From: Panacagrimonas perspica
Lineage (GTDB): Bacteria > Pseudomonadota > Gammaproteobacteria > Nevskiales > Nevskiaceae
NCBI RefSeq assembly: GCF_004364935.1
Contig: NZ_SOBT01000010.1
Span: forward strand, 186,001-250,000
DNA length: 64,000 bases
Direction: 5' to 3'
In this document: positions 1-64,000 of the stretch, piece after piece
Position numbering within the stretch: position 1 is the first letter of the stretch
How the letters are laid out: each line of letters starts with the position of its first letter
Position numbers and translations under genes: made by a program
The notes under the pieces: model-generated
Told to the model about the DNA's origin: nothing
Databases searched by the model: none
Seen by the model: only the letters and a program-made list of their open reading frames with translations

Positions 1-2205
1 CAGCCGCGGCACCGCCTCGGCATAGCGGCTCTGCTGCAGCATCAGCGTGGCGAGCTCGGTGTCGACGACGAACCGGCGATACGGATCGTCGACGCCCGCG
101 AGGATCTGCGACTGCTCGAGCAGCAGCGTCTCGGCCGCCGCGTAATCGCCACGATCGCGCGCGCAGGTGGTGAGCTGTTTCAGCGCCTCGACACGCGTCT
201 GCACGTCGTTCATCTGGATCGCCAGTCGCAGCGCTTCGCGCAGCAGGCTCTCGACGCGCGCGGGCTCGGATCCGCGCAACAGGCGCCCGAGCGCGATCAG
301 CAGATGCGCCCGCGCCTGCGGATCATCGCTGGGCAGGGCCTCGGCTCGCTGCGTCCATTCGATGCCTTCCTGCAGGCGTCCACGCTTGATCCAGAAATGC
401 GCCAGCGCCGTCGTCAGCCGGATGGTCGGGTCGTGCGCACCGAGGCGATGGCCGATGTCCAGCGCCGCGCGCAGGTTGTCCTGCTCGAGCACGAGGCGCT
501 GCATCCATTGCGGCCCCTGGGCACCGGTGATGCGCGGCACCGCGTTCCGCGCCATCGTCAGGGCCCAGGCCAGCAGCCCACGCTGCACACCCAGCGAATC
601 GCCGGCGTGAAGTTTCTCGCGGGCGAACTCGCGCAGCGTCTCGAGCATCCCGTAGCGGTGATCGTCACTGGCAGGGAATCCCAGGCGATACGTGACCAGC
701 GATTTGTCGACCAGCGCGGTCAGCAGGTCGGCCATGTCTTCCACCGGCAAGCCATCGCCGGCGCACACGGCCTCGGCCGCAGCGAGGTCCCAGCCGTCGG
801 CGAACACGGCGAGACGATCGAACAGCAGCCGCTCCGACGCAGACAGTGTTTCGTAGCTCCACTCCACGGTGGCGCGCAGCGTCCGGTGGCGCGACCCGGT
901 ATCGCGCGCGCTGCCGGACAGCAGGCGGAAGCGATCCTTCAGACGCAGCGCGATCTCGCCGACGGGCAGGGCGCGGGCACGGCTGGCCGCCAGTTCCAGC
1001 GCCAGCGGCATGCCGTCGAGGCGGCGGCAGATCTCGCCGACGGATTCCGCCGTGCGGCTGTCGAGCGTGAAGTCCGCGCGGTGCGAATGGATGCGCTCGA
1101 CCAGCAGGCGCGCAGCCTCGGACAGCTCGCCGCCCTCGCCCTGCGTCGCCAGCGGATCCATTCGCAGCACCTGCTCGCCCGACAGGTACAGCGGCTCACG
1201 CGACGTCGCCAGCACCCGCACTCCCGCGGCCGCCGCCAGCGTGCCGGCGATGCGCGCGGCAATGGCCAGCAGGTGCTCGCAGTTGTCGAGGATCAGCAGG
1301 ACCGATCGCGATTCGAGGTATGCGGCGATCGAATCCAGCAGCGGCCGCTCGCCTTCTTCGGCGATGCCCAGGGCGTACGCACAGGCGCGTATCGCCGTTT
1401 CGTCGTCGTGCGCAGGAGCCAGCTCGACCAGCCACACGCCATCGCCGAAGAACGGCAGCAGGTCGCCGCCGACCTCGAGCGCCAGTCGCGTCTTGCCGAC
1501 CCCTCCGGGGCCGACGGCAGTGACCAGGCTGCGCTCGCGCAGCAGTTGCCCGAGGCGCGCGCGCTCGTCGACGCGTCCGATGAACGAGGTGGCCGAGCGC
1601 GGCAGGTTGTGTCCGCGGACCGACAGCGTCCTGGGCAGGGGGAACTCGGATCGCAAACCCGGGTGGCAGAGCTGCAGCAGACGCTCCGGCTGCGGAAAAT
1701 CCTTCAGCCGGAAGCTGCCGAGATCGCGCAGACTGCAGCCATCGGGAAGCCGCCCGGCGGCCGCCTCGCCGGTCGCGGTGGAGACCAGCACCTGGCCGCC
1801 GTGGCCCGCTGCCGAGACGCGCGCGGTCTGGTGGACCGCCAGCGAGATGTAGCTGTCGCCGTAAGGCTCGGCCTCGCCGGTGTGCACGCCGACGCGGATC
1901 GCCAGGCGCACGTCCTGCGGCCAGGCCTGTGCGTCGATGGCCGCCTGCGCCTGCAGACAGGCACAGATCGCGCCCGCTGCATCGGTGAAGACGCAGAAGC
2001 AGGCATCCCCCTCGTGTCCGACGACATGGCCGCCATGAGCGCGCGTGGCCTCGCTGACGAGCTCGCGGTGGCGGAACATCAACGAACGGAAATCGTCGCC
2101 AAGCCGGCGCAGCAGCCCGGTCGAACCCTCGATGTCGGTGATGACGAAAGTGACCCGGCCGCGCGGCAGTGCGGAGGTGGGCTCGGCGGTCATCCCCGGG
2201 GTCAT
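1..2205 (-). CDS. Cyclase-homology domain / NB-ARC-type NTPase / TPR regulator, 3' end cut by window edge
   Basis: At least 735 codons are visible, reading off the left edge. Residues ~15-185 form a class III nucleotide cyclase homology domain: FVITDIEGST carries the first metal Asp and GHEGDACFCVF the second. Next comes an NTPase domain with a P-loop (GPGGVGKTRLA, ~residue 230) and a LILDNCEHLL Walker B, as in AfsR/MalT-like STAND proteins. A helical region rich in TPR-like repeats follows from ~residue 560 to the edge. Proteins of this build are usually cytoplasmic signalling ATPases; the ligand is unknown. The position normally held by the transition-state Asn (N..AAR) reads VHQTAR, so cyclase activity is doubtful. 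Start is ATG at 2205; ATG at 2193 is an alternative. No DNA-binding domain is seen in the visible part. Confidence 0.85.
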   Translation of the reverse strand, partial: MTPGMTAEPTSALPRGRVTFVITDIEGSTGLLRRLGDDFRSLMFRHRELVSEATRAHGGHVVGHEGDACFCVFTDAAGAICACLQAQAAIDAQAWPQDVRLAIRVGVHTGEAEPYGDSYISLAVHQTARVSAAGHGGQVLVSTATGEAAAGRLPDGCSLRDLGSFRLKDFPQPERLLQLCHPGLRSEFPLPRTLSVRGHNLPRSATSFIGRVDERARLGQLLRERSLVTAVGPGGVGKTRLALEVGGDLLPFFGDGVWLVELAPAHDDETAIRACAYALGIAEEGERPLLDSIAAYLESRSVLLILDNCEHLLAIAARIAGTLAAAAGVRVLATSREPLYLSGEQVLRMDPLATQGEGGELSEAARLLVERIHSHRADFTLDSRTAESVGEICRRLDGMPLALELAASRARALPVGEIALRLKDRFRLLSGSARDTGSRHRTLRATVEWSYETLSASERLLFDRLAVFADGWDLAAAEAVCAGDGLPVEDMADLLTALVDKSLVTYRLGFPASDDHRYGMLETLREFAREKLHAGDSLGVQRGLLAWALTMARNAVPRITGAQGPQWMQRLVLEQDNLRAALDIGHRLGAHDPTIRLTTALAHFWIKRGRLQEGIEWTQRAEALPSDDPQARAHLLIALGRLLRGSEPARVESLLREALRLAIQMNDVQTRVEALKQLTTCARDRGDYAAAETLLLEQSQILAGVDDPYRRFVVDTELATLMLQQSRYAEAVPRL

Positions 2206-2305
2206 GCGGCAACTGTAGCGGAAGGGTGCGCGCGCTCGCGTGACGCGCCGGACTTCTCGATCGACGGCCCTTGATCGGGCCCCCATGCGCCACCACCATG
2301 TCTGC

Positions 2306-3085
2306 ATGACCACCGCCCCCAACCCGCGCAGCCTGTTCCTCGGCCACGGCGCACCGACGCTGGCCCTGAGCGCCCATCCCGCCACGCAGGCGATGCGGAC
2401 CCTCGGCCTGCGGCTGGCCACGCCGCGCGCGGTGATCGTGGTCTCGCCGCATCGCTACGCCGCCGGCTTCGACGTGGGCGGCAGCGAACGCTTCACCGCA
2501 TGGCACGACTTCCAGGGCTTCCCGGCCCCGCTGTACGCGTTGCAGTATTCCCCGCCGGGCGACCCGGCCCTGGCGGACCGCGTGTCCGCGGCCATTCGCG
2601 ACCAGGGCCTGCCGAGCCAGGTCTCGGACGATGCCCGCATCGATCACGGCATCTGGGTGCCGCTGCGCCTGCTGTGGCCGAACGCCGACGTCCCGGTGAT
2701 TCCGGTGGCGAGCACGCGCGCCGGGCCTGAACCTCACCTCGCGCTGGGCCGCGCGCTGAAGCCGTTCACCGACGAGGGCTGCATCGTCATCGGCACGGGC
2801 AGCATCACGCACAACCTCGGCGACCTGGATTTCGGCAACGAATACGCGCCGGTCCAGCCCTGGGCGCAGGCTTTCGACGACTGGATCGCCGAGAACCTGG
2901 TCCGCCGCGACGAGGCGGCCCTGGCGCGTTATCGCCAGCAGGCGCCGAACGCCGTGCACGCGCACCCGACCGACGAGCACCTGATGCCGCTGTTCGCGGC
3001 GCTGGCGGCCGGCGGCGCAGCCCAGCCGACGTTTCGCGGCTTCAGCCACGGCACGATCAGCCTGTCGGCCTACGAATTCGCCTGA
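2306..3085 (+). CDS. 4,5-DOPA dioxygenase extradiol-like protein (YgiD/LigB family)
   Basis: A 259-aa protein of the class III extradiol ring-cleavage dioxygenase family. The metal-ligand pattern is present: LFLGHGAP with His at ~14, VVSPHRY near residue 47, DHGIWVPL in the middle, and [12 protein letters not shown] and [10 protein letters not shown] towards the end. Family members open catechol rings such as L-DOPA using a non-haem metal (often zinc in YgiD). The true substrate cannot be told from sequence. I chose the ATG before TTAPNPRS because the family starts just before the SLFLGHG motif; longer in-frame starts upstream would add an unconserved Arg-rich leader. It is divergent from the preceding regulator gene, with ~100 bp between the starts. 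Confidence 0.85.
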
Positions 3086-3176
3086 GCCCCGGGGGCCGTC
3101 GGCCACCGGCGCCCCTGAACGGCACACGGCGCAAGCCGTAAACTCGCGGCCCTTTCCGGAGTTTCGCGGTCCTTCG

Positions 3177-4763
<1,587 letters not shown>

Positions 4764-4895
4764 GTCCGGGCTGACGGCGGTTCAGTCGAGATTCATGCGG
4801 ACGGGTCAAAAACGCACGTGCTTAATCCAAAATGCCTCCGTGAGCACCGCAGCGCTGCGCGACGGCGGCCAACTACACCGGATGGGAGAAACAAC

Positions 4896-6050
4896 GTGAA
4901 AAAAAGCTTGGGAATTTGGTGCGCGGGCTCGGCCCTGGCGCTGGCCGCCACGGCCGTATCCGCACAGACGTTCGACGACTCCAAGTACGTCGGCCTGATG
5001 GGCCTGGGCTACTTTCCGGACAAGGACCTGAACCTGGACGACGGTGGTGGTGCGCGCGGCTATTTCGGCCTTCCGCTGACGCCGGGCCTCAACCTCGAGA
5101 TCAACGCCTGGGGCTACGGCGCGGACCCCGAGGACGACAATCTCGCCTACCTCAAGCAGTACGGCGGCGGCATCGACCTGATGGCGCCGTTCAGCCGCGG
5201 CAAGGTCGCCCCGTTCTTCCTGATCGGCGGTGGCTACAACCGCGCCAAGAGCGACGATCTGGGTAAAACCGACAACGGCTACGCGAACGCCGGCCTCGGC
5301 ATGCTGTTCGACCTGGGTCGCGGTTGGGCGCTGCGTGCCGAAGGCCGCTACGTCGCCTTCTTCCCGGACGGCAAAGCCGATCTTCCGGACGGCCATTACG
5401 ACGACGTCGTTGCGGGCCTGGGCCTGCAGTACACGTTCCAGAAGCCGCAGGCCGCCGCTCCGCCGCCGCCCCCGCCTCCTCCCCCGCCGCCTGCGCAGCC
5501 GAAGGACAGCGATGGTGACGGCGTGCTCGACTCGGTCGATCAGTGCCCGAACACACCCAAGGGCGTGCAGGTGGATACGCGCGGTTGCCCGCTGGATTCC
5601 GACGGCGACGGCGTGCCCGATTACCTCGACAAGTGCCCCAACACAACCAAGGGCCTGAAGGTCGACGCGACGGGTTGCGTGCGGGATGCGCAGACCATCG
5701 TGCTGCAGAACGTCAACTTCGAGTTCAACAAGGCGACGCTGACGGCGGATGCGAAGGGCGTGCTCAACGATGTCGCGAAGGGTCTGGTGAGCCAGAAAGA
5801 TCTGCGGGTCGAGATCGCCGGGCACACGGATTCCAAGGGCAGCGATGCGTACAACCTGAACCTGTCCAACGGCCGCGCGGCTTCGGTGAAGTCGTACCTG
5901 ATCTCCCAGGGCGTCGGATCGAGCCAGCTGGTGTCGAAGGGCTACGGCGAAGGACAGCCGGTGGCCACCAACGACACCGATGCGGGCCGTGCGCAGAACC
6001 GCCGCGTCGAGTTCCGCGTGCTCAGCCAGCCGGGCGCCAGCCTGCGGTAA
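4896..6050 (+). CDS. OmpA-family outer-membrane porin with calcium-binding type-3 repeats
   Basis: 384 aa from a GTG start preceded by GGGAG; the reading frame is open further upstream, but the signal peptide begins here (KKSLGIW, hydrophobic core, cleavage near AVSA-QT). Residues ~25-190 are a Gly/aromatic-rich segment typical of an eight-stranded beta barrel. A run of eleven prolines (~195-210) links it to two thrombospondin type-3-like repeats (DSDGDGVLD and DSDGDGVPD, with Cys pairs) that probably bind calcium. The C-terminal OmpA domain (NVNFEFNKATL, AGHTDSKGSD, NRRVEF) should bind peptidoglycan. Expected to tether outer membrane to cell wall, like OprF. A strong terminator follows at once. 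Confidence 0.92.
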   Translation: MKKSLGIWCAGSALALAATAVSAQTFDDSKYVGLMGLGYFPDKDLNLDDGGGARGYFGLPLTPGLNLEINAWGYGADPEDDNLAYLKQYGGGIDLMAPFSRGKVAPFFLIGGGYNRAKSDDLGKTDNGYANAGLGMLFDLGRGWALRAEGRYVAFFPDGKADLPDGHYDDVVAGLGLQYTFQKPQAAAPPPPPPPPPPPAQPKDSDGDGVLDSVDQCPNTPKGVQVDTRGCPLDSDGDGVPDYLDKCPNTTKGLKVDATGCVRDAQTIVLQNVNFEFNKATLTADAKGVLNDVAKGLVSQKDLRVEIAGHTDSKGSDAYNLNLSNGRAASVKSYLISQGVGSSQLVSKGYGEGQPVATNDTDAGRAQNRRVEFRVLSQPGASLR

Positions 6051-6078
6051 GCCTCACGCGATAGCAGTCGGTCACGAG

Positions 6079-6110
6079 AGCCCGGGCACGAAAGTGCCCG
6101 GGCTTTTTTC
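6079..6110 (+). terminator. Rho-independent terminator of the OmpA-family gene
   Basis: An 11-bp perfect GC-rich stem (6079-6089 with 6094-6104), a GAAA tetraloop and a run of six T. It sits 28 bp after the porin stop codon. Confidence 0.9.
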
Positions 6111-6119
6111 GTGGCACCC

Positions 6120-6186
6120 GTAGCCCGGACGAAGTCCGGGGCTTTTCCCTTCTCAAAGCGGGAGTCCCGGGCTTCGCCCGGGCTAC
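6120..6186. repeat. REP-like paired palindrome, copy 1 (67 bp)
   Basis: Left arm begins GTAGCCCGGACGAAG and the right arm ends CCCGGGCTAC, in inverted orientation around a ~24-bp spacer. The arms are of mixed subtype (GGACGAAGTCC against GGGCTTCGCCC). It lies between the porin terminator and the MFS gene. Confidence 0.85.
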
Positions 6187-6297
6187 AAGTGACCGCGTAA
6201 TGACAGCGCGCTGAAAGCCGGAAAAGGCTCTCCGCGAGGTGTCCTCTGCGACAATCCCTCGCCCGCTTCGACGCCGCCGTAGTCGCCGCTCCCCCGC

Positions 6298-7542
6298 ATG
6301 ACCGAACCCGTTCCGCGCCACGACGCTTTTGCGGCGCTGCGCATTCCCAATTTCCGCAACCTGATGGGGGGCACGTTCCTCATCACCTGCGGGCTCCAGA
6401 TGCAGCGGGTGGCACTGGGCTACACGCTCTACCTGCTGACGCGTGATCCGCTGTCGCTGGGCCTGCTCGGACTGGCCGAGGCGATCCCGTTCATGGGCCT
6501 TGCGCTGTTCGGCGGCCACATGGCGGACCGGCGCGACAAGCGCCGGATGATGCAGGTCGCCGGCGCGGTCTTCATGAGTGGCACGCTGCTGCTGTTCTTC
6601 GCGTCGCTGATGCGCAGCCACGTGTCCGACGCGCTGCTCGCCGGACTGATCTACGTCGTGGTCTTCATCGAAGGACTCGCACGCGGCCTGTACAGCCCGG
6701 CGTCGTCGTCGCTCAAGCCCTTCCTGGTGCCGCGCGAGCACTACGGCAACTCGGCGACGTGGAGCAGCATGTCCTGGCAGGCCGGCGCCATCCTCGGTCC
6801 GGCGCTGGGCGGCTTCGTGTTCGCCGCGATCGGACTTCCCGGCACGCTGGCGGTCGTCGTAGGACTGATCGTCATCAATATCCTGCTGACCGGCGCCATC
6901 GATCCGCCGGCAGCCGCGAAGCAAGTGGCGTCGAAGGACCCGCTGTGGCGCAGCCTCGGCGAAGGCTTGGCCTATGTCTGGCGCACGCCGATCATCCTGT
7001 ACTCGATCTCGCTCGACATGTTCTCGGTGCTGTTCGGCGGCGTGATGGCGATCCTGCCGATCTTCGCGGAAGACATCCTGCGCGTCGGCCCCGAGGGCAT
7101 GGGCATTCTTCGCGCGGCGCCCGCCGTGGGCGCCGTGGGGACGATGCTGATCTGCGCCTGGTGGCCGCCCACGCGCCATGCCTGGCGCAACCTGCTGTGG
7201 TCGGTGCTCGGCTTCGGCGTCGCGACGCTGGTCTTCGGACTCTCGACGAACTTCTGGATCTCGATGGTCGCGCTCGCCGCCAGCGGCGCGTTCGACAGCG
7301 TCAGCGTCGTGATCCGCGGCACCATCGTGCAGAGCCTCACCGAAGACCACATGCGCGGTCGCGTGGCCGCGGTGAACAGCGTGTTCGTATCGGCCTCCAA
7401 CGAGCTCGGTGCCTTCGAATCTGGGGTCGCGGCCAAGCTGCTGGGCGTCGTGCCCTCGGTCGTCTTCGGTGCGGCGGCGACCTTCGCGACGGTGGCCTAC
7501 ATCTGGCGCCGTTCGCGCACACTGTTCGCCGTGCGACTCTGA
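6298..7542 (+). CDS. MFS transporter (DHA3/EntS-like exporter)
   Basis: 414 aa with about twelve hydrophobic segments, an inner-membrane major facilitator. The N-terminus (FRNLMGGTFLITCGLQMQRVALGY) and the loop-2/3 motif GGHMADRRDKRRMM resemble the MFS_3 family, which includes the enterobactin exporter EntS and macrolide exporters. The second half repeats the fold (RGRVAAVNSVFVSASNELGAFESG is a family hallmark). The substrate is unknown; no siderophore or antibiotic genes are adjacent. The ATG start lies ~110 bp after REP copy 1, and the next gene begins 2 bp after the stop, suggesting co-transcription. Confidence 0.88.
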   Translation: MTEPVPRHDAFAALRIPNFRNLMGGTFLITCGLQMQRVALGYTLYLLTRDPLSLGLLGLAEAIPFMGLALFGGHMADRRDKRRMMQVAGAVFMSGTLLLFFASLMRSHVSDALLAGLIYVVVFIEGLARGLYSPASSSLKPFLVPREHYGNSATWSSMSWQAGAILGPALGGFVFAAIGLPGTLAVVVGLIVINILLTGAIDPPAAAKQVASKDPLWRSLGEGLAYVWRTPIILYSISLDMFSVLFGGVMAILPIFAEDILRVGPEGMGILRAAPAVGAVGTMLICAWWPPTRHAWRNLLWSVLGFGVATLVFGLSTNFWISMVALAASGAFDSVSVVIRGTIVQSLTEDHMRGRVAAVNSVFVSASNELGAFESGVAAKLLGVVPSVVFGAAATFATVAYIWRRSRTLFAVRL

Positions 7543-7544
7543 AG

Positions 7545-8066
7545 ATGCCCATGGCCACGAATCGGATCCTGCGACGAGAGTTTGAGATCGACCCTGACGC
7601 GGTGGTCGCCGCGTCACGGCGCAGCCTGCTGGTACGCGCCAGCGGGGTGCTCCTGCTGGTCGCGCTGTTCGGCGCGGTCGTGAACACCTGGGTGCCGCAG
7701 ACGATGCATCGCGTCGCCTGGAGCTTCGCGGTGGCGATCCTGGCGGTCTACGCCGCCGTGGAGGTGTCGTCGCTGCGCTGGGCGCGCCGCAGCGCCAAGA
7801 CGATGGTCCTGCGCCTGGCGCCAGATGCGCTTGAACTGCAGATCGGCGTGGGCCGCCACCGCATGCCCTACGCCGACCTCGGCATCGCGCGCGTGCGCCT
7901 GTCCGGCGGCAAGGTACGCCGCGTCGAATTGCACAGCGCCCACAACGGCCGCGTCGCTCTGGCCGGCTTTCGCAACATGGACGAGCTGGCGGAGTCGCTC
8001 ACCGCGGCGATCGCGCAGGCGCGGGCGGATTCGGGGACGTCCGCCTCTCCTCCGTCGCCCCCGTAG
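7545..8066 (+). CDS. Hypothetical membrane protein ending in a REP-like repeat
   Basis: 173 aa (ATG 7545, or 171 aa from ATG 7551). Two hydrophobic helices at ~residues 30-50 and 58-75 are followed by a soluble C-terminal part (MVLRLAPDALELQIGVGRHRMPYADL) that looks like the small beta-rich PH-like domain found after two helices in many bacterial membrane proteins. No family was recognised with confidence. It starts 2 bp after the MFS stop, so it is probably in the same transcript. The last residues (SASPPSPP) are low complexity and the TAG stop is the TAG of a REP-like arm, so the native C-terminus may have been replaced. Confidence 0.7.
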   Translation: MPMATNRILRREFEIDPDAVVAASRRSLLVRASGVLLLVALFGAVVNTWVPQTMHRVAWSFAVAILAVYAAVEVSSLRWARRSAKTMVLRLAPDALELQIGVGRHRMPYADLGIARVRLSGGKVRRVELHSAHNGRVALAGFRNMDELAESLTAAIAQARADSGTSASPPSPP

Positions 8067-8083
8067 CCCGGACGAAGTCCGGG
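8063..8083 (+). repeat. REP-like single arm, copy 2 (left arm of a stretched pair)
   Basis: GTAGCCCGGACGAAGTCC followed by GGG. It supplies the TAG stop of the preceding gene. Its inverted partner of the same subtype is at 8479-8500. Confidence 0.85.
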
Positions 8084-8143
8084 ATCGCCGCTCTGCCGTC
8101 CGAAGAATCCGTCGGTGTGGATGTTCGGGTCGATGGCGTTCAT
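8084..8143 (-). pseudogene. Possible 5' gene fragment (about 20 codons) cut by the REP-like arm
   Basis: On the minus strand an ATG at 8143 opens MNAIDPNIHTDGFFGRQSGD and then runs straight into the REP-like arm at 8083. The composition is protein-like and it lies downstream of, and in the same direction as, the hydratase remnant at 8296-8478. I read it as the start of a gene whose remainder has been lost. The parent family is not recognised, and chance cannot be excluded for so short a stretch. Confidence 0.3.
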
Positions 8144-8179
8144 CGGCTTTTCAGGATGTCAAAAAGCAACAAAGGCGAA

Positions 8180-8269
8180 CGCAAAGGAGCAAAGGGAAAA
8201 AGAAAGGACGCAAAGGAATGCATGACACATCCTTTGCGTCCTTTCTCGGCTTTTCTCCGCGCCTTTGCG
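8180..8269. repeat. Large inverted repeat built of GCAAAGG units
   Basis: Left arm 8180-8217 and right arm 8230-8269 are near-perfect inverted copies rich in CGCAAAGG/CCTTTGCG, separated by ~12 bp around ATGCATGACACA. It is A-rich on one side and T-rich on the other, very unlike the surrounding GC-rich DNA. It could fold into a ~38-bp hairpin. Similar GCAAAGG palindromes occur between genes of many proteobacteria; whether this one is mobile or regulatory is not known. Confidence 0.75.
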
Positions 8270-8295
8270 CTAGCCGTTGCTTCTGTTTCGAGGAA

Positions 8296-8478
8296 TCAAA
8301 CCAACTTCTTGAAGTCCGGCTTGCGCTTCTCGTTGGAAGCCTCGACGCCTTCCTTGCATTCGTCGCTCCGGTAGTAGCCCTTCACCGCCGCGATGCCCAG
8401 GTAGCTCAGGCCGCGGATGTTCCCGGAGTCGGCGTTGAACGAACGCTTGGCGATCACGATCGCGGTGGCGACAGCGAG
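8296..8478 (-). pseudogene. 3' remnant of an enoyl-CoA hydratase (crotonase-family) gene
   Basis: The minus-strand frame ending at TGA 8296-8298 reads IAKRSFNADSGNIRGLSY and later CKEGVEASNEKRKPDFKKL. This matches the C-terminus of crotonase-family enzymes of the MenB/oxocyclohexenecarbonyl-CoA hydrolase type (SFNADS.NIRG, ESKEGV.AF.EKR.PDF). Only ~60 codons survive; upstream the frame runs into the inverted REP-like arm at 8479-8500 and no catalytic part is present. It is a truncated, non-functional fragment. It is flanked on one side by a REP-like arm and on the other by the GCAAAGG inverted repeat. Confidence 0.65.
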
Positions 8479-8500
8479 CCCCGGACTTCGTCCGGGCTAC
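8479..8500 (-). repeat. REP-like single arm, copy 3 (right arm of the stretched pair)
   Basis: Inverted arm CCCCGGACTTCGTCCGGG followed by CTAC, complementary to the arm at 8063-8083. It supplies the TAG stop of the M48 protease gene on the minus strand. Confidence 0.85.
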
Positions 8501-9504
8501 CGGGGCGTTCCTCGTAGCGTACGGATCCGGTCGCGCGTGGCTGGATGCGAGCCGAGATAGTCCATCAGCGTGTTCTTGTCGTCGTCCGACGTCCGTTCGC
8601 CGTGTTCCGCCGCAATCCGCTCCAGCATGTCGGCGAGGCGCGAGGGCGGTATGCCCAGCGCCTGGAGCTGACGCGCCGCATCCGCATCGGCCTGGCTTTC
8701 GAGATCGCGCGAATGCCGCGCCTGCAGGATCGCCGCCGGCGCGCCGGCGATCAGCGGACTGAAATCCCCGATCCACCAGGCGACGAAAGCGCCCACGACG
8801 CTGCTCTGGATCATCATCCGCAAACCGTGTCGCCGGTCGACGTGGCCGAGCTCGTGCGCGAGCACCGCGAGAATCTCCTCGTCGTTCTTCGCGATGGCCA
8901 CCAGATCGTCGAGCAGCACGATGCGCCCGTCCGGCAGCGCCATCGCGTTCGGGCCGACGTCGGGTCCGGAGCGGAACAGCAGCTCGGCGCGATGATCGGC
9001 ATCGAGCCGCCCGAACTGTGCAGCGAGCCCTTGCCGGCGCGGCGCATCCAGCGTGCTCGGCTTCAGCAGATGGTCGTCGAGCAGCTCGAGCGTCTGATCG
9101 GAGAGCAACACCGTCACCGCGTCCGGCACACGATATGCAAGCCGTTCGGCCGCCCACGGCAAGCCCCAGCGATAGCCGGCGAATCCCGCCAGCACGACGA
9201 CCACCATCGAGGCGATCGCGAGCATCCAGCTGCGCTGCGCGAGATCGACGACGCTTTCCGAATGGCCGATCGCCTCGAGCCATTCCGCGAATGCCGGACC
9301 GTCGGCCGTCTCGCAGGTCGCACCGTCGGCAAAGCGCAGAACGCGCGGCGCGCCGCCCAGGCGTTCGCCGATCTGGACCTGCTCCAGCGGCTCGCGACGT
9401 TCCCAGCCCTCGCCCTGTATCCATACCTCGCCGCGTACCGGCAGCAGGCGAACGCGATGAAGCTGCGCCGATCGCCCGTCGTAGTAGTTGCCCGGCAGGC
9501 TCAC
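8497..9504 (-). CDS. M48-family membrane metalloprotease
   Basis: 335 aa from a GTG start that overlaps the stop of the upstream DUF898 gene (GTGA). An N-terminal soluble part of ~100 aa is followed by a membrane helix (MLAIASMVVVVLAGFAGY). The peptidase domain carries the zinc motif HELGHVDRRHG and a downstream ligand region DLESQADADA. This is typical of HtpX/LoiP/BepA-like M48 peptidases, which degrade misfolded envelope proteins. Translational coupling with a multi-pass membrane protein suggests a joint envelope role. The TAG stop lies inside a REP-like arm, so the last residues (RTLRGTPR) may not be original. Confidence 0.85.
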   Translation of the reverse strand: MSLPGNYYDGRSAQLHRVRLLPVRGEVWIQGEGWERREPLEQVQIGERLGGAPRVLRFADGATCETADGPAFAEWLEAIGHSESVVDLAQRSWMLAIASMVVVVLAGFAGYRWGLPWAAERLAYRVPDAVTVLLSDQTLELLDDHLLKPSTLDAPRRQGLAAQFGRLDADHRAELLFRSGPDVGPNAMALPDGRIVLLDDLVAIAKNDEEILAVLAHELGHVDRRHGLRMMIQSSVVGAFVAWWIGDFSPLIAGAPAAILQARHSRDLESQADADAARQLQALGIPPSRLADMLERIAAEHGERTSDDDKNTLMDYLGSHPATRDRIRTLRGTPR

Positions 9505-10589
9505 AGGCCGATGTCGATGTCGAACAGTTCTGCGGTTTCCTCGCCGGTGGCGGTGGCATCCACCGCGACATCGGCGAGGAACTCGTCCAGCGACGCTGCG
9601 GGCAATAGGGCCATGCACTGCGCGCGATAGCGTGCGAGCCGGACCGCCGCCCAGGGCATGTACAAACCGAGCGTGATCAGCACGAGCAGGAAATTGCTCA
9701 GGCTGATGCCCAGTAACGGCCAGAAGCGCAGCGTGCTCTGGAAACGATGCTCGCCCAGCTGCGTGTGATTCCACACCAGATTCCCGATCAGGGCCTGGAA
9801 CAGCGGCGTCACGAGCAGCGAGGCCGCGAAGAACAACGCGAACACGGCCATCAGCACCGGCAGGATGGCCGCGAAATCCGGCTTCTCGCCGCCGGTCGGC
9901 ATCGACGCGGTGCCCGCGATCAGCCCGCCGAACGCGACGATGCTCCCGATCAGCGCCACCAGGAAGACGCCGCCGACGATCAGGTAGACCTTGTAAAACG
10001 CACCGATGGTGGCGTCGAACCGGAATTGCGTGCGCCCGAACCACGCAAAGCCGTGCTGGTAGGACTTCATGCGCTGATGGAACATCGGCGCGAGCAGGTA
10101 CAGCGTGCCGAACATCAGGATGCCGAACAGCAGGAAGGCCACGTAGGCCTCGCCCACCGTTCCGCGAAAGGAGAAGCGCAGGCCGCGGTAACTGGTGTTG
10201 CGCAGACGGAAACGAAACGAGTTGCGCAGCAGCAGGGGCATCACGCCGCCGAGCATCGCCAGCGCCAGCAGCGTCAGCGGTCCGGGCACCGCGTTGGCGA
10301 GGCTGTAGACACCGAAGAGCCCGAGCGCGATCAGGCGGCCCATCAGGATCGCCATCGGGGTGCCGTGGTAATCGAAGACGCTGCCGGCGACGCGCGTGTG
10401 ACGGCTGAAGTACTGCAGCCGGCGCACCTTGGCCCACGCGGAATAGATACCGAGCGTCAGGATCGTCAGCGTGATGTTGACGATCCAGATCCGGAAATAC
10501 TCGCCGCCGTTCCCGGTGAATTCGAAGCGCTCCGGTGCGAATTCATCCGAGGCCGGACTCGACCACCGCGGAAACTCAATCTGGCTCAT
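9501..10589 (-). CDS. DUF898 (YjgN-like) multi-pass membrane protein
   Basis: 362 aa. The opening FEFTGNGGEYFRIWIVNITLTILTLGIYSAWAKVRRLQYF (residues ~20-60) is the family signature, repeated in weaker form later (NFLLVLITLGLYMPWAAVRLARY). About six to eight membrane helices are visible. The function of DUF898 is unknown; it is often encoded next to an M48 peptidase, as here, with a 4-bp overlap. It probably acts in the inner membrane with that protease. Confidence 0.9.
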   Translation of the reverse strand: MSQIEFPRWSSPASDEFAPERFEFTGNGGEYFRIWIVNITLTILTLGIYSAWAKVRRLQYFSRHTRVAGSVFDYHGTPMAILMGRLIALGLFGVYSLANAVPGPLTLLALAMLGGVMPLLLRNSFRFRLRNTSYRGLRFSFRGTVGEAYVAFLLFGILMFGTLYLLAPMFHQRMKSYQHGFAWFGRTQFRFDATIGAFYKVYLIVGGVFLVALIGSIVAFGGLIAGTASMPTGGEKPDFAAILPVLMAVFALFFAASLLVTPLFQALIGNLVWNHTQLGEHRFQSTLRFWPLLGISLSNFLLVLITLGLYMPWAAVRLARYRAQCMALLPAASLDEFLADVAVDATATGEETAELFDIDIGL

Positions 10590-10682
10590 GACGACGCTCC
10601 CCGCGTGTCGGCAACCGGAACGAAAACACCGCGCTCCTCCCCGGATCCCTCGCGACGCGAAGCGTGACGTCGCGCCCCGATG

Positions 10683-12059
10683 TTACACGCGGCTGAGCAC
10701 CCATCTGCGCCGTTGCCAGATCGAGGCCAGCACCAGCGACTGGACCCCGCGATACGCGGTCATCGCCAGCCAGATCGCCGACAGGCCCAATCCCCACACC
10801 GGCCCGAGCAGATAGGCCATCGGCAGGAACAACAGCCACTGCAGGCCGACACCCACCGCCATCACGAGCCGCGCCGCACCCACGCCGAACAGCGCGTTCA
10901 TCAGCACCAGCCCGACGCCGTCGATGATGATGCCGGCGCCGATCAGGCGCAGCGGAAAGGTGCCCAGTTCGACCAGCGCGGGGTCCTGCAGGAACAGTCC
11001 GAGGATGGCGCGGGGTAGCAGCAGCATCGGCAGGCCGACGAACGTGAGCAGCACGCTGGCGACCTTGCACACGTCCCAGGCCCAGCGATGCGCATCGACC
11101 GGATCGCATCGTCCGAGCGCCTGGCCGGCGAGCGTCGCCGCGGCAAGGCCGAAGCCGACGCCGGGCAGCACCGCCACCAGCGAGATGTTGATCAGCACGT
11201 TGGCCACCGCCAGCTCGCGCGTGCCGACCTGGCCGACGATCCAGAACAGCACCGTGAAGCCGGCGGCGAAGAACAGTTGCTGGATCGACGAGGGCAGGCC
11301 CAGCCGCAACAGGTTCCTGAACTGCTCGCGGCTCGGGCGTCGCGCGAGGAATCCCGCCGGGCGTGCGTGGCGCCAGCCCAGGATGAAGTACGCGATCGTG
11401 CCCAGGAAGATCGAGATGCTGGTGCCCATGCCGGCACCCGTCACGCCCATTTCCGGAAAGCCGAACTTGCCGAAGATCAGGCAGTAGTTCAGCGCGATGT
11501 TGAAGCTGTGCATGCCCACCAGCGTGAACATGTACAGGCGCGCGAGCTTGATTGCGCTCCAGTAGCCGCGGAACGAGAAATTCATTCCGATCGCGACGAC
11601 GCTCAGCAGGCGCAGCTGCAGGTAGGTGGTTCCCGCAGCCACCACCTCGGGATCATCGTTGAGCAGGTGCAGGATGTTCGGCGCCTGCCAGATCAGCAGC
11701 GCCGCGAGCGGAATGCCCAGCGCGGCCGACAGCAGGATGCCGCCGTTGAGCGGGATCGCCGTCTCGTCGAGCTTGCCCTCGCCGACGCGCCGCGCGGCCA
11801 TCGCCTGCACCGCGGACGACAGGCCGGTGATGAACGCCACCGCCATGAAATTCAGGAACGAGGCCAGGCCCACGCCCGCGAGCGTCGCCGGTCCCAGGTG
11901 CGCGACCATGCCGGTGTCGACGAGGTTGAGCACGTTCTGCGAGGTCATTGCCGCGATGATCGGCAAGGCCAGCGCCAGCACCTCTCGAGATCGTTGCCGG
12001 TCGAGTCGCCAGAACGCCGTCGGCGGCAGTGGCTTGCCGTCGGCGCTCGTGGCCGGCAT
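10683..12059 (-). CDS. MATE-family multidrug/sodium exporter (NorM-like)
   Basis: 458 aa with twelve hydrophobic segments in two pseudo-symmetric halves. The family hallmarks are the N-terminal ALPIIAAMTSQNVLNLVDTGMVAHLG and an equivalent start of the second half (LLRLGLPSSIQQLFFAAGFTVLFW). MATE proteins export cationic drugs or metabolites with Na+ or H+; the substrate is not predictable here. The stop is ~93 bp upstream of the DUF898 start in the same direction, and the start is 13 bp after the stop of the upstream unknown gene, which suggests an operon with it. Confidence 0.93.
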   Translation of the reverse strand: MPATSADGKPLPPTAFWRLDRQRSREVLALALPIIAAMTSQNVLNLVDTGMVAHLGPATLAGVGLASFLNFMAVAFITGLSSAVQAMAARRVGEGKLDETAIPLNGGILLSAALGIPLAALLIWQAPNILHLLNDDPEVVAAGTTYLQLRLLSVVAIGMNFSFRGYWSAIKLARLYMFTLVGMHSFNIALNYCLIFGKFGFPEMGVTGAGMGTSISIFLGTIAYFILGWRHARPAGFLARRPSREQFRNLLRLGLPSSIQQLFFAAGFTVLFWIVGQVGTRELAVANVLINISLVAVLPGVGFGLAAATLAGQALGRCDPVDAHRWAWDVCKVASVLLTFVGLPMLLLPRAILGLFLQDPALVELGTFPLRLIGAGIIIDGVGLVLMNALFGVGAARLVMAVGVGLQWLLFLPMAYLLGPVWGLGLSAIWLAMTAYRGVQSLVLASIWQRRRWVLSRV

Positions 12060-12072
12060 CGAATGCGTCAGG

Positions 12073-12762
12073 CTATTTCTCCTCGATCGTGTTGATGATC
12101 ATCGCCGCCAGATTGAACGGCTGATCGCCGAGCCGCTTCTGCAGGTTCTTCGGGAGACTCTTCTTGTCGATCTGCAAGGTCGACACCTGCGCGCTGCCCT
12201 GCGCCGTGGCGCCCGACCAACTCTCGACGTGCGGCCCGTCGTGCCGCGCCGGGCGGATGCCCATCGATTCGAGCTTGTCGCTTTTCGGAATCAGATCGTG
12301 CGCGCCGCGATCGAGCGAGGCGGTCGAGGCGCTGATCTCGATCCAGCTGTTGATGTCGTGCTTCATCAGCGGCTCTGCCAGGCGCTGCACGATCGGATTG
12401 GCGAACGCGCGACGCACACCGCGGCGGGCCAGCTGGCCGACGAACGAGGCCGCAGGCGCAAGGGCACGCGAGGCGCTCGCACCCTTCTGCTTGCCGCGGC
12501 GGCGCGGTTTCGGCGGCGGCGGCGGCGCGGCCAGCATCGGCCTGAGGACTGACGCGAAGTTGGTCTGCACATGCGCGCGCAGCCGCACGCGCTCGCCGTC
12601 GCCATGCGCCTCGGTGTCCACCGTGACGTCGAGCTTGAGGATCGACCCGAACACACCCGCCGGAATCTCGGCCTTGAACGACAGGCGATCGTCACCGCTC
12701 GCGCCCAGCGCGCCAGCGGCAAGTGCATCGATGCGCGTGCGGAGTCGGTCGATCAGGCTCAT
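12073..12762 (-). CDS. Hypothetical protein
   Basis: 229 aa with no recognised family. The N-terminal half (LSFKAEIPAGVFGSILKLDVTVDTEA) looks like beta strands of a soluble domain. A Pro-rich and Lys/Arg-rich linker (APPPPPKPRRRGKQK, ~residues 79-93) leads into a second domain with amphipathic segments, ending NLAAMIINTIEEK. No signal peptide or membrane helix is seen. The ATG directly abuts the TAG of the small ORF at 12763-12858, and the stop is 13 bp before the MATE gene, so these three may form one transcript. Codon bias matches neighbours, which supports a real gene. Confidence 0.75.
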   Translation of the reverse strand: MSLIDRLRTRIDALAAGALGASGDDRLSFKAEIPAGVFGSILKLDVTVDTEAHGDGERVRLRAHVQTNFASVLRPMLAAPPPPPKPRRRGKQKGASASRALAPAASFVGQLARRGVRRAFANPIVQRLAEPLMKHDINSWIEISASTASLDRGAHDLIPKSDKLESMGIRPARHDGPHVESWSGATAQGSAQVSTLQIDKKSLPKNLQKRLGDQPFNLAAMIINTIEEK

Positions 12763-12858
12763 CTAGAATCGGATGTGCGGGTGGGGGTCGCGGTGGGGGC
12801 CGTGCGGATAGCCGGGATTCTCATCAGGAATCGGGCCCGGAACGAATACATCAGGCAT
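12763..12858 (-). CDS. Possible 31-aa His/Pro-rich small protein or leader peptide
   Basis: An ATG at 12858 opens MPDVFVPGPIPDENPGYP and ends HGPHRDPHPHIRF before TAG. That TAG is immediately followed by the ATG of the next gene, an arrangement that fits translational coupling. The peptide has six prolines and five histidines in its last 20 residues, which is unlikely by chance and could bind metal. The start codon overlaps the divergent acylphosphatase ATG on the other strand. It is short, and codons are less GC-biased than in neighbours, so I keep the confidence low. Confidence 0.4.
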   Translation of the reverse strand: MPDVFVPGPIPDENPGYPHGPHRDPHPHIRF

Positions 12859-13132
12859 GTCGAAATCATATCGCTTCGTCGTCACCGGCCGGGTCCAAGG
12901 CGTTTTCTTCCGCAGAGCGACGCAGCAGCGCGCCCTGCAGGCCGGCCTCGACGGCTGGGTACGCAACCGTACCGACGGCGCTGTCGAGGGCCGCGTGTGC
13001 GCAGCGGATGCTGCCGCGCTCGATGCGTTCAGGACATGGCTGCTGCGCGGACCCGATCGGGCGCAGGTGCAGGCGTTGCAGTGGGAAGACTGCGAGGACC
13101 ATCTCGAGCCGGGCTTCGAAGTGCGAGGCTGA
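12857..13132 (+). CDS. acyP: Acylphosphatase
   Basis: A 91-aa complete acylphosphatase that hydrolyses acyl phosphates. The phosphate-binding loop GRVQGVFFRRAT (residues ~11-22) with the catalytic Arg and the later Asn in GWVRNRTDGAVEG (~34-46) are intact. It is a cytoplasmic enzyme of usual length (~90 aa). It is divergent from the possible small gene at 12763-12858, with the start codons overlapping, and is followed directly by a REP-like pair. Confidence 0.95.
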   Translation: MSKSYRFVVTGRVQGVFFRRATQQRALQAGLDGWVRNRTDGAVEGRVCAADAAALDAFRTWLLRGPDRAQVQALQWEDCEDHLEPGFEVRG

Positions 13133-13134
13133 CC

Positions 13135-13201
13135 GTAGCCCGGGTGCAACCCGGGTCGTCGCTCACTTCCCGCAAAAAGCCCCGGGTTTCACCCGGGCTA
13201 C
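13135..13201. repeat. REP-like paired palindrome, copy 4 (67 bp)
   Basis: The left arm GTAGCCCGGGTGCAACCC faces a right arm ending TTTCACCCGGGCTAC, so the arms are slightly different subtypes. It lies 2 bp after the acylphosphatase stop. Confidence 0.85.
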
Positions 13202-13212
13202 GGGCCTGCGAT

Positions 13213-13252
13213 CCCGGCTCTTTGGCTTCGCGAAATTCAACGTCCGGGCTAC
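13213..13252 (-). repeat. REP-like element, second subtype
   Basis: Read on the minus strand it starts GTAGCCCGGACGTTGAATTT and ends in AAAGAGCCGG, with an inner TTTCGC...GCSAAA hairpin. The same element occurs at 23975-24013. It sits just before the stop of the SDR gene. Confidence 0.75.
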
Positions 13253-13255
13253 GCA

Positions 13256-14092
13256 CTACCGTTTGGTGAGGAAGCTCGCCGTCGCCTTCTGCGCCTTGCG
13301 GAAATACAGCTCCGGCGAGAGCCGTTTGAGGCGCCACAGCGAGCGCGCATCCGCATGCGGCATCACCAGAAACCGGTTGGATGCCACGGCATCGACGATC
13401 TCGCCGGCCACGTCCTCGGCCGTGACGCTGGCCTTTTCCATCATCCGCTCGACGATTCTCATCATCTGCGGCGCCGTCTGCTTCTCGCCGGAGGCCAGGC
13501 CCACCTTGCTGGTGTTGACCAGGTCGGTCTTGAAGAACGACGGACAGGCCACGCTCACGCCGATGTCCGGGAAGACCTCGTAGCGCAGGGTTTCGGACAG
13601 CGAGATCACCGCTGCCTTGGCCGCGTTGTAGCTCGCCATCGCCGGCGGATTGGCGATGCCCGCGAAGCTCGCGACGTTGACGATGTGCCCGCCGGCCTGC
13701 GCCTTCATCGTCGGGATCACGGCGCGCGCGCCGCGCACGCAGCCCAGCACGTTGATGTTGAACACCCAGTCCCACTGCTTGATAGGCGATTCCTCGACCG
13801 TGCCCGCGGTGGCGACACCAGCGTTGTTGATGAGCACGTCGACACCGCCCCACGCGGCCGTCACGGCCGTCACCGCGGCGGCGAAGGATTCTTCGGAAGT
13901 CACGTCCAGCACCAGCGACAAGGCGCTGGCACCGCCGGCCTCGAGCAACTTGGCGGTTTCCTGCGCGGCATCTGCCCGCATGTCGGTGACCGCCACGCGC
14001 GCACCCTGGGCTGCGAAGGCCAGAGCGCAGGCACGACCCAGGCCGCTGCCGGCACCGGTGATCAGAACGCGTGAGTCCTTCAGCGTACGCAT
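13256..14092 (-). CDS. Short-chain dehydrogenase/reductase
   Basis: 278 aa, a classical SDR. The NAD(P)-binding motif TGAGSGLG is near residue 12, NNAG near 88, the catalytic Ser is in NVASFAG and the YxxxK pair is in SYNAAKAAV. The C-terminal region (EDVAGEIVDAVASNRFLVMPH) is common in SDRs acting on lipids or alcohols. The Asp/Arg pattern after strand 2 (DMRAD) suggests NAD preference. The substrate is unknown. It lies 68 bp downstream of the acyl-ACP desaturase in the same direction, so a lipid-related role is possible. Confidence 0.88.
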   Translation of the reverse strand: MRTLKDSRVLITGAGSGLGRACALAFAAQGARVAVTDMRADAAQETAKLLEAGGASALSLVLDVTSEESFAAAVTAVTAAWGGVDVLINNAGVATAGTVEESPIKQWDWVFNINVLGCVRGARAVIPTMKAQAGGHIVNVASFAGIANPPAMASYNAAKAAVISLSETLRYEVFPDIGVSVACPSFFKTDLVNTSKVGLASGEKQTAPQMMRIVERMMEKASVTAEDVAGEIVDAVASNRFLVMPHADARSLWRLKRLSPELYFRKAQKATASFLTKR

Positions 14093-14160
14093 GCCGTGCT
14101 TGCCCCCGTTCGAAGAACGGCAAAGTCTACGCGCCGCGATGGACGCGCAGCAGCCGGTGG

Positions 14161-15183
14161 CTACAACTCGACGCTGCGCTGGTAGATGACGTCGAAGCTG
14201 AACTTCTTCTTCTGCGCCTTGGCCTCGGCGTAGTCGGCCATGCGTGCGAGACGCGACGGTACCTTCATCAGGCGATCCTGGCTGTGCTGTGCGTGGGCGC
14301 TCAGACCGGTCAGCGAACCGATCTCCCAGTACTCCAGCAGTTCCTCGACGATGCCCTGGTAATGGCGCGTGCCGAACACGCCGCCGCGGCCGAGGACCTC
14401 GCTCATCTCGGCGAAGCCCGGAATCTTGTGGCCTGGCATCTCGAAGCCCAGCGTGACCTTGAGCAGCGAGTCGAGCGCGCGCTCGGGGTCGGCACGCAGG
14501 ATCTCGCCGAACACCGCGCGGTAGAACTGGTAATGCCTCGATTCGTCGCCGGCGACGTGCGCCAGCATGCGCTGCAGCGCCGGCTCGCGGCCCGCAGCCA
14601 GGCGGCCGGTGTTTGCATGCGAGATCTGTGTGGCCTTCTCCTGCAGCGAGGTGTAGGCCAGCAGGCGATACGGATCCTGCTGCCAGTCCGGCTCGAAGCC
14701 CGCATTGATGTACTGGAACTGCATCTTCTCGACCGCGCCCATGTCGAAGATGCGCGCGTCGCGCACGTAGTCGCGCATCACGCAGCCGTGGCGGTCTTCC
14801 TCCGCCGTCCACAGATGGTTCCAGTCGCTCCACGGCGAGGCCGGGCCGAAGTACACCGCGATCAGGCGATGGAAATGCGGAAGGCCTTCCTCGGTGAGCA
14901 GGTTCAGCGCCAGCGCGATGCGCACCACGTCCGGCAGCGCGCGGGCGGCCTCACGCGTACGCGCCAGCTCCTCGTCACGCTCGGCACCGGAGTCGGCATC
15001 GGCCGGCATCAGGTCGTTGGGGAACCAGAGCTTGCGGCGGGCAACGTGCGCATCCATCTCCCGCCGGACGGCGGGCTCGAGCGCGGTCAGGACATCGACC
15101 TGTTGCGGCGTACCGAAACGGACATTGGCGAGGGCGGGACGGGTCATGCGCGCGGGCGTCTGGTATGGGCCGGAATCATCCAT
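14161..15183 (-). CDS. Acyl-ACP desaturase-like diiron protein
   Basis: 340 aa resembling soluble stearoyl-ACP desaturases (ferritin-like fold). The di-iron motifs are present: WTAEEDRHG in the middle and GDESRHYQFY ~80 residues later (two ExxH sites). Upstream Glu ligands are provided in LLTEEGLPHFH. Such enzymes insert a cis double bond into acyl-ACP using oxygen and ferredoxin in the cytosol. ATG 15183 is taken; ATG 15147 (before TRPALANVRF) would remove 12 unconserved residues and may be the true start. It is divergent or alone relative to folE, which is read in the same direction ~80 bp upstream. Confidence 0.85.
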   Translation of the reverse strand: MDDSGPYQTPARMTRPALANVRFGTPQQVDVLTALEPAVRREMDAHVARRKLWFPNDLMPADADSGAERDEELARTREAARALPDVVRIALALNLLTEEGLPHFHRLIAVYFGPASPWSDWNHLWTAEEDRHGCVMRDYVRDARIFDMGAVEKMQFQYINAGFEPDWQQDPYRLLAYTSLQEKATQISHANTGRLAAGREPALQRMLAHVAGDESRHYQFYRAVFGEILRADPERALDSLLKVTLGFEMPGHKIPGFAEMSEVLGRGGVFGTRHYQGIVEELLEYWEIGSLTGLSAHAQHSQDRLMKVPSRLARMADYAEAKAQKKKFSFDVIYQRSVEL

Positions 15184-15262
15184 GCAGATCAGTCAATCGG
15201 AGCGGACTCGAAGGGGATACGTGGCCCGGACCGGCACCGATGCACCCTCCCCTAGTGTAGCC

Positions 15263-15820
15263 CTAGGTCCGCAGCAGGGAGAGCAATTCCTGGCGGGTAC
15301 GCTGATCTTCGCGGAAGCGCCCCAGCATCATGGAGGTGATCATCGTGGAGTTCTGTTTCTCCACGCCCCGCATCATGGCGCAGAGGTGTTTCGCTTCGAT
15401 GACGACAGCCACCCCATTGGCTTCCGTAACCTGCTGGATCGATTCACCGATCTGCTTGGTCAGGTTCTCCTGGATCTGCAGGCGCCGGGCGAACATGTCG
15501 ACGATGCGCGGAATCTTGGACAGGCCGATGACCTTGCCCGCCGGCAGGTAGGCCACGTGGCACTTGCCGATGAACGGCAGCATGTGGTGCTCGCACATCG
15601 AATACATCTCGATGTCCCGCACGATGACCATCTCGTCGTTGCTCGACGCGAAGATCGCCTCGTTGACGATCTCGCCGAGATCCTGCTCGTAGCCCTGCGT
15701 CAGGAACTCCATGGCCCGCGCCGCGCGGTACGGGGTCTTGACCAATCCCTCACGGTCAGGGTTCTCTCCAATTGCCTCGATGATGGCCCGGAAGTGTTCT
15801 TCCACGATAATGCTCGTCAT
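15263..15820 (-). CDS. folE: GTP cyclohydrolase I
   Basis: 185 aa, type IA. It converts GTP to 7,8-dihydroneopterin triphosphate, the first step to folate and tetrahydrobiopterin. Zinc ligands are seen in the CEHHMLP motif and in KHLCAMMRG; the active-site His belongs to the same CEHH segment. The N-terminal [18 protein letters not shown] motif is conserved. The start ATG (MTSIIVEEH) is only ~60 bp from the start of the divergent ParB-like gene. Confidence 0.96.
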
Positions 15821-15876
15821 AGGTTGAGCCCATGCCAATTGTGGCACGCCGGCCAGACCCAAGCCCCGCCCCCACC

Positions 15877-16674
15877 ATGTCGAACGCTGCGTCCACGATC
15901 CGCACGATCCCGGTCGACCTGATCCGGCCGGGAAGCACGCAGGCGCGCCGCCATTTCGATGCGGACGCGCTGGAGGAACTCGCGCGCTCGATCCGCGAGT
16001 CGGGCGTGATCCAGCCGATCGTGCTGCGCACCCGCGTATGGGGCTACGAGCTGCTCGCCGGCGAGCGACGCTGGCGTGCGGCGCAGCTCGCCGGCCTGCA
16101 CGACATCCCGGCAATCGTGCGCGACGACCTGTCGGAGGACGAGGCTTTCATCCTCGGCCTGATCGAGAACCTACAGCGCGAATCGCTCTCGCCGATCGAG
16201 ACCGCCGCCGGCCTCAAGCGCCTGGGCGAGACCTTCGAGCTCACGCACGACCAGATCGGCGAGCGCATCGGCAAGTCGCGCGCCTACGTCAGCAATTACT
16301 TCCGCCTGCTCAACCTCGATCCGCAGGTCGCCACACTGGTCAACGAAGGCCACATCCCGCTCGGGCACGCCAAGGTGCTCGCGTCATTGCCGCACGATCA
16401 GCAGCTGCGCTTCGCCGACGAGGTGATCCGCCACAAGCTCACGGTGCGCCAGCTCGAACGCAGGGTCGCCCTGCATCGTCGACCCAAGGCGACGTTCAAC
16501 CAAGGCAAGCCCGGCGACTGGGAACGACTCGAGCGCGAGCTCTCCGACCTCGTGGGCTGCCCGGTTGCGATCAGCCTCGAGAAGGATGGTCAAGGCGAGC
16601 TGCGCGTCGCGTTTCACTCGCTTGACGAACTCGACGGCGTGATGGCGCGTCTGGGCTACCCGGCAAATTCTTGA
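15877..16674 (+). CDS. ParB/Spo0J-like DNA-binding protein, no parA nearby
   Basis: 265 aa from ATG 15877 (an in-frame ATG at 15832 would leave only 11 bp to the divergent folE start). The N-terminal ParB CTPase domain carries [19 protein letters not shown] (the GERRxRA box) and [16 protein letters not shown]. It is followed by a HTH ([23 protein letters not shown]) and a short C-terminal dimer-like part that differs from chromosomal ParB. No ParA/Soj gene is adjacent, so this may be a paralogue acting as regulator or nucleoid-associated factor rather than the main partition protein. Its stop overlaps a 16-bp perfect palindrome. Confidence 0.88.
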
Positions 16675-16687
16675 ACCGTACGGTTCA
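16672..16687. promoter_or_regulatory. Perfect 16-bp palindrome overlapping the parB-like stop codon
   Basis: TGAACCGTACGGTTCA is self-complementary over 16 bp. It includes the TGA stop of the ParB-like gene and lies 140 bp upstream of the WYL regulator gene. A candidate protein-binding site (ParB-like or WYL regulator); no direct evidence. Confidence 0.5.
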
Positions 16688-16724
16688 TGATCGGAAAGTT
16701 ATCACCAGCTTTGATGGATAAGCT

Positions 16725-16761
16725 TGTGGATAAGCGATCTTCACGTGCCAGATGACACGTG
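16725..16761. promoter_or_regulatory. Consensus DnaA box followed by a CACGTG inverted pair
   Basis: TGTGGATAA at 16725-16733 is the exact complement of the strict DnaA box TTATCCACA; looser relatives lie at ~16713. Two CACGTG hexamers at 16742-16747 and 16756-16761 form an interrupted inverted repeat. A run of eight or more T follows at ~16790. This AT-richer gap of ~150 bp carries no other gene. Confidence 0.45.
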
Positions 16762-16826
16762 GAATTACGCACTCCCGTGCGATGTGACGATTTTTTTTCC
16801 ACCTCCATGCAGATTGCTGCCCCGCC

Positions 16827-17699
16827 ATGACCGACTCCGCCGCAACGCAGCAACCGACATGGGATCAGCGCCAGCGCTTCCGTTTCCTCGAAGCGCATGC
16901 CATCTGGCGCGGGCAGGTTCGCGTGGCCGACGTGCGCGACAGCTTCGGCATCACGACCGGCAAGGCCGAGAAGGATTTTGCGGCCTACATGCGCCTTGCG
17001 CCGGTCAACCTGCTGCGTGATCGGCGCACCGGCGAGTACCGCCCCACCGACGTCTTCGTGCCGCAGTTTTTGCGCGGAACCGCAGCCGAGTACCTGCAGG
17101 TTCTGCGCAACCACGAACTCGATTCGGATCTGCCGGTGGCGATGGCGGCCTCCGGCATGGTCGCGGCCGAAACGCTCGAGCCGCCCGCGCGCGAATTCGA
17201 CGTGCGCGTGCTCGCTCGTCTCAACACCGCGATCCGCGAACGCCGCTTGCTCGCCATCGACTACCAGTCGATGACGCACCCCGAACCGCGCCGCCTGGAG
17301 ATCGCACCGCACGTGCTGGTCTTCGCAGGACGCTGGCACGCACGTGCGTGGTCGGCCCGCCACGAGGGCTATCGCGACTTCCTGCTGTCACGCATCTGCG
17401 GACTGCCTGAACTGCTCGGCGTCTGCGAGCGTAGCGCCGACAACGACTGGGATTGGCGCAACGACGTCGCCATTCGCATCGCACCGCATCCGGATCTGAG
17501 CCCCGCGCAGAAGCGCGTCGTCGAGCAGGACTACGGAATGCTGCATGGCATGCGTGAAACGCGTGTGCGCGTCGCGCTCGCGCCGTACTTCCTGCGCCTG
17601 CTCGGCATCGGCCGCAACGATCGCGAACGCTCGGCGCAGGAGCAGCAGATCGTGTTGCTCAACGCCAACGATCTCGACGCGTTGAACCGCTTGTCCTGA
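16827..17699 (+). CDS. WYL-domain transcriptional regulator resembling BrxR/CapW
   Basis: 290 aa. The N-terminal winged helix-turn-helix (WDQRQRFRFLEAHAIWRGQV, then VRDSFGITTGKAEKDFAAYMRLAP) matches the layout of BrxR and CapW, the WYL regulators of BREX and CBASS phage defence. The WYL domain follows (RLLAIDYQSMTHPEPRRLEIAPHVLVFAGRWHARAWS), then a C-terminal WCX-like part. Such proteins bind palindromic operators and may sense a nucleic-acid or nucleotide ligand. No defence genes are adjacent; the next gene is a metallopeptidase. The short upstream gap carries palindromes that could be its own operator. Confidence 0.82.
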   Translation: MTDSAATQQPTWDQRQRFRFLEAHAIWRGQVRVADVRDSFGITTGKAEKDFAAYMRLAPVNLLRDRRTGEYRPTDVFVPQFLRGTAAEYLQVLRNHELDSDLPVAMAASGMVAAETLEPPAREFDVRVLARLNTAIRERRLLAIDYQSMTHPEPRRLEIAPHVLVFAGRWHARAWSARHEGYRDFLLSRICGLPELLGVCERSADNDWDWRNDVAIRIAPHPDLSPAQKRVVEQDYGMLHGMRETRVRVALAPYFLRLLGIGRNDRERSAQEQQIVLLNANDLDALNRLS

Positions 17700-17841
17700 G
17701 GCATCGCAAGCGCGATCGGGCAGCACTGCCAACCTGAACGTGCGCGCACGGATCTCAGGTCGAATTTCCCGCGGCTCGTCAACGGTGGCGCGGACCTGGG
17801 AGCAGGAATAAGCTGCCCGCTCGCCAGTTGCTCCACAGACG

Positions 17842-18597
17842 ATGACTGCACCGCGACAACTCGATCTTCTGTTTGATGCATACCGTGTCGATGAGCGCGT
17901 CAGCGCGCGCGCACGCTGCATCCGCATCGAGGTGCGATCGCCTTCGGAAGTGCGTCTCACGATGCCGCGCTCGGTCCCCAAGGGCGAAGCCCGCGCCTTC
18001 CTGCTGAGCCGCGAAGGCTGGATTCGCGAAAAGATTCTCGAGCTCAAGCTCAAGCTCGCCGAACATCCCGAGCGTCCCGAAGCTTCCCTGAAATGGGATG
18101 GCACCGACGTGCTGCCATTGCGGGGTGAAGACGTCGTGCTGCGCGTACTCGCCACGCGAGCGCGCGTGCCGGCGGTACGCGTGACCGATCGCGCGATCGA
18201 GCTGTTCGTTCCGCCGGCGTGGCTCGGCCAGCCGTCGCGTCTGCAGCGTCTGCTGCGCGATGCGTTCAAGCGCGAAGCGATGCTGGACGCGCAGCGCATG
18301 CTGGTCGAAGAGGCACAGCGGCTGGGCGTGTCGTTCAGCGGCCCGCGCATCGCCGACCAGAAAACGCTGTGGGGCAGTTGCACCGCGCTGGGCCTGATCA
18401 GCCTGTCATGGCGCCTGGTCATGGCGCCGCCGGCCGTGCTGCGCTACGTGGCCGTGCACGAGCTCTGCCACGTTCGTCACCATGATCACGGTCCGCGTTT
18501 CTGGAAGCTCGTCGAGCGCCAGATGCCGGGCTTCGAGACGCATCGGCGCTGGCTGCGGGAACATGGTCCCGGCCTGCACTGGTGGATCGGCACCTGA
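17842..18597 (+). CDS. YgjP-type zinc metallopeptidase (DUF45)
   Basis: 251 aa. The conserved core WGSCTALGLISLSWRLVMAPPAVLRYVAVHELCHVRHHDHGPRFW contains the zinc motif HELCH plus a third His in HDHG. This is the hallmark of YgjP/SprT-like metallopeptidases. The N-terminal half (VRLTMPRSVPKGEARAFL, EGWIREKI) is also typical of the family. The function of YgjP proteins is poorly known; some are neighbours of restriction or defence genes. It follows the WYL gene by ~140 bp without an obvious terminator, so co-transcription is possible. Confidence 0.88.
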   Translation: MTAPRQLDLLFDAYRVDERVSARARCIRIEVRSPSEVRLTMPRSVPKGEARAFLLSREGWIREKILELKLKLAEHPERPEASLKWDGTDVLPLRGEDVVLRVLATRARVPAVRVTDRAIELFVPPAWLGQPSRLQRLLRDAFKREAMLDAQRMLVEEAQRLGVSFSGPRIADQKTLWGSCTALGLISLSWRLVMAPPAVLRYVAVHELCHVRHHDHGPRFWKLVERQMPGFETHRRWLREHGPGLHWWIGT

Positions 18598-18616
18598 TTC
18601 GCGATCGCGCGAACGT

Positions 18617-18681
18617 GTAGCCCGGGTGAAACCCGGGGTTTTCCGTCTCGAAGCAGGACTCCCGGGTTTCACCCGGGCTAC
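18617..18681. repeat. REP-like paired palindrome, copy 6 (65 bp)
   Basis: Both arms are of the GGGTGAAACCC/GGGTTTCACCC subtype around a 22-bp spacer. It lies between two convergent genes (the YgjP-type gene and mnmG). Confidence 0.88.
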
Positions 18682-18701
18682 GGGCTACGGTCGCAGCGGC
18701 A

Positions 18702-20612
18702 TCACGCGCTGCGCCGCAACTGCCCGATCTTCTTCAGGTGCACGAGCAGCAGCGACACCGCCGCGGGCGTGACGCCTGAAATGCGCGCCGCCTGTCCCAC
18801 CGTCTCCGGCCGATGCGCGATCAGCTTGGCGCGCACCTCGTTCGACAGCCCGCGGATCGCCGCGTAGTCGACGTCGGACGGCAGCGCCGCTTCCTCGTAG
18901 CGCTGGTTGCGATCGATCTCGATCTGCGCACGCGCCAGATAGCCGCTGTACTTGGCTGCGATCTCCACCTGTTCCGCCACGGCCTCGTCGATGTCGGACT
19001 CAGCGAGCCCCAACGAGCGCAACACCTGTGTCGACCCCTCGGGACGTCGCAACAGATCCAGCGCGGAACACGCGGTCGACGTCGGCGGCTCGCCGTAGAC
19101 CTCGACGAACGCGGGCTGCATCAGCTCCGCAGGTTTCAGCCAGCGGGCTTCGAGCCGCGCGTGCTCGGCCTCGATGGCCTGCCGCTTGGTCTCGAACGCG
19201 GACCAGCGTGCGTCGTCGACCAGACCCATCTCGCGCCCGACCGGTGTCAGCCGCAGATCGGCGTTGTCCTCGCGCAGCATCAGGCGATGCTCGGCGCGCG
19301 ACGTGAACATCCGGTACGGCTCGGTGGTGCCGCGGGTGACCAGATCGTCCACCAGCACGCCGATGTAGGCCTCGTGCCGCTGCGGCACCCAGGCTTCGCG
19401 CTCCTGCGCGTTGCGCGCGGCATTGATGCCGGCGAGCAGGCCTTGCGCAGCCGCCTCTTCGTAACCGGTCGTGCCGTTGATCTGGCCGGCGAAGAACAGG
19501 CCGGCGATCGACTTGGTCTCCAGCGAGCGATACAGATCACGCGGGTCGAAGTAGTCGTACTCGATGGCGTAGCCCGGCCGCGTGATGCGCACGTTCTCCA
19601 TGCCGCGGATCGTGCGCACGAAGCGCTGCTGGATGTCGTAGGGCAGCGAGGTCGAGATGCCGTTGGGATAGATCTCGCGCGTGTTCAGACCTTCGGGCTC
19701 CAGGAAGATCTGGTGCGCCGTCCGATCGGCGAAACGGTTGACCTTGTCTTCCACGCTCGGGCAGTAGCGCGGACCGGCGCCTTCGATGCGGCCGGTGTAC
19801 ATCGGCGACCGATCGAATCCTTCGCGGATGATCGCGTGCGTCGCCTCGTTGGTGTGCGTGATGTGGCAGGGCACCTGGCGCGGATGCTGCGCGCGCGTCC
19901 CCATGAACGAGAACACCGGCACCGGATCGTCGCCCGGCTGCACCTGCAGCACCGACCAGTCGATCGTGCGGCCGTCGAGACGCGGGGGCGTGCCGGTCTT
20001 CAAACGGCCGGTGCGCGGCATGCGCTCGCGCAGCCGCTGCGCCAGGGCGATCGACGGCGGATCGCCGGCACGTCCGCCGGACGATTGCTCGAGCCCGACG
20101 TGGATGCGTCCGCCCAGGAACGTGCCGGTCGTCAGCACGACGCTGCGTGCGTGGAACTTCAGGCCCAGCCGCGTGACGACACCCGCGACGCGATCGCCTT
20201 CGACGACCAGGTCTTCGACCTCCTGCTGGAACAGTGTCAGGTTCGGCTGGTTCTCCAGCGCCTCGCGCACGGCCCATTTGTAGAGCATGCGATCAGCCTG
20301 GGCGCGCGTGGCGCGCACGGCCGGACCTTTCGATGCATTGAGCGTGCGGAACTGGATGCCGGCGCGATCCGCCGCGTGAGCCATCAGGCCGCCGAGCGCA
20401 TCGACTTCGCGAACCAGATGACCCTTGCCGATGCCGCCGATGGCCGGGTTGCAGGACATCTGGCCGAGCGTCTCGATCGACTGCGTGACGAGCAAGGTCG
20501 CGCAGCCCATGCGGGCTGCCGCGAGCGCGGCCTCGGTGCCGGCATGGCCACCGCCGATCACGATGACGTCGAAGCGATCCACCGCGGAAGGTCCTGGGAA
20601 AACGGGGCGCAC
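18702..20612 (-). CDS. mnmG: tRNA uridine-5-carboxymethylaminomethyl modification enzyme MnmG (GidA)
   Basis: 636 aa, full length (E. coli 629). With MnmE it installs the cmnm5 group on U34 of several tRNAs, using FAD. The FAD-binding motif [19 protein letters not shown] is at ~residues 16-34. The signatures [17 protein letters not shown] and [12 protein letters not shown] are present, and the C-terminal MnmE-binding region (ALKYSGYL-like [22 protein letters not shown]-like [18 protein letters not shown]) is intact. In many bacteria mnmG sits by rsmG-parA-parB near the origin; here no rsmG or parA is next to it, only a ParB-like gene 2 kb away. Confidence 0.96.
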
Positions 20613-20699
20613 AGTCTAGGGACTATTTCCGGGCTTTTCCTCAACGGGCGGCGAGGGCCCTTGCTAGGCTTGCGCCGTCGCCGCGCTCGTTTCCAGACC

Positions 20700-21002
20700 A
20701 TGTCCCCCAAGTACCTCCCCCTACTGCTGCCGATGCTGCTGTCCGCCTGCACCCCGGCCGCGCAAACCCCTCCCCCCGCTCCGACCGTGGAGGCGCCCGT
20801 GCGCACGCAGGTCACCGATCTCGACGCCTTCAACGCCTTCGTGGCCACGCGGCCCACGCCCGAGGTGCTGCGCCAGCGGTATCCGGGGCTGACGGTGGTG
20901 CTGCCCGGCGACATCTCGACGCGTGAATTGCGCTCGGACAACAGCCGCTTCTTCGCCGAAATCGATGCCGAGAGCCGCATCACGGGCGGCCGCTTCCAGT
21001 AA
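20700..21002 (+). CDS. Small lipoprotein of unknown function
   Basis: 100 aa with a lipoprotein signal peptide (PLLLPMLLSAC, lipobox LSAC at ~residue 16) followed by a Pro/Thr-rich linker. The mature domain (FNAFVATRPTPEVLRQRYPGLTVVLPGD ... RFFAEIDAESRITGGRFQ) resembles short periplasmic proteins often seen beside peptidase-inhibitor-like genes, but no family is certain. It is divergent from mnmG and ends 13 bp before the PhzF-family gene, likely one transcript. Confidence 0.75.
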   Translation: MSPKYLPLLLPMLLSACTPAAQTPPPAPTVEAPVRTQVTDLDAFNAFVATRPTPEVLRQRYPGLTVVLPGDISTRELRSDNSRFFAEIDAESRITGGRFQ

Positions 21003-21015
21003 GCCCGATCCGCCC

Positions 21016-21909
21016 ATGCCCGAGTTGCGCTTCCTCACCTTCGACGTCTTCACCGACCAGGCCTACGGCGGCAACCCGCTGGCCGTCGTGTTCGGTGGCG
21101 ATCATCTGAAGGGCGGGCAGATGCAGCGCATCGCGCGCGAGTTCAACCTGTCGGAAACCGTGTTCGTGCTGCAGGCCACGATGCCCGGTGCCATGCTGCG
21201 GCTGCGCATCTTCACGCCGACCGAAGAACTCCCCTTCGCGGGACATCCGATCGTCGGCGCGGCCTGCGCGCTGGTGGTCATGGAACTGGCGCCGCCGGGC
21301 AACGGCCTGCGCATCGGCATCGAGACCGGTTCCGGCCTGGTTGCCGTGACCTTGCGCAACGACGGCAAGGTTCCGTACGCCGAACTCACGACCGCCCAGC
21401 TCCCGCAGTTCGAGGGCCGGGCACCGGAGATCACGCTGATCGCGGACGTGCTCGGCCTGCAGGCACGCGACATCGGATTCGAGGGCGAAGCCCCCTGCGT
21501 GGCGAGCTGCGGACTGCCGATGCTGCTGGTCCCGCTGCGCGCGCCCGAAGTCCTCGCGGGCATCGACACCGACCACTCGCGCGTCGCCGCGCTGCTGGCC
21601 GACAGCGGCGCACGTGGCCTCTACGTCTACGCGCGCGGTTACGAAGGCGAGCTGCGGACGCGCATGTTCCATCCGGGCATCGGCGAGGATCCGGCCACCG
21701 GCTCGGCGGCGGCAGCGCTGGCCGGACGACTTGCGACCGACTCCCCCCAGGCCGACGGCACGCTCGCGTGGAATCTCGTGCAGGGCGCCGAAATGGGAAG
21801 GCCGAGCGCGATCTTCGCGTCGGCGGACAAATCCGATGGCACCGTCAGCGCCGTGCGCGTCGGCGGTCACGCCGTCCACATCATGAAGGGTTACCTGAAT
21901 GCCGATTAA
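21016..21909 (+). CDS. PhzF-family isomerase/epimerase-like protein
   Basis: 297 aa. The family core is clear: TFDVFTDQAYGGNPLAVV at the start, FNLSETVFV with the catalytic Glu (~residue 45), LPFAGHPIVGAA and, in the C-terminal half, GIGEDPATGSAAAALAG. PhzF acts in phenazine synthesis, but most relatives such as this one have unknown substrates, and no phenazine genes are present. It lies between two small lipoprotein genes and overlaps the second by 11 bp. Confidence 0.92.
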   Translation: MPELRFLTFDVFTDQAYGGNPLAVVFGGDHLKGGQMQRIAREFNLSETVFVLQATMPGAMLRLRIFTPTEELPFAGHPIVGAACALVVMELAPPGNGLRIGIETGSGLVAVTLRNDGKVPYAELTTAQLPQFEGRAPEITLIADVLGLQARDIGFEGEAPCVASCGLPMLLVPLRAPEVLAGIDTDHSRVAALLADSGARGLYVYARGYEGELRTRMFHPGIGEDPATGSAAAALAGRLATDSPQADGTLAWNLVQGAEMGRPSAIFASADKSDGTVSAVRVGGHAVHIMKGYLNAD

Positions 21910-22375
21910 CCTGACCGTGCGTACCTGCGGCATCGCGCTGTGCGCCCTGCTCGCGGCCTGCGCGCCGCGGCTCTACCAGCGCGAGACCGTTGCGGTGGAT
22001 CACCGCGACATCGACCAGTTCGAGATCCGTTACGCCGACTTCGAAGGCTGCCTGTGGAAGCAGCAGGTTCCCATCAGCTACCGGCTGAAGCGGCCCGCTT
22101 ACGTGCTGGACCTGGGCGTGCACTTCGGCAACAAGCCCGAAGCGCCGAGCCTGGACATCAGCTTGTCGGGTGCCGCGGACCTGACGGCCCGTTTCCCCGC
22201 GCTGGCCCAAGCGCCGCAGCCAACCGAGACCGAAGACAGCGTCCGTTACCGGGTAAGCGCGGATCAGGCCGGCTCGACGCTGGCGATGACGGTGCTCCGC
22301 GACGGCGTCGCGGTGGGCGAGGAACATCTGCGCCTCGAGCGCTCGACCTGTCGCGCGCTCAGCGTCGGCGAGTAG
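21899..22375 (+). CDS. Small lipoprotein of unknown function
   Basis: 158 aa. A signal peptide with lipobox LLAAC (Cys ~21) is followed by a ~135-residue soluble domain with several acidic and aromatic positions (DIDQFEIRYADFEGCLWKQQ). No family recognised. It starts inside the last 11 bp of the PhzF-family gene, which suggests translational coupling. A GC-rich hairpin follows the stop. Confidence 0.75.
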   Translation: MPINLTVRTCGIALCALLAACAPRLYQRETVAVDHRDIDQFEIRYADFEGCLWKQQVPISYRLKRPAYVLDLGVHFGNKPEAPSLDISLSGAADLTARFPALAQAPQPTETEDSVRYRVSADQAGSTLAMTVLRDGVAVGEEHLRLERSTCRALSVGE

Positions 22376-22398
22376 CGGTTCCCAAGCCCCAATAAAAT

Positions 22399-22424
22399 GG
22401 GGCGGCCGGGTCACCGGCCGCCCC
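22399..22424 (+). terminator. GC-rich hairpin after the lipoprotein gene
   Basis: An 11-bp perfect stem (22399-22409 with 22414-22424) and a GTCA loop, 24 bp after the stop codon. The T-tract is short (GTT), so it may act as a weak terminator or a shared one for the convergent YhhN gene. Confidence 0.6.
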
Positions 22425-22569
22425 GTTGCAACGCAGCTGGGGGAGTGTGGGGTACTGCGTCACAGTCAGTTGGCGTCCCGTCTGGGCGGGATGGCCGTGA
22501 CACGACCGGCGGGTTCTTCGACCCGCGCTTTGATCACGTCACGCCGCGATGCTGCCCGCCGTCCGGGGC

Positions 22570-23232
22570 TCAGGCAATACGTAAAGTCCCCAAGGTCGAT
22601 GCACCGATCAGCCCTACGGCGAGCCAATACGTCGACAGGATCAGGGTCTGCGCACGCCGGTACGGACCGTTGAACTGACGGACGGCCAGGGCGCTGTCGG
22701 ACAGCAGGAACAGCAGCGCGCCGGCAATGGCCAGCATCCCCGAGGTATCGCCGCGCACCTCCGCCCGCGCGGCGGCGGCCAAGGTCATGCCCACCAAGGC
22801 GGCCGCGTAGACGATCACCGGGATCTTCAGCTCGCCGGTGCGCGGCAGCAGCCACACGAAGAACGCCGCGGCGCCGGCGATCGGCAGCGCGCACCACAGC
22901 GGCGGCGTGGAAAAGCCGTCCAGCACGAAGGCCCAGACGAACAGGCCGTGCGCCACCAGAAAACTCCCGAGGCCCGCCATGAACGCGACGTTGCCGGCAC
23001 GCAGCAGCGCGATGTCGCCGCAGGTCGACAGCAGCAGGGCCACGCAGATCCAGTTGCGGTAGGCCGGGTCAGCCGACTCCGCGAACGCCGCGGCGCCCAG
23101 CACCAGCAAGGTCGTCAGCGGCTTGAGCAGGTAGAAGGCGGCGTGGCGGCCGGTGCGCCGTTCTTCGGACAGGATCGCGAGCACGGCGCTCACGGCGGCG
23201 GCGATCAGGAACAGCGTCGAGACGGTCGGCAT
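22570..23232 (-). CDS. YhhN/TMEM86-family membrane protein (lysoplasmalogenase-like)
   Basis: 220 aa with seven to eight hydrophobic helices filling the whole length. Family features include FYLLKPLTTLLVL near residue 35, LLLSTCGDIALL near 72 and the C-terminal LLFLLSDSALAVRQFNGPY. Animal TMEM86 enzymes hydrolyse lysoplasmalogens; the bacterial role is uncertain. ATG 23232 is chosen because the hydrophobic helix begins at once. It is divergent from the amidotransferase gene, with ~55 bp between starts. I see nothing convincing in the ~145 bp after its stop. Confidence 0.85.
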   Translation of the reverse strand: MPTVSTLFLIAAAVSAVLAILSEERRTGRHAAFYLLKPLTTLLVLGAAAFAESADPAYRNWICVALLLSTCGDIALLRAGNVAFMAGLGSFLVAHGLFVWAFVLDGFSTPPLWCALPIAGAAAFFVWLLPRTGELKIPVIVYAAALVGMTLAAAARAEVRGDTSGMLAIAGALLFLLSDSALAVRQFNGPYRRAQTLILSTYWLAVGLIGASTLGTLRIA

Positions 23233-23288
23233 GCCACATGCTTCCAGGAGCGGGCGGCATACTTTAGGCACTTCCTTCGAGACTCCGC

Positions 23289-23978
23289 ATGCACGTCCAC
23301 TGGCTCCAGCACGCCTCGCACGAAGACCTGGGCTGCATCGGACCCTGGCTGGCCCGTCGCGGCGACCGCGTGACGATGACGCGCCTGTGGGCGGGCGATC
23401 CACCGCCAGCCGCGCCCGATTTCGACGCGCTGATCGTCATGGGCGGGCCGATGAACATCTACGAGCACGACGCGCATCCCTGGCTCGTGCCCGAAAAGCG
23501 CCTGATCCGCGCGGCGATCGACGCCGGCCGGCCGGCGCTGGGCATCTGCCTGGGATCGCAGCTCATCGCCGACGTCATGGGCGCTCCGGTGACGCGCAAC
23601 GCGCACACCGAGATCGGCTGGTTCGATGTGAGCCTGAACCCGGCCGGCCGCGCGCTGGCGCTGTTCGCCGACTGGCCCGACACGTTCAGTGCATTCCACT
23701 GGCACGGCGACACGTTCGCGATTCCACCCGGCGCGCAGAACCTGATGAGCAGCGCCGGCTGCGCGCACCAGGGCTACACGATCGGCGATCGCGTGATCGG
23801 CCTGCAGTTCCATCTCGAAGTCACGGCGGCCGATGCGCGCGTGTGGCTGGCGCAGGAAGAGCTGAAGCCGTCCACGTACGTGCAGGCGCCCGATTTCATC
23901 CTCGGGGAGCTCGACCGCTTTGCGCTCAACAACCGGTTGATGATCAAGCTGCTCGATCGCTGGCTGCCAAACCCGTAG
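23289..23978 (+). CDS. Class I glutamine amidotransferase-like protein
   Basis: 229 aa. The nucleophile elbow GICLGSQLIADVMG (Cys ~97) and the catalytic His and Glu in LQFHLEVTA (~180) form an intact GATase triad. The organisation resembles stand-alone GMP-synthase-like amidotransferases (YfeJ type) of unknown acceptor. The TAG stop is the TAG of a REP-like element, so the final residues (DRWLPNP) may be recent. Confidence 0.88.
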   Translation: MHVHWLQHASHEDLGCIGPWLARRGDRVTMTRLWAGDPPPAAPDFDALIVMGGPMNIYEHDAHPWLVPEKRLIRAAIDAGRPALGICLGSQLIADVMGAPVTRNAHTEIGWFDVSLNPAGRALALFADWPDTFSAFHWHGDTFAIPPGAQNLMSSAGCAHQGYTIGDRVIGLQFHLEVTAADARVWLAQEELKPSTYVQAPDFILGELDRFALNNRLMIKLLDRWLPNP

Positions 23979-24060
23979 CCCGGACGTTGAATTTCGCAAA
24001 GCGAAAGAGCCGGATTGCGCTGGGATATACGAGGGGAACCCCGGACTTCGTCCGGGCTAC
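23975..24060. repeat. REP-like pair, copy 7 (86 bp, hybrid of two subtypes)
   Basis: The left arm is the second subtype (GTAGCCCGGACGTTGAATTT, with inner TTTCGC/GCGAAA hairpin and AAAGAGCCGG); the right arm is the ordinary CCGGACTTCGTCCGGGCTAC form. It supplies the stop of the amidotransferase gene. Confidence 0.82.
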
Positions 24061-24063
24061 GGT

Positions 24064-25185
24064 CTAGACGCTCAGGGCGTCGCCCATCGGCTTGCGAGCG
24101 CGGCGCGCGACCTCGGGTGCGCGTGCGACGGACAGTTCCGCGATGAAGCGGCGCAGCGTGTCCAGCGCCTCGGCACGGCCGTCGCGCGCGTGCTCGCGCA
24201 TGTGCGAGCGATAGCTCTCGTCGTTGGCCAGAAAGCGATCCACGTCGCTCGGCGTCAGGTTCTTGAGATCGCCGGCCATGCCCACGCCCATGCGCTCGAT
24301 CATGCTGGCGTTGAGGCGCTGCTCGAACGCGTCTTCCGGCATCGCCAGGATCGGCTTTCCGAAGTGGATCGCCTCGCCGATGGTCTGGTTGCCGGCGGTG
24401 CTCAGCACCGCGCGGCAGCCGGCGAGATCGTTCACGAAGGCCTCGTTGCTCGGCGCCCGGAAGTCCAGGTTGTCGACCTTGCCGACATAGGGCGTCCCGT
24501 AGATCACCACCGGCACGTCGAGCAGGCGCAGGGCGCGGTCGATGTGCGGCAGGAACTGATGCTCGCCCTTGTTGAAGTAGCACAGCAGGTAATCGCCGCG
24601 CCGGGCCTTGGCGCGCAGCACTTCGTCGCGCAGCATCGGCCCGACGATGCGCACGCCCGGATACGCCGGCTCGGCCGGGTAGAAGCTGGAAATCAGGATG
24701 CGTTCGGGCACGCCCATCAGCGCGCGATAGCCGTAGGCGTCGCGCATGCCCAGCGCCCACAGATCGGGCGGGAAGTGCGGCTTGCAGTAGGCCAGGATGC
24801 CGACGTGGTCGAACGAGATGCGCGGCAGCTTCAGGCGCTGCGCGGCCCGATGGGTCCAGGCCTCCGAATCGGAGATCACGAGCTGGATGCCGCGCTCGGC
24901 GAATTCCCGGTCGACCTGGGCGGTTCCGGCCCCCTTGAACAGCAGGTCGGCCACCGGTCCGAAATTGCCGGCCAGGGTCTTGGGCAGCGAATGGCGGCCG
25001 CGATCGTTGTAGCGGTACCCGATCATCGGGATCCGCACGGTCGGGAACTTGGGCGCCAGCACCTCGTAGGCGTCGCCGGCCGTGAACACGGTGATCTCGT
25101 GCTCCTTCATCAGCTCCGGCAGCACGCTCATGGTGCGCATGGCGTGTCCGCGCCCATATCCCATCACGCCCCAGGCGATGCGCAT
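24064..25185 (-). CDS. Glycosyltransferase of the GT-B fold (MJ1255/VC2487-like)
   Basis: 373 aa. The N-terminus RIAWGVMGYGRGHAMRTM is a glycine-rich donor-fold motif, and the C-terminal half carries the GT-B nucleotide-sugar pattern (CRAVLSTAGNQTIGEAIHFGKPILAMPEDAFEQRLNA). It resembles the conserved glycosyltransferase family that includes archaeal MJ1255. The acceptor is unknown. ATG 25185 is chosen because the motif begins right after it; an upstream in-frame start would add ~29 residues without signal features. The gene is alone, ending next to REP copy 7. Confidence 0.8.
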   Translation of the reverse strand: MRIAWGVMGYGRGHAMRTMSVLPELMKEHEITVFTAGDAYEVLAPKFPTVRIPMIGYRYNDRGRHSLPKTLAGNFGPVADLLFKGAGTAQVDREFAERGIQLVISDSEAWTHRAAQRLKLPRISFDHVGILAYCKPHFPPDLWALGMRDAYGYRALMGVPERILISSFYPAEPAYPGVRIVGPMLRDEVLRAKARRGDYLLCYFNKGEHQFLPHIDRALRLLDVPVVIYGTPYVGKVDNLDFRAPSNEAFVNDLAGCRAVLSTAGNQTIGEAIHFGKPILAMPEDAFEQRLNASMIERMGVGMAGDLKNLTPSDVDRFLANDESYRSHMREHARDGRAEALDTLRRFIAELSVARAPEVARRARKPMGDALSV

Positions 25186-25363
25186 GGCGAGCCCCCGTTC
25201 CATTTCGGCATTCGGCTTTTCATACGCGGGCAAGCCTGGGCACGCCGCGTAAAAATCCGGTGACGTGCGCACGACGGTTCGATGACAGCCGCGAACGATT
25301 CAGGCCGTGGCGAAGTCCGCGGGGCCGCTATCATGGGGGTTCATTCGCCCTCACGACGAACCG

Positions 25364-26131
25364 ATGGAAGCCCTGGCCACCCCCGAACTCTGGGCTGCGC
25401 TGCTGACCCTGACTGCCCTGGAAATCGTCCTGGGCATCGACAACATCATCTTCATCTCGATCATCGTCTCGAAGCTGCCCAAGGAGCAGCAGGCACGGGC
25501 GAGAACCCTGGGGCTGGCCGGCGCACTGTTCACGCGCGTGGGCCTGCTGTTCTCGCTGGCCTGGATGGCGAGCCTGATCCACCCGCTGTTCACGGTGATG
25601 GAATTCCCCGTGTCGGGGCGCGACCTGGTGCTGTTCTTCGGCGGCCTGTTCCTGCTGTGGAAGGCCACCACCGAGATCCACGAGTCGCTCGAAGGCGGCG
25701 ACGACGAATCGAGCATCGACGTGCCGCGGCGCAAGGTTCCGACGTTCCTGAGCGCGATCGTCCAGATCATGATCCTGGACATCGTGTTCTCGCTGGACTC
25801 GGTGATCACCGCGGTGGGCATGACCAACAACCTGCCGATCATGGTCGCGGCGATCACGATCGCCATCATCACGATGATGTTCTTCGCAGGTCCCTTGTCG
25901 CGCTTCGTCGACGCGCATCCGACGGTGAAGGTCCTCGCGCTGGCCTTCCTGATCATGGTCGGCGGCGCGCTCGTGGCCGAGAGCCTGCACTTCCACATTC
26001 CGAAGGGTTATCTGTACTTCGCGATGGCCTTCTCGGTCGGTGTCGAGATGGTGAACCTGAAGATGCGCAAGAGCATCGACCGGCGCCGTCCGCGTCACAC
26101 CGAAGCGCCGCAATCCGGAGAGAACCCGTGA
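25364..26131 (+). CDS. TerC-family membrane protein (probable manganese exporter)
   Basis: 255 aa with about seven membrane helices. The two conserved metal-site segments are present: [21 protein letters not shown] near the start and [21 protein letters not shown] in the middle, each with acidic residues in the membrane. TerC/Alx proteins export manganese. No yybP-ykoY riboswitch is seen upstream. ATG 25364 gives a helix start right away. Its stop overlaps the ridA GTG (GTGA). Confidence 0.92.
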
Positions 26132-26511
26132 CCCGCGAGATCATTTCCACGCCGTCGGCCCCCGCGGCGATCGGCACGTATTCGCAGGCGGTGCGCTGCG
26201 GCAACACGGTCTACCTCGCCGGCCAGATCCCGCTTGATCCGGCGACGATGACGCTGCGCAACGCCAGCATCGAGGAAGAGATCCACCAGGTCTTCGAGAA
26301 TCTGCGCGCCGTCTGCGTGGCGGCCAAGGGCTCGCTCAATCACATCGCCAAGCTCAACCTGTTCCTGACCGACCTGTCGCACTTCGCCAAGGTCAACGAG
26401 ATCATGGCGCAGTACTTCGACGCGCCCTACCCGGCCCGTGCGGCGATCGGCGTCGCAGCGCTGCCGCGCGGCGCGCGCATCGAGGCCGACGGCGTCATGG
26501 TGCTGGATTGA
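26128..26511 (+). CDS. ridA: RidA-family enamine/imine deaminase
   Basis: 127 aa, the usual size. RidA hydrolyses reactive 2-aminoacrylate and related enamines. The active-site features are seen: [24 protein letters not shown] and a C-terminal [18 protein letters not shown] with the substrate-binding Arg. The GTG start overlaps the terC stop, and the stop lies 76 bp before recG. In xanthomonads ridA and recG follow spoT; here they follow terC instead. Confidence 0.95.
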
Positions 26512-26587
26512 CGCCCGCGCTGATGACCCGACCGGATCCCTTCGCGCCGCTGTCCACCCGCGCCTGATCGATCCCGCGCTGTCCCGG

Positions 26588-28699
<2,112 letters not shown>

Positions 28700-28713
28700 T
28701 TGCGAAGAACGCC

Positions 28714-29583
28714 ATGCCGTCCTTGAAGAACCAGCTTCCCCACTACTGGCGCCTGATGCGCTTCCACCGGCCCATCGGCATCTGGCTGCTGCTGTGGCCG
28801 ACGCTGTGGGCGCTGTGGTTCGCGGCCGATGGTCCGCCGCCGCTGCACGTGTTCGTCGTGTTCGCGCTGGGAACCGTGCTGATGCGCGCGGCCGGATGCG
28901 TCATCAACGACTTCGCCGATCGCGATTTCGATCCGCATGTGGCGCGCACGCTGGATCGCCCGCTCGCCGCCGGCCTGGTGACGACGCAGGAAGCATTGCG
29001 CCTGTTCGTCATCACCTGCGTGATCGCGTTCTGCCTGGTGCTGAGCCTGGGCAATCCGCGCGTGCTCGCGCTGAGCCTGCCCGCGGTGGGCCTCGCGGCG
29101 CTGTATCCGTTCACCAAGCGCTGGATCTCGATGCCGCAGGCCGTGCTGAGCCTGGCGTTCTCCTGGGGCATCCCGATGGCCTTCGCGGCCGTACTGCCCG
29201 CCATCCCGTGGAACGAGGTGCTGTGCCTGATGGCTGCGAACGTCTGCTGGGTGATCGCGTACGACACGTTCTACGCGATGGCCGATCGCGAGGATGATCG
29301 CCGCATCGGCGTGAAGTCCTCGGCGCTGTTCTTCGGCGATCTCGACCGTCCGATCACCGCGCTGCTCCAGGTCGCCACGCTCGCGCTGCTGGCCTGGGCC
29401 GGCCGCGATCTCGGCGCGTTCTGGTTCGGCGGGCTGGCCATCGCGGCGGGGCTGGCGGTCCAGCAGCAGTGGAGCATCCGCACGCGCGATCCGCAGGCCT
29501 GTTTCCGCGCCTTTCTCGCCAATCACTACTTCGGCGCCGTGATCTTCCTGGGCCTGGCGTTCGACCGGATGCTGCTCTCTTGA
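28714..29583 (+). CDS. ubiA: 4-hydroxybenzoate octaprenyltransferase
   Basis: 289 aa, a membrane prenyltransferase of ubiquinone synthesis that joins 4-hydroxybenzoate to a polyprenyl diphosphate. Both Asp-rich Mg motifs are present: NDFADRDFD (~residue 66) and YDTFYAMADREDD (~185), plus LYPFTKRW. About eight membrane helices. It starts 14 bp after recG, and its stop overlaps the TTG start of the next gene, so it is part of a short operon. No ubiC is adjacent. Confidence 0.95.
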   Translation: MPSLKNQLPHYWRLMRFHRPIGIWLLLWPTLWALWFAADGPPPLHVFVVFALGTVLMRAAGCVINDFADRDFDPHVARTLDRPLAAGLVTTQEALRLFVITCVIAFCLVLSLGNPRVLALSLPAVGLAALYPFTKRWISMPQAVLSLAFSWGIPMAFAAVLPAIPWNEVLCLMAANVCWVIAYDTFYAMADREDDRRIGVKSSALFFGDLDRPITALLQVATLALLAWAGRDLGAFWFGGLAIAAGLAVQQQWSIRTRDPQACFRAFLANHYFGAVIFLGLAFDRMLLS

Positions 29584-30458
29584 GCACCTTCTCGCGTCTC
29601 CACGCGATCCTCTCCGGCGTCGGCCTGCTGCTCGTCGGCTGCAGCTCGCACCTGGGCAAGCCGGCCACGCCGGCGCCTGCCGCGCTGCACACCGACTTCG
29701 AAGTCAGGACCGATCTCGTGTTCACGCCGGACGACGCGCCGCGCAAGCTGCTCGCGGACGCCTACATCCCGAATGGCGACGGGCCCTGGCCCGGCGTGCT
29801 GCTGATCCACGGCGGCGGCTGGGAAGCCGGCGATCGCGACCAGGTGGCGTCGATCGCGCGGCGCCTGGCACGGCGCGGCTTCGTGGTCTTCAACACGACG
29901 TATCGCCTGGCGCCCAAGGACGTCTTTCCGGCGCAGCTCCAGGACGTGCAGCAGGCGCTGAGCTGGATGCAGTCGCATGCCGCCGAGCTGCGCATGCGGC
30001 CGGAGCGGATCGGCGCGTTCGGCTATTCAGCCGGCGCCCACCTGGCGGCCCTGCTCGGCACGCTGTCGCCCGGCGATGCGCTGGCCGCGACGCCGCGCGT
30101 GGCCGCCGTCGTCGCCGGCGGCACGCCGAGCGACCTGACCAAGTTCAAGGGCGGAAAGCTGGTGCCGCAGTTCCTCGGCACCAACTGGAAGACCGATCCG
30201 GAGGCCTATCGGCGTGCCTCGCCGGTGACCTACATCAGCCGCGACGATCCGCCGTTCTTCATCTACCACGGCGGCTGGGACAAGCTCGTGCCGGTGGACC
30301 ACGCGGAAGACCTGCACGCGGGCCTGCTGGCGGCCGGCGTGCGCAGCGAGCTGTTCATCCTCAAGGGCCGCGGGCACATCACGGCGTTTCTGACCGACGG
30401 GGCAGCGTTCGAGGCCGCGGCGAGCTTCCTCGACCGCGAGTTGCGCGCGCCACCGTAG
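29580..30458 (+). CDS. Secreted alpha/beta-hydrolase lipoprotein (esterase-like)
   Basis: 292 aa from a TTG start that overlaps the ubiA stop (TTGA). A signal peptide with lipobox LLVGC (~residue 21) indicates a lipoprotein. The alpha/beta-hydrolase fold shows the oxyanion motif LIHGGGW, the nucleophile GYSAGAHLA, the Asp region YHGGWDKLVPVDHAED and the His in KGRGHITAF. It resembles the carboxylesterase/HSL-like (BD-FAE type) family. Substrate unknown. The TAG stop lies in a REP-like arm. Confidence 0.85.
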   Translation: MSTFSRLHAILSGVGLLLVGCSSHLGKPATPAPAALHTDFEVRTDLVFTPDDAPRKLLADAYIPNGDGPWPGVLLIHGGGWEAGDRDQVASIARRLARRGFVVFNTTYRLAPKDVFPAQLQDVQQALSWMQSHAAELRMRPERIGAFGYSAGAHLAALLGTLSPGDALAATPRVAAVVAGGTPSDLTKFKGGKLVPQFLGTNWKTDPEAYRRASPVTYISRDDPPFFIYHGGWDKLVPVDHAEDLHAGLLAAGVRSELFILKGRGHITAFLTDGAAFEAAASFLDRELRAPP

Positions 30459-30521
30459 CCCGGGTGAAACCCGGGGTTGCGCTCTGTATGCGAGGGGAAC
30501 CCCGGGTTTCACCCGGGCTAC
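30455..30521. repeat. REP-like paired palindrome, copy 8 (67 bp)
   Basis: Both arms are GGGTGAAACCC-type; the 24-bp spacer reads TTGCGCTCTGTATGCGAGGG in its first 20 bases. It gives the esterase stop codon and ends 4 bp before the stop of rluD on the other strand. Confidence 0.9.
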
Positions 30522-30524
30522 GGG

Positions 30525-31529
<1,005 letters not shown>

Positions 31530-31576
31530 CGGCTATACTCATGCACATTTTTTCGCCCGATTCGTCCTTCCTGCGC

Positions 31577-32770
31577 ATGAAGATTTCGCCTATCGCGGCG
31601 CTGGTGCTCGCGCTTCTGATCGCCGCCTGCAGCTCGAACCCGGACAAGAAGGACAGGTTGCCTCCCGATCCGGACCGTCCCAATGTCTTCCGGGACAAAC
31701 AGGATCCTTTGGCAAAGCGTCGCGAGGATCGTCGGCTGGCTCAGCTCGACGCCGAGCAATTGTATACGCGCGCACGCCGCAACCTCGACAGCTCCGACTT
31801 CGGCGGCGCCATCGAAAGCTACGATCTGCTCTCGACGCGCCATCCGTTCTCGGATTACACGACGCAGGGCGAGCTCGAGCGCATCTATGCGCTGTACCGC
31901 AACTTCGATCCGGATCGCGCGCTCTCCAGCGCCGACCGCTTCCTGCGTGAGCATCCGCGCCATCCGGCGGTGGACTACGTCCACTACGTGAAGGGTCTGA
32001 CGAACTTCAACCGCGACGAGTCGCCCCTCAACCTGCTGCCGGTCGACGACTCCAAGTCCGACGTCACCAGCCAGCGCCGCGCGTTCGACGACTTCGCGCT
32101 GCTGCTGCAGAAGTACCCGGGCAGCCAGTACGCCGCCGATGCGTACTCGCGCATGATCTTCATCCGCAACCGCCTGGCCACGCACGAGCTGCACGTCGTC
32201 GACTTCTACGTGCGTCGCGGCGCCTACGTTGCCGCCGCCAAGCGCGCCGAGCAGATCATCGGCCTGTATCCGAGCACCCCGGCGAGCTACCGCGCGCTCG
32301 AAGTGCTGGTCGAGTGCTATCGCCTCGCCGGCCTGGAACAGCAGGCCAAGGACGCGCAGCGCCTGCTCGCGGCACAGGATCCCAAGCTCGTGGCCGCACT
32401 GACGCACGTCTCGCCGGCCGATCTGGAAGCGGCCGTCGCCAAGGCGGAGGCCCCTCCCCCGGCACAGAAGCCGGGCGTGATGTCGCGCATCGCCGGGTTC
32501 TTCTCGCCGCTCGACGGCAGCAAGGGCCCCAAGGAAATCATCATCCCGTCGTCGTCGAAGCCTGCCGCCGATCCGGCGGACGCTGCGGCAGCCGGCGCCG
32601 CCACCAGCGAATCGGCTTCCACGCAGGCACCCGGCGCCAGCGCCGCGGAACCGGCGGCGACGACCAGCAACAAGATCCACGTCTTCTACGAATCACCCGA
32701 AGACGCTCCCCCGCCGCCCCCGGCGCCGGTCCCGGCCGAACCCGCGAAGGATTCCGCCGCCGCGCCCTGA
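31577..32770 (+). CDS. bamD: Outer-membrane assembly lipoprotein BamD with a long C-terminal extension
   Basis: 397 aa from ATG 31577 (MKISPIAAL), giving a lipobox LIAAC. A TATACT box at 31534-31539 may be its -10. Residues ~50-265 are the five TPR-like repeats of BamD (LYTRARRNLDSSDFGGAIESYD, YPGSQYAADAYSRM, VVDFYVRRGAYVAAAKRAEQII). BamD is essential in E. coli, where it is ~245 aa and binds BamA. Here ~125 extra residues follow: an amphipathic part (VMSRIAGFFSPLDG), an Ala/Ser-rich stretch and a Pro-rich end after KIHVFYESPEDA. The extension is unusual and its role unknown. Confidence 0.93.
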   Translation: MKISPIAALVLALLIAACSSNPDKKDRLPPDPDRPNVFRDKQDPLAKRREDRRLAQLDAEQLYTRARRNLDSSDFGGAIESYDLLSTRHPFSDYTTQGELERIYALYRNFDPDRALSSADRFLREHPRHPAVDYVHYVKGLTNFNRDESPLNLLPVDDSKSDVTSQRRAFDDFALLLQKYPGSQYAADAYSRMIFIRNRLATHELHVVDFYVRRGAYVAAAKRAEQIIGLYPSTPASYRALEVLVECYRLAGLEQQAKDAQRLLAAQDPKLVAALTHVSPADLEAAVAKAEAPPPAQKPGVMSRIAGFFSPLDGSKGPKEIIIPSSSKPAADPADAAAAGAATSESASTQAPGASAAEPAATTSNKIHVFYESPEDAPPPPPAPVPAEPAKDSAAAP

Positions 32771-32782
32771 GCCGAAGACTGC

Positions 32783-33421
32783 ATGGCCCTGACCCTCAGC
32801 GCGATCGAAGCCCGCGTCATCGCGAGCCTCGTCGAGAAGTCGATCACCACACCGCAGTACTACCCGCTCAGCGTCAACGCGCTGGTTTCGGCCTGCAATC
32901 AGAAGTCCGCGCGCGACCCGCTGATGTCGCTGTCCGACGGTGACGTCGGCTCCACGCTGATCCGGCTCGAAGAGCTTCGGGTCGCCAAGCGCGAAGATCA
33001 GCTCAGCCGCGTGCCCAAGTGGCGCCACCGTTTCCACCACGAACTGCTGATCAAGGAGCCGGCGATGGCCGTGCTCGTGACCTTGATGCTGCGCGGTCCG
33101 CAGACGCTGTCGGAACTGCGCTCCAACGCCATGGGCCTCGGAGGCCCATCGGAAGCCGCCGCGGTGCAGGCGGTGCTGGCCGATCTGTCGGACCGCGCCC
33201 AGCCCCTCGTCGGCGCACTGTCGCGCCAGAGCGGGCAATCCGCCCAGCGCTACACGCAGCTGATCAGTCCCGAAGCAGCATCCGGTTACACGACCGGGCC
33301 GATCGAGGCGGAGCCGACGTCCGCCCTGTCCGCAGGAGGACCTTCGCTGAGCGAACGCATGGCGGCGCTCGAGGCGCGGGTGGCGGAACTCGAAGCCAAG
33401 CTCGGGCCGCTGTTGTCCTGA
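32783..33421 (+). CDS. YceH family protein (DUF480)
   Basis: 212 aa. The conserved core LSAIEARVIASLVEKSITTPQYYPLSVNALVSACNQKS and LELRSNAMGL-like segments identify the YceH/DUF480 family, built from two winged helices. The function is not established. A predicted coiled coil ends the protein (SLSERMAALEARVAELEAKLG). It begins 13 bp after bamD, so the two are probably co-transcribed. Confidence 0.92.
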   Translation: MALTLSAIEARVIASLVEKSITTPQYYPLSVNALVSACNQKSARDPLMSLSDGDVGSTLIRLEELRVAKREDQLSRVPKWRHRFHHELLIKEPAMAVLVTLMLRGPQTLSELRSNAMGLGGPSEAAAVQAVLADLSDRAQPLVGALSRQSGQSAQRYTQLISPEAASGYTTGPIEAEPTSALSAGGPSLSERMAALEARVAELEAKLGPLLS

Positions 33422-33533
33422 GCGCGCTCCGCGGCAAGACACCGCGTCGTCGAGCCGTTTGCGTACCGTTCCGGCATCGAATTGGCCACGCAACAAAAAT
33501 AGTCATGGCGAACCGTAATTTTCAGCCTGCCGC

Positions 33534-36500
33534 GTGACCGACCTCGCCGACCTGCGCGCCCGGCTCGAGCGCGCCCGACCTGAACTGCTCGCCCGCGACG
33601 CCCAGCAGTTCTCGCGTCAGCTCGCGCGTGCGGACAAGGCGCGCTTCGACTCGGCGCGCTTCCTGCGCGATCTGGCCGCCGGCCTTGCCCGCCGATCTGC
33701 ACGCGACGCACTGCGCCCCGCGACGATCCGCTACCCGGCCGAACTGCCGGTCTCGCAGGCACGCGAAGAACTCCTCGCCGCGATCCGCGACCACCAGGTC
33801 CTGATCGTCTGTGGCGAGACCGGCTCGGGCAAGACCACGCAGCTGCCCAAGCTCTGCCTGGAACTCGGCCGCGGATCGCGCGGCCTGATCGGCCACACGC
33901 AGCCGCGACGCCTCGCCGCGCGCAGCGTCGCCACGCGCATCGCCAAGGAACTCGATACTCCGATCGGCGAACTCGTCGGCTTCGAGACGCGCTTCGATCG
34001 TCGCGTGTCGGAGAAGAGCCTGGTCAAGCTGATGACCGACGGCATCCTGCTGGCAGAACTACAGAGCGACCGCGACCTGTTCGCGTACGACACGATCATC
34101 ATCGACGAGGCGCACGAGCGCAGCCTCAACATCGACTTCCTGCTCGGCTGGCTCAAGCGCCTGCTGCCGCGGCGCCCCGACCTGAAGGTCATCGTGACCT
34201 CGGCCACGCTCGACCCCGAGCGACTGTCACGGCATTTCAACGACGCGCCGATCTTCACGGTGGAGGGCCGCGCGTACCCGGTGACCTTGCGCTATCAGCC
34301 CGAGTCCGAGGAAGCGGAAACCGAAGACGCGGTCGCCGATGCGATCGACCAGTTGTGGAAGGGGCGCCCCGACGGCGATGTGCTCGTGTTCCTGCCCGGC
34401 GAGCGCGAGATCCACGACCTGTCGCGCTCGCTCGCCGGCCGCTTCCCGCGCGCGCAGGTGCTGCCGCTGTATTCACGCCTTCCCGCCGCCCAGCAGGATC
34501 GCGTGTTCTCGACGGGCGGGCCGCCGCGCATCGTGCTGTCGACGAACGTGGCGGAAACTTCGGTGACGGTGCCGGGCATCCGTTATGTCGTGGACACCGG
34601 CACCGCGCGCATGAGCCGCTGGTCCACGCGCCTGGGTATCCAGCAGCTGCACATCGAGGCGGTGAGCCAGGCCGCGGCCAACCAGCGAGCCGGCCGCTGT
34701 GGTCGCGTCGGCCCCGGCACCTGCGTGCGCCTGTATGCCGCGGACGAGTTCGCGTCGCGCCCGCTGTTCACCGATCCCGAAGTGCTGCGCGCCAATCTCG
34801 CCGGCGTGATCCTGCAGATGGCGACCTTGGGCCTGGGCGACGTCGAGGAATTTCCGTGGCTCGATTCACCTGATTCGCGCCAGGTCTCGGAGGGCTATCG
34901 CCTGCTGCAGACGCTCGGCGCGCTCGACGACGAGCGCGCGCTGACCAAGCTGGGCCGCGAGATCGCACGCCTGCCGCTGGATCCGCGCGTGGCGCGCATC
35001 GCGCTGGCCGGTCGCGACACGAATTGCGCGCGCGAATCCTGGGTGCTCGCCGCCGCGCTGTCGGTGCAGGACCCGCACGAAAACCCTCCGGAGTCGCTGC
35101 CCCAGGCGCGGCAGAAGCACGCCGAGTGGAGTCATCCGCGCTCCGACTTCCTGACCTTGCTGCAGCTGTGGAACCGCTGGCAGGAATGGGGCGAGAACGC
35201 CTCGAATCGCCAGCTGCGCAAGCTGTGCAAGGACCACTACGTCTCCTACCTGCGCATGGAGGAGTGGGAGTCGGTCTATCGACAGATCGCCGACCTGCTC
35301 GGCGAACGCGAGGATCGCAAGGCAGTGGTCGCCAGCACGCCGGAGGCGATCGAAAAACTCTACGTGCCGCTGCACCAGGCGCTGCTCGCGGGGCTGGTCG
35401 ATCACCTCGGCCTGAAGCTGCCCGAGAAAGCCGAGTACCAGGGCCCGCGCGGTCGGCGCTTCAAGATCTTTCCCGGCTCCAAGCTCGCGAAGAAGGCGCC
35501 GCAATGGCTGATGTGCGCGGCCATCGTGCACACCTCGCAGATCTTCGCGCGCACCGTCGCGGCGATCGAACCCGAGTGGCTCACCGTCGTGGCGCCGCAC
35601 CTGGTCAAGCGCGTCGCGCAGCAGCCGGAGTGGAACATCCAGCGCGGCGAAGTGAGCTGCACCGAGCACTTCAGCATCTTCGGCATGCCGCTGATGAAGC
35701 AGCTGCGCCACTACGGCACGATCGATCCGGCCGGCGCGCGCAGCATCTTCCTGCTCGATGCACTGGTGCGCGGCGAGATCACGAACAAGCCGACGTTCCT
35801 GCAGCAGAACCTGAAGCTCGCCGACGACGTTCGCGAGAAGGAGGCGCGGCTGCGCCGTCCCGACCTGCTCGCCGACGAACCCACGCTCGCCGCGTTCTAT
35901 GACCAGCGCCTGCCGGCGGACGTCTTCACCGTTGCGGCCCTCAAACGCTGGCTGCATACGCCGGGACAGAACCGCGCGAACGCCCTGCGCATGCGCGAAG
36001 CCGACGTCCTGCGCAGCGGCGCCGATGCCGACATCGCGAGCCAGTTCCCGGATCACCTCGATCTGGCGGGTCATCGGCTGCGCCTGAGCTATGCGCACGA
36101 TCCGGGCACCGACGCGGACGGCGTGTCGTTCCACGTGCCGATCGCGCTGCTGTACGCGCTGCCCGCGGAGCGCTTCGACTGGCTGGTGCCGGGCCTGCTG
36201 CCCGCGCGCATCGAAGGCCTGATCCGCACCTTGCCGCAGCCGCTGCGCCGTCATTGCGTGCCGGCCGCGGACTACGCGATGGCGCTGGCCAACAGCCTGT
36301 CGCCGGAGGCCGGCGAACTGCTGCCGGCGATCTGCACGCGCTTCCACGCGATGACCGGCGTGAGCCTGAGTCCCGGCGACTTCGCGCCGGCCAAGCTCGA
36401 TGCGCATCTGCAGCCGCGCCTGGTGCTCGAAGACGAGCGCGGCCGCAAGCTCGCCGAGGACAAGTCGCTCGCCGCGTTGCAGGGCTCGCAGACCGGCGCG

Positions 36501-37349
36501 GCGCGCGCGGCCCTGGCCAGCAGCGCGGTGCAGGACGAGGCGTCGCGCCGCTGGGTGCGCGAGAAAGTGCTCGACTGGGATTTCGGCGATCTCCCGGACT
36601 CGGTGCAGTTGCCGACGCGGGCGCAGGCCTATCCGGCCTTGCAGGTGCGCGACGGTCACGTGGCGCTCGCGCTGCTCGAATCGCGCGAGGCCGCGGCGAA
36701 GAGCCACGTGCAGGGCGTGCGCGCACTGCTGCTCGCACGGCTCGGCGATCGCATGCGCGATCTCGCCCGCACGGCCAAGGCGAAGCTCGGGCTGTCGCAG
36801 ATCGGCCTGGCGCTGTCGCCCGATGCGCTGGCACTGTCGATCGCCGCGCGTGCCGCGCTGCGCGCCTGGCCGCTGGCGCAGATCCGCACGCAGGCCGCGT
36901 TCCAGGATGCGCTGCAGCACCGTGGCGAGTTCGGACGGCTCGCGGCGGCGATGCTCGAGCAGGTCTGCGAATGGCTCAACGCCGCCGCCGAGCTGCGCAA
37001 GCGCATGCGGGCACTCGGCACGGCCTGGCCGGAGGCGCGCGCAGACCTGGCTGAACAGCTCGACACGATGCTCGCCGCCGGATTCGTCGATGCGATTCCC
37101 GAGGCGCAGTGGCCGCGTATCGCGACCTATCTGAAGGCCGCCTCGATCCGGCTCGATCGGCTCCCCAACAAGCCGCAGCGGGATCTGGAGCTCACGGCGC
37201 AGATCAAGCCGTGGATCTCGAAGCTGCCGCGTCCGCTGCACCCGGCACGCTGGGTGCTCGAGGAATGGCGCGTGGCGCTGTTCGCGCAGGAACTGCGTGC
37301 CGAGGGAGCGCCGAGCGCGACCCGCGTGCGCGATGCTCTGACAGCCTGA
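33534..37349 (+). CDS. hrpA: ATP-dependent RNA helicase HrpA
   Basis: 1271 aa from a GTG start. A DEAH-box helicase: motif I GETGSGKTTQLPK (~residue 92), II DEAHERS, III TSATLD, VI QRAGRCGRVGPG. The ratchet and OB-fold (DUF3418) regions follow to the end. In E. coli HrpA resolves collided or stalled ribosomes and processes some mRNAs. The length is close to the E. coli protein (1300 aa). Nothing looks disrupted. The ~110 bp upstream hold no clear terminator. Confidence 0.94.
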   Translation: MTDLADLRARLERARPELLARDAQQFSRQLARADKARFDSARFLRDLAAGLARRSARDALRPATIRYPAELPVSQAREELLAAIRDHQVLIVCGETGSGKTTQLPKLCLELGRGSRGLIGHTQPRRLAARSVATRIAKELDTPIGELVGFETRFDRRVSEKSLVKLMTDGILLAELQSDRDLFAYDTIIIDEAHERSLNIDFLLGWLKRLLPRRPDLKVIVTSATLDPERLSRHFNDAPIFTVEGRAYPVTLRYQPESEEAETEDAVADAIDQLWKGRPDGDVLVFLPGEREIHDLSRSLAGRFPRAQVLPLYSRLPAAQQDRVFSTGGPPRIVLSTNVAETSVTVPGIRYVVDTGTARMSRWSTRLGIQQLHIEAVSQAAANQRAGRCGRVGPGTCVRLYAADEFASRPLFTDPEVLRANLAGVILQMATLGLGDVEEFPWLDSPDSRQVSEGYRLLQTLGALDDERALTKLGREIARLPLDPRVARIALAGRDTNCARESWVLAAALSVQDPHENPPESLPQARQKHAEWSHPRSDFLTLLQLWNRWQEWGENASNRQLRKLCKDHYVSYLRMEEWESVYRQIADLLGEREDRKAVVASTPEAIEKLYVPLHQALLAGLVDHLGLKLPEKAEYQGPRGRRFKIFPGSKLAKKAPQWLMCAAIVHTSQIFARTVAAIEPEWLTVVAPHLVKRVAQQPEWNIQRGEVSCTEHFSIFGMPLMKQLRHYGTIDPAGARSIFLLDALVRGEITNKPTFLQQNLKLADDVREKEARLRRPDLLADEPTLAAFYDQRLPADVFTVAALKRWLHTPGQNRANALRMREADVLRSGADADIASQFPDHLDLAGHRLRLSYAHDPGTDADGVSFHVPIALLYALPAERFDWLVPGLLPARIEGLIRTLPQPLRRHCVPAADYAMALANSLSPEAGELLPAICTRFHAMTGVSLSPGDFAPAKLDAHLQPRLVLEDERGRKLAEDKSLAALQGSQTGAARAALASSAVQDEASRRWVREKVLDWDFGDLPDSVQLPTRAQAYPALQVRDGHVALALLESREAAAKSHVQGVRALLLARLGDRMRDLARTAKAKLGLSQIGLALSPDALALSIAARAALRAWPLAQIRTQAAFQDALQHRGEFGRLAAAMLEQVCEWLNAAAELRKRMRALGTAWPEARADLAEQLDTMLAAGFVDAIPEAQWPRIATYLKAASIRLDRLPNKPQRDLELTAQIKPWISKLPRPLHPARWVLEEWRVALFAQELRAEGAPSATRVRDALTA

Positions 37350-37376
37350 ACACTGAGCCCGGATTCGCCGAGCCCC

Positions 37377-37443
37377 GTAGCCCGGGTGAAACCCGGGATT
37401 CCCCTCGCAAACGGAGCGCAACCCCGGGTTTCACCCGAGCTAC
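37377..37443. repeat. REP-like paired palindrome, copy 9 (67 bp)
   Basis: GGGTGAAACCC-type arms; the right arm has a change (CCCGAGCTAC). The spacer is inverted relative to copy 8 (it reads ATTCCCCTCGCAAACGGAGC). It lies 27 bp after the hrpA stop. Confidence 0.87.
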
Positions 37444-37519
37444 GCTGACCTGCCCGCGCAGAGCTTGAGATACTGGCGGCATTCCAATTCCAGCTTCATC
37501 GCATCCCGACGACCCCGAC

Positions 37520-38227
37520 ATGACCCTCGCTGATCCCCGCGACCGCCTGATCGTCGCCCTCGATGTCCCCGATGCCGACGCCGCCCGCGCGCTGGTACGC
37601 ACGCTCGGCGACGCCGTCTCGTTCTACAAGATCGGCATGGAGCTGAGCATGTCGCCCGGCTTCTTCGAACTGCTCGACTGGCTCAAGCAGGAAGGCCGCA
37701 AGGTCTTCGTCGACCTGAAGTTCTTCGACATTCCGGAGACGGTGGCGCGCGCGGTCGGCAATCTGGCCGAGCGCGGCGCCGATTTCTGCACCATCCACGG
37801 CAACCAGTCGATGATGGAAGCGGCCGCCACAGCGAAGTCACGCAATCTCAAGGTGCTGGCCGTGACCGCGCTGACCAGCCTCGATCGCGGCGATCTCGAC
37901 GACCTGGGCTTCCAGTGCGACATCGCGGACCTGGTGCTGTCGCGTGCGCGCCGCGCGCTGGCCTCGGGCTGCGACGGCGTGGTGTCCTCCGGTCTCGAAG
38001 TCGAGCGCCTGCGGCGCGAGGCGCCGCGCGAACTGATCTGCGTGACGCCGGGCATCCGTCCGGTCGAGAACCGCGTGATGGCCGACCAGAAGCGCGTCAT
38101 GACGCCGGCAGCGGCGATCCAGGCCGGCGCCGATTACCTCGTGATCGGCCGCCCGATCCGTGATGCCGCGGACCCCCGCGCGATGGCGCTCAGCGTCCAG
38201 GCCGAGATCGCCGCGGCGGCGACGTGA
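37520..38227 (+). CDS. pyrF: Orotidine 5'-phosphate decarboxylase
   Basis: 235 aa. It makes UMP in pyrimidine synthesis. The active-site signature VFVDLKFFDIPETVARAV (~residues 60-77) holds the Lys-Asp network, and the phosphate loop is TPGIRP with IGRPIRDA near the end. Length matches the family. Its stop overlaps the GTG start of the EamA transporter. Confidence 0.97.
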   Translation: MTLADPRDRLIVALDVPDADAARALVRTLGDAVSFYKIGMELSMSPGFFELLDWLKQEGRKVFVDLKFFDIPETVARAVGNLAERGADFCTIHGNQSMMEAAATAKSRNLKVLAVTALTSLDRGDLDDLGFQCDIADLVLSRARRALASGCDGVVSSGLEVERLRREAPRELICVTPGIRPVENRVMADQKRVMTPAAAIQAGADYLVIGRPIRDAADPRAMALSVQAEIAAAAT

Positions 38228-39135
38228 AGCCGCTGGGCGCCGACGCGCGAGCGCTGCTGGCGCTCACCGTCGGCGCAGTCCTGATCGGCCTCGCGCCGAT
38301 CTTCGTGCGGCTCGCCGATGTCGGGCCGATCGCCGCCGCGTTCTGGCGTTGCGCGCTCGCGTGGCCGATCCTGGCGCTGGCTTCGCGCTACGAAGGCGCC
38401 GTCGACGCCTCCGGGAATTCGACGGCCACGCGCGGCCTGCTGCTCGGCGCCGGCCTGTTCTTCGCTGCCGATCTTTCGCTTTGGCACTTGGGCATCGGCA
38501 TGACCTCGGTGGCCAACGCTACCTGGCTCGCCAATCTTGCGCCGCTGTTCGTCGCGCCGGCCGCGTGGCTGCTGTGGCGCGAGCGCGTGAGCTCGCGCTT
38601 CCTGCTCGGCCTCGTGCTCGCGCTGGTGGGGACGGCGATATTGATCGGCGACGGCCTGCGCGCGGATCGTGCGCGACTGATGGGCGATGCGCTGTCGATC
38701 GTGGCGGCCGTTTTCTACGCCGGCTATCTGCTGTGCGTCTCGCAACTGCGGCGACGGCATTCCACGTTGCGCATCCTGAGCTGGAGCAGCGCGACCGTCG
38801 CCGTGACCTTGCTGCCGATAGCGTTCCTCGCCGGCGAGAAGATCCTGCCTTCCTCGATCCACGACTGGCTCCTGCTGGCGGGGCTCGCGCTGCTTTCGCA
38901 CGTCTGCGGCCAGGGCCTGATCGCGTATTCGATGGCGAGCCTTCCCGCCTCGTTCTCCGCCGTCGGCCTGCTGGTGCAGCCGCTGGCCGCTGCGATCTTT
39001 GCGTGGGTGCTGCTATATGAACGTTTCGGCTGGCAGCAGGCCCTCGGCGGCGCCGTGATCCTCGCCGGCATCTGGTTCTGCCGCATGGCCTCCCGCACCG
39101 CGACACCCGCGTCACCGACACCCGGAGTCCTCTGA
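38224..39135 (+). CDS. EamA/DMT-family transporter
   Basis: 303 aa with ten membrane helices in two EamA repeats. The first repeat begins LALTVGAVLIGLAPIFVRLADVGPIAAAFWRC and the second LMGDALSIVAAVFYAGYLLCVSQLRRR; the end (AVGLLVQPLAAAIFAWVLLYERFGWQQALGGAVILAGI) is typical. Such proteins export amino acids or metabolites; the substrate is unknown. GTG overlaps the pyrF stop and its own stop abuts the next ATG, so the three genes form an operon. Confidence 0.9.
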   Translation: MKPLGADARALLALTVGAVLIGLAPIFVRLADVGPIAAAFWRCALAWPILALASRYEGAVDASGNSTATRGLLLGAGLFFAADLSLWHLGIGMTSVANATWLANLAPLFVAPAAWLLWRERVSSRFLLGLVLALVGTAILIGDGLRADRARLMGDALSIVAAVFYAGYLLCVSQLRRRHSTLRILSWSSATVAVTLLPIAFLAGEKILPSSIHDWLLLAGLALLSHVCGQGLIAYSMASLPASFSAVGLLVQPLAAAIFAWVLLYERFGWQQALGGAVILAGIWFCRMASRTATPASPTPGVL

Positions 39136-40223
39136 TGAAGATGCGAATCCCGCGACTCTCCAGTCTCTCCCGCGGCCTGTGGGGGCAGATGATCAAGCGC
39201 GTGTACCCGATGCTCGACGGAACGCCCGCTCTCGAAGGCGAGGCGTTTCCCGCCGACTACGCGATGGTGCCGTTCGCCAACTCGAAGCGGATCGGCTGGA
39301 CGCATTACGGCGTCATGATTCCGGATCTGCCGGCGCCGCACCGGTTCTTCTCGATCATGTCGATCATCGGCACGCCGGGTGCGCTGGCCTTCGACACCGA
39401 TCACGCGTTGAAGACCAGCCCGCGACGCAATGCCACCCTCGTATGCGGCACCGCGGCCACGCATCCGCATCACTTCGCCGGCTACTCGATCGATCGCGAC
39501 TGCGATTTCCCGGACGAAGGCGGTCTCGTACGCTTCGGCGACGAGGTGGAGATCCAGGGCGACTATCCGGATTTCCGCGTCACCGCGAATATCCACGATC
39601 TGCGGCTGGAGATCGACCTGCGCTGCACCGACAAGGTGACGTGGTTCCTGAAGACGCCGGTCTACGATCATCTGAGCCTGCTCTGCGATTACCAGGGCAC
39701 GCTGGAATGGCAGGGCACGCGCAGCGAGATCGCGGGTCAGTGCACCTACGAGTACGCGGCCTGCCCGAGCCCGTATCTGGTGCGCGACCGGCCGCTGCCG
39801 CGGGCGCTCAAGGTTCCGCTGGATTTCTTCACGTACCAGATCATCAATCTCGAGGACGGCGTGCAGCTGCTGCTCACGCAGATCCGCATCGCCGGCAATC
39901 TCGCGGTGAGCAAGGTCTATGTGCGCGGGCGCGATGAGTACAACCGCACGTATCTGGCTGCGGAGTTCGACGTGATCCGATATCGCGAGCCCGCGGAGCG
40001 AACGCCGGACGGTCGCCGCATGCGCCTTCCCGATCAGTTCGAGTGGCACGTCGCCGGCGACGACGGCACCCGCGTGTTGAGCCTGCGCTGCACCTGCGAC
40101 ACGCCATTCACGTACGGCCTGGGCAGCGGCTTCGTCGGCGGCTATCGCTACGAAGGCGAATTCCGCGGGCTCGAAATCGGCGGGCGCGGCTACATCGAGT
40201 ACATCGATCGGCGCGAGGAGTGA
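39135..40223 (+). CDS. Hypothetical protein, possibly DUF6670-like
   Basis: 362 aa, largely beta-rich with many charged and aromatic residues, no signal peptide or membrane helix. Segments such as ALKVPLDFFTYQIINLEDGVQLLLTQIRI and a C-terminal GSGFVGGYRYEGEFRG resemble lipocalin-like two-domain proteins (CrtC/DUF2804 type) or DUF6670, but this is an impression without a search. The ATG overlaps the EamA stop by one base. A function is not proposed. Confidence 0.65.
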   Translation: MKMRIPRLSSLSRGLWGQMIKRVYPMLDGTPALEGEAFPADYAMVPFANSKRIGWTHYGVMIPDLPAPHRFFSIMSIIGTPGALAFDTDHALKTSPRRNATLVCGTAATHPHHFAGYSIDRDCDFPDEGGLVRFGDEVEIQGDYPDFRVTANIHDLRLEIDLRCTDKVTWFLKTPVYDHLSLLCDYQGTLEWQGTRSEIAGQCTYEYAACPSPYLVRDRPLPRALKVPLDFFTYQIINLEDGVQLLLTQIRIAGNLAVSKVYVRGRDEYNRTYLAAEFDVIRYREPAERTPDGRRMRLPDQFEWHVAGDDGTRVLSLRCTCDTPFTYGLGSGFVGGYRYEGEFRGLEIGGRGYIEYIDRREE

Positions 40224-40242
40224 GCGTTCGCGCCATATAACC

Positions 40243-40275
40243 CCCTCTCCCCGTGAACAGCGCACGGGGAGAGGG
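40243..40275. repeat. CCCTCTCCCCGTG inverted repeat
   Basis: A 13-bp perfect inverted repeat (40243-40255 with 40263-40275) 20 bp after the stop of the preceding gene. It could end the pyrF operon transcript, though no T-tract follows. Confidence 0.6.
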
Positions 40276-40388
40276 AGACCTGCAGCGACATCCACGCCGC
40301 ACCCGGACGTCATTCAGAAAAAAATCCGGCGACCGAAAGTCATCTCGCGATCGCCGGGCTGCTCTGGCAGGAGCAGAACTCCGGTTCC

Positions 40389-40432
40389 AAAAAATCTCCG
40401 GCTCTTCGAGGAGGAAGGTTCGAGGAGCCGGA
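40389..40432 (-). terminator. Terminator of the DUF1329 gene
   Basis: Read on the minus strand, a 12-bp stem with one mismatch (40421-40432 with 40397-40408) is followed by six T at 40394-40389. It lies ~75 bp after the stop of the DUF1329 gene. Confidence 0.82.
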
Positions 40433-40505
40433 TGGCTCGAAGGACGAGCAGTGAGTGGCCGACGACCCGCGCCGTCGGCGGTGGAACCCCATCAGGTCAC
40501 GAACG

Positions 40506-41879
40506 CTATTTGCCGAGGCGATTGAGCGCGCCGGTCGTGAGGTAGGCGTTGTAGAAGTCGTACGACGGGTCGTATTCCGACTTGTATCCCGTCGGGCTCG
40601 CCTTGGCGTGATAGAAGCGGCTCATGCGATTCGACTGGATGTCGTGGACGTGGCAGTAGTCCCACGACCACGCCGGCGTGCCGTCGGCGTTCTTGTGCAC
40701 GTTGTCGCCCTTGACCTGTCTGCCCGACCCGGTCTCGAACGACTTCCACACCTCGCCACGCCGATCGAACGTGATGCTCGAGTTGTACATGTTGTTCCGC
40801 GTGTCGATCCACACCTTCTTCTTGCCCACGGGCGCGCGCGGGTAGCCGGTCGGTTTGGTCTCGATGACGACGCACTCGGGCACGAGCTGGAAATTCGTCT
40901 CGTAGAACGTGATGCCCTTGCCCCCTCCGTGCACCTTCTTGTCCCAGTTCGGCTGATCGCCCTGCCAGTTCTCCGATACGGGCGCCAGGTGCGGCTGGCG
41001 TCCGATCAGCTGGAAATCTCCCCAGGTCAGCATCGGATCACCGGAGGACCAGGCGTCGGAAAGGAAGAACGTGATGCCGGGAACCAGCGGCTCGAAACGC
41101 TGGTTCGTCGGGAACTGGCGAACCCGCTTGAACGCCGGGAAGTAGCCGTGAAGGTCCGGAAACTTGCGCTGGTCGTAGTACCAGATCGACAGGAACGAGG
41201 AACCCTTCGTGTCGTTCGGCCGCGTGAACCAGACGGACTGCAGACGCAGAAGGTCCTTGCGATCCTGGAACACCTTGCCGTCGGATCGGGCCTGGCACTG
41301 GAGTTCCGCCCACATGAACTCGTACTCGTATCCGATGGTGCCGTCCGGCTTCAGGTCGACGTCGGGGATCGTGTAGAGCGAGAAATTGTGGCGGCCCCAG
41401 CTCATCGTGATGTTGGCCAGCGCCTCCTTGCCGTCCTTGGGCTCGATGAACGGCACGCCGCCCAGCCAGTTCTCGTTGGTATCGGTCGTCAGATTGCCGT
41501 CGGCAGCCCAGCGCGCGCGGCCCCTGTTGCGCAGCGTCGCCTCGAGGTGATCGGCGTTGTACATGTGCGTGAGGTCCCGCGTCGTCGGCACGATCTTGAT
41601 GCGCCGTCCCTGCTCCTTGATGTTCTTGTACTGGATCGGATCGAGCAGATCCTTGACGATATCGACGTTGTTGGCGTCGACGTAATCGCCTGTCTTGATC
41701 TTCCCTTTCGTGAACATGTCGATCGACATGAGTTCGTCGGGATAGGCCTTGCTGATGTCGCCCGTGGAAGCTGCGACGGACCACATCGGAGCCAGAACAC
41801 CCAGCCCTCCCACACCGCGCGCCGTCTTTTCAAGAAACGCTCGGCGGCTGAAATCGAAATCGTATTTCCGGATGCGCAC
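40506..41879 (-). CDS. DUF1329-family protein with Tat signal
   Basis: 457 aa from a GTG preceded by GGAGGAGA at good spacing; an open frame further upstream has no such site. The twin-arginine signal SRRAFLEKTARGVGG (~residues 9-23) predicts export in folded form. The body matches DUF1329: GRRIKIVPTTRDLTH near residue 100, WGGRHNFSLY-like WGRHNFSLYT, PFIEPKDGKEALAN and repeated RRGEVWKSFETG segments. DUF1329 proteins have a LolA/LolB-like fold and are often near DUF1302 or RND genes for hydrophobic substrates; none is next to it here. Confidence 0.85.
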   Translation of the reverse strand: MRIRKYDFDFSRRAFLEKTARGVGGLGVLAPMWSVAASTGDISKAYPDELMSIDMFTKGKIKTGDYVDANNVDIVKDLLDPIQYKNIKEQGRRIKIVPTTRDLTHMYNADHLEATLRNRGRARWAADGNLTTDTNENWLGGVPFIEPKDGKEALANITMSWGRHNFSLYTIPDVDLKPDGTIGYEYEFMWAELQCQARSDGKVFQDRKDLLRLQSVWFTRPNDTKGSSFLSIWYYDQRKFPDLHGYFPAFKRVRQFPTNQRFEPLVPGITFFLSDAWSSGDPMLTWGDFQLIGRQPHLAPVSENWQGDQPNWDKKVHGGGKGITFYETNFQLVPECVVIETKPTGYPRAPVGKKKVWIDTRNNMYNSSITFDRRGEVWKSFETGSGRQVKGDNVHKNADGTPAWSWDYCHVHDIQSNRMSRFYHAKASPTGYKSEYDPSYDFYNAYLTTGALNRLGK

Positions 41880-42152
41880 AGGCTCTCCTCCATTTTGAAC
41901 ACAAGGGGTCGAGGCCTTGATAAAAAGGCCTTCTTCTACTTGCCTGCCAGATTCAAGAAACGCTTTCCCCCGGGCTCTATTGCCTGCTTTTGGCCCGATG
42001 TATCCCAACGGTAGCGCGAGCATCGCGGGTGCAAAACTGCTCTCAAGGATAGGGTGCGCGGGATGGACGAAGCGCGGTATATCCCTTCACGAATGACCGG
42101 CGACGTCGCACGCCACTGCACGTCCATCAGACTTGATTGCGAGAAGCGCCCG
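41880..42152. other. Gap with no recognised gene
   Basis: About 270 bp between the DUF1329 start and the small ORF at 42153. It is less GC-rich than its surroundings in places and should hold the DUF1329 promoter, but I cannot place a convincing -35/-10 pair. No family hits are apparent in any frame. Confidence 0.4.
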
Positions 42153-42434
42153 ATGAGAGAGATCGCAAAGAGGTTCGATGCTGCTGCCATCGCAGACCGT
42201 CGAGCACTGCTCTCACGGCGCGTTCCGGTCAGGACGGAACTGCTGCGTCAGCTGGAGCGCGTCGTCATCGCCACGGCAGAGCCCTCGCTCAAGCAATCTC
42301 GTGTGCGGGTCGCCCGGAGTCTCGACTTTGCGTCGTGGGACGATCTGCACCGCGCGATTTTCGCCTCCACCGACGCCGGCCTTCGCGCCCTGTGCGATTC
42401 GATTGGCAAGCGGCTCGCGAATCCCGATCGCTGA
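42153..42434 (+). CDS. Small hypothetical protein
   Basis: 93 aa if read from ATG 42153; a longer open frame starts at 42054. The sequence is basic and helical (MREIAKRFDAAAIADRRALL, then VRVARSLDFASWDDLHRAIFA) with no signal or membrane helix and no recognised family. G/C third-position bias is only moderate, so it could be spurious or a remnant. Confidence 0.3.
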   Translation: MREIAKRFDAAAIADRRALLSRRVPVRTELLRQLERVVIATAEPSLKQSRVRVARSLDFASWDDLHRAIFASTDAGLRALCDSIGKRLANPDR

Positions 42435-42476
42435 ATCCCTGTTTCCGATTCCCGGCGTAGCGGCCGGAATGAATCC

Positions 42477-42605
42477 TCAGGGCGCGAACGATGGAAGTGG
42501 GCAGACTTCCATCGCGGCGACCAGCCCATCCTGGATCGTGAAGCGATGACCCACGTGCTCATCGGCCAGCACGGCGCCCGCCAGACTGCTGCGTGCCGCA
42601 AGGGG
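42477..42605 (-). pseudogene. Possible 3' remnant of an NTF2/SnoaL-like gene
   Basis: The minus-strand frame ending at TGA 42477-42479 reads ADEHVGHRFTIQDGLVAAM followed by EVCPLPSFAP. The H.FT..DGLVA pattern is like the last strands of NTF2/SnoaL-fold proteins. Only 42 codons are open before an in-frame TGA, with no start, so it would be a decayed end of a gene. It lies 18 bp after the yhhQ stop in the same direction. Weak evidence. Confidence 0.28.
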
Positions 42606-42623
42606 TCACGAGAGGTCGCCACG

Positions 42624-43349
42624 TCAGGCCGGCTTCTTTTCCTCTCCCTCGTCCCTGAGCGAGAACGGCGTGAAACTCGTGTTGCGATCGAACGTATCCA
42701 CGCCCTCGGAACGCTTGAGCCATCCGACGATGGCGTAGGTCACCGGCGTGAGCAGCGCTTCCAGGCCGACCTTGAACAGGAAATTGAAGACCACGACCGA
42801 GACCAGCGCCTCCATGCCCCAGATCCCGTAGAACGCGAGCGGGTAGAAGATCATCGAGTCGGCGGCCTGACCGCAGACGGTGGAGCCGATGGTGCGCGTC
42901 CACAGGTGACGGCCTTCGGTCCACACCTTCATCTTCGCCATCACGTAGGAATTCACGAAGTCGCCGACCGCGTAGGCCAGCATGCTCGCGGCCACGATCC
43001 GCCAGGTGTTGCCGAAGATCACCTCGAGCGCCGGCTGCAGCGTGGCGTTCCAGGGCTCTGCGGGACTCGGCGTGATGTTGACGACGATGTAGGCCATCAG
43101 CGTGGCGAACAGCATCGCGGCAAAGCCGGCCCAGATGGCGCGCCGGGCGCGCGCGTAGCCATACACCTCGGTCAGCACGTCCCCGAAGATGTAGCCGATC
43201 GGGAAGAACAGGTTGCCGGCGCCGAAGCTGAATTCGCCGAACCACGGCAGGTGCACTTCGCAGACCTTGCCCGGTCCGATCAGGTTGGAACACAGCAGTA
43301 CCGTGACGAGACCGGCGACGAAGAAGTCGTAATAGCGGAATCGCTGCAT
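42624..43349 (-). CDS. yhhQ: YhhQ-family queuosine precursor transporter
   Basis: 241 aa with six membrane helices. Conserved features are the start FVAGLVTVLLCSNLIG, the central FPIGYIFGDVLTEVYGY, the SYVMAKMKVWTEGRHLWTRTIGST loop and FYGIW later. YhhQ imports the queuosine precursors preQ0/preQ1 for tRNA modification. No preQ1 riboswitch or other queuosine gene is seen nearby. The C-terminal tail (RDEGEEKKPA) is charged and unconserved. Confidence 0.93.
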   Translation of the reverse strand: MQRFRYYDFFVAGLVTVLLCSNLIGPGKVCEVHLPWFGEFSFGAGNLFFPIGYIFGDVLTEVYGYARARRAIWAGFAAMLFATLMAYIVVNITPSPAEPWNATLQPALEVIFGNTWRIVAASMLAYAVGDFVNSYVMAKMKVWTEGRHLWTRTIGSTVCGQAADSMIFYPLAFYGIWGMEALVSVVVFNFLFKVGLEALLTPVTYAIVGWLKRSEGVDTFDRNTSFTPFSLRDEGEEKKPA

Positions 43350-43394
43350 GGCACTCGCCTTTGGGAAGTGCCCAAGTATGCCGTTGCCGCCCGC

Positions 43395-43907
43395 TCAGAG
43401 CAGCGCCGGCGCGTCCGGCAGTTCGTTCCCGGCGTCGGCGACACGAGGCTCCGGCGGGTAGCGTCCGAGGACGTCGGCGACCGCCCGGATGCCCGCCACC
43501 GCGCCGTCGCGAAAGTGGGATCTGCGGAAGTGCGCTTCCATCGCATGGCAGCAGGCTTCCCATTCCGACGGCGGCACGCGGCTGTTGCCGACGCCGCGGT
43601 CGGCCACGATCTCGACATCGCGATCGGCCAGCAGCACGTAGATCAGCACGCCGTTGTTGTGGGCGGTGTCCCACACGCGCAGTTTCGAGAAAGCCTCGAT
43701 CGCGCACTCGCGCGGGCTCATGCCGGCCGACAGCTCCGCGAACGACAAGGCGGTGTCGACGGCGAAGCGGATCTCGCCCGTATGCCGCGACTCGCACTCG
43801 CGGATCGCGCTCTCGATCTGTTGCATCACCAGGCCCGGAAACGCGCGGCGGCGCGCCAGGCTGCCGGTGGTGAGATGCCGCCACCATCGCTTCATCGACG
43901 TCACCAT
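43395..43907 (-). CDS. TPM-domain protein
   Basis: 170 aa; ATG 43907 overlaps the end of the upstream TPM gene by 7 bp, ATG 43895 is an alternative. The TPM domain covers most of the protein (AIRECESRHTGEIRFAVDTALSF, VWDTAHNNGVLIYVLLADRDVEIVADRGV). There is no signal peptide. It is the third gene of a lemA-TPM-TPM set, commonly found together and thought to act in envelope or membrane-protein homeostasis; the molecular function is unknown. Confidence 0.85.
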   Translation of the reverse strand: MVTSMKRWWRHLTTGSLARRRAFPGLVMQQIESAIRECESRHTGEIRFAVDTALSFAELSAGMSPRECAIEAFSKLRVWDTAHNNGVLIYVLLADRDVEIVADRGVGNSRVPPSEWEACCHAMEAHFRRSHFRDGAVAGIRAVADVLGRYPPEPRVADAGNELPDAPALL

Positions 43908-44755
43908 CGTCCGGACGCGCCGCCGCCGCTGAACCCGCCACCGCCCCCGGAAAATCCGCCACCGGATGAGAATCCGCCGCCGGATCTGCCGCTGTAGCCC
44001 CCGATCGACGAGCCGCCCCGTCCGTCGATGACCAGTACCACGACGAACAGGATCGCCATCGCGACCAGGCCCACCATCCAGCCGAACAGCAGGCCGCCGA
44101 CGAGCAAGGCCCCCGCCGCCGCGACGCAGGCGCCCAGCAGCCGGCCCAGGAACGTCCGCAGCAGCTGGCCGATCACCAGCAGGCCGAAGAAGAGCCCCGA
44201 GCCCAGGCTGGTTCCGTCCTGCGACGTGCGCTGATCGTGCGCCCGCGGTGCGGGCAGCGGCTCGCCGCGGATCAGTCCCAGGATCTGGTCGACGCCGGTC
44301 GCGATGCCACCGGAGAAATCCTGCTGGCGAAACGCGGGCGCGATCGTCTCCTCGATGATGCGCCTGGCCAGCGCATCCGGAATCGCGCCTTCCAGACCCT
44401 TGCCGACCTCGATGCGCATCGTGCGATCGTTCATCGCGATCAGCAGCAGCACGCCGTCGTCGACCTTCGCGCGACCCAGCTTCCAGGTGTCGACGACGCG
44501 GATCGCGTACTGCTCGATCGTCTCGGGCTGCGTCGTGGGGACGATCAGCACCGCCACCTGGCTGCCTTTTTCCTGCTCGAACGCCTGCAGCCGTGACGAC
44601 AATTGCGCGGAAGCGGACGTGTCGAGAAGGCCCGTCAGGTCCGTGACCGCAGCGCGAAGCTCGGGCACGGCGACGTCGGCCGACGACACCGCCGCGAAGC
44701 ACAGCGCGAACAAGCCCAGCGCGATGCGGCCGATCGTCGCTGATATCCCCGTCAT
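43901..44755 (-). CDS. TPM-domain membrane protein with Gly/Ser-rich tail (YgcG-like)
   Basis: 284 aa. A signal peptide (ALGLFALCFAAVSSA) precedes the TPM domain (VTDLTGLLDTSASAQLSSRLQAFEQEKGSQVAVLIVPT, DGVLLLIAMNDRTMRIEVGKGLEG). One or two membrane helices follow (GACVAAAGALLVGGLLFGWMVGLVAMAILFVVVLV). The last ~40 residues are almost only Gly, Ser and Phe, the usual YgcG tail. The gene lies 33 bp after lemA and overlaps the next TPM gene. Confidence 0.88.
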   Translation of the reverse strand: MTGISATIGRIALGLFALCFAAVSSADVAVPELRAAVTDLTGLLDTSASAQLSSRLQAFEQEKGSQVAVLIVPTTQPETIEQYAIRVVDTWKLGRAKVDDGVLLLIAMNDRTMRIEVGKGLEGAIPDALARRIIEETIAPAFRQQDFSGGIATGVDQILGLIRGEPLPAPRAHDQRTSQDGTSLGSGLFFGLLVIGQLLRTFLGRLLGACVAAAGALLVGGLLFGWMVGLVAMAILFVVVLVIDGRGGSSIGGYSGRSGGGFSSGGGFSGGGGGFSGGGASGRW

Positions 44756-44788
44756 CCGATCGCGCCCATGCAGCGAAGCGCCGTCGCG

Positions 44789-45379
44789 CTAGCTGCCGAA
44801 ATCCACCGTCGGCGGCGCGCTGATCGCCTTCTCGTTCTCGACGGTGAAGTTGGGTTTCACTTCATGTCCGAACATCTTCGCCGTCAGATTGGTCGGGAAC
44901 GAGCGCACCGTGACGTTGTAGGCCTGGATCGACTCGATGAAGCGGTTGCGCGCAACGGTGATGCGGTTCTCCGTGCCTTCGAGCTGCGCCTGCAGGTCGC
45001 GAAACAAGGTGTCGGACCGCAACTGCGGATAGTTTTCGGTAACCACGAGCAGGCGCGACAGCGCCGACGACAACTCGCCCTGGGCTTCGCCGAATTTCTT
45101 CATCGCCGCCGCATCGTTGACCATCTCCGGCGAGACGTTGATCGAGCCGACTTTCGATCGCGCCTCGGTCACGCCGATCAGGATGTCCTTCTCCTGCTGC
45201 GCGAATCCCTTCACCGTGTTGACCAGGTTGGGCACCAGATCGGCGCGGCGCTGGTACTGGTTGAGCACTTCGGCCCACGCGGACTTGGTGGCCTCGTCCT
45301 TGGCCTGCAGGTCGTTGTAACCGCAGCCGCTGAGCAGGACCACGAACAGGGAGACGACGAGGAGGTGCAAGGATTTCAT
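44789..45379 (-). CDS. lemA: LemA-family lipoprotein
   Basis: 196 aa. The signal peptide has a lipobox LLSGC (~residue 19). The LemA fold follows: NQYQRRADLVPNLVNTVKGFAQQEKDIL, TENYPQLRSDTLFRDLQAQLEGTENRITVARNRFIES and the end NLTAKMFGHEVKPNFTVE. LemA proteins are helical, periplasmic when lipidated, and function is unclear. It heads the lemA-TPM-TPM set. Confidence 0.93.
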   Translation of the reverse strand: MKSLHLLVVSLFVVLLSGCGYNDLQAKDEATKSAWAEVLNQYQRRADLVPNLVNTVKGFAQQEKDILIGVTEARSKVGSINVSPEMVNDAAAMKKFGEAQGELSSALSRLLVVTENYPQLRSDTLFRDLQAQLEGTENRITVARNRFIESIQAYNVTVRSFPTNLTAKMFGHEVKPNFTVENEKAISAPPTVDFGS

Positions 45380-45456
45380 CGACAGGCTCCAGCGAATGAG
45401 ACGAGTGCAATCGATTGTGAGGCCTGCGGCGATCGAAGCAAGCTCCGCATCACCCC

Positions 45457-45523
45457 GTATCCCGGGTGAAACCCGGGATCCTGCTCCGTCGATCAGGAGT
45501 AGCCCCGGGTTTCACCCGGCCCA
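45457..45523. repeat. REP-like paired palindrome, copy 10 (67 bp, degenerate ends)
   Basis: GGGTGAAACCC-type arms with altered outer ends (GTATCCC at left and CCCGGCCCAC at right). An extra AGTAGCCCC lies inside the spacer. It sits between the stop of the oxidoreductase gene and the lemA start. Confidence 0.8.
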
Positions 45524-45531
45524 CGGGGGCG

Positions 45532-46173
45532 TCACTCGCGCAGCAGCTTGAACGCGTGACGGGTCTTCTGTTCCCGCAACGCGGGAATGCACCACAGCAT
45601 GCACAGCGGCTCGATCGCGCGCGCCGCCTCGACCATGCCCATGTCCGCGGCTTCCCACCCGAACTGCACGAGCAGCGTGCTGACGGTCTTCTTCGCCTCG
45701 GCGTCGTTGCCGCAGATGAACATCGTCGGCGGGGCACCGGCCAGTTGCGGGTTGACCATCATTCCCTGCCCGACCGAGTTGAACGCCTTCACGAAGCGCA
45801 CGACGGAGAACTCCTTCTGCAGGCGCTCCATCAGTGAATCCTCGAGCGACGTGAAGAAGCGCAGCACGCCGTTGACCGGCGGCTGGTCGGAGATCGGATT
45901 GCAGGCATCGATGACGATCTTGCCGACGAGGCTGGTGGTGCCGGCCAGGCGCAGCGCACGCGCCGCCACCGAACCCTTCACGGCCAGCACGACGACGTCG
46001 CCGAAGTTCGCCGCGTCGGAAAAGCTGCCGGCGCTGCTGCGCGCGTTGGCCTTGAGCCAGTCGCGCAGCTTGCCCGGGTCGCGTGTGCCGATCAGCACGT
46101 CGTGGCCGTGCTTCAGAAAACCGGCCGCGAGCGTCCTCGCGACTTCGCCGGAACCCAGCACTCCGATTCTCAT
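45532..46173 (-). CDS. NADPH-dependent F420 reductase-family oxidoreductase
   Basis: 213 aa from ATG 46173, placed 5 nt after GGGGG. The dinucleotide motif RIGVLGSGEVARTLAAGF is at the very start, followed by a basic loop (GTRDPGKLRDW) that suggests NADPH. Residues ~85-125 (IVIDACNPISDQ, RFVKAFNSVGQ) match the F420 reductase/NADP oxidoreductase family. There is no reason to expect F420 in this organism; bacterial members often act as general NADP-dependent reductases. Substrate unknown. Confidence 0.82.
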   Translation of the reverse strand: MRIGVLGSGEVARTLAAGFLKHGHDVLIGTRDPGKLRDWLKANARSSAGSFSDAANFGDVVVLAVKGSVAARALRLAGTTSLVGKIVIDACNPISDQPPVNGVLRFFTSLEDSLMERLQKEFSVVRFVKAFNSVGQGMMVNPQLAGAPPTMFICGNDAEAKKTVSTLLVQFGWEAADMGMVEAARAIEPLCMLWCIPALREQKTRHAFKLLRE

Positions 46174-46223
46174 GTGCACCCCCTAAAAGGAAAGGGGAGC
46201 CGAGGCTCGCCTTTCACCATACC

Positions 46224-46288
46224 GTAGCCCGGGTGCAACCCGGGGTTTTCGTTCGACGTCGCGGGAGAAGCCCCGGGCTTCAGCCCTT
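46224..46288. repeat. REP-like pair, copy 11 (degenerate right arm)
   Basis: Left arm GTAGCCCGGGTGCAACCC; the right arm decays to CCCCGGGCTTCAGCCC and overlaps the pgk stop codon on the minus strand. Confidence 0.75.
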
Positions 46289-47464
46289 TGCGCGTGCGAC
46301 GAGCGCCGCGACGGCCGGCAGCTCCTTGCCTTCGAGGAATTCGAGGAACGCGCCGCCCGCCGTGGAGATGTAGCCCACGTCCTTCTCGATGCCGAATTTC
46401 GCGATCGCGGCCACGGTGTCGCCGCCGCCGGCGATCGACATCGCGCTGGATTTCGCGATCGCTTCGGACAGCAGCTTCGTGCCGTTGGCGAACGCCTCGA
46501 ACTCGAACACGCCGAGCGGACCGTTCCAGACGATCGTACCGGCTTTCTCCATCGCGGCCGCCAGCGTCTTGGCGGTCTGCGGACCGACGTCGAGGATCAG
46601 ATCGTCCGACGCCACGTCCTTGGCGTCCTTCACGGTCGCCGTCGCGGTCGCGGAGAATTCCTTCGCGGTGACGACGTCGGTCGGGATCGGCACCGAGGCG
46701 CCGCGCTTGGCCATCTTGTCGATGATGCGCCTGGCCTCGTTGACCAGATCCGGCTCGGCCAGCGACTTGCCGATCGGCAGGCCCATCGCGAGCAGGAAGG
46801 TGTTGGCGATGCCACCGCCGACGACGAGCTGGTCGACCTTGTCGGCCAGCGAATCCAGGATCGTCAGCTTGGTCGAGACCTTCGAGCCGCCGACGATGGC
46901 GACCAGCGGCCGCGCCGGCGCGTGCAGGGCCTTGCCCAGCGCCTCGAGTTCTGCGGCGACCAGCGGGCCCGCGCAGGCCACCGGCGCCTTCAGCGCCAGC
47001 GCATGCGTCGTCGCCTCGGCGCGATGCGAGGTTCCGAACGCATCGTTGGCGTAGACGTCGCAGAGCTTCGCCATCTTGGTCGCGAGCTCGTCGCTGTTCT
47101 TCTTCTCGCCCTTGTTGCAGCGGCAGTTCTCGAGCAGCACGACCTGGCCGGGCTTCACCGTGAAACCGCCGTCGACCCAGTTCTGGATCAGCTCGACGTT
47201 CTGGCCGAGCAGCTCGCTCATGCGCGCGGCGATCGGCGCCAGCGAGTCGGCAGGCTTGAGTTCGCCCTCGGTGGGGCGCCCCAGGTGCGAGGTCACCATC
47301 ACCGCGGCGCCCTTCTTCAGCGCGAGCTGGATGCCCGGGATCGAGGCGCGGATGCGCGTGTCGTCGGTGACCTTGCCGGCATCGTCCTGCGGCACGTTGA
47401 GGTCGGCGCGGATGAAGACGCGCTTGTTCGAAAGATCGAGATCGGCGAGGCGAAGGAAATTCAT
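46280..47464 (-). CDS. pgk: Phosphoglycerate kinase
   Basis: 394 aa, full length. It makes ATP and 3-phosphoglycerate in glycolysis. The N-terminal substrate site [12 protein letters not shown] and SHLGRPTEG, the hinge [16 protein letters not shown], and the nucleotide site GGSKVSTKL and GGGDTVAAI are intact. It ends a glycolytic series tkt, gap, (TIGR04222 gene), pgk on the minus strand. The pyk and fba genes that often follow are absent. The stop codon lies in a decayed REP-like arm, so the last residues (VARAKG) look native. Confidence 0.96.
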
Positions 47465-47522
47465 GAGGGAAGGTCGGTCATCGGCAGCGGGAGACAGACC
47501 CGCATTTTGGCACCGGATCGCC

Positions 47523-49007
47523 TCAGTCGCCGCCTCCACCGCCGCCGCAGCCCCCGCACCCGCTGCTGCCGCCGCTATCGCCCCCGCTGTCACCGCCGCT
47601 GCTGTCGCTACCGCTGCTGCCGCTGTCCGAATACGAGCCGCCGCCGGAATCCGTGCTGCCGCTGTCGCGCTGCGGGAGGCGCGCCTCGTGATACGCGGCG
47701 TAGGCGGTGCCGGCCATCGCGGCAGTTCCGAGCAGGGCCACCGCGATCGCCATGTCCTGCGTCCGCGGCGCACGTGCCGCCGAGGCATGCAGCAGGCGGG
47801 TCTCGCGCACGACCTTGTCGCCGGCGCGCGTGACGCGCCATCCCTTGCGCAGGTAGTAGACGCCGACGAACAGGATCACGATCGACATCAATACGAGAAA
47901 TCCGACCGGCCGGTCGCGGGCCAGGCCCACGCCGATCTTGGCCACGCCGAGCGCGAATACGATGAACGACGGCAGCGCCGCACGACGGGCCTGGCTGCGC
48001 ATCGCCTCGTCGTCGAGCATCAGGCCGCGCCTGATCAGGTTCTGCCGCAGCGGGCTCAGCACGCCTTCCACGGTGCGCGCCGCGCGCTCGGGATCGGGTG
48101 TCGTGCGCAGGTGCTGCGCGATCGCGTCCAGCGGAGCAGGCAGTCCGGGCACCGGATCACTGATCTGCAGGGTGCGGCTCGACGGCTCCCACTGCGCCGC
48201 GCCGCGGGCCATCAGCACCGCGATCGCGGCATCCATGACGCGGCGTGGGCCGCCGGCGAGATAGGCGACGTCGTACGGCGAGAGCGACGCGGCATTCGTG
48301 CCGTGGGCATCACCGGGGCTTCGGCTCAGCCATCGGCCGCCGAAGAGTGCGACGCCGAACAGGAACGCATAGAGCTTCAGGAACGCAGGACCGTTCCAGT
48401 CGAGCGGCTCGGCCGACAGCGCGAAGGCGTCCGGCATTCCGGCGAGCAGCACGAGCACTCCGATCAGCGATGCCGCGGCCGCCATCCGCAGCGGCGACAG
48501 ATGCGGACGGCGCAGCACGATCACCCGCTCGGTATCGACGGCGCGGAACCTCGGCGCCGCATCGAACCGGCGGACCGTACCCGGCCAGAACGCCTCCGGC
48601 GGCGGACCGAAACATTGCTGGTAGCTGGCCATCGTCTGCGCGTACTGCTCGCGGAACATCCGGTCCTGGCTCGTGTTGCGACCGCCGGGCTCGTGATGCA
48701 GCGGCGTGCCCAGGACCTGCGGGCAGAAGCGTTCCCAGTAGTCGCGCGTGTACTGCAGGTGCAGGTGCCAGACCTCGTCGACTTCCGCGCTCGGCGACAC
48801 CGGGTGACCGCTGCAGGCGGCCAGAAAGCAGAAGCGGCGGTATTCCTCGACGGCGCGCTCGGCGTAGTCACGCGTCCAGCGAAATTTGCGGACCAGGATC
48901 GAGGCGAGATCGAGCTGCCCCTGCTCACTGCCGAGGTGATCCTGGATGCGCGCCCAGCAGCGGGCGTGGGCTTCGCAGACGTCGGGGGAAAGGGAGGCGA
49001 CGTGCAT
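47523..49007 (-). CDS. TIGR04222-type membrane protein with Gly/Ser/Asp-rich tail
   Basis: 494 aa. The N-terminal ~130 residues carry [22 protein letters not shown], the hallmark of glycine-rich-domain-protein-like (GRDP/PF07173-like) regions. The centre matches TIGR04222 ([28 protein letters not shown]) and has about four membrane helices. The last ~55 residues are Ser/Gly/Asp-rich with two Cys ([10 protein letters not shown]). Function unknown. It sits between gap and pgk, 58 bp before pgk, so it may be carried in the same transcript. Confidence 0.8.
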
Positions 49008-49092
49008 GGCAGATCTCCGGCGGGCTGCGTCGATTCTGCCGAGGTCGCGCCGTGGCCGCTCGGGCGATCCGTGAACTGCGTCATGCCTCCAT

Positions 49093-49147
49093 CGCCCGGG
49101 GCGGTCGTTCGAACACGGAGCGAAACCCCGGGTTTCACCCGGGCTAC
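49093..49147. repeat. REP-like element, copy 12 (one good arm)
   Basis: The right arm is intact (TTTCACCCGGGCTAC end at 49147) with the usual spacer AACACGGAGCGAAA; the left arm is reduced to CGCCCGGGGCG. It lies between the terminator of gap and the TIGR04222 gene. Confidence 0.7.
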
Positions 49148-49180
49148 GCGGGGCGATGTCCGATGGGGCCCGCGCCAACG

Positions 49181-49210
49181 AAAAACCCCTCCGCGAAGGG
49201 AGGGGCTTTT
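49181..49210 (-). terminator. Terminator of gap
   Basis: On the minus strand a CCCCTCC/GGAGGGG stem (49186-49192 with 49199-49205) is followed by five T (49185-49181), ~17 bp after the gap stop. Confidence 0.85.
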
Positions 49211-49226
49211 CGACGCTAGGCGGCGA

Positions 49227-50231
<1,005 letters not shown>

Positions 50232-50266
50232 TTATCGATCCTCGTGACGGACTACGGTCCTGTGAC

Positions 50267-50285
50267 GGGACGCATCGTGCGTCCC
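50267..50285. other. Small hairpin between tkt and gap
   Basis: GGGACGCA/TGCGTCCC with a TCG loop (50267-50274 with 50278-50285). Possible attenuator or mRNA stabiliser between the two genes; no T-tract. Confidence 0.4.
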
Positions 50286-50307
50286 CGGTATGAATTGATG
50301 CGCGGCT

Positions 50308-52305
50308 TCAGGCGAGCAGCTTCTCGACGTTGGCCACCACGCCTTCGACCGTCAGGCCGAAGTGCTTGAACAGCGCCGGCGCCGGTGCCGATTCGCCGAA
50401 GGTGTCGACGCCCATCGCGATGCCGGCGTCGCCGACGAAGCCGCGCCAGTACATCGTGATGCCGGCTTCCACCGAGACGCGCGCCTTGATCGCCGCCGGC
50501 AGCACCGACTCGCGATACGCGGCGTCCTGCTTCAGGAAGCGTTCGGCGCAGGGGATCGACACGACGCGCACGGCCTTGCCGGCGGCGTTGAGCTTCTTGG
50601 CGGCGTCGACCGCGAGGCTGACTTCCGAACCGGTCGCGATGAGGATGGCCTGCGGCGACGACGCCGGCTCGAGCAGCACGTAGCCACCCTTCAGCGCATC
50701 GACGGCGTGGTTGGCGGCACGCGGCTGCGGCGGCAGGTTCTGGCGCGACAGCGCGAACGCCGACGGGCCGTTGCGGCGCTCGATCGCGGCGCGCCAAGCG
50801 ATCGCTGTCTCGAAGGCGTCCGCCGGGCGCCAGGTCTCCATGTTCGGAATCAGGCGCAGGCTGGAGACGTGCTCTACCGCCTGGTGCGTCGGGCCGTCTT
50901 CGCCCAGCCCGATCGAGTCGTGCGTGAACACGAAGATCGTGCCGATCTTCATCAGCGCGGCCATGCGCAGCGCGTTGCGCGCGTAGTCCGAGAACACCAG
51001 GAACGTGCCGCCGTACGGAATGATGCCGCCGTGCAGCACCATGCCGTTCATCGCGGCCGACATGCCGAACTCGCGCACGCCGTAGAAGAAATAATTGCCG
51101 GTCGGGTTGCCCGCGCGCGAAGGCGTGGCGCCCTTCCACAACGTGCAGTTCGACTCGGAAAGATCCGCCGATCCGCCGATCAGTTCCGGCAGCTTGGGCG
51201 CGATGGCCTCGAGCGCGTTCTGCGAGGACTTGCGCGTGGCCACCGGCTTGTCGCCGGCGGCGAGCTGCGCGATCGCCGCGTCGACGTTCTGCGCCCAGTC
51301 GGCCGGCAGTTCGCCCGCGATGCGACGCTTGAGTTCAGCGCCTTCCACCGGGAACGCGGCGACGTAGCGGTCCAGCAACTGCTTCCATGCCGTGCTGCGC
51401 TCGGAACCCTTCGACGAGGCGTCCCAACCGGCGCGGATCTCGGCTGGAATCTCGAACGGCGCGTGCGGCCAGTTGAGCTGCGTGCGTGCCAGCGCGATCT
51501 CGGCATCGCCCAGCGGCGAGCCATGGCTGGATTCCTTGCCCTGCTTGTTCGGCGAGCCGAAGCCGATCACCGTCTTGCAGCAGATCAGCGTGGGCTTGCT
51601 GACCGAACGTGAGGCGGTTTCCAGCGCGATCTTGATCTCGTGCGGATCGTGGCCGTTGACGTTGCGCACCACTTCCCAGCCATAGGCCTCGAAGCGCGCG
51701 GGCGTGTCGTCGTGGAACCAGTCGTGCACCTCGCCGTCGATCGAGATGTTGTTGTCGTCGTACAGCACCGTGAGCTTGCCCAGGCCCAGCACGCCGGCCA
51801 GCGAGCAGGCCTCGTGCGAGATGCCTTCCATCAGGCAGCCGTCGCCGACGAAGACGAAGGTGCGGTGGTCGACCACGTTGTAGCCGTCGCGGTTGAAGCG
51901 CGCCGCGAGGACGCGCTCGGCGATGGCCATGCCCACCGCGTTGGCCAGGCCTTGGCCCAGCGGGCCGGTGGTGGTCTCGACGCCGGCGGTGACGAAGTTC
52001 TCCGGATGTCCCGGGGTCTTCGACTTGAGCTGGCGGAAGTTCTTCAGCTCCTCGATCGGCAGGTCGTAGCCGGTCAGATGGAGCAGTGCGTACAGCAGCA
52101 TCGAACCGTGGCCGTTCGAGACGACGAAGCGGTCGCGGTTGAACCACTTGGGGTCTTTCGGATCGTGCTGGAGGAAGTCGTTCCACAGCACTTCGGCGAT
52201 ATCCGCCATGCCCATCGGCATGCCCGGATGCCCGGAGTTCGCCTTCTGAACTCCATCCATGGCGAGGGCGCGGATGGCGTTGGCGAGGTCGAGGCGGGTC
52301 GTCAT
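50308..52305 (-). CDS. tkt: Transketolase
   Basis: 665 aa. The thiamine diphosphate motif [15 protein letters not shown]...DDNN is near residue 155; the N-terminal [14 protein letters not shown] and later [17 protein letters not shown] and [13 protein letters not shown] are conserved. The enzyme moves two-carbon units in the pentose phosphate pathway. It starts ~100 bp downstream of rpoZ in the same direction, where spoT would be expected in relatives. Confidence 0.97.
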
Positions 52306-52370
52306 CTTCAGGTCGGCAGGCGTCTACAACATGAGGGGGCCGGCCGCTCGCACTCGCGATGGGCGGGCGC

Positions 52371-52404
52371 AGAAAACGCAGAAGCCCGGATTTTCCGGGC
52401 TTCT
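52371..52404 (-). terminator. Terminator of rpoZ
   Basis: On the minus strand an 11-bp stem (52394-52404 with 52380-52390) with an AAA loop is followed by GCGTTTTCT. It lies a few bases after the rpoZ stop. Confidence 0.85.
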
Positions 52405-52408
52405 GGTG

Positions 52409-52672
52409 TTACAGATCGTAGCTGGGGTCCAGCGGCTCGAGATCCACCTTCGGCTGCTGGATGGCGGGCAGATCCTGCTCGGCCAGCACTTCCTTGCCGA
52501 CGAAGCCGTCCGCGATCTCGCGCAGCGACAGAACGGTGGACTTGTGGTTGCCCCAGGGCAGCTTGGCGTCCGCACCGCGAGCCAGCTGGCGTGCGCGCTT
52601 GGCGGCCACCAGGGTCAGCTCGAACTGGTTCGGGATCTTTTCCAGGCAATCTTCAACGGTCACACGCGCCAT
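52409..52672 (-). CDS. rpoZ: RNA polymerase omega subunit
   Basis: 87 aa. Starts [19 protein letters not shown] and contains [16 protein letters not shown], the conserved omega core that chaperones the beta-prime subunit. It lies downstream of gmk, as in most Proteobacteria, but ~170 bp away with a REP-like pair between. spoT does not follow; a terminator and then tkt do. Confidence 0.95.
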
Positions 52673-52772
52673 GAGTTGCTCGCATCTGCCAACAAAAAAG
52701 GGCGCGAAGTGTAGCCGACCGGGGGGTCCCGAAGCCAGCAGGACGTGGACCGGGGCTGGCCGTCCCGCCCCG

Positions 52773-52839
52773 GTAGCCCGGGTGAAACCCGGGGTTGCGC
52801 CCGGTTTGCGAGGGGAACCCCGGGTTTCACCCGGGCTAC
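52773..52839. repeat. REP-like paired palindrome, copy 13 (67 bp)
   Basis: GGGTGAAACCC-type arms; spacer TTGCGCCCGGTTTGCGAGGG in the first 20 bases, close to that of copy 8. It lies between gmk and rpoZ, ending 2 bp before the gmk stop. Confidence 0.9.
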
Positions 52840-52841
52840 GG

Positions 52842-53474
52842 TCAGACCAGCAGCGCGTCGATCAGCCCGGCGTGACGGCTGGCCTGGCTCCCGCGAGCCA
52901 GCCTGGGCGCCAGGAACAGGGCGGTGAGCTCTTCGAGCGCCCGCTCGAAATCCTCGTTCACGATCAGGAAGTCGTACTCGGCGTAGTGCGACATCTCGGC
53001 CTTGGCCGCCGCCATCCGCTTCTGGATGGTGGCGTCGTCGTCCTGCCCGCGCCCGCGCAGCCGGCGCTCCAGCTCTTCCGACGATGGCGGCAGAATGAAG
53101 ACCGATCGCGCCTCGGGAAGCAGTTTTCGCACCTGTTGCGCGCCCTGCCAGTCGATGTCGAGCATCAGGTCCACGCCGCGCGCCAGCAGTTCCTCGGTCT
53201 TGTCGCGACCGGTGCCGTAGCGGCGGCCGAAGACGTGGGCGTGCTCGAGCAGTTCGGCACGCCCGATCATGTCCAGGAAGCGGGCCTCGTCGACGAAGTG
53301 GTAGTGCACCCCGTCCTCCTCGCCCGGCCGCGGCGCGCGCGTGGTGTACGAAACCGAGATCGCGGCCTCCTGCCCCCGCTCCGACAGCCGCGCCAGCACC
53401 GCGCGCGTCAGGCTGGTCTTGCCACCGCCCGAGGGCGCCGAAACGATGAAGAGGTTGCCGCGGGGGGGATTCAT
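52842..53474 (-). CDS. gmk: Guanylate kinase
   Basis: 210 aa. It phosphorylates GMP and dGMP. The P-loop [14 protein letters not shown] is at ~residues 8-21, with [21 protein letters not shown] and [12 protein letters not shown] following. The ATG at 53474 (before NPPRGNL) places the P-loop correctly. yicC, the usual upstream partner, lies 8.4 kb away at 61.9 kb. Confidence 0.96.
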
Positions 53475-53542
53475 GCGCGGCAGTTTAGGCAAGCCCGGGG
53501 GTCTCGGCATTCCCTCTCGAAAGTCCGCCACTCGGTCGGGTC

Positions 53543-53609
53543 GTAGCCCGGACGAAGTCCGGGGCTGCGCTCGGTTTGCGACGGGAACCCCGGACTTCGT
53601 CCGGGCTAC
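53543..53609. repeat. REP-like paired palindrome, copy 14 (67 bp)
   Basis: Both arms GGACGAAGTCC/GGACTTCGTCC. It gives the TAG stop of the LysR gene on the minus strand and separates the accessory block from gmk. Confidence 0.9.
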
Positions 53610-54529
53610 GGTTTCGAACGACGCGGCCGCCGCGCCGGCTCGAACTTTTCCAGCAGGAACTCGACGAACGCACGCAGCTTGGGCATGCCGTAGCGGTTGG
53701 GCAGGTAGACCGCGTACAGCGCCGCGTCGACGACCGGGTGCCAGCCCGGCAGCAGGCGCACCAGCCGGCCTTCGCGAAAATCATCGTGAACCAGGTGCCG
53801 CGACAGCAGCGCAATGCCGAGGCCCCCGAGCGCCAAGGTGCGCAGCGGCTCGGCGTGGTTGATACGGATGCTGCCGCGGATCGGCACTTCCACGCGCACA
53901 CCGTCCTTCTCGAACACCGACGCGGCCATCAGCCCGGGCGGCGTGAACTGCAGGCAGTCGTGCTCCAGCAGATCCATCGGTTCCTTCGGCGCGCCGCGCC
54001 GCTCGATGTACGACGGCGCCGCGCAGGCCGCGATGCGCATGTCGGCGAGCTTGCGGGCGACGACATTGGGCTGCGGCGCATCGGTGACCCGCAATGCGAG
54101 GTCGAAGCCTTCCTCGGCCAGATCCACGAACCGGTTCGAGGCCGTGACATCGAGCTCGATCAGCGGATAGCGGCGGCGAAACTCCGGCAGCCACGGCACG
54201 ACCAGTCCCGCGATCAGCCCCGGCGGTGCGCTGACGCGCAGGCGCCCGCGCGGCGCGGATTGCATCTCCATCACGGTCTGCCGTGCGTGCTCGACCTCCT
54301 CGATCACGCGCTGGCAATGACGCAGGTACGCTGCGCCGGCCTCGGTGAGCTTCAGGCTGCGCGTACCGCGCTCGAGCAGACGCGCGCCCAGTTCGCGCTC
54401 GAGCTGCGAGACATGCTTGCTGGTCACCGAGGTGTTCACATCCATCGCACGCGCCGCGGCGGCGAAGCTGCCGGCCTCGACCACGCGCGCGAACGTCACC
54501 ATCTGGCCGATCAGGTGCTCGCGCTTCAC
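53606..54529 (-). CDS. LysR-family transcriptional regulator (second of a tandem pair)
   Basis: 307 aa from a GTG that overlaps the stop of the upstream LysR gene (GTGA). The HTH is in MVTFARVVEAGSFAAAARAMDVNTSVTSKHVSQLERELGARLL, and a CrgA/DsdC-like effector domain follows (GRLRVSAPPGLIAGLVVPWLPEFRRRYPLIELD). Close relative of its neighbour, so a duplication. The final residues RRPRRSKP lead into a TAG supplied by REP copy 14. Target genes unknown. Confidence 0.9.
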   Translation of the reverse strand: MKREHLIGQMVTFARVVEAGSFAAAARAMDVNTSVTSKHVSQLERELGARLLERGTRSLKLTEAGAAYLRHCQRVIEEVEHARQTVMEMQSAPRGRLRVSAPPGLIAGLVVPWLPEFRRRYPLIELDVTASNRFVDLAEEGFDLALRVTDAPQPNVVARKLADMRIAACAAPSYIERRGAPKEPMDLLEHDCLQFTPPGLMAASVFEKDGVRVEVPIRGSIRINHAEPLRTLALGGLGIALLSRHLVHDDFREGRLVRLLPGWHPVVDAALYAVYLPNRYGMPKLRAFVEFLLEKFEPARRPRRSKP

Positions 54530-55470
54530 GCCGCGGTCTCCGTGCCATGCAGGCGCAGCGCGCGATCCCAGTACGCCTCTTCTTCGCCGAAGCGCTCCAC
54601 CAGGAACTCGACGAACAATCGCACCTTGCGCGAATCGCGCCGGTGCGTCGGCCATACGGCGAAGACCGACGCGCCGCGATAGCTGTCCCATTCGCGGAAT
54701 AGCTGCACCAGGCGCCCGTGCCCGACGTCGCCACCGACCATGTAGCTCGGCAGCTGCGCGATGCCCAGGCCATGCACGGCCATCTTGTGCAACGGCTCCA
54801 TCACGTTGGAACGAAACGCCCCGCTCACCTTGGTCCGCACCGTGCGGCCCGCGCTACCGTGGAAGGTCCAGGTGGTCGGATCGTCCTCCAGCGAAAACAG
54901 CAGGCACTCGTGGCCCGCGAGCTGCTCGGGATGCACCGGCACACCGTGCTTGCGCAGGTACTCGGGCGCCGCGACCACGCAGATGCGCAGCGGCGCCAGC
55001 GCACGCGACAGCAGATCGGGCGAAGGCTGGCGCGTGACGCGCAGCGCCATGTCGTAGCCCTCTTCGGAAAAATCGATGACGCGGTTGCTCAGGTCGAACT
55101 CGAGCTCGAGCTGCGGATGACGGCGCCGGAATTCCGCGAGCGCGGGCGCGATGTGCATCGCCACCATCGACGGCGGCGCGCTGACCCGCAGCGAGCCGCG
55201 CAGCTCGGTCTCGACCTGGGCGATGGACTGCTCGGCGGCTTCGAGTTCGACGATCAGGCGCGCGCAGTGCTCGTAGAACGCCTCGCCCGCCTCGGTGAGC
55301 GACAGCTTGCGTGTGCTGCGGTTGAGCAGCCGCGCGCCGAGGCTCTTCTCGAGCTTGGCCACGTGCTTGCTCGCCACCGACGTCGTGACGCCCAGCCGCT
55401 TGGCCGCCGCCGCGAAGCTATTGGCTTCGACGACGCGCGCGAAGGTCACCATGTGAACGGGATCGTCCAA
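54526..55470 (-). CDS. LysR-family transcriptional regulator (first of a tandem pair)
   Basis: The HTH reads MVTFARVVEANSFAAAAKRLGVTTSVASKHVAKLEKSLGARLL. I take a TTG at 55470 (LDDPVHMVTF) to complete the first helix; ATG 55452 would give 308 aa. The effector domain follows (GSLRVSAPPSMVAMHIAPALAEFRRRHPQLELEF). It is divergent from the cytochrome gene with ~110 bp between, the usual layout for a LysR regulator and its target. Confidence 0.88.
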   Translation of the reverse strand: MDDPVHMVTFARVVEANSFAAAAKRLGVTTSVASKHVAKLEKSLGARLLNRSTRKLSLTEAGEAFYEHCARLIVELEAAEQSIAQVETELRGSLRVSAPPSMVAMHIAPALAEFRRRHPQLELEFDLSNRVIDFSEEGYDMALRVTRQPSPDLLSRALAPLRICVVAAPEYLRKHGVPVHPEQLAGHECLLFSLEDDPTTWTFHGSAGRTVRTKVSGAFRSNVMEPLHKMAVHGLGIAQLPSYMVGGDVGHGRLVQLFREWDSYRGASVFAVWPTHRRDSRKVRLFVEFLVERFGEEEAYWDRALRLHGTETAA

Positions 55471-55578
55471 GAAGCTGCGCGCTCGTTGCCGGAACGGAAG
55501 CAATCTTATTCCTTTGCCTGCGCTGTTCTCACGCGGCCCCGGACCTAGAGTGAATCCATCGTCACTCGGGGGTTCACC

Positions 55579-56115
55579 ATGAAACTGCATCGCGCTCTTG
55601 CCATCACCTTGCTCGCCGTCGCGCCGGCGTCCTGCGGTCTCGCCTACGGCGCGGGCAGCGCCAAGAACATCCAGGCCGCGCCGGTCGTCGCCGGCAGCAT
55701 CCCTGTCGCAAAAGCCGAGGTGGATCGCGGCCGCTACCTGGTCCGCATCGGCGGCTGCAACGATTGCCACACGGCGGGCTATGCCGCCAAGGCCGGCCAC
55801 GTGCCGGAGCAGGAATGGCTGCTCGGCGACAGCACCGCCCACGAAGGGCCCTGGGGCACGAGCTTCCCGACCAACCTGCGCCTGACGATGCTGCGCTACA
55901 ACGATCAGGACTGGCTCAAGCACGCACGCTCGTTCGCGGCGCGCCCGCCGATGCCCTGGTTCACGATGCACGAGATGACCGACCAGGACCTGCTCGCCAT
56001 CCTGCGCTTCGTGCAGTGGCTCGGTCCGAAGGGCGAGCCGGCGCCGCCGGCGCTGCCGCCGGGCGAAAGCTGGATCGGGCCGGTGGTGCGCTATTCGGTG
56101 TCGAACGCGCCTTGA
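55579..56115 (+). CDS. Periplasmic single-haem c-type cytochrome
   Basis: 178 aa with a signal peptide (ALAITLLAVAPASCGLAYGAG). One haem motif CNDCH is at ~residue 60 (RIGGCNDCHTAGYA), and a Met ligand candidate lies in ARPPMPWFTMHEMTDQDL (~135). It resembles the small class I cytochromes that accompany oxidases or dehydrogenases; no such enzyme lies beside it except the nitrile hydratase. Divergent from the LysR pair, which may regulate it. Confidence 0.85.
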   Translation: MKLHRALAITLLAVAPASCGLAYGAGSAKNIQAAPVVAGSIPVAKAEVDRGRYLVRIGGCNDCHTAGYAAKAGHVPEQEWLLGDSTAHEGPWGTSFPTNLRLTMLRYNDQDWLKHARSFAARPPMPWFTMHEMTDQDLLAILRFVQWLGPKGEPAPPALPPGESWIGPVVRYSVSNAP

Positions 56116-56154
56116 GCGATTCGGGAAACGTTCTTCGTCCGCCGGCAGGAGACA

Positions 56155-56176
56155 TCCCGGGTTTCACCCGGGCTAC
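56155..56176 (-). repeat. REP-like single arm, copy 15
   Basis: TCCCGGGTTTCACCCGGG followed by CTAC, 40 bp after the cytochrome stop. It lacks a left arm and lies 12 bp before copy 16. Confidence 0.82.
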
Positions 56177-56188
56177 GGGGCCGGAGAC

Positions 56189-56255
56189 GTAGTCCGGGTG
56201 AAGTCCGGGATTCCCCTCGAATACGCAACGCAACCCCGGACTTCGTCCGGGCTAC
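56189..56255. repeat. REP-like paired palindrome, copy 16 (67 bp)
   Basis: Left arm begins GTAGTCCGGGTGAAGTCC (a hybrid core); the right arm is CCGGACTTCGTCCGGG plus CTAC. Located between two convergent genes. Confidence 0.87.
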
Positions 56256-56265
56256 GGTTCTACGG

Positions 56266-56877
56266 TCAGGCGGTGGCTGGTACCTGCGGCAGCGCAACGC
56301 CGATCAGCACGTTCTTCGAGATCAGCGACGCGAGCTTTTCTTCGCTCCAGCCCTCGGTACCGGCCGGTCGCACCGGCAGCACCAGGAAGCGCGTCTCGGC
56401 CGTGGTGTCGACGACGCGAATCTCGACCGACTCCGGAAGATCCAGCCCCATCTCGCGCAACAGGCTGCGCGATTCGCGCACGACGCGCGAGCGGTACTCG
56501 AAGCTCTTGTACCAGTCGGGCGGCAGACCCAGGATCGGCCACGCCGTGCACGAGCACAGCGTGCAGACGATGACGTGATGCAAAGTCGGCGTGTCCACCA
56601 GCGCCGCCATGTATTCACCCTGGGGGCCGTGATAGCCCAGTTCCGCGCAGGCCGACGTGGCGTCCTTGAGCAGGCGCTCGCGGAACGCCGGATCGGTCCA
56701 GGCCTTGGCGACGACGTGCGCGCCGTTCTGCGGCTTCCAGTCGTTCTCCGCGACATGCGCGAAGTTCTCGATGTAGTCCTTGGGAATCAGGTTCTTCTCG
56801 TCCAGCGCGGCGCGCAACGCCTTGGCGCGCGCGGCCCTGGATGCCAGCGGGACCTGCGGTTCGTGGTGATCACTCAT
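56266..56877 (-). CDS. nthA: Nitrile hydratase alpha subunit, cobalt type
   Basis: 203 aa. The metal-binding claw is VCTLCSCTAWP (~residues 107-117): Thr in CTLCSC marks cobalt enzymes, where iron enzymes have Ser (CSLCSC). The N-terminal AHVAENDWKPQNGAHVVAKAWTDPAFRERLL and the end RPAGTEGWSEEKLASL are typical. The two outer Cys must be oxidised for activity. The beta-subunit gene precedes it by ~50 bp, the usual order of the cobalt type. No activator gene follows. Confidence 0.95.
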   Translation of the reverse strand: MSDHHEPQVPLASRAARAKALRAALDEKNLIPKDYIENFAHVAENDWKPQNGAHVVAKAWTDPAFRERLLKDATSACAELGYHGPQGEYMAALVDTPTLHHVIVCTLCSCTAWPILGLPPDWYKSFEYRSRVVRESRSLLREMGLDLPESVEIRVVDTTAETRFLVLPVRPAGTEGWSEEKLASLISKNVLIGVALPQVPATA

Positions 56878-56924
56878 GACTGTCTCCGGAATAAGGTTCG
56901 GGATGGCGCGGGTCGGGTCGGGGC

Positions 56925-57542
56925 TCAGACCTTTTCCAGGTAGCTTTCCCAGAGATCGACGACGACGGTGGAATTCTCGGCCGCGTCGCTCCACAAATCC
57001 TTGGCGTCGAACTTCACGTGATACGTCGGCTCGTGCTTGGCCTCGATGCCGTGACCCGCCGCGCTCGCGTACGGGAATCGCGGCGCCTGGTGCAGCACCA
57101 CGCCGCGCTTGCCGCGCACGTACTTGGGCATGCGGCTGTGGCCACGGAAATGATCCTTGCGCACCTGCACGGTCTCGCCCGGCGCGAACGAGATCGATGG
57201 CTCGCGAGCCGGTTCGCCCGGCGTGACCGGTCGCGCCAGCGGGAAGCGTCCGCCCGCACGCCGCTCCAGCTCCTCGTGCGTGACGTATCCCTTCTCGACG
57301 AACAGCGCGGCCACACCGGTGACGATGCGCTCGTAATACGTGGAGGTCAGATAGTGACGCGGCTCCATGCGCTCGATGGCGTGGCGCAACTCGTCGATCG
57401 TGAAGGCATTGAGGTCGGCCGCCCCGACGAAGATCAGCGCATAGCCGATCGGCTCCCAGTCTTCGTGGAATACCGGCTCGTTGGATTCGAGCTCCACCGC
57501 GCCGAAGCCGTTGACACCACCCAGATCATGTACGCCGTCCAT
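56925..57542 (-). CDS. nthB: Nitrile hydratase beta subunit
   Basis: 205 aa, slightly short for the family (about 220-230). It starts MDGVHDLGGVNGFGAVELE, the beta-subunit signature, followed by RHAIERMEPRHYLTSTYYERIVTGVAALFVEKG and the SH3-like C-terminal barrel (VQVRKDHFRGHSRMPKYVRGKRGVV, STVVVDLWESYLE). With the alpha subunit it hydrates nitriles to amides in the cytoplasm. It is the first gene of the pair, divergent from the riboswitch-controlled operon. Confidence 0.95.
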   Translation of the reverse strand: MDGVHDLGGVNGFGAVELESNEPVFHEDWEPIGYALIFVGAADLNAFTIDELRHAIERMEPRHYLTSTYYERIVTGVAALFVEKGYVTHEELERRAGGRFPLARPVTPGEPAREPSISFAPGETVQVRKDHFRGHSRMPKYVRGKRGVVLHQAPRFPYASAAGHGIEAKHEPTYHVKFDAKDLWSDAAENSTVVVDLWESYLEKV

Positions 57543-57749
57543 CGCCTCTCTCCTGTGCCTGCGCGGACGGGAAGGTCGCCGCGCAACGGGCCGGTTCCGA
57601 ACACCGTCACCCTTCCCCAAGCCTAAACACCCGGAGTGCGGATGCCATGCGGGTGATCCCCTACAGGGGAGGTCTCTGCGCGCCTGCGTTCTGTTCAACG
57701 TCGCCAGCGCACGCTCCCCCGCCGCGATCGAACGAGCCTACAATCGCGA
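57543..57749. other. Divergent intergenic region before the riboswitch
   Basis: About 200 bp that should hold promoters for nthB (minus) and for the cobalamin-controlled operon (plus). A short TCCCC/GGGGA inverted pair lies near 57655-57670. I cannot point to a clear -35/-10 set. Confidence 0.4.
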
Positions 57750-57915
57750 ACGTAGGTGTCCTTCGGCGATCCGCCGGGGGATGAAACGGGAAGCCGGTGC
57801 AATTCCGGCGCTGCCCCCGCAACGGTAACTGGTGTGGTTTCGCACACGGCCACTGTCGATCCAATCGACGGGAAGGCGCGAAACCCGATGCCAGGAGTCC
57901 GGAGACCGGCCTGCA
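57750..57915 (+). ncRNA. Cobalamin riboswitch
   Basis: The conserved B12-box AAGCCGGTGCAATTCCGGCG continues into CTGCCCCCGCAACGGTAA (57791-57828). The 5' part GTGTCC...GGGGGATGAAACGGGAA (57754-57792) and the 3' core GGAGTCCGGAGACCGGCCT (57894-57912) are also typical. It senses adenosylcobalamin or a related corrinoid and lowers expression of the downstream receptor when the ligand is plentiful. A strong SD-like AAAGGAG follows directly at 57915-57921. Confidence 0.95.
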
Positions 57916-57928
57916 AAGGAGTTGTGTG

Positions 57929-57980
57929 CCGTGGTCGCGGAGGGCGAACCAGCGGGTGGCCAAAGCCACGCCGACCACGG
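57929..57980 (+). promoter_or_regulatory. Nested hairpin, candidate riboswitch expression platform
   Basis: An outer stem CCGTGGTCG (57929-57937) with CGACCACGG (57972-57980) encloses an inner GTGGC-CAAA-GCCAC hairpin (57956-57969). It lies between the aptamer and the likely GTG start at 58010. No long T-tract follows, so translational control is more likely than termination. Confidence 0.55.
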
Positions 57981-58009
57981 TTGTCCGTCGATTTTCACAG
58001 GGATCTTCC

Positions 58010-59953
58010 GTGCCGGTTCACGTCTCGCGGCGTTCCGCGACCCTCCTCGGCTTCGTGTTCGCCGGCGCGGTCGCGTCGCCCGCCCTCGTGCGCGGCGAGG
58101 ACACGGCGCCCGTGCAACAGCAGGAACCGGTTCTCGACACGATCGTCGTCGAAGGCGTTCGCGCCAAGGTCGAGGGCGCCGGCGTTGTGCTCACGGTGCC
58201 GGTCGATCCGCTCGAGGCCACCGACCTCGCCGATCTGCTGTCCACACTGCCCGGTGTGCAGGTCCGATCCTCCGGCGGCCTGGGCAGCTACAGCGAGGCC
58301 AGCCTGCGCGGCAGCAGCGGGCGACAGGTGCGGATCCTGCTCGACGGGCTCCCGCTGGATGTCGGCGGCGGAGAAGCGACATCGCTGTCGCTGGTCAATC
58401 CGCTGCTGCTCGAGGAAGTGAAGGTCTACCAGGGACGCGTGCCGGTGAGCCTGGGCAGCGGCCTGGCCGGCAGCATCGATCTGCGCACGCGCCGCCAGCT
58501 CGCCGAACCGCTGGTGGGCACGCTGGGACTCGGCACGCTGGGCGAGCGGCAGGCGAGCGCGGGCGCGCAGTTGAGCGAGGACGTGCAACTGCTCGGCGGC
58601 TACCAGCATGCCGACAACGACTTTCGCTACGCGAATGCCTTCAAGCCTTTCGATCCGGACGATCCGGAACGCAAGGACAAGGAGAAACGTCGCAACGCCG
58701 GCACCGAGCAGACCTACGGCCTGTTGCGGTATCACGGCCCGCTGGTGTTCACGCTGCACGGCGTCGACGACGAACAGGAACTGCCGACGCGCCTGAACCG
58801 CGACACCACCCGCACCGAACTGCGCACGCGCTCGCTCGGCGCCTCGGTGACGACTCCCGCGGAATCCGCGTGGCAGGCGTCGCTGAGCCATCGCTATACC
58901 GCCGAGCGCTACCGCGATCCGGACAGCGAACTGGGCCTCGGTGGCGCGCAGGACACGCGCCAGCAATCGCGCGCCACGCGATTGGCCGTCGGCCACGACG
59001 TGGGTCCGGCGTTCGATCAGCTCCGGATCGAGCACCAGGAATTCCGCACGCGTGACGCCATCGGCGATACATCCGGACCTTCGGCACGACGCCTGTCGAT
59101 CGGCAACGGCATCGAGACCGGATGGGGCTCGCTGTGGCGCTTCGACGCGAGCCTCAACGCGGCGTGGTCGAATGACGAATCCCAGACGCAGGAAGACAAG
59201 TACTGGCAGGTGGAACCCGCGCTGGGCCTGACCCGTGCCGTCGGCGTCTGCATCGCCGCCGCCAACGTCGGCCATCGCAAGCGCCTGCCGACCTTCTTCG
59301 AACGCTACGGCGACCGCGGCCTGTTCAGAGGCAATCCGACGCTGGATCCGGAACGCTCCGCCTACGCCGACGCCGGCGCCCGCTGTGCGATGGAGAGCTG
59401 GGTGCGGCACGCGCAGCTCACGGTGTTCGGCCAGGACCTGCGCGACGCCATCAGCCCCACGTTCACGGCACAGGGCGTCGGCCGTTCGATCAATACCGAC
59501 AAGGCCGAGATCTTCGGCGTCGAGATGGCGGTGGGCGGCGGCGCAGAGGCCTGGTCCTGGGACCTCTCGGGCACCTGGCAACACACCGAAGATCGAAGCG
59601 ACACCCGGGCGACGCGCGGCAACGCGCTACCCGGCCGTTTCGAGAACCAGCTCAATGCGCGCCTCGAACGCCGTCTCGCGGGACTGACGTTCTTCTATGC
59701 CTTCCGCTTCGAGTCGGGCCAGTACTACGACAGCGCCCAGCTGCTTCGGGCCGACGTCATGCGCCGTCACGACGTCGGCGTGCGCGGCGCCCTCCGCCGT
59801 CTGGGCTGGAGCCTGCAGTGGCTCAACGTCGGCGACGACAACTTCGAACAGTTCAACGGCTTTCCGACACCGGGCGAACGCGTCCGGTTTTCTCTCACGT
59901 GGCCGGAGACGCGCCGGCCCGCATCGATCCCTGACTCAAGGAGCACTCCATGA
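58010..59953 (+). CDS. BtuB-like TonB-dependent cobalamin/corrinoid receptor
   Basis: 647 aa from GTG 58010 (AGGGA upstream), which gives a good signal peptide (VSRRSATLLGFVFAGAVASPALVRG). An in-frame GTG at 57926 right after AAAGGAG would add 28 residues. A TonB-box-like DTIVVEG precedes the plug (DLLSTLPGVQVRSSGGLG, SLRGSSGRQVRILLDGLPLD). The rest is a 22-strand-type barrel ending near VRFSLTW plus a tail of ~15 residues. The riboswitch upstream and the plug pattern support corrinoid uptake; BtuB of E. coli is 614 aa. The stop overlaps the next ATG (ATGA). Confidence 0.88.
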   Translation: MPVHVSRRSATLLGFVFAGAVASPALVRGEDTAPVQQQEPVLDTIVVEGVRAKVEGAGVVLTVPVDPLEATDLADLLSTLPGVQVRSSGGLGSYSEASLRGSSGRQVRILLDGLPLDVGGGEATSLSLVNPLLLEEVKVYQGRVPVSLGSGLAGSIDLRTRRQLAEPLVGTLGLGTLGERQASAGAQLSEDVQLLGGYQHADNDFRYANAFKPFDPDDPERKDKEKRRNAGTEQTYGLLRYHGPLVFTLHGVDDEQELPTRLNRDTTRTELRTRSLGASVTTPAESAWQASLSHRYTAERYRDPDSELGLGGAQDTRQQSRATRLAVGHDVGPAFDQLRIEHQEFRTRDAIGDTSGPSARRLSIGNGIETGWGSLWRFDASLNAAWSNDESQTQEDKYWQVEPALGLTRAVGVCIAAANVGHRKRLPTFFERYGDRGLFRGNPTLDPERSAYADAGARCAMESWVRHAQLTVFGQDLRDAISPTFTAQGVGRSINTDKAEIFGVEMAVGGGAEAWSWDLSGTWQHTEDRSDTRATRGNALPGRFENQLNARLERRLAGLTFFYAFRFESGQYYDSAQLLRADVMRRHDVGVRGALRRLGWSLQWLNVGDDNFEQFNGFPTPGERVRFSLTWPETRRPASIPDSRSTP

Positions 59954-61131
59954 AAAAACTGATCCCACTGGCCATCCTCGCCCTGACGCTGTCCGCTTGC
60001 GGCGGCGGCGGTAATGGCGGCGGCGATTCCGGACCGCTGAGCGCCGACGTGGCCGTCATCGCTGCGCGCGCACCGGACTACTCGTCCGGCGCGATTTCGC
60101 TGGTGAACACGGATGCTCCCTACGCGGGGCAGAACAATCTCAACGCATCGACGTCCGACATCTCGGTTCGCAGCGGCGGCGACCACTACTTCCGCCTCGA
60201 GAAGTTCGACACCAACCAGATCTCGCGCTACGAGGCCGCGACGCCCGGCGCCGCGACGTGGACCTACTCCACGCAGGACGCAACCGACACCGGCGACAGC
60301 AATCCCTACGATCTGATCATCGCCAGTCCGACCAAGGCCTATCTGCTGCGCTACGGCTCCGCGAAGATGTGGATCGTCAATCCGTCCGCGACGACCGAAG
60401 CCGCCTTCAAGACCGGCGAGATCGACCTGTCGGGCTATGACACGTTCGACGGCATTCCTGAAATGGCGGGCGGCATCATCCGCGGCGGCCGCCTGTACGT
60501 GGTGATGCAGCGTCTCGAGAACTTCAGCGCCACCAAGACCGGCTATGTCGCCGTGTTCGACGTGGCCACCGACGCCGAGATCACGACCGGCGCCGCCGGC
60601 GCCGCGCTCAAGGGCGTGGAATTGACGGTTCGCAACCCCGCCAATATCGCAGCCACGCCGGACGGCGACCTGCTGGTGTTCGCCACCGGCGCCTACAACT
60701 CCACGACCTTCGCGCCGCTCTACGACGGCGGCATCGAGCGCATCGACAGCACCACGTTCGCCAAGACGCTGATCCTGGACGACGGCACGCCCGCGGCGCA
60801 TCCCTATGGCCAGATCACCAATATGGCGATCGTCGACAACGGCCGCGGCTACTTCATCGGCAGCACCGGTTTTGCGGGCAACCAGACGGTGTACCGCTTC
60901 AACCCGGGCGCCGCCTCGACGCCGGTCGCCGTCACCGGTCTCACGGCCGGCCTGTACGGCGCGCTTGCCGTCTCGCCCAGCGGACAGCTCTTCGTCGGCC
61001 TCGACAACAGCGCGGCACCGGGCGTGGCCATCGCCGGCTTCTCGGGCGGCACGGAGACGATCATCACGCCCCGTGTCGACACGGTGCTGACGCCGATCAA
61101 CATCGACTTCGTCGTCGTCGACGCGCAGTAA
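59950..61131 (+). CDS. Lipoprotein, probable beta-propeller, partner of the BtuB-like receptor
   Basis: 393 aa. The signal peptide ends in lipobox LTLSAC (Cys ~17) followed by a Gly-rich linker (GGGGNGGG), so it is lipidated and probably at the outer membrane. The mature part has repeated units such as NIAATPDGDLLVFATG, NMAIVDNGRGYFIGS and GALAVSPSGQLFVGLDN, a pattern of beta-propeller blades (YncE-like). The ATG overlaps the receptor stop, so the two are made together under the cobalamin riboswitch. The layout recalls BtuG of Bacteroidetes, a B12-binding propeller lipoprotein next to BtuB. B12 binding is an inference. Confidence 0.85.
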   Translation: MKKLIPLAILALTLSACGGGGNGGGDSGPLSADVAVIAARAPDYSSGAISLVNTDAPYAGQNNLNASTSDISVRSGGDHYFRLEKFDTNQISRYEAATPGAATWTYSTQDATDTGDSNPYDLIIASPTKAYLLRYGSAKMWIVNPSATTEAAFKTGEIDLSGYDTFDGIPEMAGGIIRGGRLYVVMQRLENFSATKTGYVAVFDVATDAEITTGAAGAALKGVELTVRNPANIAATPDGDLLVFATGAYNSTTFAPLYDGGIERIDSTTFAKTLILDDGTPAAHPYGQITNMAIVDNGRGYFIGSTGFAGNQTVYRFNPGAASTPVAVTGLTAGLYGALAVSPSGQLFVGLDNSAAPGVAIAGFSGGTETIITPRVDTVLTPINIDFVVVDAQ

Positions 61132-61140
61132 GCGGGACAC

Positions 61141-61178
61141 AGAAAACGGAAAAGCCCGCGAGCGACCCGGCTCGCGGG
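61141..61178. terminator. Hairpin after the lipoprotein gene, with T-tract on the minus strand
   Basis: CCCGCGAGC (61155-61163) pairs with GCTCGCGGG (61170-61178), 24 bp after the stop. Read on the minus strand it is followed by CTTTTCCGTTTTCT, so it should also stop transcripts coming from yicC. Confidence 0.7.
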
Positions 61179-61370
61179 TCCTGTCCGTCGCCCGAGACCG
61201 CCCAACGCCCGCTCATCCCGAATCGCGCCACCGCAGCCTCATCGCGGTGGCGCTATTCGTGGGTCGCATCGCCCTCGCCGGCGAATGCAGGCGAGCCACC
61301 GCTGCACATCGTCGTCATCGAACGGCCCGCTACCATGCGAGTCGACGGGGTCAGAATCGACGGACGATCA

Positions 61371-61810
61371 GTGACGCGTCTTCTTTTCCATTCCTGTTGT
61401 CGTTCGTCTCGGCCGTCATGCTCGGCGCGGCAGCGCGCGCCGACGGCGCAGTGTCATCCGTGGCGATCGATGTTCCGCCTGATTTTCTGCTGCGGACGGG
61501 CCGGCGCAACGGAAGCGTGCCGCTACCGAACCAAGTACAGACGTCCGGCTATTTCGATCAAGCGGCGCGAACGGATAAATCTTGCCCCCGATCGCCTCGC
61601 TGCGCTATATGCGTTACTCGTCGCTCACACGGTGTTCGACACGTCCTTGAGCGTCCTCTCGGGTGCATCGGAGGCGGATGCACCGGGATAGAAATCACCG
61701 CGAATCGAATGCAGACCGAGATTCCTTGCGAGATTCCGTCAGAACGGGAAGCTCTAAAAAGCGAGATCGTGAAATCCGTCGAAGCGCTTCGGCCTGAGGA
61801 GAGACATTGA
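61371..61810 (+). pseudogene. Frame-shifted gene for a small exported protein
   Basis: A protein can be pieced together only by changing frame: a signal-like FPFLLSFVSAVMLGAAARA and DVPPDFLLRTGRRNGSVPLP in one frame, RRERINLAPDRLAALYALL and VAHTVFDTSLSVLSGASEAD in the next (from ~61560), then IEITANRMQTEIPCEIP and IVKSVEALRPEER back in the first (from ~61688). The centre resembles small exported proteins common in Xanthomonadales (LYALLVEH type). The two shifts compensate each other. It is decayed, or the sequence holds errors. The tract is also less GC-rich than its neighbours. Confidence 0.4.
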
Positions 61811-61918
61811 GGCGACTGCGAGCGGCCGTGCGGGTCAGGCGGCGGGGGCCCAACACCGAAATGTCCGTTAAAGCGGCTTTTGACATTGCCCAATACGCCA
61901 CGAGACCGCCGTGATGCC

Positions 61919-62785
61919 CTACTCTATATTCTGAACCTGCTCCCTCATCTGCTCGATCGTCACCTTCATCTCCACCGAGCAGCGTGTCAGCTCCGCGTCC
62001 TGCGATTTCGATGACAGCGTGTTGGCTTCGCGGTTGAGTTCCTGCATCAGGAAGTCGAGACGCCGGCCCACGGCCTCGTCGCGCTTGAACGAGCCGCGCA
62101 CTTCGACCAGGTGCGAGAGCAGGCGTGACATCTCTTCCTCGACGTCGAGACGCTGCAGCGCGATGACCATTTCCTGCTCGAGCCTTGCGGGATCGAGTTC
62201 GACGTTGAGCTCACGGGCACGGGCACGCAGACGCTCGATGCCCTGGCCACGCACTTCGGCGTAACGGGCCCGCACGATCGCCACGAGCTGCTCGATGGCG
62301 TCGCAACGCTCGACCAGGAAGGTCTCCAGCCGGCCGCCTTCACGGGCGCGACTCTCGTTGAACTCGCGCACGCACTGGTCGAACAGCTTGCGGGCGGCTT
62401 CGAGCAGGACCGAGAAGTCCGCCGACTGCTCGCGCAGCACGCCGGGGAACGACAGCAGACGCAGCGGATCGGCGCCCTGCAGCGGGCCCCATTCCTTGGC
62501 AACCGCCTCGAGCGCCTGTCGCAGGTCGCGCACGCGGTCCAGGTCCGGCTCGATCTGGCTGCCGCTGGCGGACTCGCGCGAGTAGCGCAGCGCCGCCTCG
62601 ATCTTGCCGCGGGCGATGCGGGCGGCGGCAAGCTGGCGCAGCTCGCCGTCGAGCGCACGGAAATCCTCCGGCGCCTTGATGCTGAAATCGAAATACCGAT
62701 GGTTGACCGAGCGCAGTTCCCAGCTCAGGCGGCCCCAGGGGCCCTGCGTCTCGACGCGGGCATAGCCCGTCATGCTGCGAATCAT
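61919..62785 (-). CDS. yicC: YicC family endoribonuclease-like protein
   Basis: 288 aa. The N-terminus MIRSMTGYARVETQGPWGRLSWELRSVNHRYFDF and the C-terminus FLMQELNREANTLSSKSQDAELTRCSVEMKVTIEQMREQVQNIE are the YicC hallmarks. YicC has been linked to RNA decay. In relatives it lies just upstream of gmk in the same direction; here the direction is kept, but 8.4 kb of other genes intervene. Confidence 0.95.
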   Translation of the reverse strand: MIRSMTGYARVETQGPWGRLSWELRSVNHRYFDFSIKAPEDFRALDGELRQLAAARIARGKIEAALRYSRESASGSQIEPDLDRVRDLRQALEAVAKEWGPLQGADPLRLLSFPGVLREQSADFSVLLEAARKLFDQCVREFNESRAREGGRLETFLVERCDAIEQLVAIVRARYAEVRGQGIERLRARARELNVELDPARLEQEMVIALQRLDVEEEMSRLLSHLVEVRGSFKRDEAVGRRLDFLMQELNREANTLSSKSQDAELTRCSVEMKVTIEQMREQVQNIE

Positions 62786-62853
62786 GTGATCTCTGTCTGG
62801 ACTATCGAATCGAAGGTTGGCGCAGCATGGCGCCTCCCGCCATCAAGCAACAG

Positions 62854-62878
62854 AAAGGGCGGCACGAGGCCGCCCTTT
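62854..62878 (-). terminator. Terminator after the H1-like gene
   Basis: AAAGGGCGGC (62854-62863) pairs with GCCGCCCTTT (62869-62878), between the stop of the H1-like gene and yicC. It looks bidirectional. Confidence 0.75.
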
Positions 62879-62947
62879 TGACTGCTGACACGCCGGGCGA
62901 TGGCCCGACGGGACCGGCGTACCCTGCCGGTCCTCGCATCAGGCCGC

Positions 62948-63475
62948 TCAGGTCGAGCTGGAGCCCGACTCGGACGAGGCCGGTGCCGGATCCGCCGCGG
63001 GCGTCATGGCTTCGGCAACCGCAGCCGGAAGCGGCAGCGAGTCGACGACCTTCTTCGCCGCAGCCTTGGCACGCTTCACCAGGCTCTTGGCGGTGGTCGC
63101 CACCTGGGTCTGCGCCTTGGCCACCGACTTCTTGGCCTTGGCGACGGACTTCTTGGCGGAGGTCTTGGCCTTCGACTGGGCGGCGCCGACCGACTTCTTC
63201 GCCTTGGCAACCGAACTCTTGGCAGACTTCTTCGCCTTGGCGACGGAGCCCTTTGCGGACTTCTTCACCTTGGCTACGGATTTCTTCGCCTTGCTCACGG
63301 TCTTCTTGACCGCGGCCTTGGCCTTGGCCTTCACCGCACGAGCCGGCTTCTTCGCTGCAACCTTCTTCCCCGACTTCTTCGCTGCGGACTTCTTCGCCGC
63401 AGGCTTCTTGGCAGCGACCTTCTTGGTCGCAGCCTTCTTGCCTGCTTTCTTTTTCGCTTTGGATTTCACCGCCAT
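62948..63475 (-). CDS. Histone H1-like lysine/alanine-rich protein (AlgP/HctB type)
   Basis: 175 aa; more than a quarter Lys. After MAVKSKAKKKAGKK the sequence is built from repeats of the kind KKSVAKAK, KKSAKGSVAK and AAKK (residues ~5-140), then a Ser/Pro/acidic tail (PLPAAVAEAMTPAADPAPASS). It resembles the eukaryotic H1 C-terminal domain and bacterial AlgP/AlgR3, which bind DNA. It is expected to compact or regulate DNA. The ATG at 63475 has AGGG upstream; a promoter is at 63554-63581. Repeat number likely varies between strains. Confidence 0.88.
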   Translation of the reverse strand: MAVKSKAKKKAGKKAATKKVAAKKPAAKKSAAKKSGKKVAAKKPARAVKAKAKAAVKKTVSKAKKSVAKVKKSAKGSVAKAKKSAKSSVAKAKKSVGAAQSKAKTSAKKSVAKAKKSVAKAQTQVATTAKSLVKRAKAAAKKVVDSLPLPAAVAEAMTPAADPAPASSESGSSST

Positions 63476-63553
63476 TTCCCTAGCCTCCACTGAAAATGCC
63501 ACACCTGCCCCATAGAAATTTCGTCGAAGAAAACATGCTCTTCGCGCTTCTGG

Positions 63554-63581
63554 ACTTTAGGCGCTTACGTATAAAAGTCAA
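63554..63581 (-). promoter_or_regulatory. Sigma-70-type promoter for the H1-like gene
   Basis: On the minus strand TTGACT (63581-63576) and TAAAGT (63559-63554) are 16 bp apart, ~75 bp upstream of the start codon. The short AT-rich tract stands out from its surroundings. Confidence 0.55.
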
Positions 63582-63594
63582 TCAGCGTCACGCG

Positions 63595-64000
63595 ATGTTT
63601 CGCGCGTTGCAGGTCGCCATGCTCAGCGTCGCGTGCACGTCGTGGACGTCCGCGCACGCGCAGAATCCCGCTGCACCTGAGCCGTGCGAGCGTCAGTGGC
63701 AACTGCTCGCCACGCACACGCACGATCCTCAGCATTTCACGCAAGGCCTGGTGATCTTCGAAGGACGGATGTTCGAGAGCGTGGGGCAGTACGGGCGTTC
63801 CGGCGTGCACGAGGTGAACCTTGCCGACGGCCGCGTGCTCCGATCGCAGGCCCTGCCCGCCAACGTTTTTGGCGAGGGCCTCGCGAAGATCGGCGACCGG
63901 CTGGTCCAGTTGAGCTGGCGCGAGAACACGGCGTACTTCTACGACCTGTCGCTCCAGCCCAAGGGGACGCTGCCCTATCCCGGCGAAGGCTGGGGCCTGA
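63595..64000 (+). CDS. Glutaminyl-peptide cyclotransferase, cut by the window edge
   Basis: 135 codons are visible. A signal peptide (FRALQVAMLSVACTSWTSAHAQ) is followed by WQLLATHTHDPQHFTQGLVIFEGRMFESVGQYGRSGVHEVNL, a clear match to the bacterial/plant-type glutaminyl cyclase family (five-bladed propeller). The enzyme forms N-terminal pyroglutamate on peptides in the periplasm. It is divergent from the H1-like gene. The 3' two thirds lie beyond the window. Confidence 0.9.
   Translation, partial: MFRALQVAMLSVACTSWTSAHAQNPAAPEPCERQWQLLATHTHDPQHFTQGLVIFEGRMFESVGQYGRSGVHEVNLADGRVLRSQALPANVFGEGLAKIGDRLVQLSWRENTAYFYDLSLQPKGTLPYPGEGWGL

Follow-up and report, generated by a model that had tools for sequence, protein, structure and literature searches.

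A cobalamin riboswitch precedes a BtuB-like receptor gene and the gene of a lipoprotein with a predicted BtuG-like propeller fold in Panacagrimonas perspica

Organization of the locus

In the window (the whole 64,000-nt stretch of P. perspica DNA analyzed here), a cobalamin riboswitch, a gene for a TonB-dependent receptor and a gene for a lipoprotein follow one another on the forward strand. The features are as follows:

57737..57928, forward strand: cobalamin riboswitch aptamer (RF00174; cmscan, 119.5 bits, full model)
58010..59953, forward strand: BtuB-like TonB-dependent receptor, GTG start of uncertain position (Plug domain)
59950..61131, forward strand: lipoprotein, predicted beta-propeller with a BtuG-like fold (AlphaFold2, Foldseek, VIA)
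59998..60000, forward strand: codon for Cys17 of the LSAC lipobox, predicted to be lipidated (translation)
60001..60024, forward strand: linker rich in glycine, GGGGNGGG, following Cys17 (translation)
61154..61179, forward strand: strong GC-rich hairpin, no clear T-run (fold of 61128-61215)

The riboswitch matched RF00174 over model positions 1-189 of 189 (E 2.1e-29; gathering score 31.5). An earlier note on this DNA had described a full cobalamin riboswitch; the match is complete, and the start given there (57750) lies 13 bases inside it. It was the sole RF00174 match in the genome of the window, where 150 of the 326 first-look candidates were scored. The stretch between riboswitch and receptor (57915-58025) showed ordinary fold stability (z −0.40). 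The receptor gene, also claimed in that note, was recognized by a TonB plug domain (E 9.6e-15); its GTG start at 58010 is not certain, and the open frame starts farther upstream. The ATG of the lipoprotein ORF (393 aa), at 59950-59952, overlaps the receptor TGA (59951-59953), exactly as had been noticed. The encoded protein carries a signal peptide and an LSAC lipobox, and Cys17 is followed by the long Gly linker that had been proposed; the model has pLDDT < 50 in its residues 1-8, i.e., from Cys17 on. The mature lipoprotein has a net charge of −17 (20 K/R versus 37 D/E, counted). About 20 bases 3′ of its stop codon, the hairpin is likely the end of the transcript; the stretch 61128-61215 folds at −38.9 kcal/mol (z −3.04), a stability that none of 200 shuffled sequences reached.

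Nitrile hydratase genes were found upstream of the pair on the opposite strand, and a yicC-type gene downstream. The neighboring nitrile hydratase carries a CTLCSC motif, which we take to be that of cobalt-type nitrile hydratases. No B12 ABC transporter or binding-protein genes lie beside the pair in the window, in agreement with the earlier note. A BtuC-like/BtuD-like gene pair is located on another contig of the same genome, with no BtuF gene seen beside it, and three B12-binding-domain proteins of this genome scored over the cut-off.

Predicted fold of the lipoprotein

A sequence search with the lipoprotein gave no PDB match, and comparison with Pfam and NCBIfam gave sub-threshold lipoprotein-signal matches only. 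It could be assigned to no sequence family in Pfam, NCBIfam or the PDB.

The AlphaFold2 model of the lipoprotein (pLDDT 94.1, pTM 0.92) is a propeller, for which seven blades were counted in our own assignment from the strand list of the model. When the model was compared with the PDB by Foldseek, rows 1-16 were all Bacteroides BtuG (BtuG1/2/3 or 3DSM), and rows 17-21 were XusB, another propeller lid. With VIA, BtuG entries scored Z 31.5-34.0 (best 8bmz_A, Z 34.0, rmsd 2.8, 318 residues), with generic propellers close behind (1l0q, the next best, at Z 30.7, and another at 29.3). The propeller-like blades read from the sequence are therefore borne out by a predicted fold that is a propeller and whose top matches are BtuG. 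With strands assigned to blades from DSSP, neither propeller face was more conserved (permutation p 0.305), and the two faces had the same median charge (−11).

The lipoprotein is ∼15% identical to BtuG and did not match DUF5074 up to E 10. Among 72 relatives, 4 matched DUF5074 at E ≤ 0.01 (best 4e-6), and the G202 relative, at 25.6 bits, fell below the cut-off; in the genome of the window, another ORF exceeded the cut-off (28.9 bits) and the lipoprotein was absent from the list. DUF5074 was dropped as a marker; it also matches other propellers in the class, with 8 of 185 genomes holding a match above the cut-off. Profiles of the lipoprotein reached all sorts of propellers in the PDB at weak E-values. 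BtuG entries appeared at E 0.0019-0.019 in one search and 0.0082-0.028 in another, behind two-component propellers in both and behind 1l0q in the second, so that homology to BtuG is unproven. With a blade sub-profile, BtuG came up no better than E 0.37 (8okv); the entry 8puj scored E 0.34. Judged by sequence, the lipoprotein is not a BtuG.

The receptor and its lineage

Nine PDB sequences were matched by the receptor in phmmer: six are E. coli BtuB, two are the Bacteroides receptor of 8p97/8p98, and the best, by a tiny margin, is 9gbc (XusA). Foldseek with the receptor model (pLDDT 88.5) gave E. coli BtuB in the top rows and BtuB1 of Bacteroides at rank 3. Against TIGR01779, the NCBIfam TonB-B12 equivalog, the receptor scored 73 bits and did not reach the cut-off of 599.7. 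Its plug and barrel are thus nearest to B12 receptors, with XusA as the one other receptor equally near.

Receptors with and without a lipoprotein partner were compared by profile and by tree. The partnered-receptor profile scored the lid-bearing BtuB1, BtuB3, XusA and BtuB2 (202-167 bits) above E. coli BtuB (151 bits), whereas the solo-receptor profile gave E. coli BtuB 418 bits and none of these four at E ≤ 1e-30. In the receptor tree, one branch with an SH-aLRT of 99 split the receptors with a partner from those without. When Bacteroides BtuB1-3, XusA and E. coli BtuB were included, E. coli BtuB grouped with the solo receptors; in the tree of the same set (20 of the 59 partnered rows), the Bacteroides rows were long-branched and lay between the partnered and solo groups, so a common origin of the lid-bearing receptors is no more than compatible with these sequences. 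An independent origin of the lipoprotein, raised in the earlier note, may fit its ∼15% identity to BtuG, but the partnered-receptor profile places the propeller-capped Bacteroides receptors ahead of E. coli BtuB.

Distribution and gene context of the relatives

Relatives of the lipoprotein were found in Gammaproteobacteria, in Desulfobacterales/“Deltaproteobacteria” and in one member of the Bdellovibrionales. Among cultured relatives, Sinimarinibacterium flocculans and Solimonas terrae carry the pair. A set of 77 loci (L074-L150) was chosen by one conserved lipoprotein peptide and covers only lipoproteins carrying it. A receptor gene adjoins the lipoprotein gene in 75 of them, 72 times upstream (40 within 30 nt), once downstream and twice convergently, and a simple rule found no same-strand ORF directly downstream in 42, as in the window. 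Of the 32 loci L040-L071, 28 have an RF00174 match upstream in the same orientation; in the four others (L044, L053, L069, L071), the contig ends before the expected place. From the set of 77, which shares some organisms with L040-L071, 50 loci were tested, and 48 of these have the riboswitch immediately upstream, as matched by coordinates. The relatives thus sit behind cobalamin riboswitches, and not mostly away from cobalamin genes, the finding that the earlier note had named as contrary to its reading.

The lipoprotein was found in 22 of 369 class genomes, where the best 3 candidates per genome (one search) or the best 5 (the other) were scored. The receptor type was present at E ≤ 1e-80 in 21 genomes, and the lipoprotein gene was adjacent in all 21; this threshold was set post hoc, once partnered receptors had been seen to score 516-913 bits and solo receptors 140-196 bits, and may miss more distant partnerless receptors of the lineage. 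Relatives without the lipoprotein carry a BtuB of the E. coli-type lineage.

Of 97 downstream ORFs, 83 were scanned, the other 14 being contig-end, receptor or far-downstream ORFs. The scanned ORFs encode 13 BtuF-type proteins, 12 BtuC-type proteins, 10 ABC ATPases, 8 CobA, 5 CobU, 4 PduO-type proteins, 4 CbiZ, 2 CobT-type proteins and 2 DUF4465 proteins.

A lipobox-like Cys was seen with a loose pattern in all 52 gammaproteobacterial loci, and a lipobox in 2 of 15 Thermodesulfobacteriota relatives, several of which end in a CFI box or in a C-terminal hydrophobic stretch with a basic tail, the kind of sorting signal known from surface proteins. Asp occupies position +2 in 9 of the 54 relatives having a detected lipobox; in E. 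coli, Asp at +2 favors the inner membrane. A Calx-beta domain precedes the propeller in 2 of 72 relatives. Slam, the translocator of surface lipoproteins, was not detected in the genome of the window, but the test is weak because the control genomes also gave 0 of 14; among 58 family genomes, one marginal match (G026) was obtained. A 1072-aa frame around the lipoprotein of G038, considered as a receptor-lipoprotein fusion, is an open frame overlapping a separate receptor gene. The weak single-sequence matches of G001 and G055 were lost with the profile.

Discussion

Starting from the riboswitch, the gene order, the predicted fold, the pairing with one receptor lineage and the corrinoid gene context of the relatives, we propose that the locus is probably a cobalamin-repressed corrinoid-uptake operon, with the lipoprotein as a corrinoid-catching lid of the receptor that is BtuG-like in its working. 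When cobalamin is scarce, the riboswitch would allow receptor and lipoprotein to be made from one message. The acidic beta-propeller would be held to the outer membrane by its N-terminal lipid and flexible glycine linker, exposed on the outside and in complex with the receptor as its lid. Corrinoid may be caught on one propeller face and handed to the receptor, through which TonB would drive it into the periplasm, and a BtuCD-type ABC transporter encoded elsewhere would complete the import.

The lipoprotein might instead be anchored in the outer membrane's inner leaflet and point into the periplasm, taking corrinoid at the inside mouth of the receptor and replacing or feeding BtuF. Most outer-membrane lipoproteins of Pseudomonadota do face the periplasm, according to PMC12578637. 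The missing Slam match (with the controls at 0 of 14), the BtuCD-like pair seen without BtuF and the Asp that some relatives (9 of 54) have at +2 would also suit this arrangement. We nevertheless hold it to be unlikely: BtuF-type proteins are encoded downstream in relatives (13 of 83 ORFs), where the job of BtuF is already filled, the Thermodesulfobacteriota relatives mostly carry no lipobox and in several cases a CFI box or hydrophobic-basic C-terminal tail, a Calx-beta domain stands before some propellers, and both BtuG and XusB, which the fold matches, are outside lids.

It is very improbable that the substrate of the pair is not a corrinoid but cobalt, a different cobalt complex or some other nutrient whose uptake a riboswitch represses. 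Cobalamin riboswitches are known to govern genes of cobalt uptake as well, the neighboring nitrile hydratase is presumably of the cobalt type, and XusA, a near PDB relative of the receptor, is a siderophore transporter; however, the nearest solved relatives of the receptor are mostly B12 receptors, the BtuFCD, CobA, CobU, CbiZ, CobT-type and DUF4465 genes of the relatives indicate corrinoid salvage, and the genome of the window encodes B12-binding-domain proteins. We give equally little credence to the lipoprotein as a structural or assembly partner that binds no ligand: strict pairing with one receptor lineage and even conservation across both faces would fit such a role, but the nearest folds of known role do bind ligand (BtuG corrinoids, and XusB ferrichrome, according to PDB titles).

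The lid proposed here resembles BtuG1/2/3 of Bacteroides (DUF5074, PF16819), the lids of BtuB1/2/3, in its propeller fold, its lipoprotein signal, its gene adjoining that of a BtuB-type receptor, its cobalamin riboswitch and its strongly acidic character, the net charge of BtuG2 being −18 according to PMC10404256. It differs in its low identity, in lacking a DUF5074 match, in occurring in other phyla and in the GGGG after its Cys in place of a Bacteroidetes lipoprotein export signal (MKWD in BtuG2; PMC6143338); moreover, many Thermodesulfobacteriota relatives carry C-terminal tails instead of a lipobox. XusB, the xenosiderophore-binding lid of XusA in Bacteroides, is likewise a lipoprotein of propeller fold that partners a TonB receptor, and is the next-best fold match, with XusA among the best receptor matches; it differs in its iron-siderophore ligand and lower fold scores, and we know of no cobalamin riboswitch context for it. 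E. coli BtuB shares the TonB-dependent B12 receptor type, high fold similarity and control by a cobalamin riboswitch, but to our knowledge works without a lipoprotein partner, and belongs with the solo lineage. TbpAB of Neisseria is an example from Pseudomonadota of a TonB-dependent receptor working with a surface lipoprotein, but it serves transferrin iron, and TbpB is not known to be a propeller and uses Slam. BtuH and DUF4465 (BtuJ) are, similarly, accessory surface B12 binders in riboswitch loci, but DUF4465 is a beta-jellyroll (PMC13398666) and no propeller.

BtuG is reported to be exclusive to Bacteroidetes (PMC6143338), lipoprotein-capped TonB transporters are called seemingly Bacteroidetes-exclusive (PMC10404256), and lipoprotein-assisted TonB receptors are called uncommon outside Bacteroidota (PMC12578637). 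The general idea has a forerunner in a 2026 paper (PMC13398666), which takes DUF4465 proteins as evidence that B. theta is not alone in dedicated B12 scavenging and finds many DUF4465 genes with DUF5074 propellers nearby. In searches of the open-access PMC literature, no paper was found to describe a TonB receptor with a BtuG-like partner in bacteria other than Bacteroidetes. We lean toward the broader view that propeller-capped B12 uptake, rather than being an invention of the Bacteroidetes, is a widespread class of corrinoid transport across the outer membrane that also occurs in Gammaproteobacteria, Bdellovibrionales and Desulfobacterota-type bacteria. In this view, a single receptor lineage has a propeller family without a name as its obligate partner, and the two have stayed together through an exchange of the surface anchor (N-terminal lipid versus C-terminal sorting tail). 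This raises the question of which route leads to the surface without the Bacteroidetes signal or a recognized Slam. If the view is true, an unannotated protein family gains a function, and the minimal two-gene system makes the co-evolution of surface lipoprotein and TonB receptor testable. Lid-assisted B12 uptake may then be far commoner than thought, and assisted B12 capture would extend to free-living bacteria of soil and sea and to sulfate reducers.

The riboswitch locus in the window

The earlier note described a complete cobalamin riboswitch, a TonB-dependent receptor gene behind it and a lipoprotein gene whose start overlaps the receptor stop, and each of these elements was recovered in the window, the receptor with a match to the TonB plug:

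57737-57928, cobalamin riboswitch (RF00174, 119.5 bits, whole model), the only RF00174 match found in this genome
58010-59953, TonB-dependent receptor gene, GTG start
59950-61131, lipoprotein gene, its ATG overlapping the TGA of the receptor gene
61154-61179, strong hairpin 3' of the lipoprotein gene (z -3.04)

The N-terminus of the translated lipoprotein is a signal peptide with LSAC at its end, followed by GGGGNGGG. Given the strong hairpin behind the lipoprotein gene, the locus is most simply read as a two-gene transcript. Divergent from it lie the genes of nitrile hydratase alpha and beta chains (56266-57698, minus strand); because the alpha chain bears CTLCSC, which we take to be a cobalt-type motif, a cobalt enzyme may adjoin the cobalamin locus. 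A 184-aa protein with many Lys/Ala repeats (62948-63502, minus strand) looks histone-H1-like and had no Pfam match at E 1e-5.

Predicted structures of the lipoprotein and its receptor

By sequence, the lipoprotein matched no Pfam or NCBIfam family and no PDB entry, and it is not a member of DUF5074, to which the Bacteroides lids BtuG1-3 belong. The AlphaFold2 model, built from 72 sequences (that of the window and 71 from other genomes), was very confident (pLDDT 94.1, pTM 0.92). When it was searched against the PDB with Foldseek (E <= 10), 1366 matches were obtained, of which ranks 1-16 were all Bacteroides BtuG (BtuG1, 2, 3 and 3DSM); XusB, likewise a lid with a propeller fold, came next. VIA-align superposed the model on BtuG with Z 31.5-34.0 and rmsd 2.6-3.3 over 308-321 residues at 14-16% identity, the first non-BtuG structure being 1l0q (Z 30.7). 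According to these rankings the predicted fold, a propeller as had been proposed, is BtuG-like, with generic propellers scoring not far behind. Conservation was not in excess on one face of the propeller.

The receptor sequence matched nine PDB sequences by phmmer: XusA (9gbc) was at the top (5e-11), six were E. coli BtuB (from 7.5e-11), and the others belonged to the Bacteroides receptor in 8p97/8p98. For its AlphaFold2 model (pLDDT 88.5), the best Foldseek matches by E-value were E. coli BtuB, and BtuB1 of the BtuB1-BtuG1 complex ranked third (TM-scores 0.75 and 0.78).

Distribution of the lipoprotein and linkage to the riboswitch

Searches with the window lipoprotein as sole query (E <= 0.001) gave matches in 14 of the 58 family genomes and in 24 of the 369 class genomes; a lipoprotein profile gave 12 of 58 and, at E <= 1e-10, 22 of 369. 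A scan of further genomes yielded a second set of 77 loci, in Nevskia, Solimonas, Sinimarinibacterium, Panacagrimonas, Polycyclovorans, Algiphilus, Granulosicoccaceae, Alcanivorax, Saccharospirillum, Thalassolituus and other gammaproteobacterial hosts; the remaining hosts were Desulfobacterales, further records under the title Deltaproteobacteria, and a single Bdellovibrionales. Judged by the closest of these relatives, the window probably stems from the vicinity of Nevskia and Solimonas. One homologue (L131:6092-8095) has an open frame of 668 aa from the start that we chose, far longer than most.

Since the loci were picked by lipoprotein sequence only, linkage to riboswitch and receptor was not built in. 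The earlier note had proposed looking for this pair behind cobalamin riboswitches in other Gammaproteobacteria, and it was found there. In the first set (L040-L071), 28 of the 32 loci carry an upstream RF00174 in the same orientation as the receptor gene (13 of 15, 13 of 13, and L068 and L070), L044 and L053, scanned twice, being counted once; the four others have too little contig upstream or a gene fragment. In the second set, which shares some organisms with the first, 48 of the 50 loci tested, paired by coordinates, had RF00174 directly upstream of the receptor gene (in L088, of the lipoprotein gene); of the two misses, L109 starts at a contig end and L124 had no RF00174. A receptor gene adjoins the lipoprotein gene in 75 of the 77 loci, directly upstream in 72 (within 30 nt in 40, within 200 nt in 66) and directly downstream in L110; L112 and L143 start at a contig end. 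At L088:6537-11005 and L100:901-5124 the two genes are convergent and have separate cobalamin riboswitches; they do not form one operon. Ten cobalamin riboswitch matches were seen in Desulfonema magnum, the genome of L135.

A divergent homologue (E 6.5e-14) stands behind a TonB receptor gene at L072:3771-9864 (genome G403), followed by DUF3450 and two MotA/ExbB genes. No cobalamin riboswitch was found at this locus, which perhaps represents the same partnership for another ligand.

By a simple rule of ours, a same-strand ORF lies directly downstream in 35 of the 77 loci and is absent in 42, as in the window. The 83 downstream ORFs scanned (of 97) included 13 BtuF-type binding proteins, 12 BtuC-type permeases, 10 ABC ATPases, 8 CobA, 5 CobU, 4 PduO-type adenosyltransferases, 4 CbiZ, 2 CobT-type and 2 DUF4465 proteins. 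Downstream of four propeller genes (L104:4666-6690, L105:8495-10504, L135:8970-10949 and L146:10642-12624), a BtuF-type binding domain is fused to CbiZ (adenosylcobinamide amidohydrolase), which would place corrinoid remodelling in the periplasm. The sole FecCD permease found in the genome of the window is BtuC-like; it is encoded on a contig other than that of the window, next to a BtuD/HmuV-like ATPase. Three proteins of this genome exceed the B12-binding-domain cut-off.

Receptor lineages with and without a lipoprotein partner

The profile of partnered receptors detected a receptor at E <= 1e-80, a threshold chosen after the scores were seen and with few best candidates scored per genome, in 21 of the 369 class genomes, and the lipoprotein gene was adjacent by coordinates in all 21 (Fisher p 2.5e-33 for co-occurrence, the genomes being related and not independent). 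The converse, a lipoprotein match (E 1.9e-12) in a genome that lacks a receptor of this kind, was seen in G403 only. Cobalamin riboswitches occur in 55 of the 58 family genomes, the lipoprotein in only 12. Nineteen lipoprotein-less riboswitches were checked (16 from genomes without the lipoprotein, 3 second riboswitches in genomes with it): 18 stand in front of receptor genes of a different lineage, and behind that of L188 no receptor was found.

In the receptor tree, partnered receptors (30 of the 59 were used) were split from solo ones (18) by one branch (SH-aLRT 99). Against the PDB, the partnered profile gave 202-167 bits for four lid-bearing receptors, BtuB1 (8blw), BtuB3 (8p98, 8p97), XusA (9gbc) and BtuB2 (8bmx, so assigned from 76% identity to BtuB3), and a lower 151 bits for E. 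coli BtuB. With the solo profile, E. coli BtuB scored 418 bits, and those four did not reach E <= 1e-30. A tree with reference receptors agreed on E. coli BtuB, the Bacteroides rows being too long-branched to place.

Discussion

The earlier observation of the locus was right, and its BtuG-like interpretation is well supported by the predicted fold, the riboswitch linkage and the receptor pairing. The lipoprotein is best read as a BtuBG-like lid of its receptor, with corrinoid capture, complex formation with the receptor and an outside location as the inferred parts: the propeller would capture a corrinoid and pass it to the receptor, TonB would drive import, and cobalamin would repress the operon via the riboswitch. 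The mature lipoprotein has a net charge of -17 by residue count, matching the -18 reported for BtuG2 (PMC10404256). Counting against this lid reading are the lack of DUF5074 membership, the lack of one-face conservation excess and the fact that no Slam, the surface lipoprotein translocator, was found in the window's genome.

A lipobox-like Cys (loose pattern) was present in 52 of 52 gammaproteobacterial rows by taxonomy and in 2 of 15 Thermodesulfobacteriota rows; several Thermodesulfobacteriota proteins have CFI, or a hydrophobic segment with basic residues, at the C-terminus. Of the 72 sequences, NCBIfam assigned a CFI-box sorting motif to 3 and a choice-of-anchor domain to 2, and a Calx-beta domain precedes the propeller in 2. 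As judged from these sequences, a propeller that is kept while its anchor changes would fit attachment of the protein to the cell surface.

The best reading is a lipoprotein that probably works like BtuG but is not a BtuG by sequence. BtuG is described as exclusive to Bacteroidetes (PMC6143338) and lipoprotein-capped TonB transporters as seemingly so (PMC10404256); in Pseudomonadota, TonB receptors aided by a lipoprotein are known, TbpAB among them (PMC12578637), and a 2026 paper on DUF4465 already widens B12 scavenging beyond Bacteroides (PMC13398666). The occurrence in further phyla of a propeller partner linked to a riboswitch is a notable extension of the Bacteroidetes-only picture.
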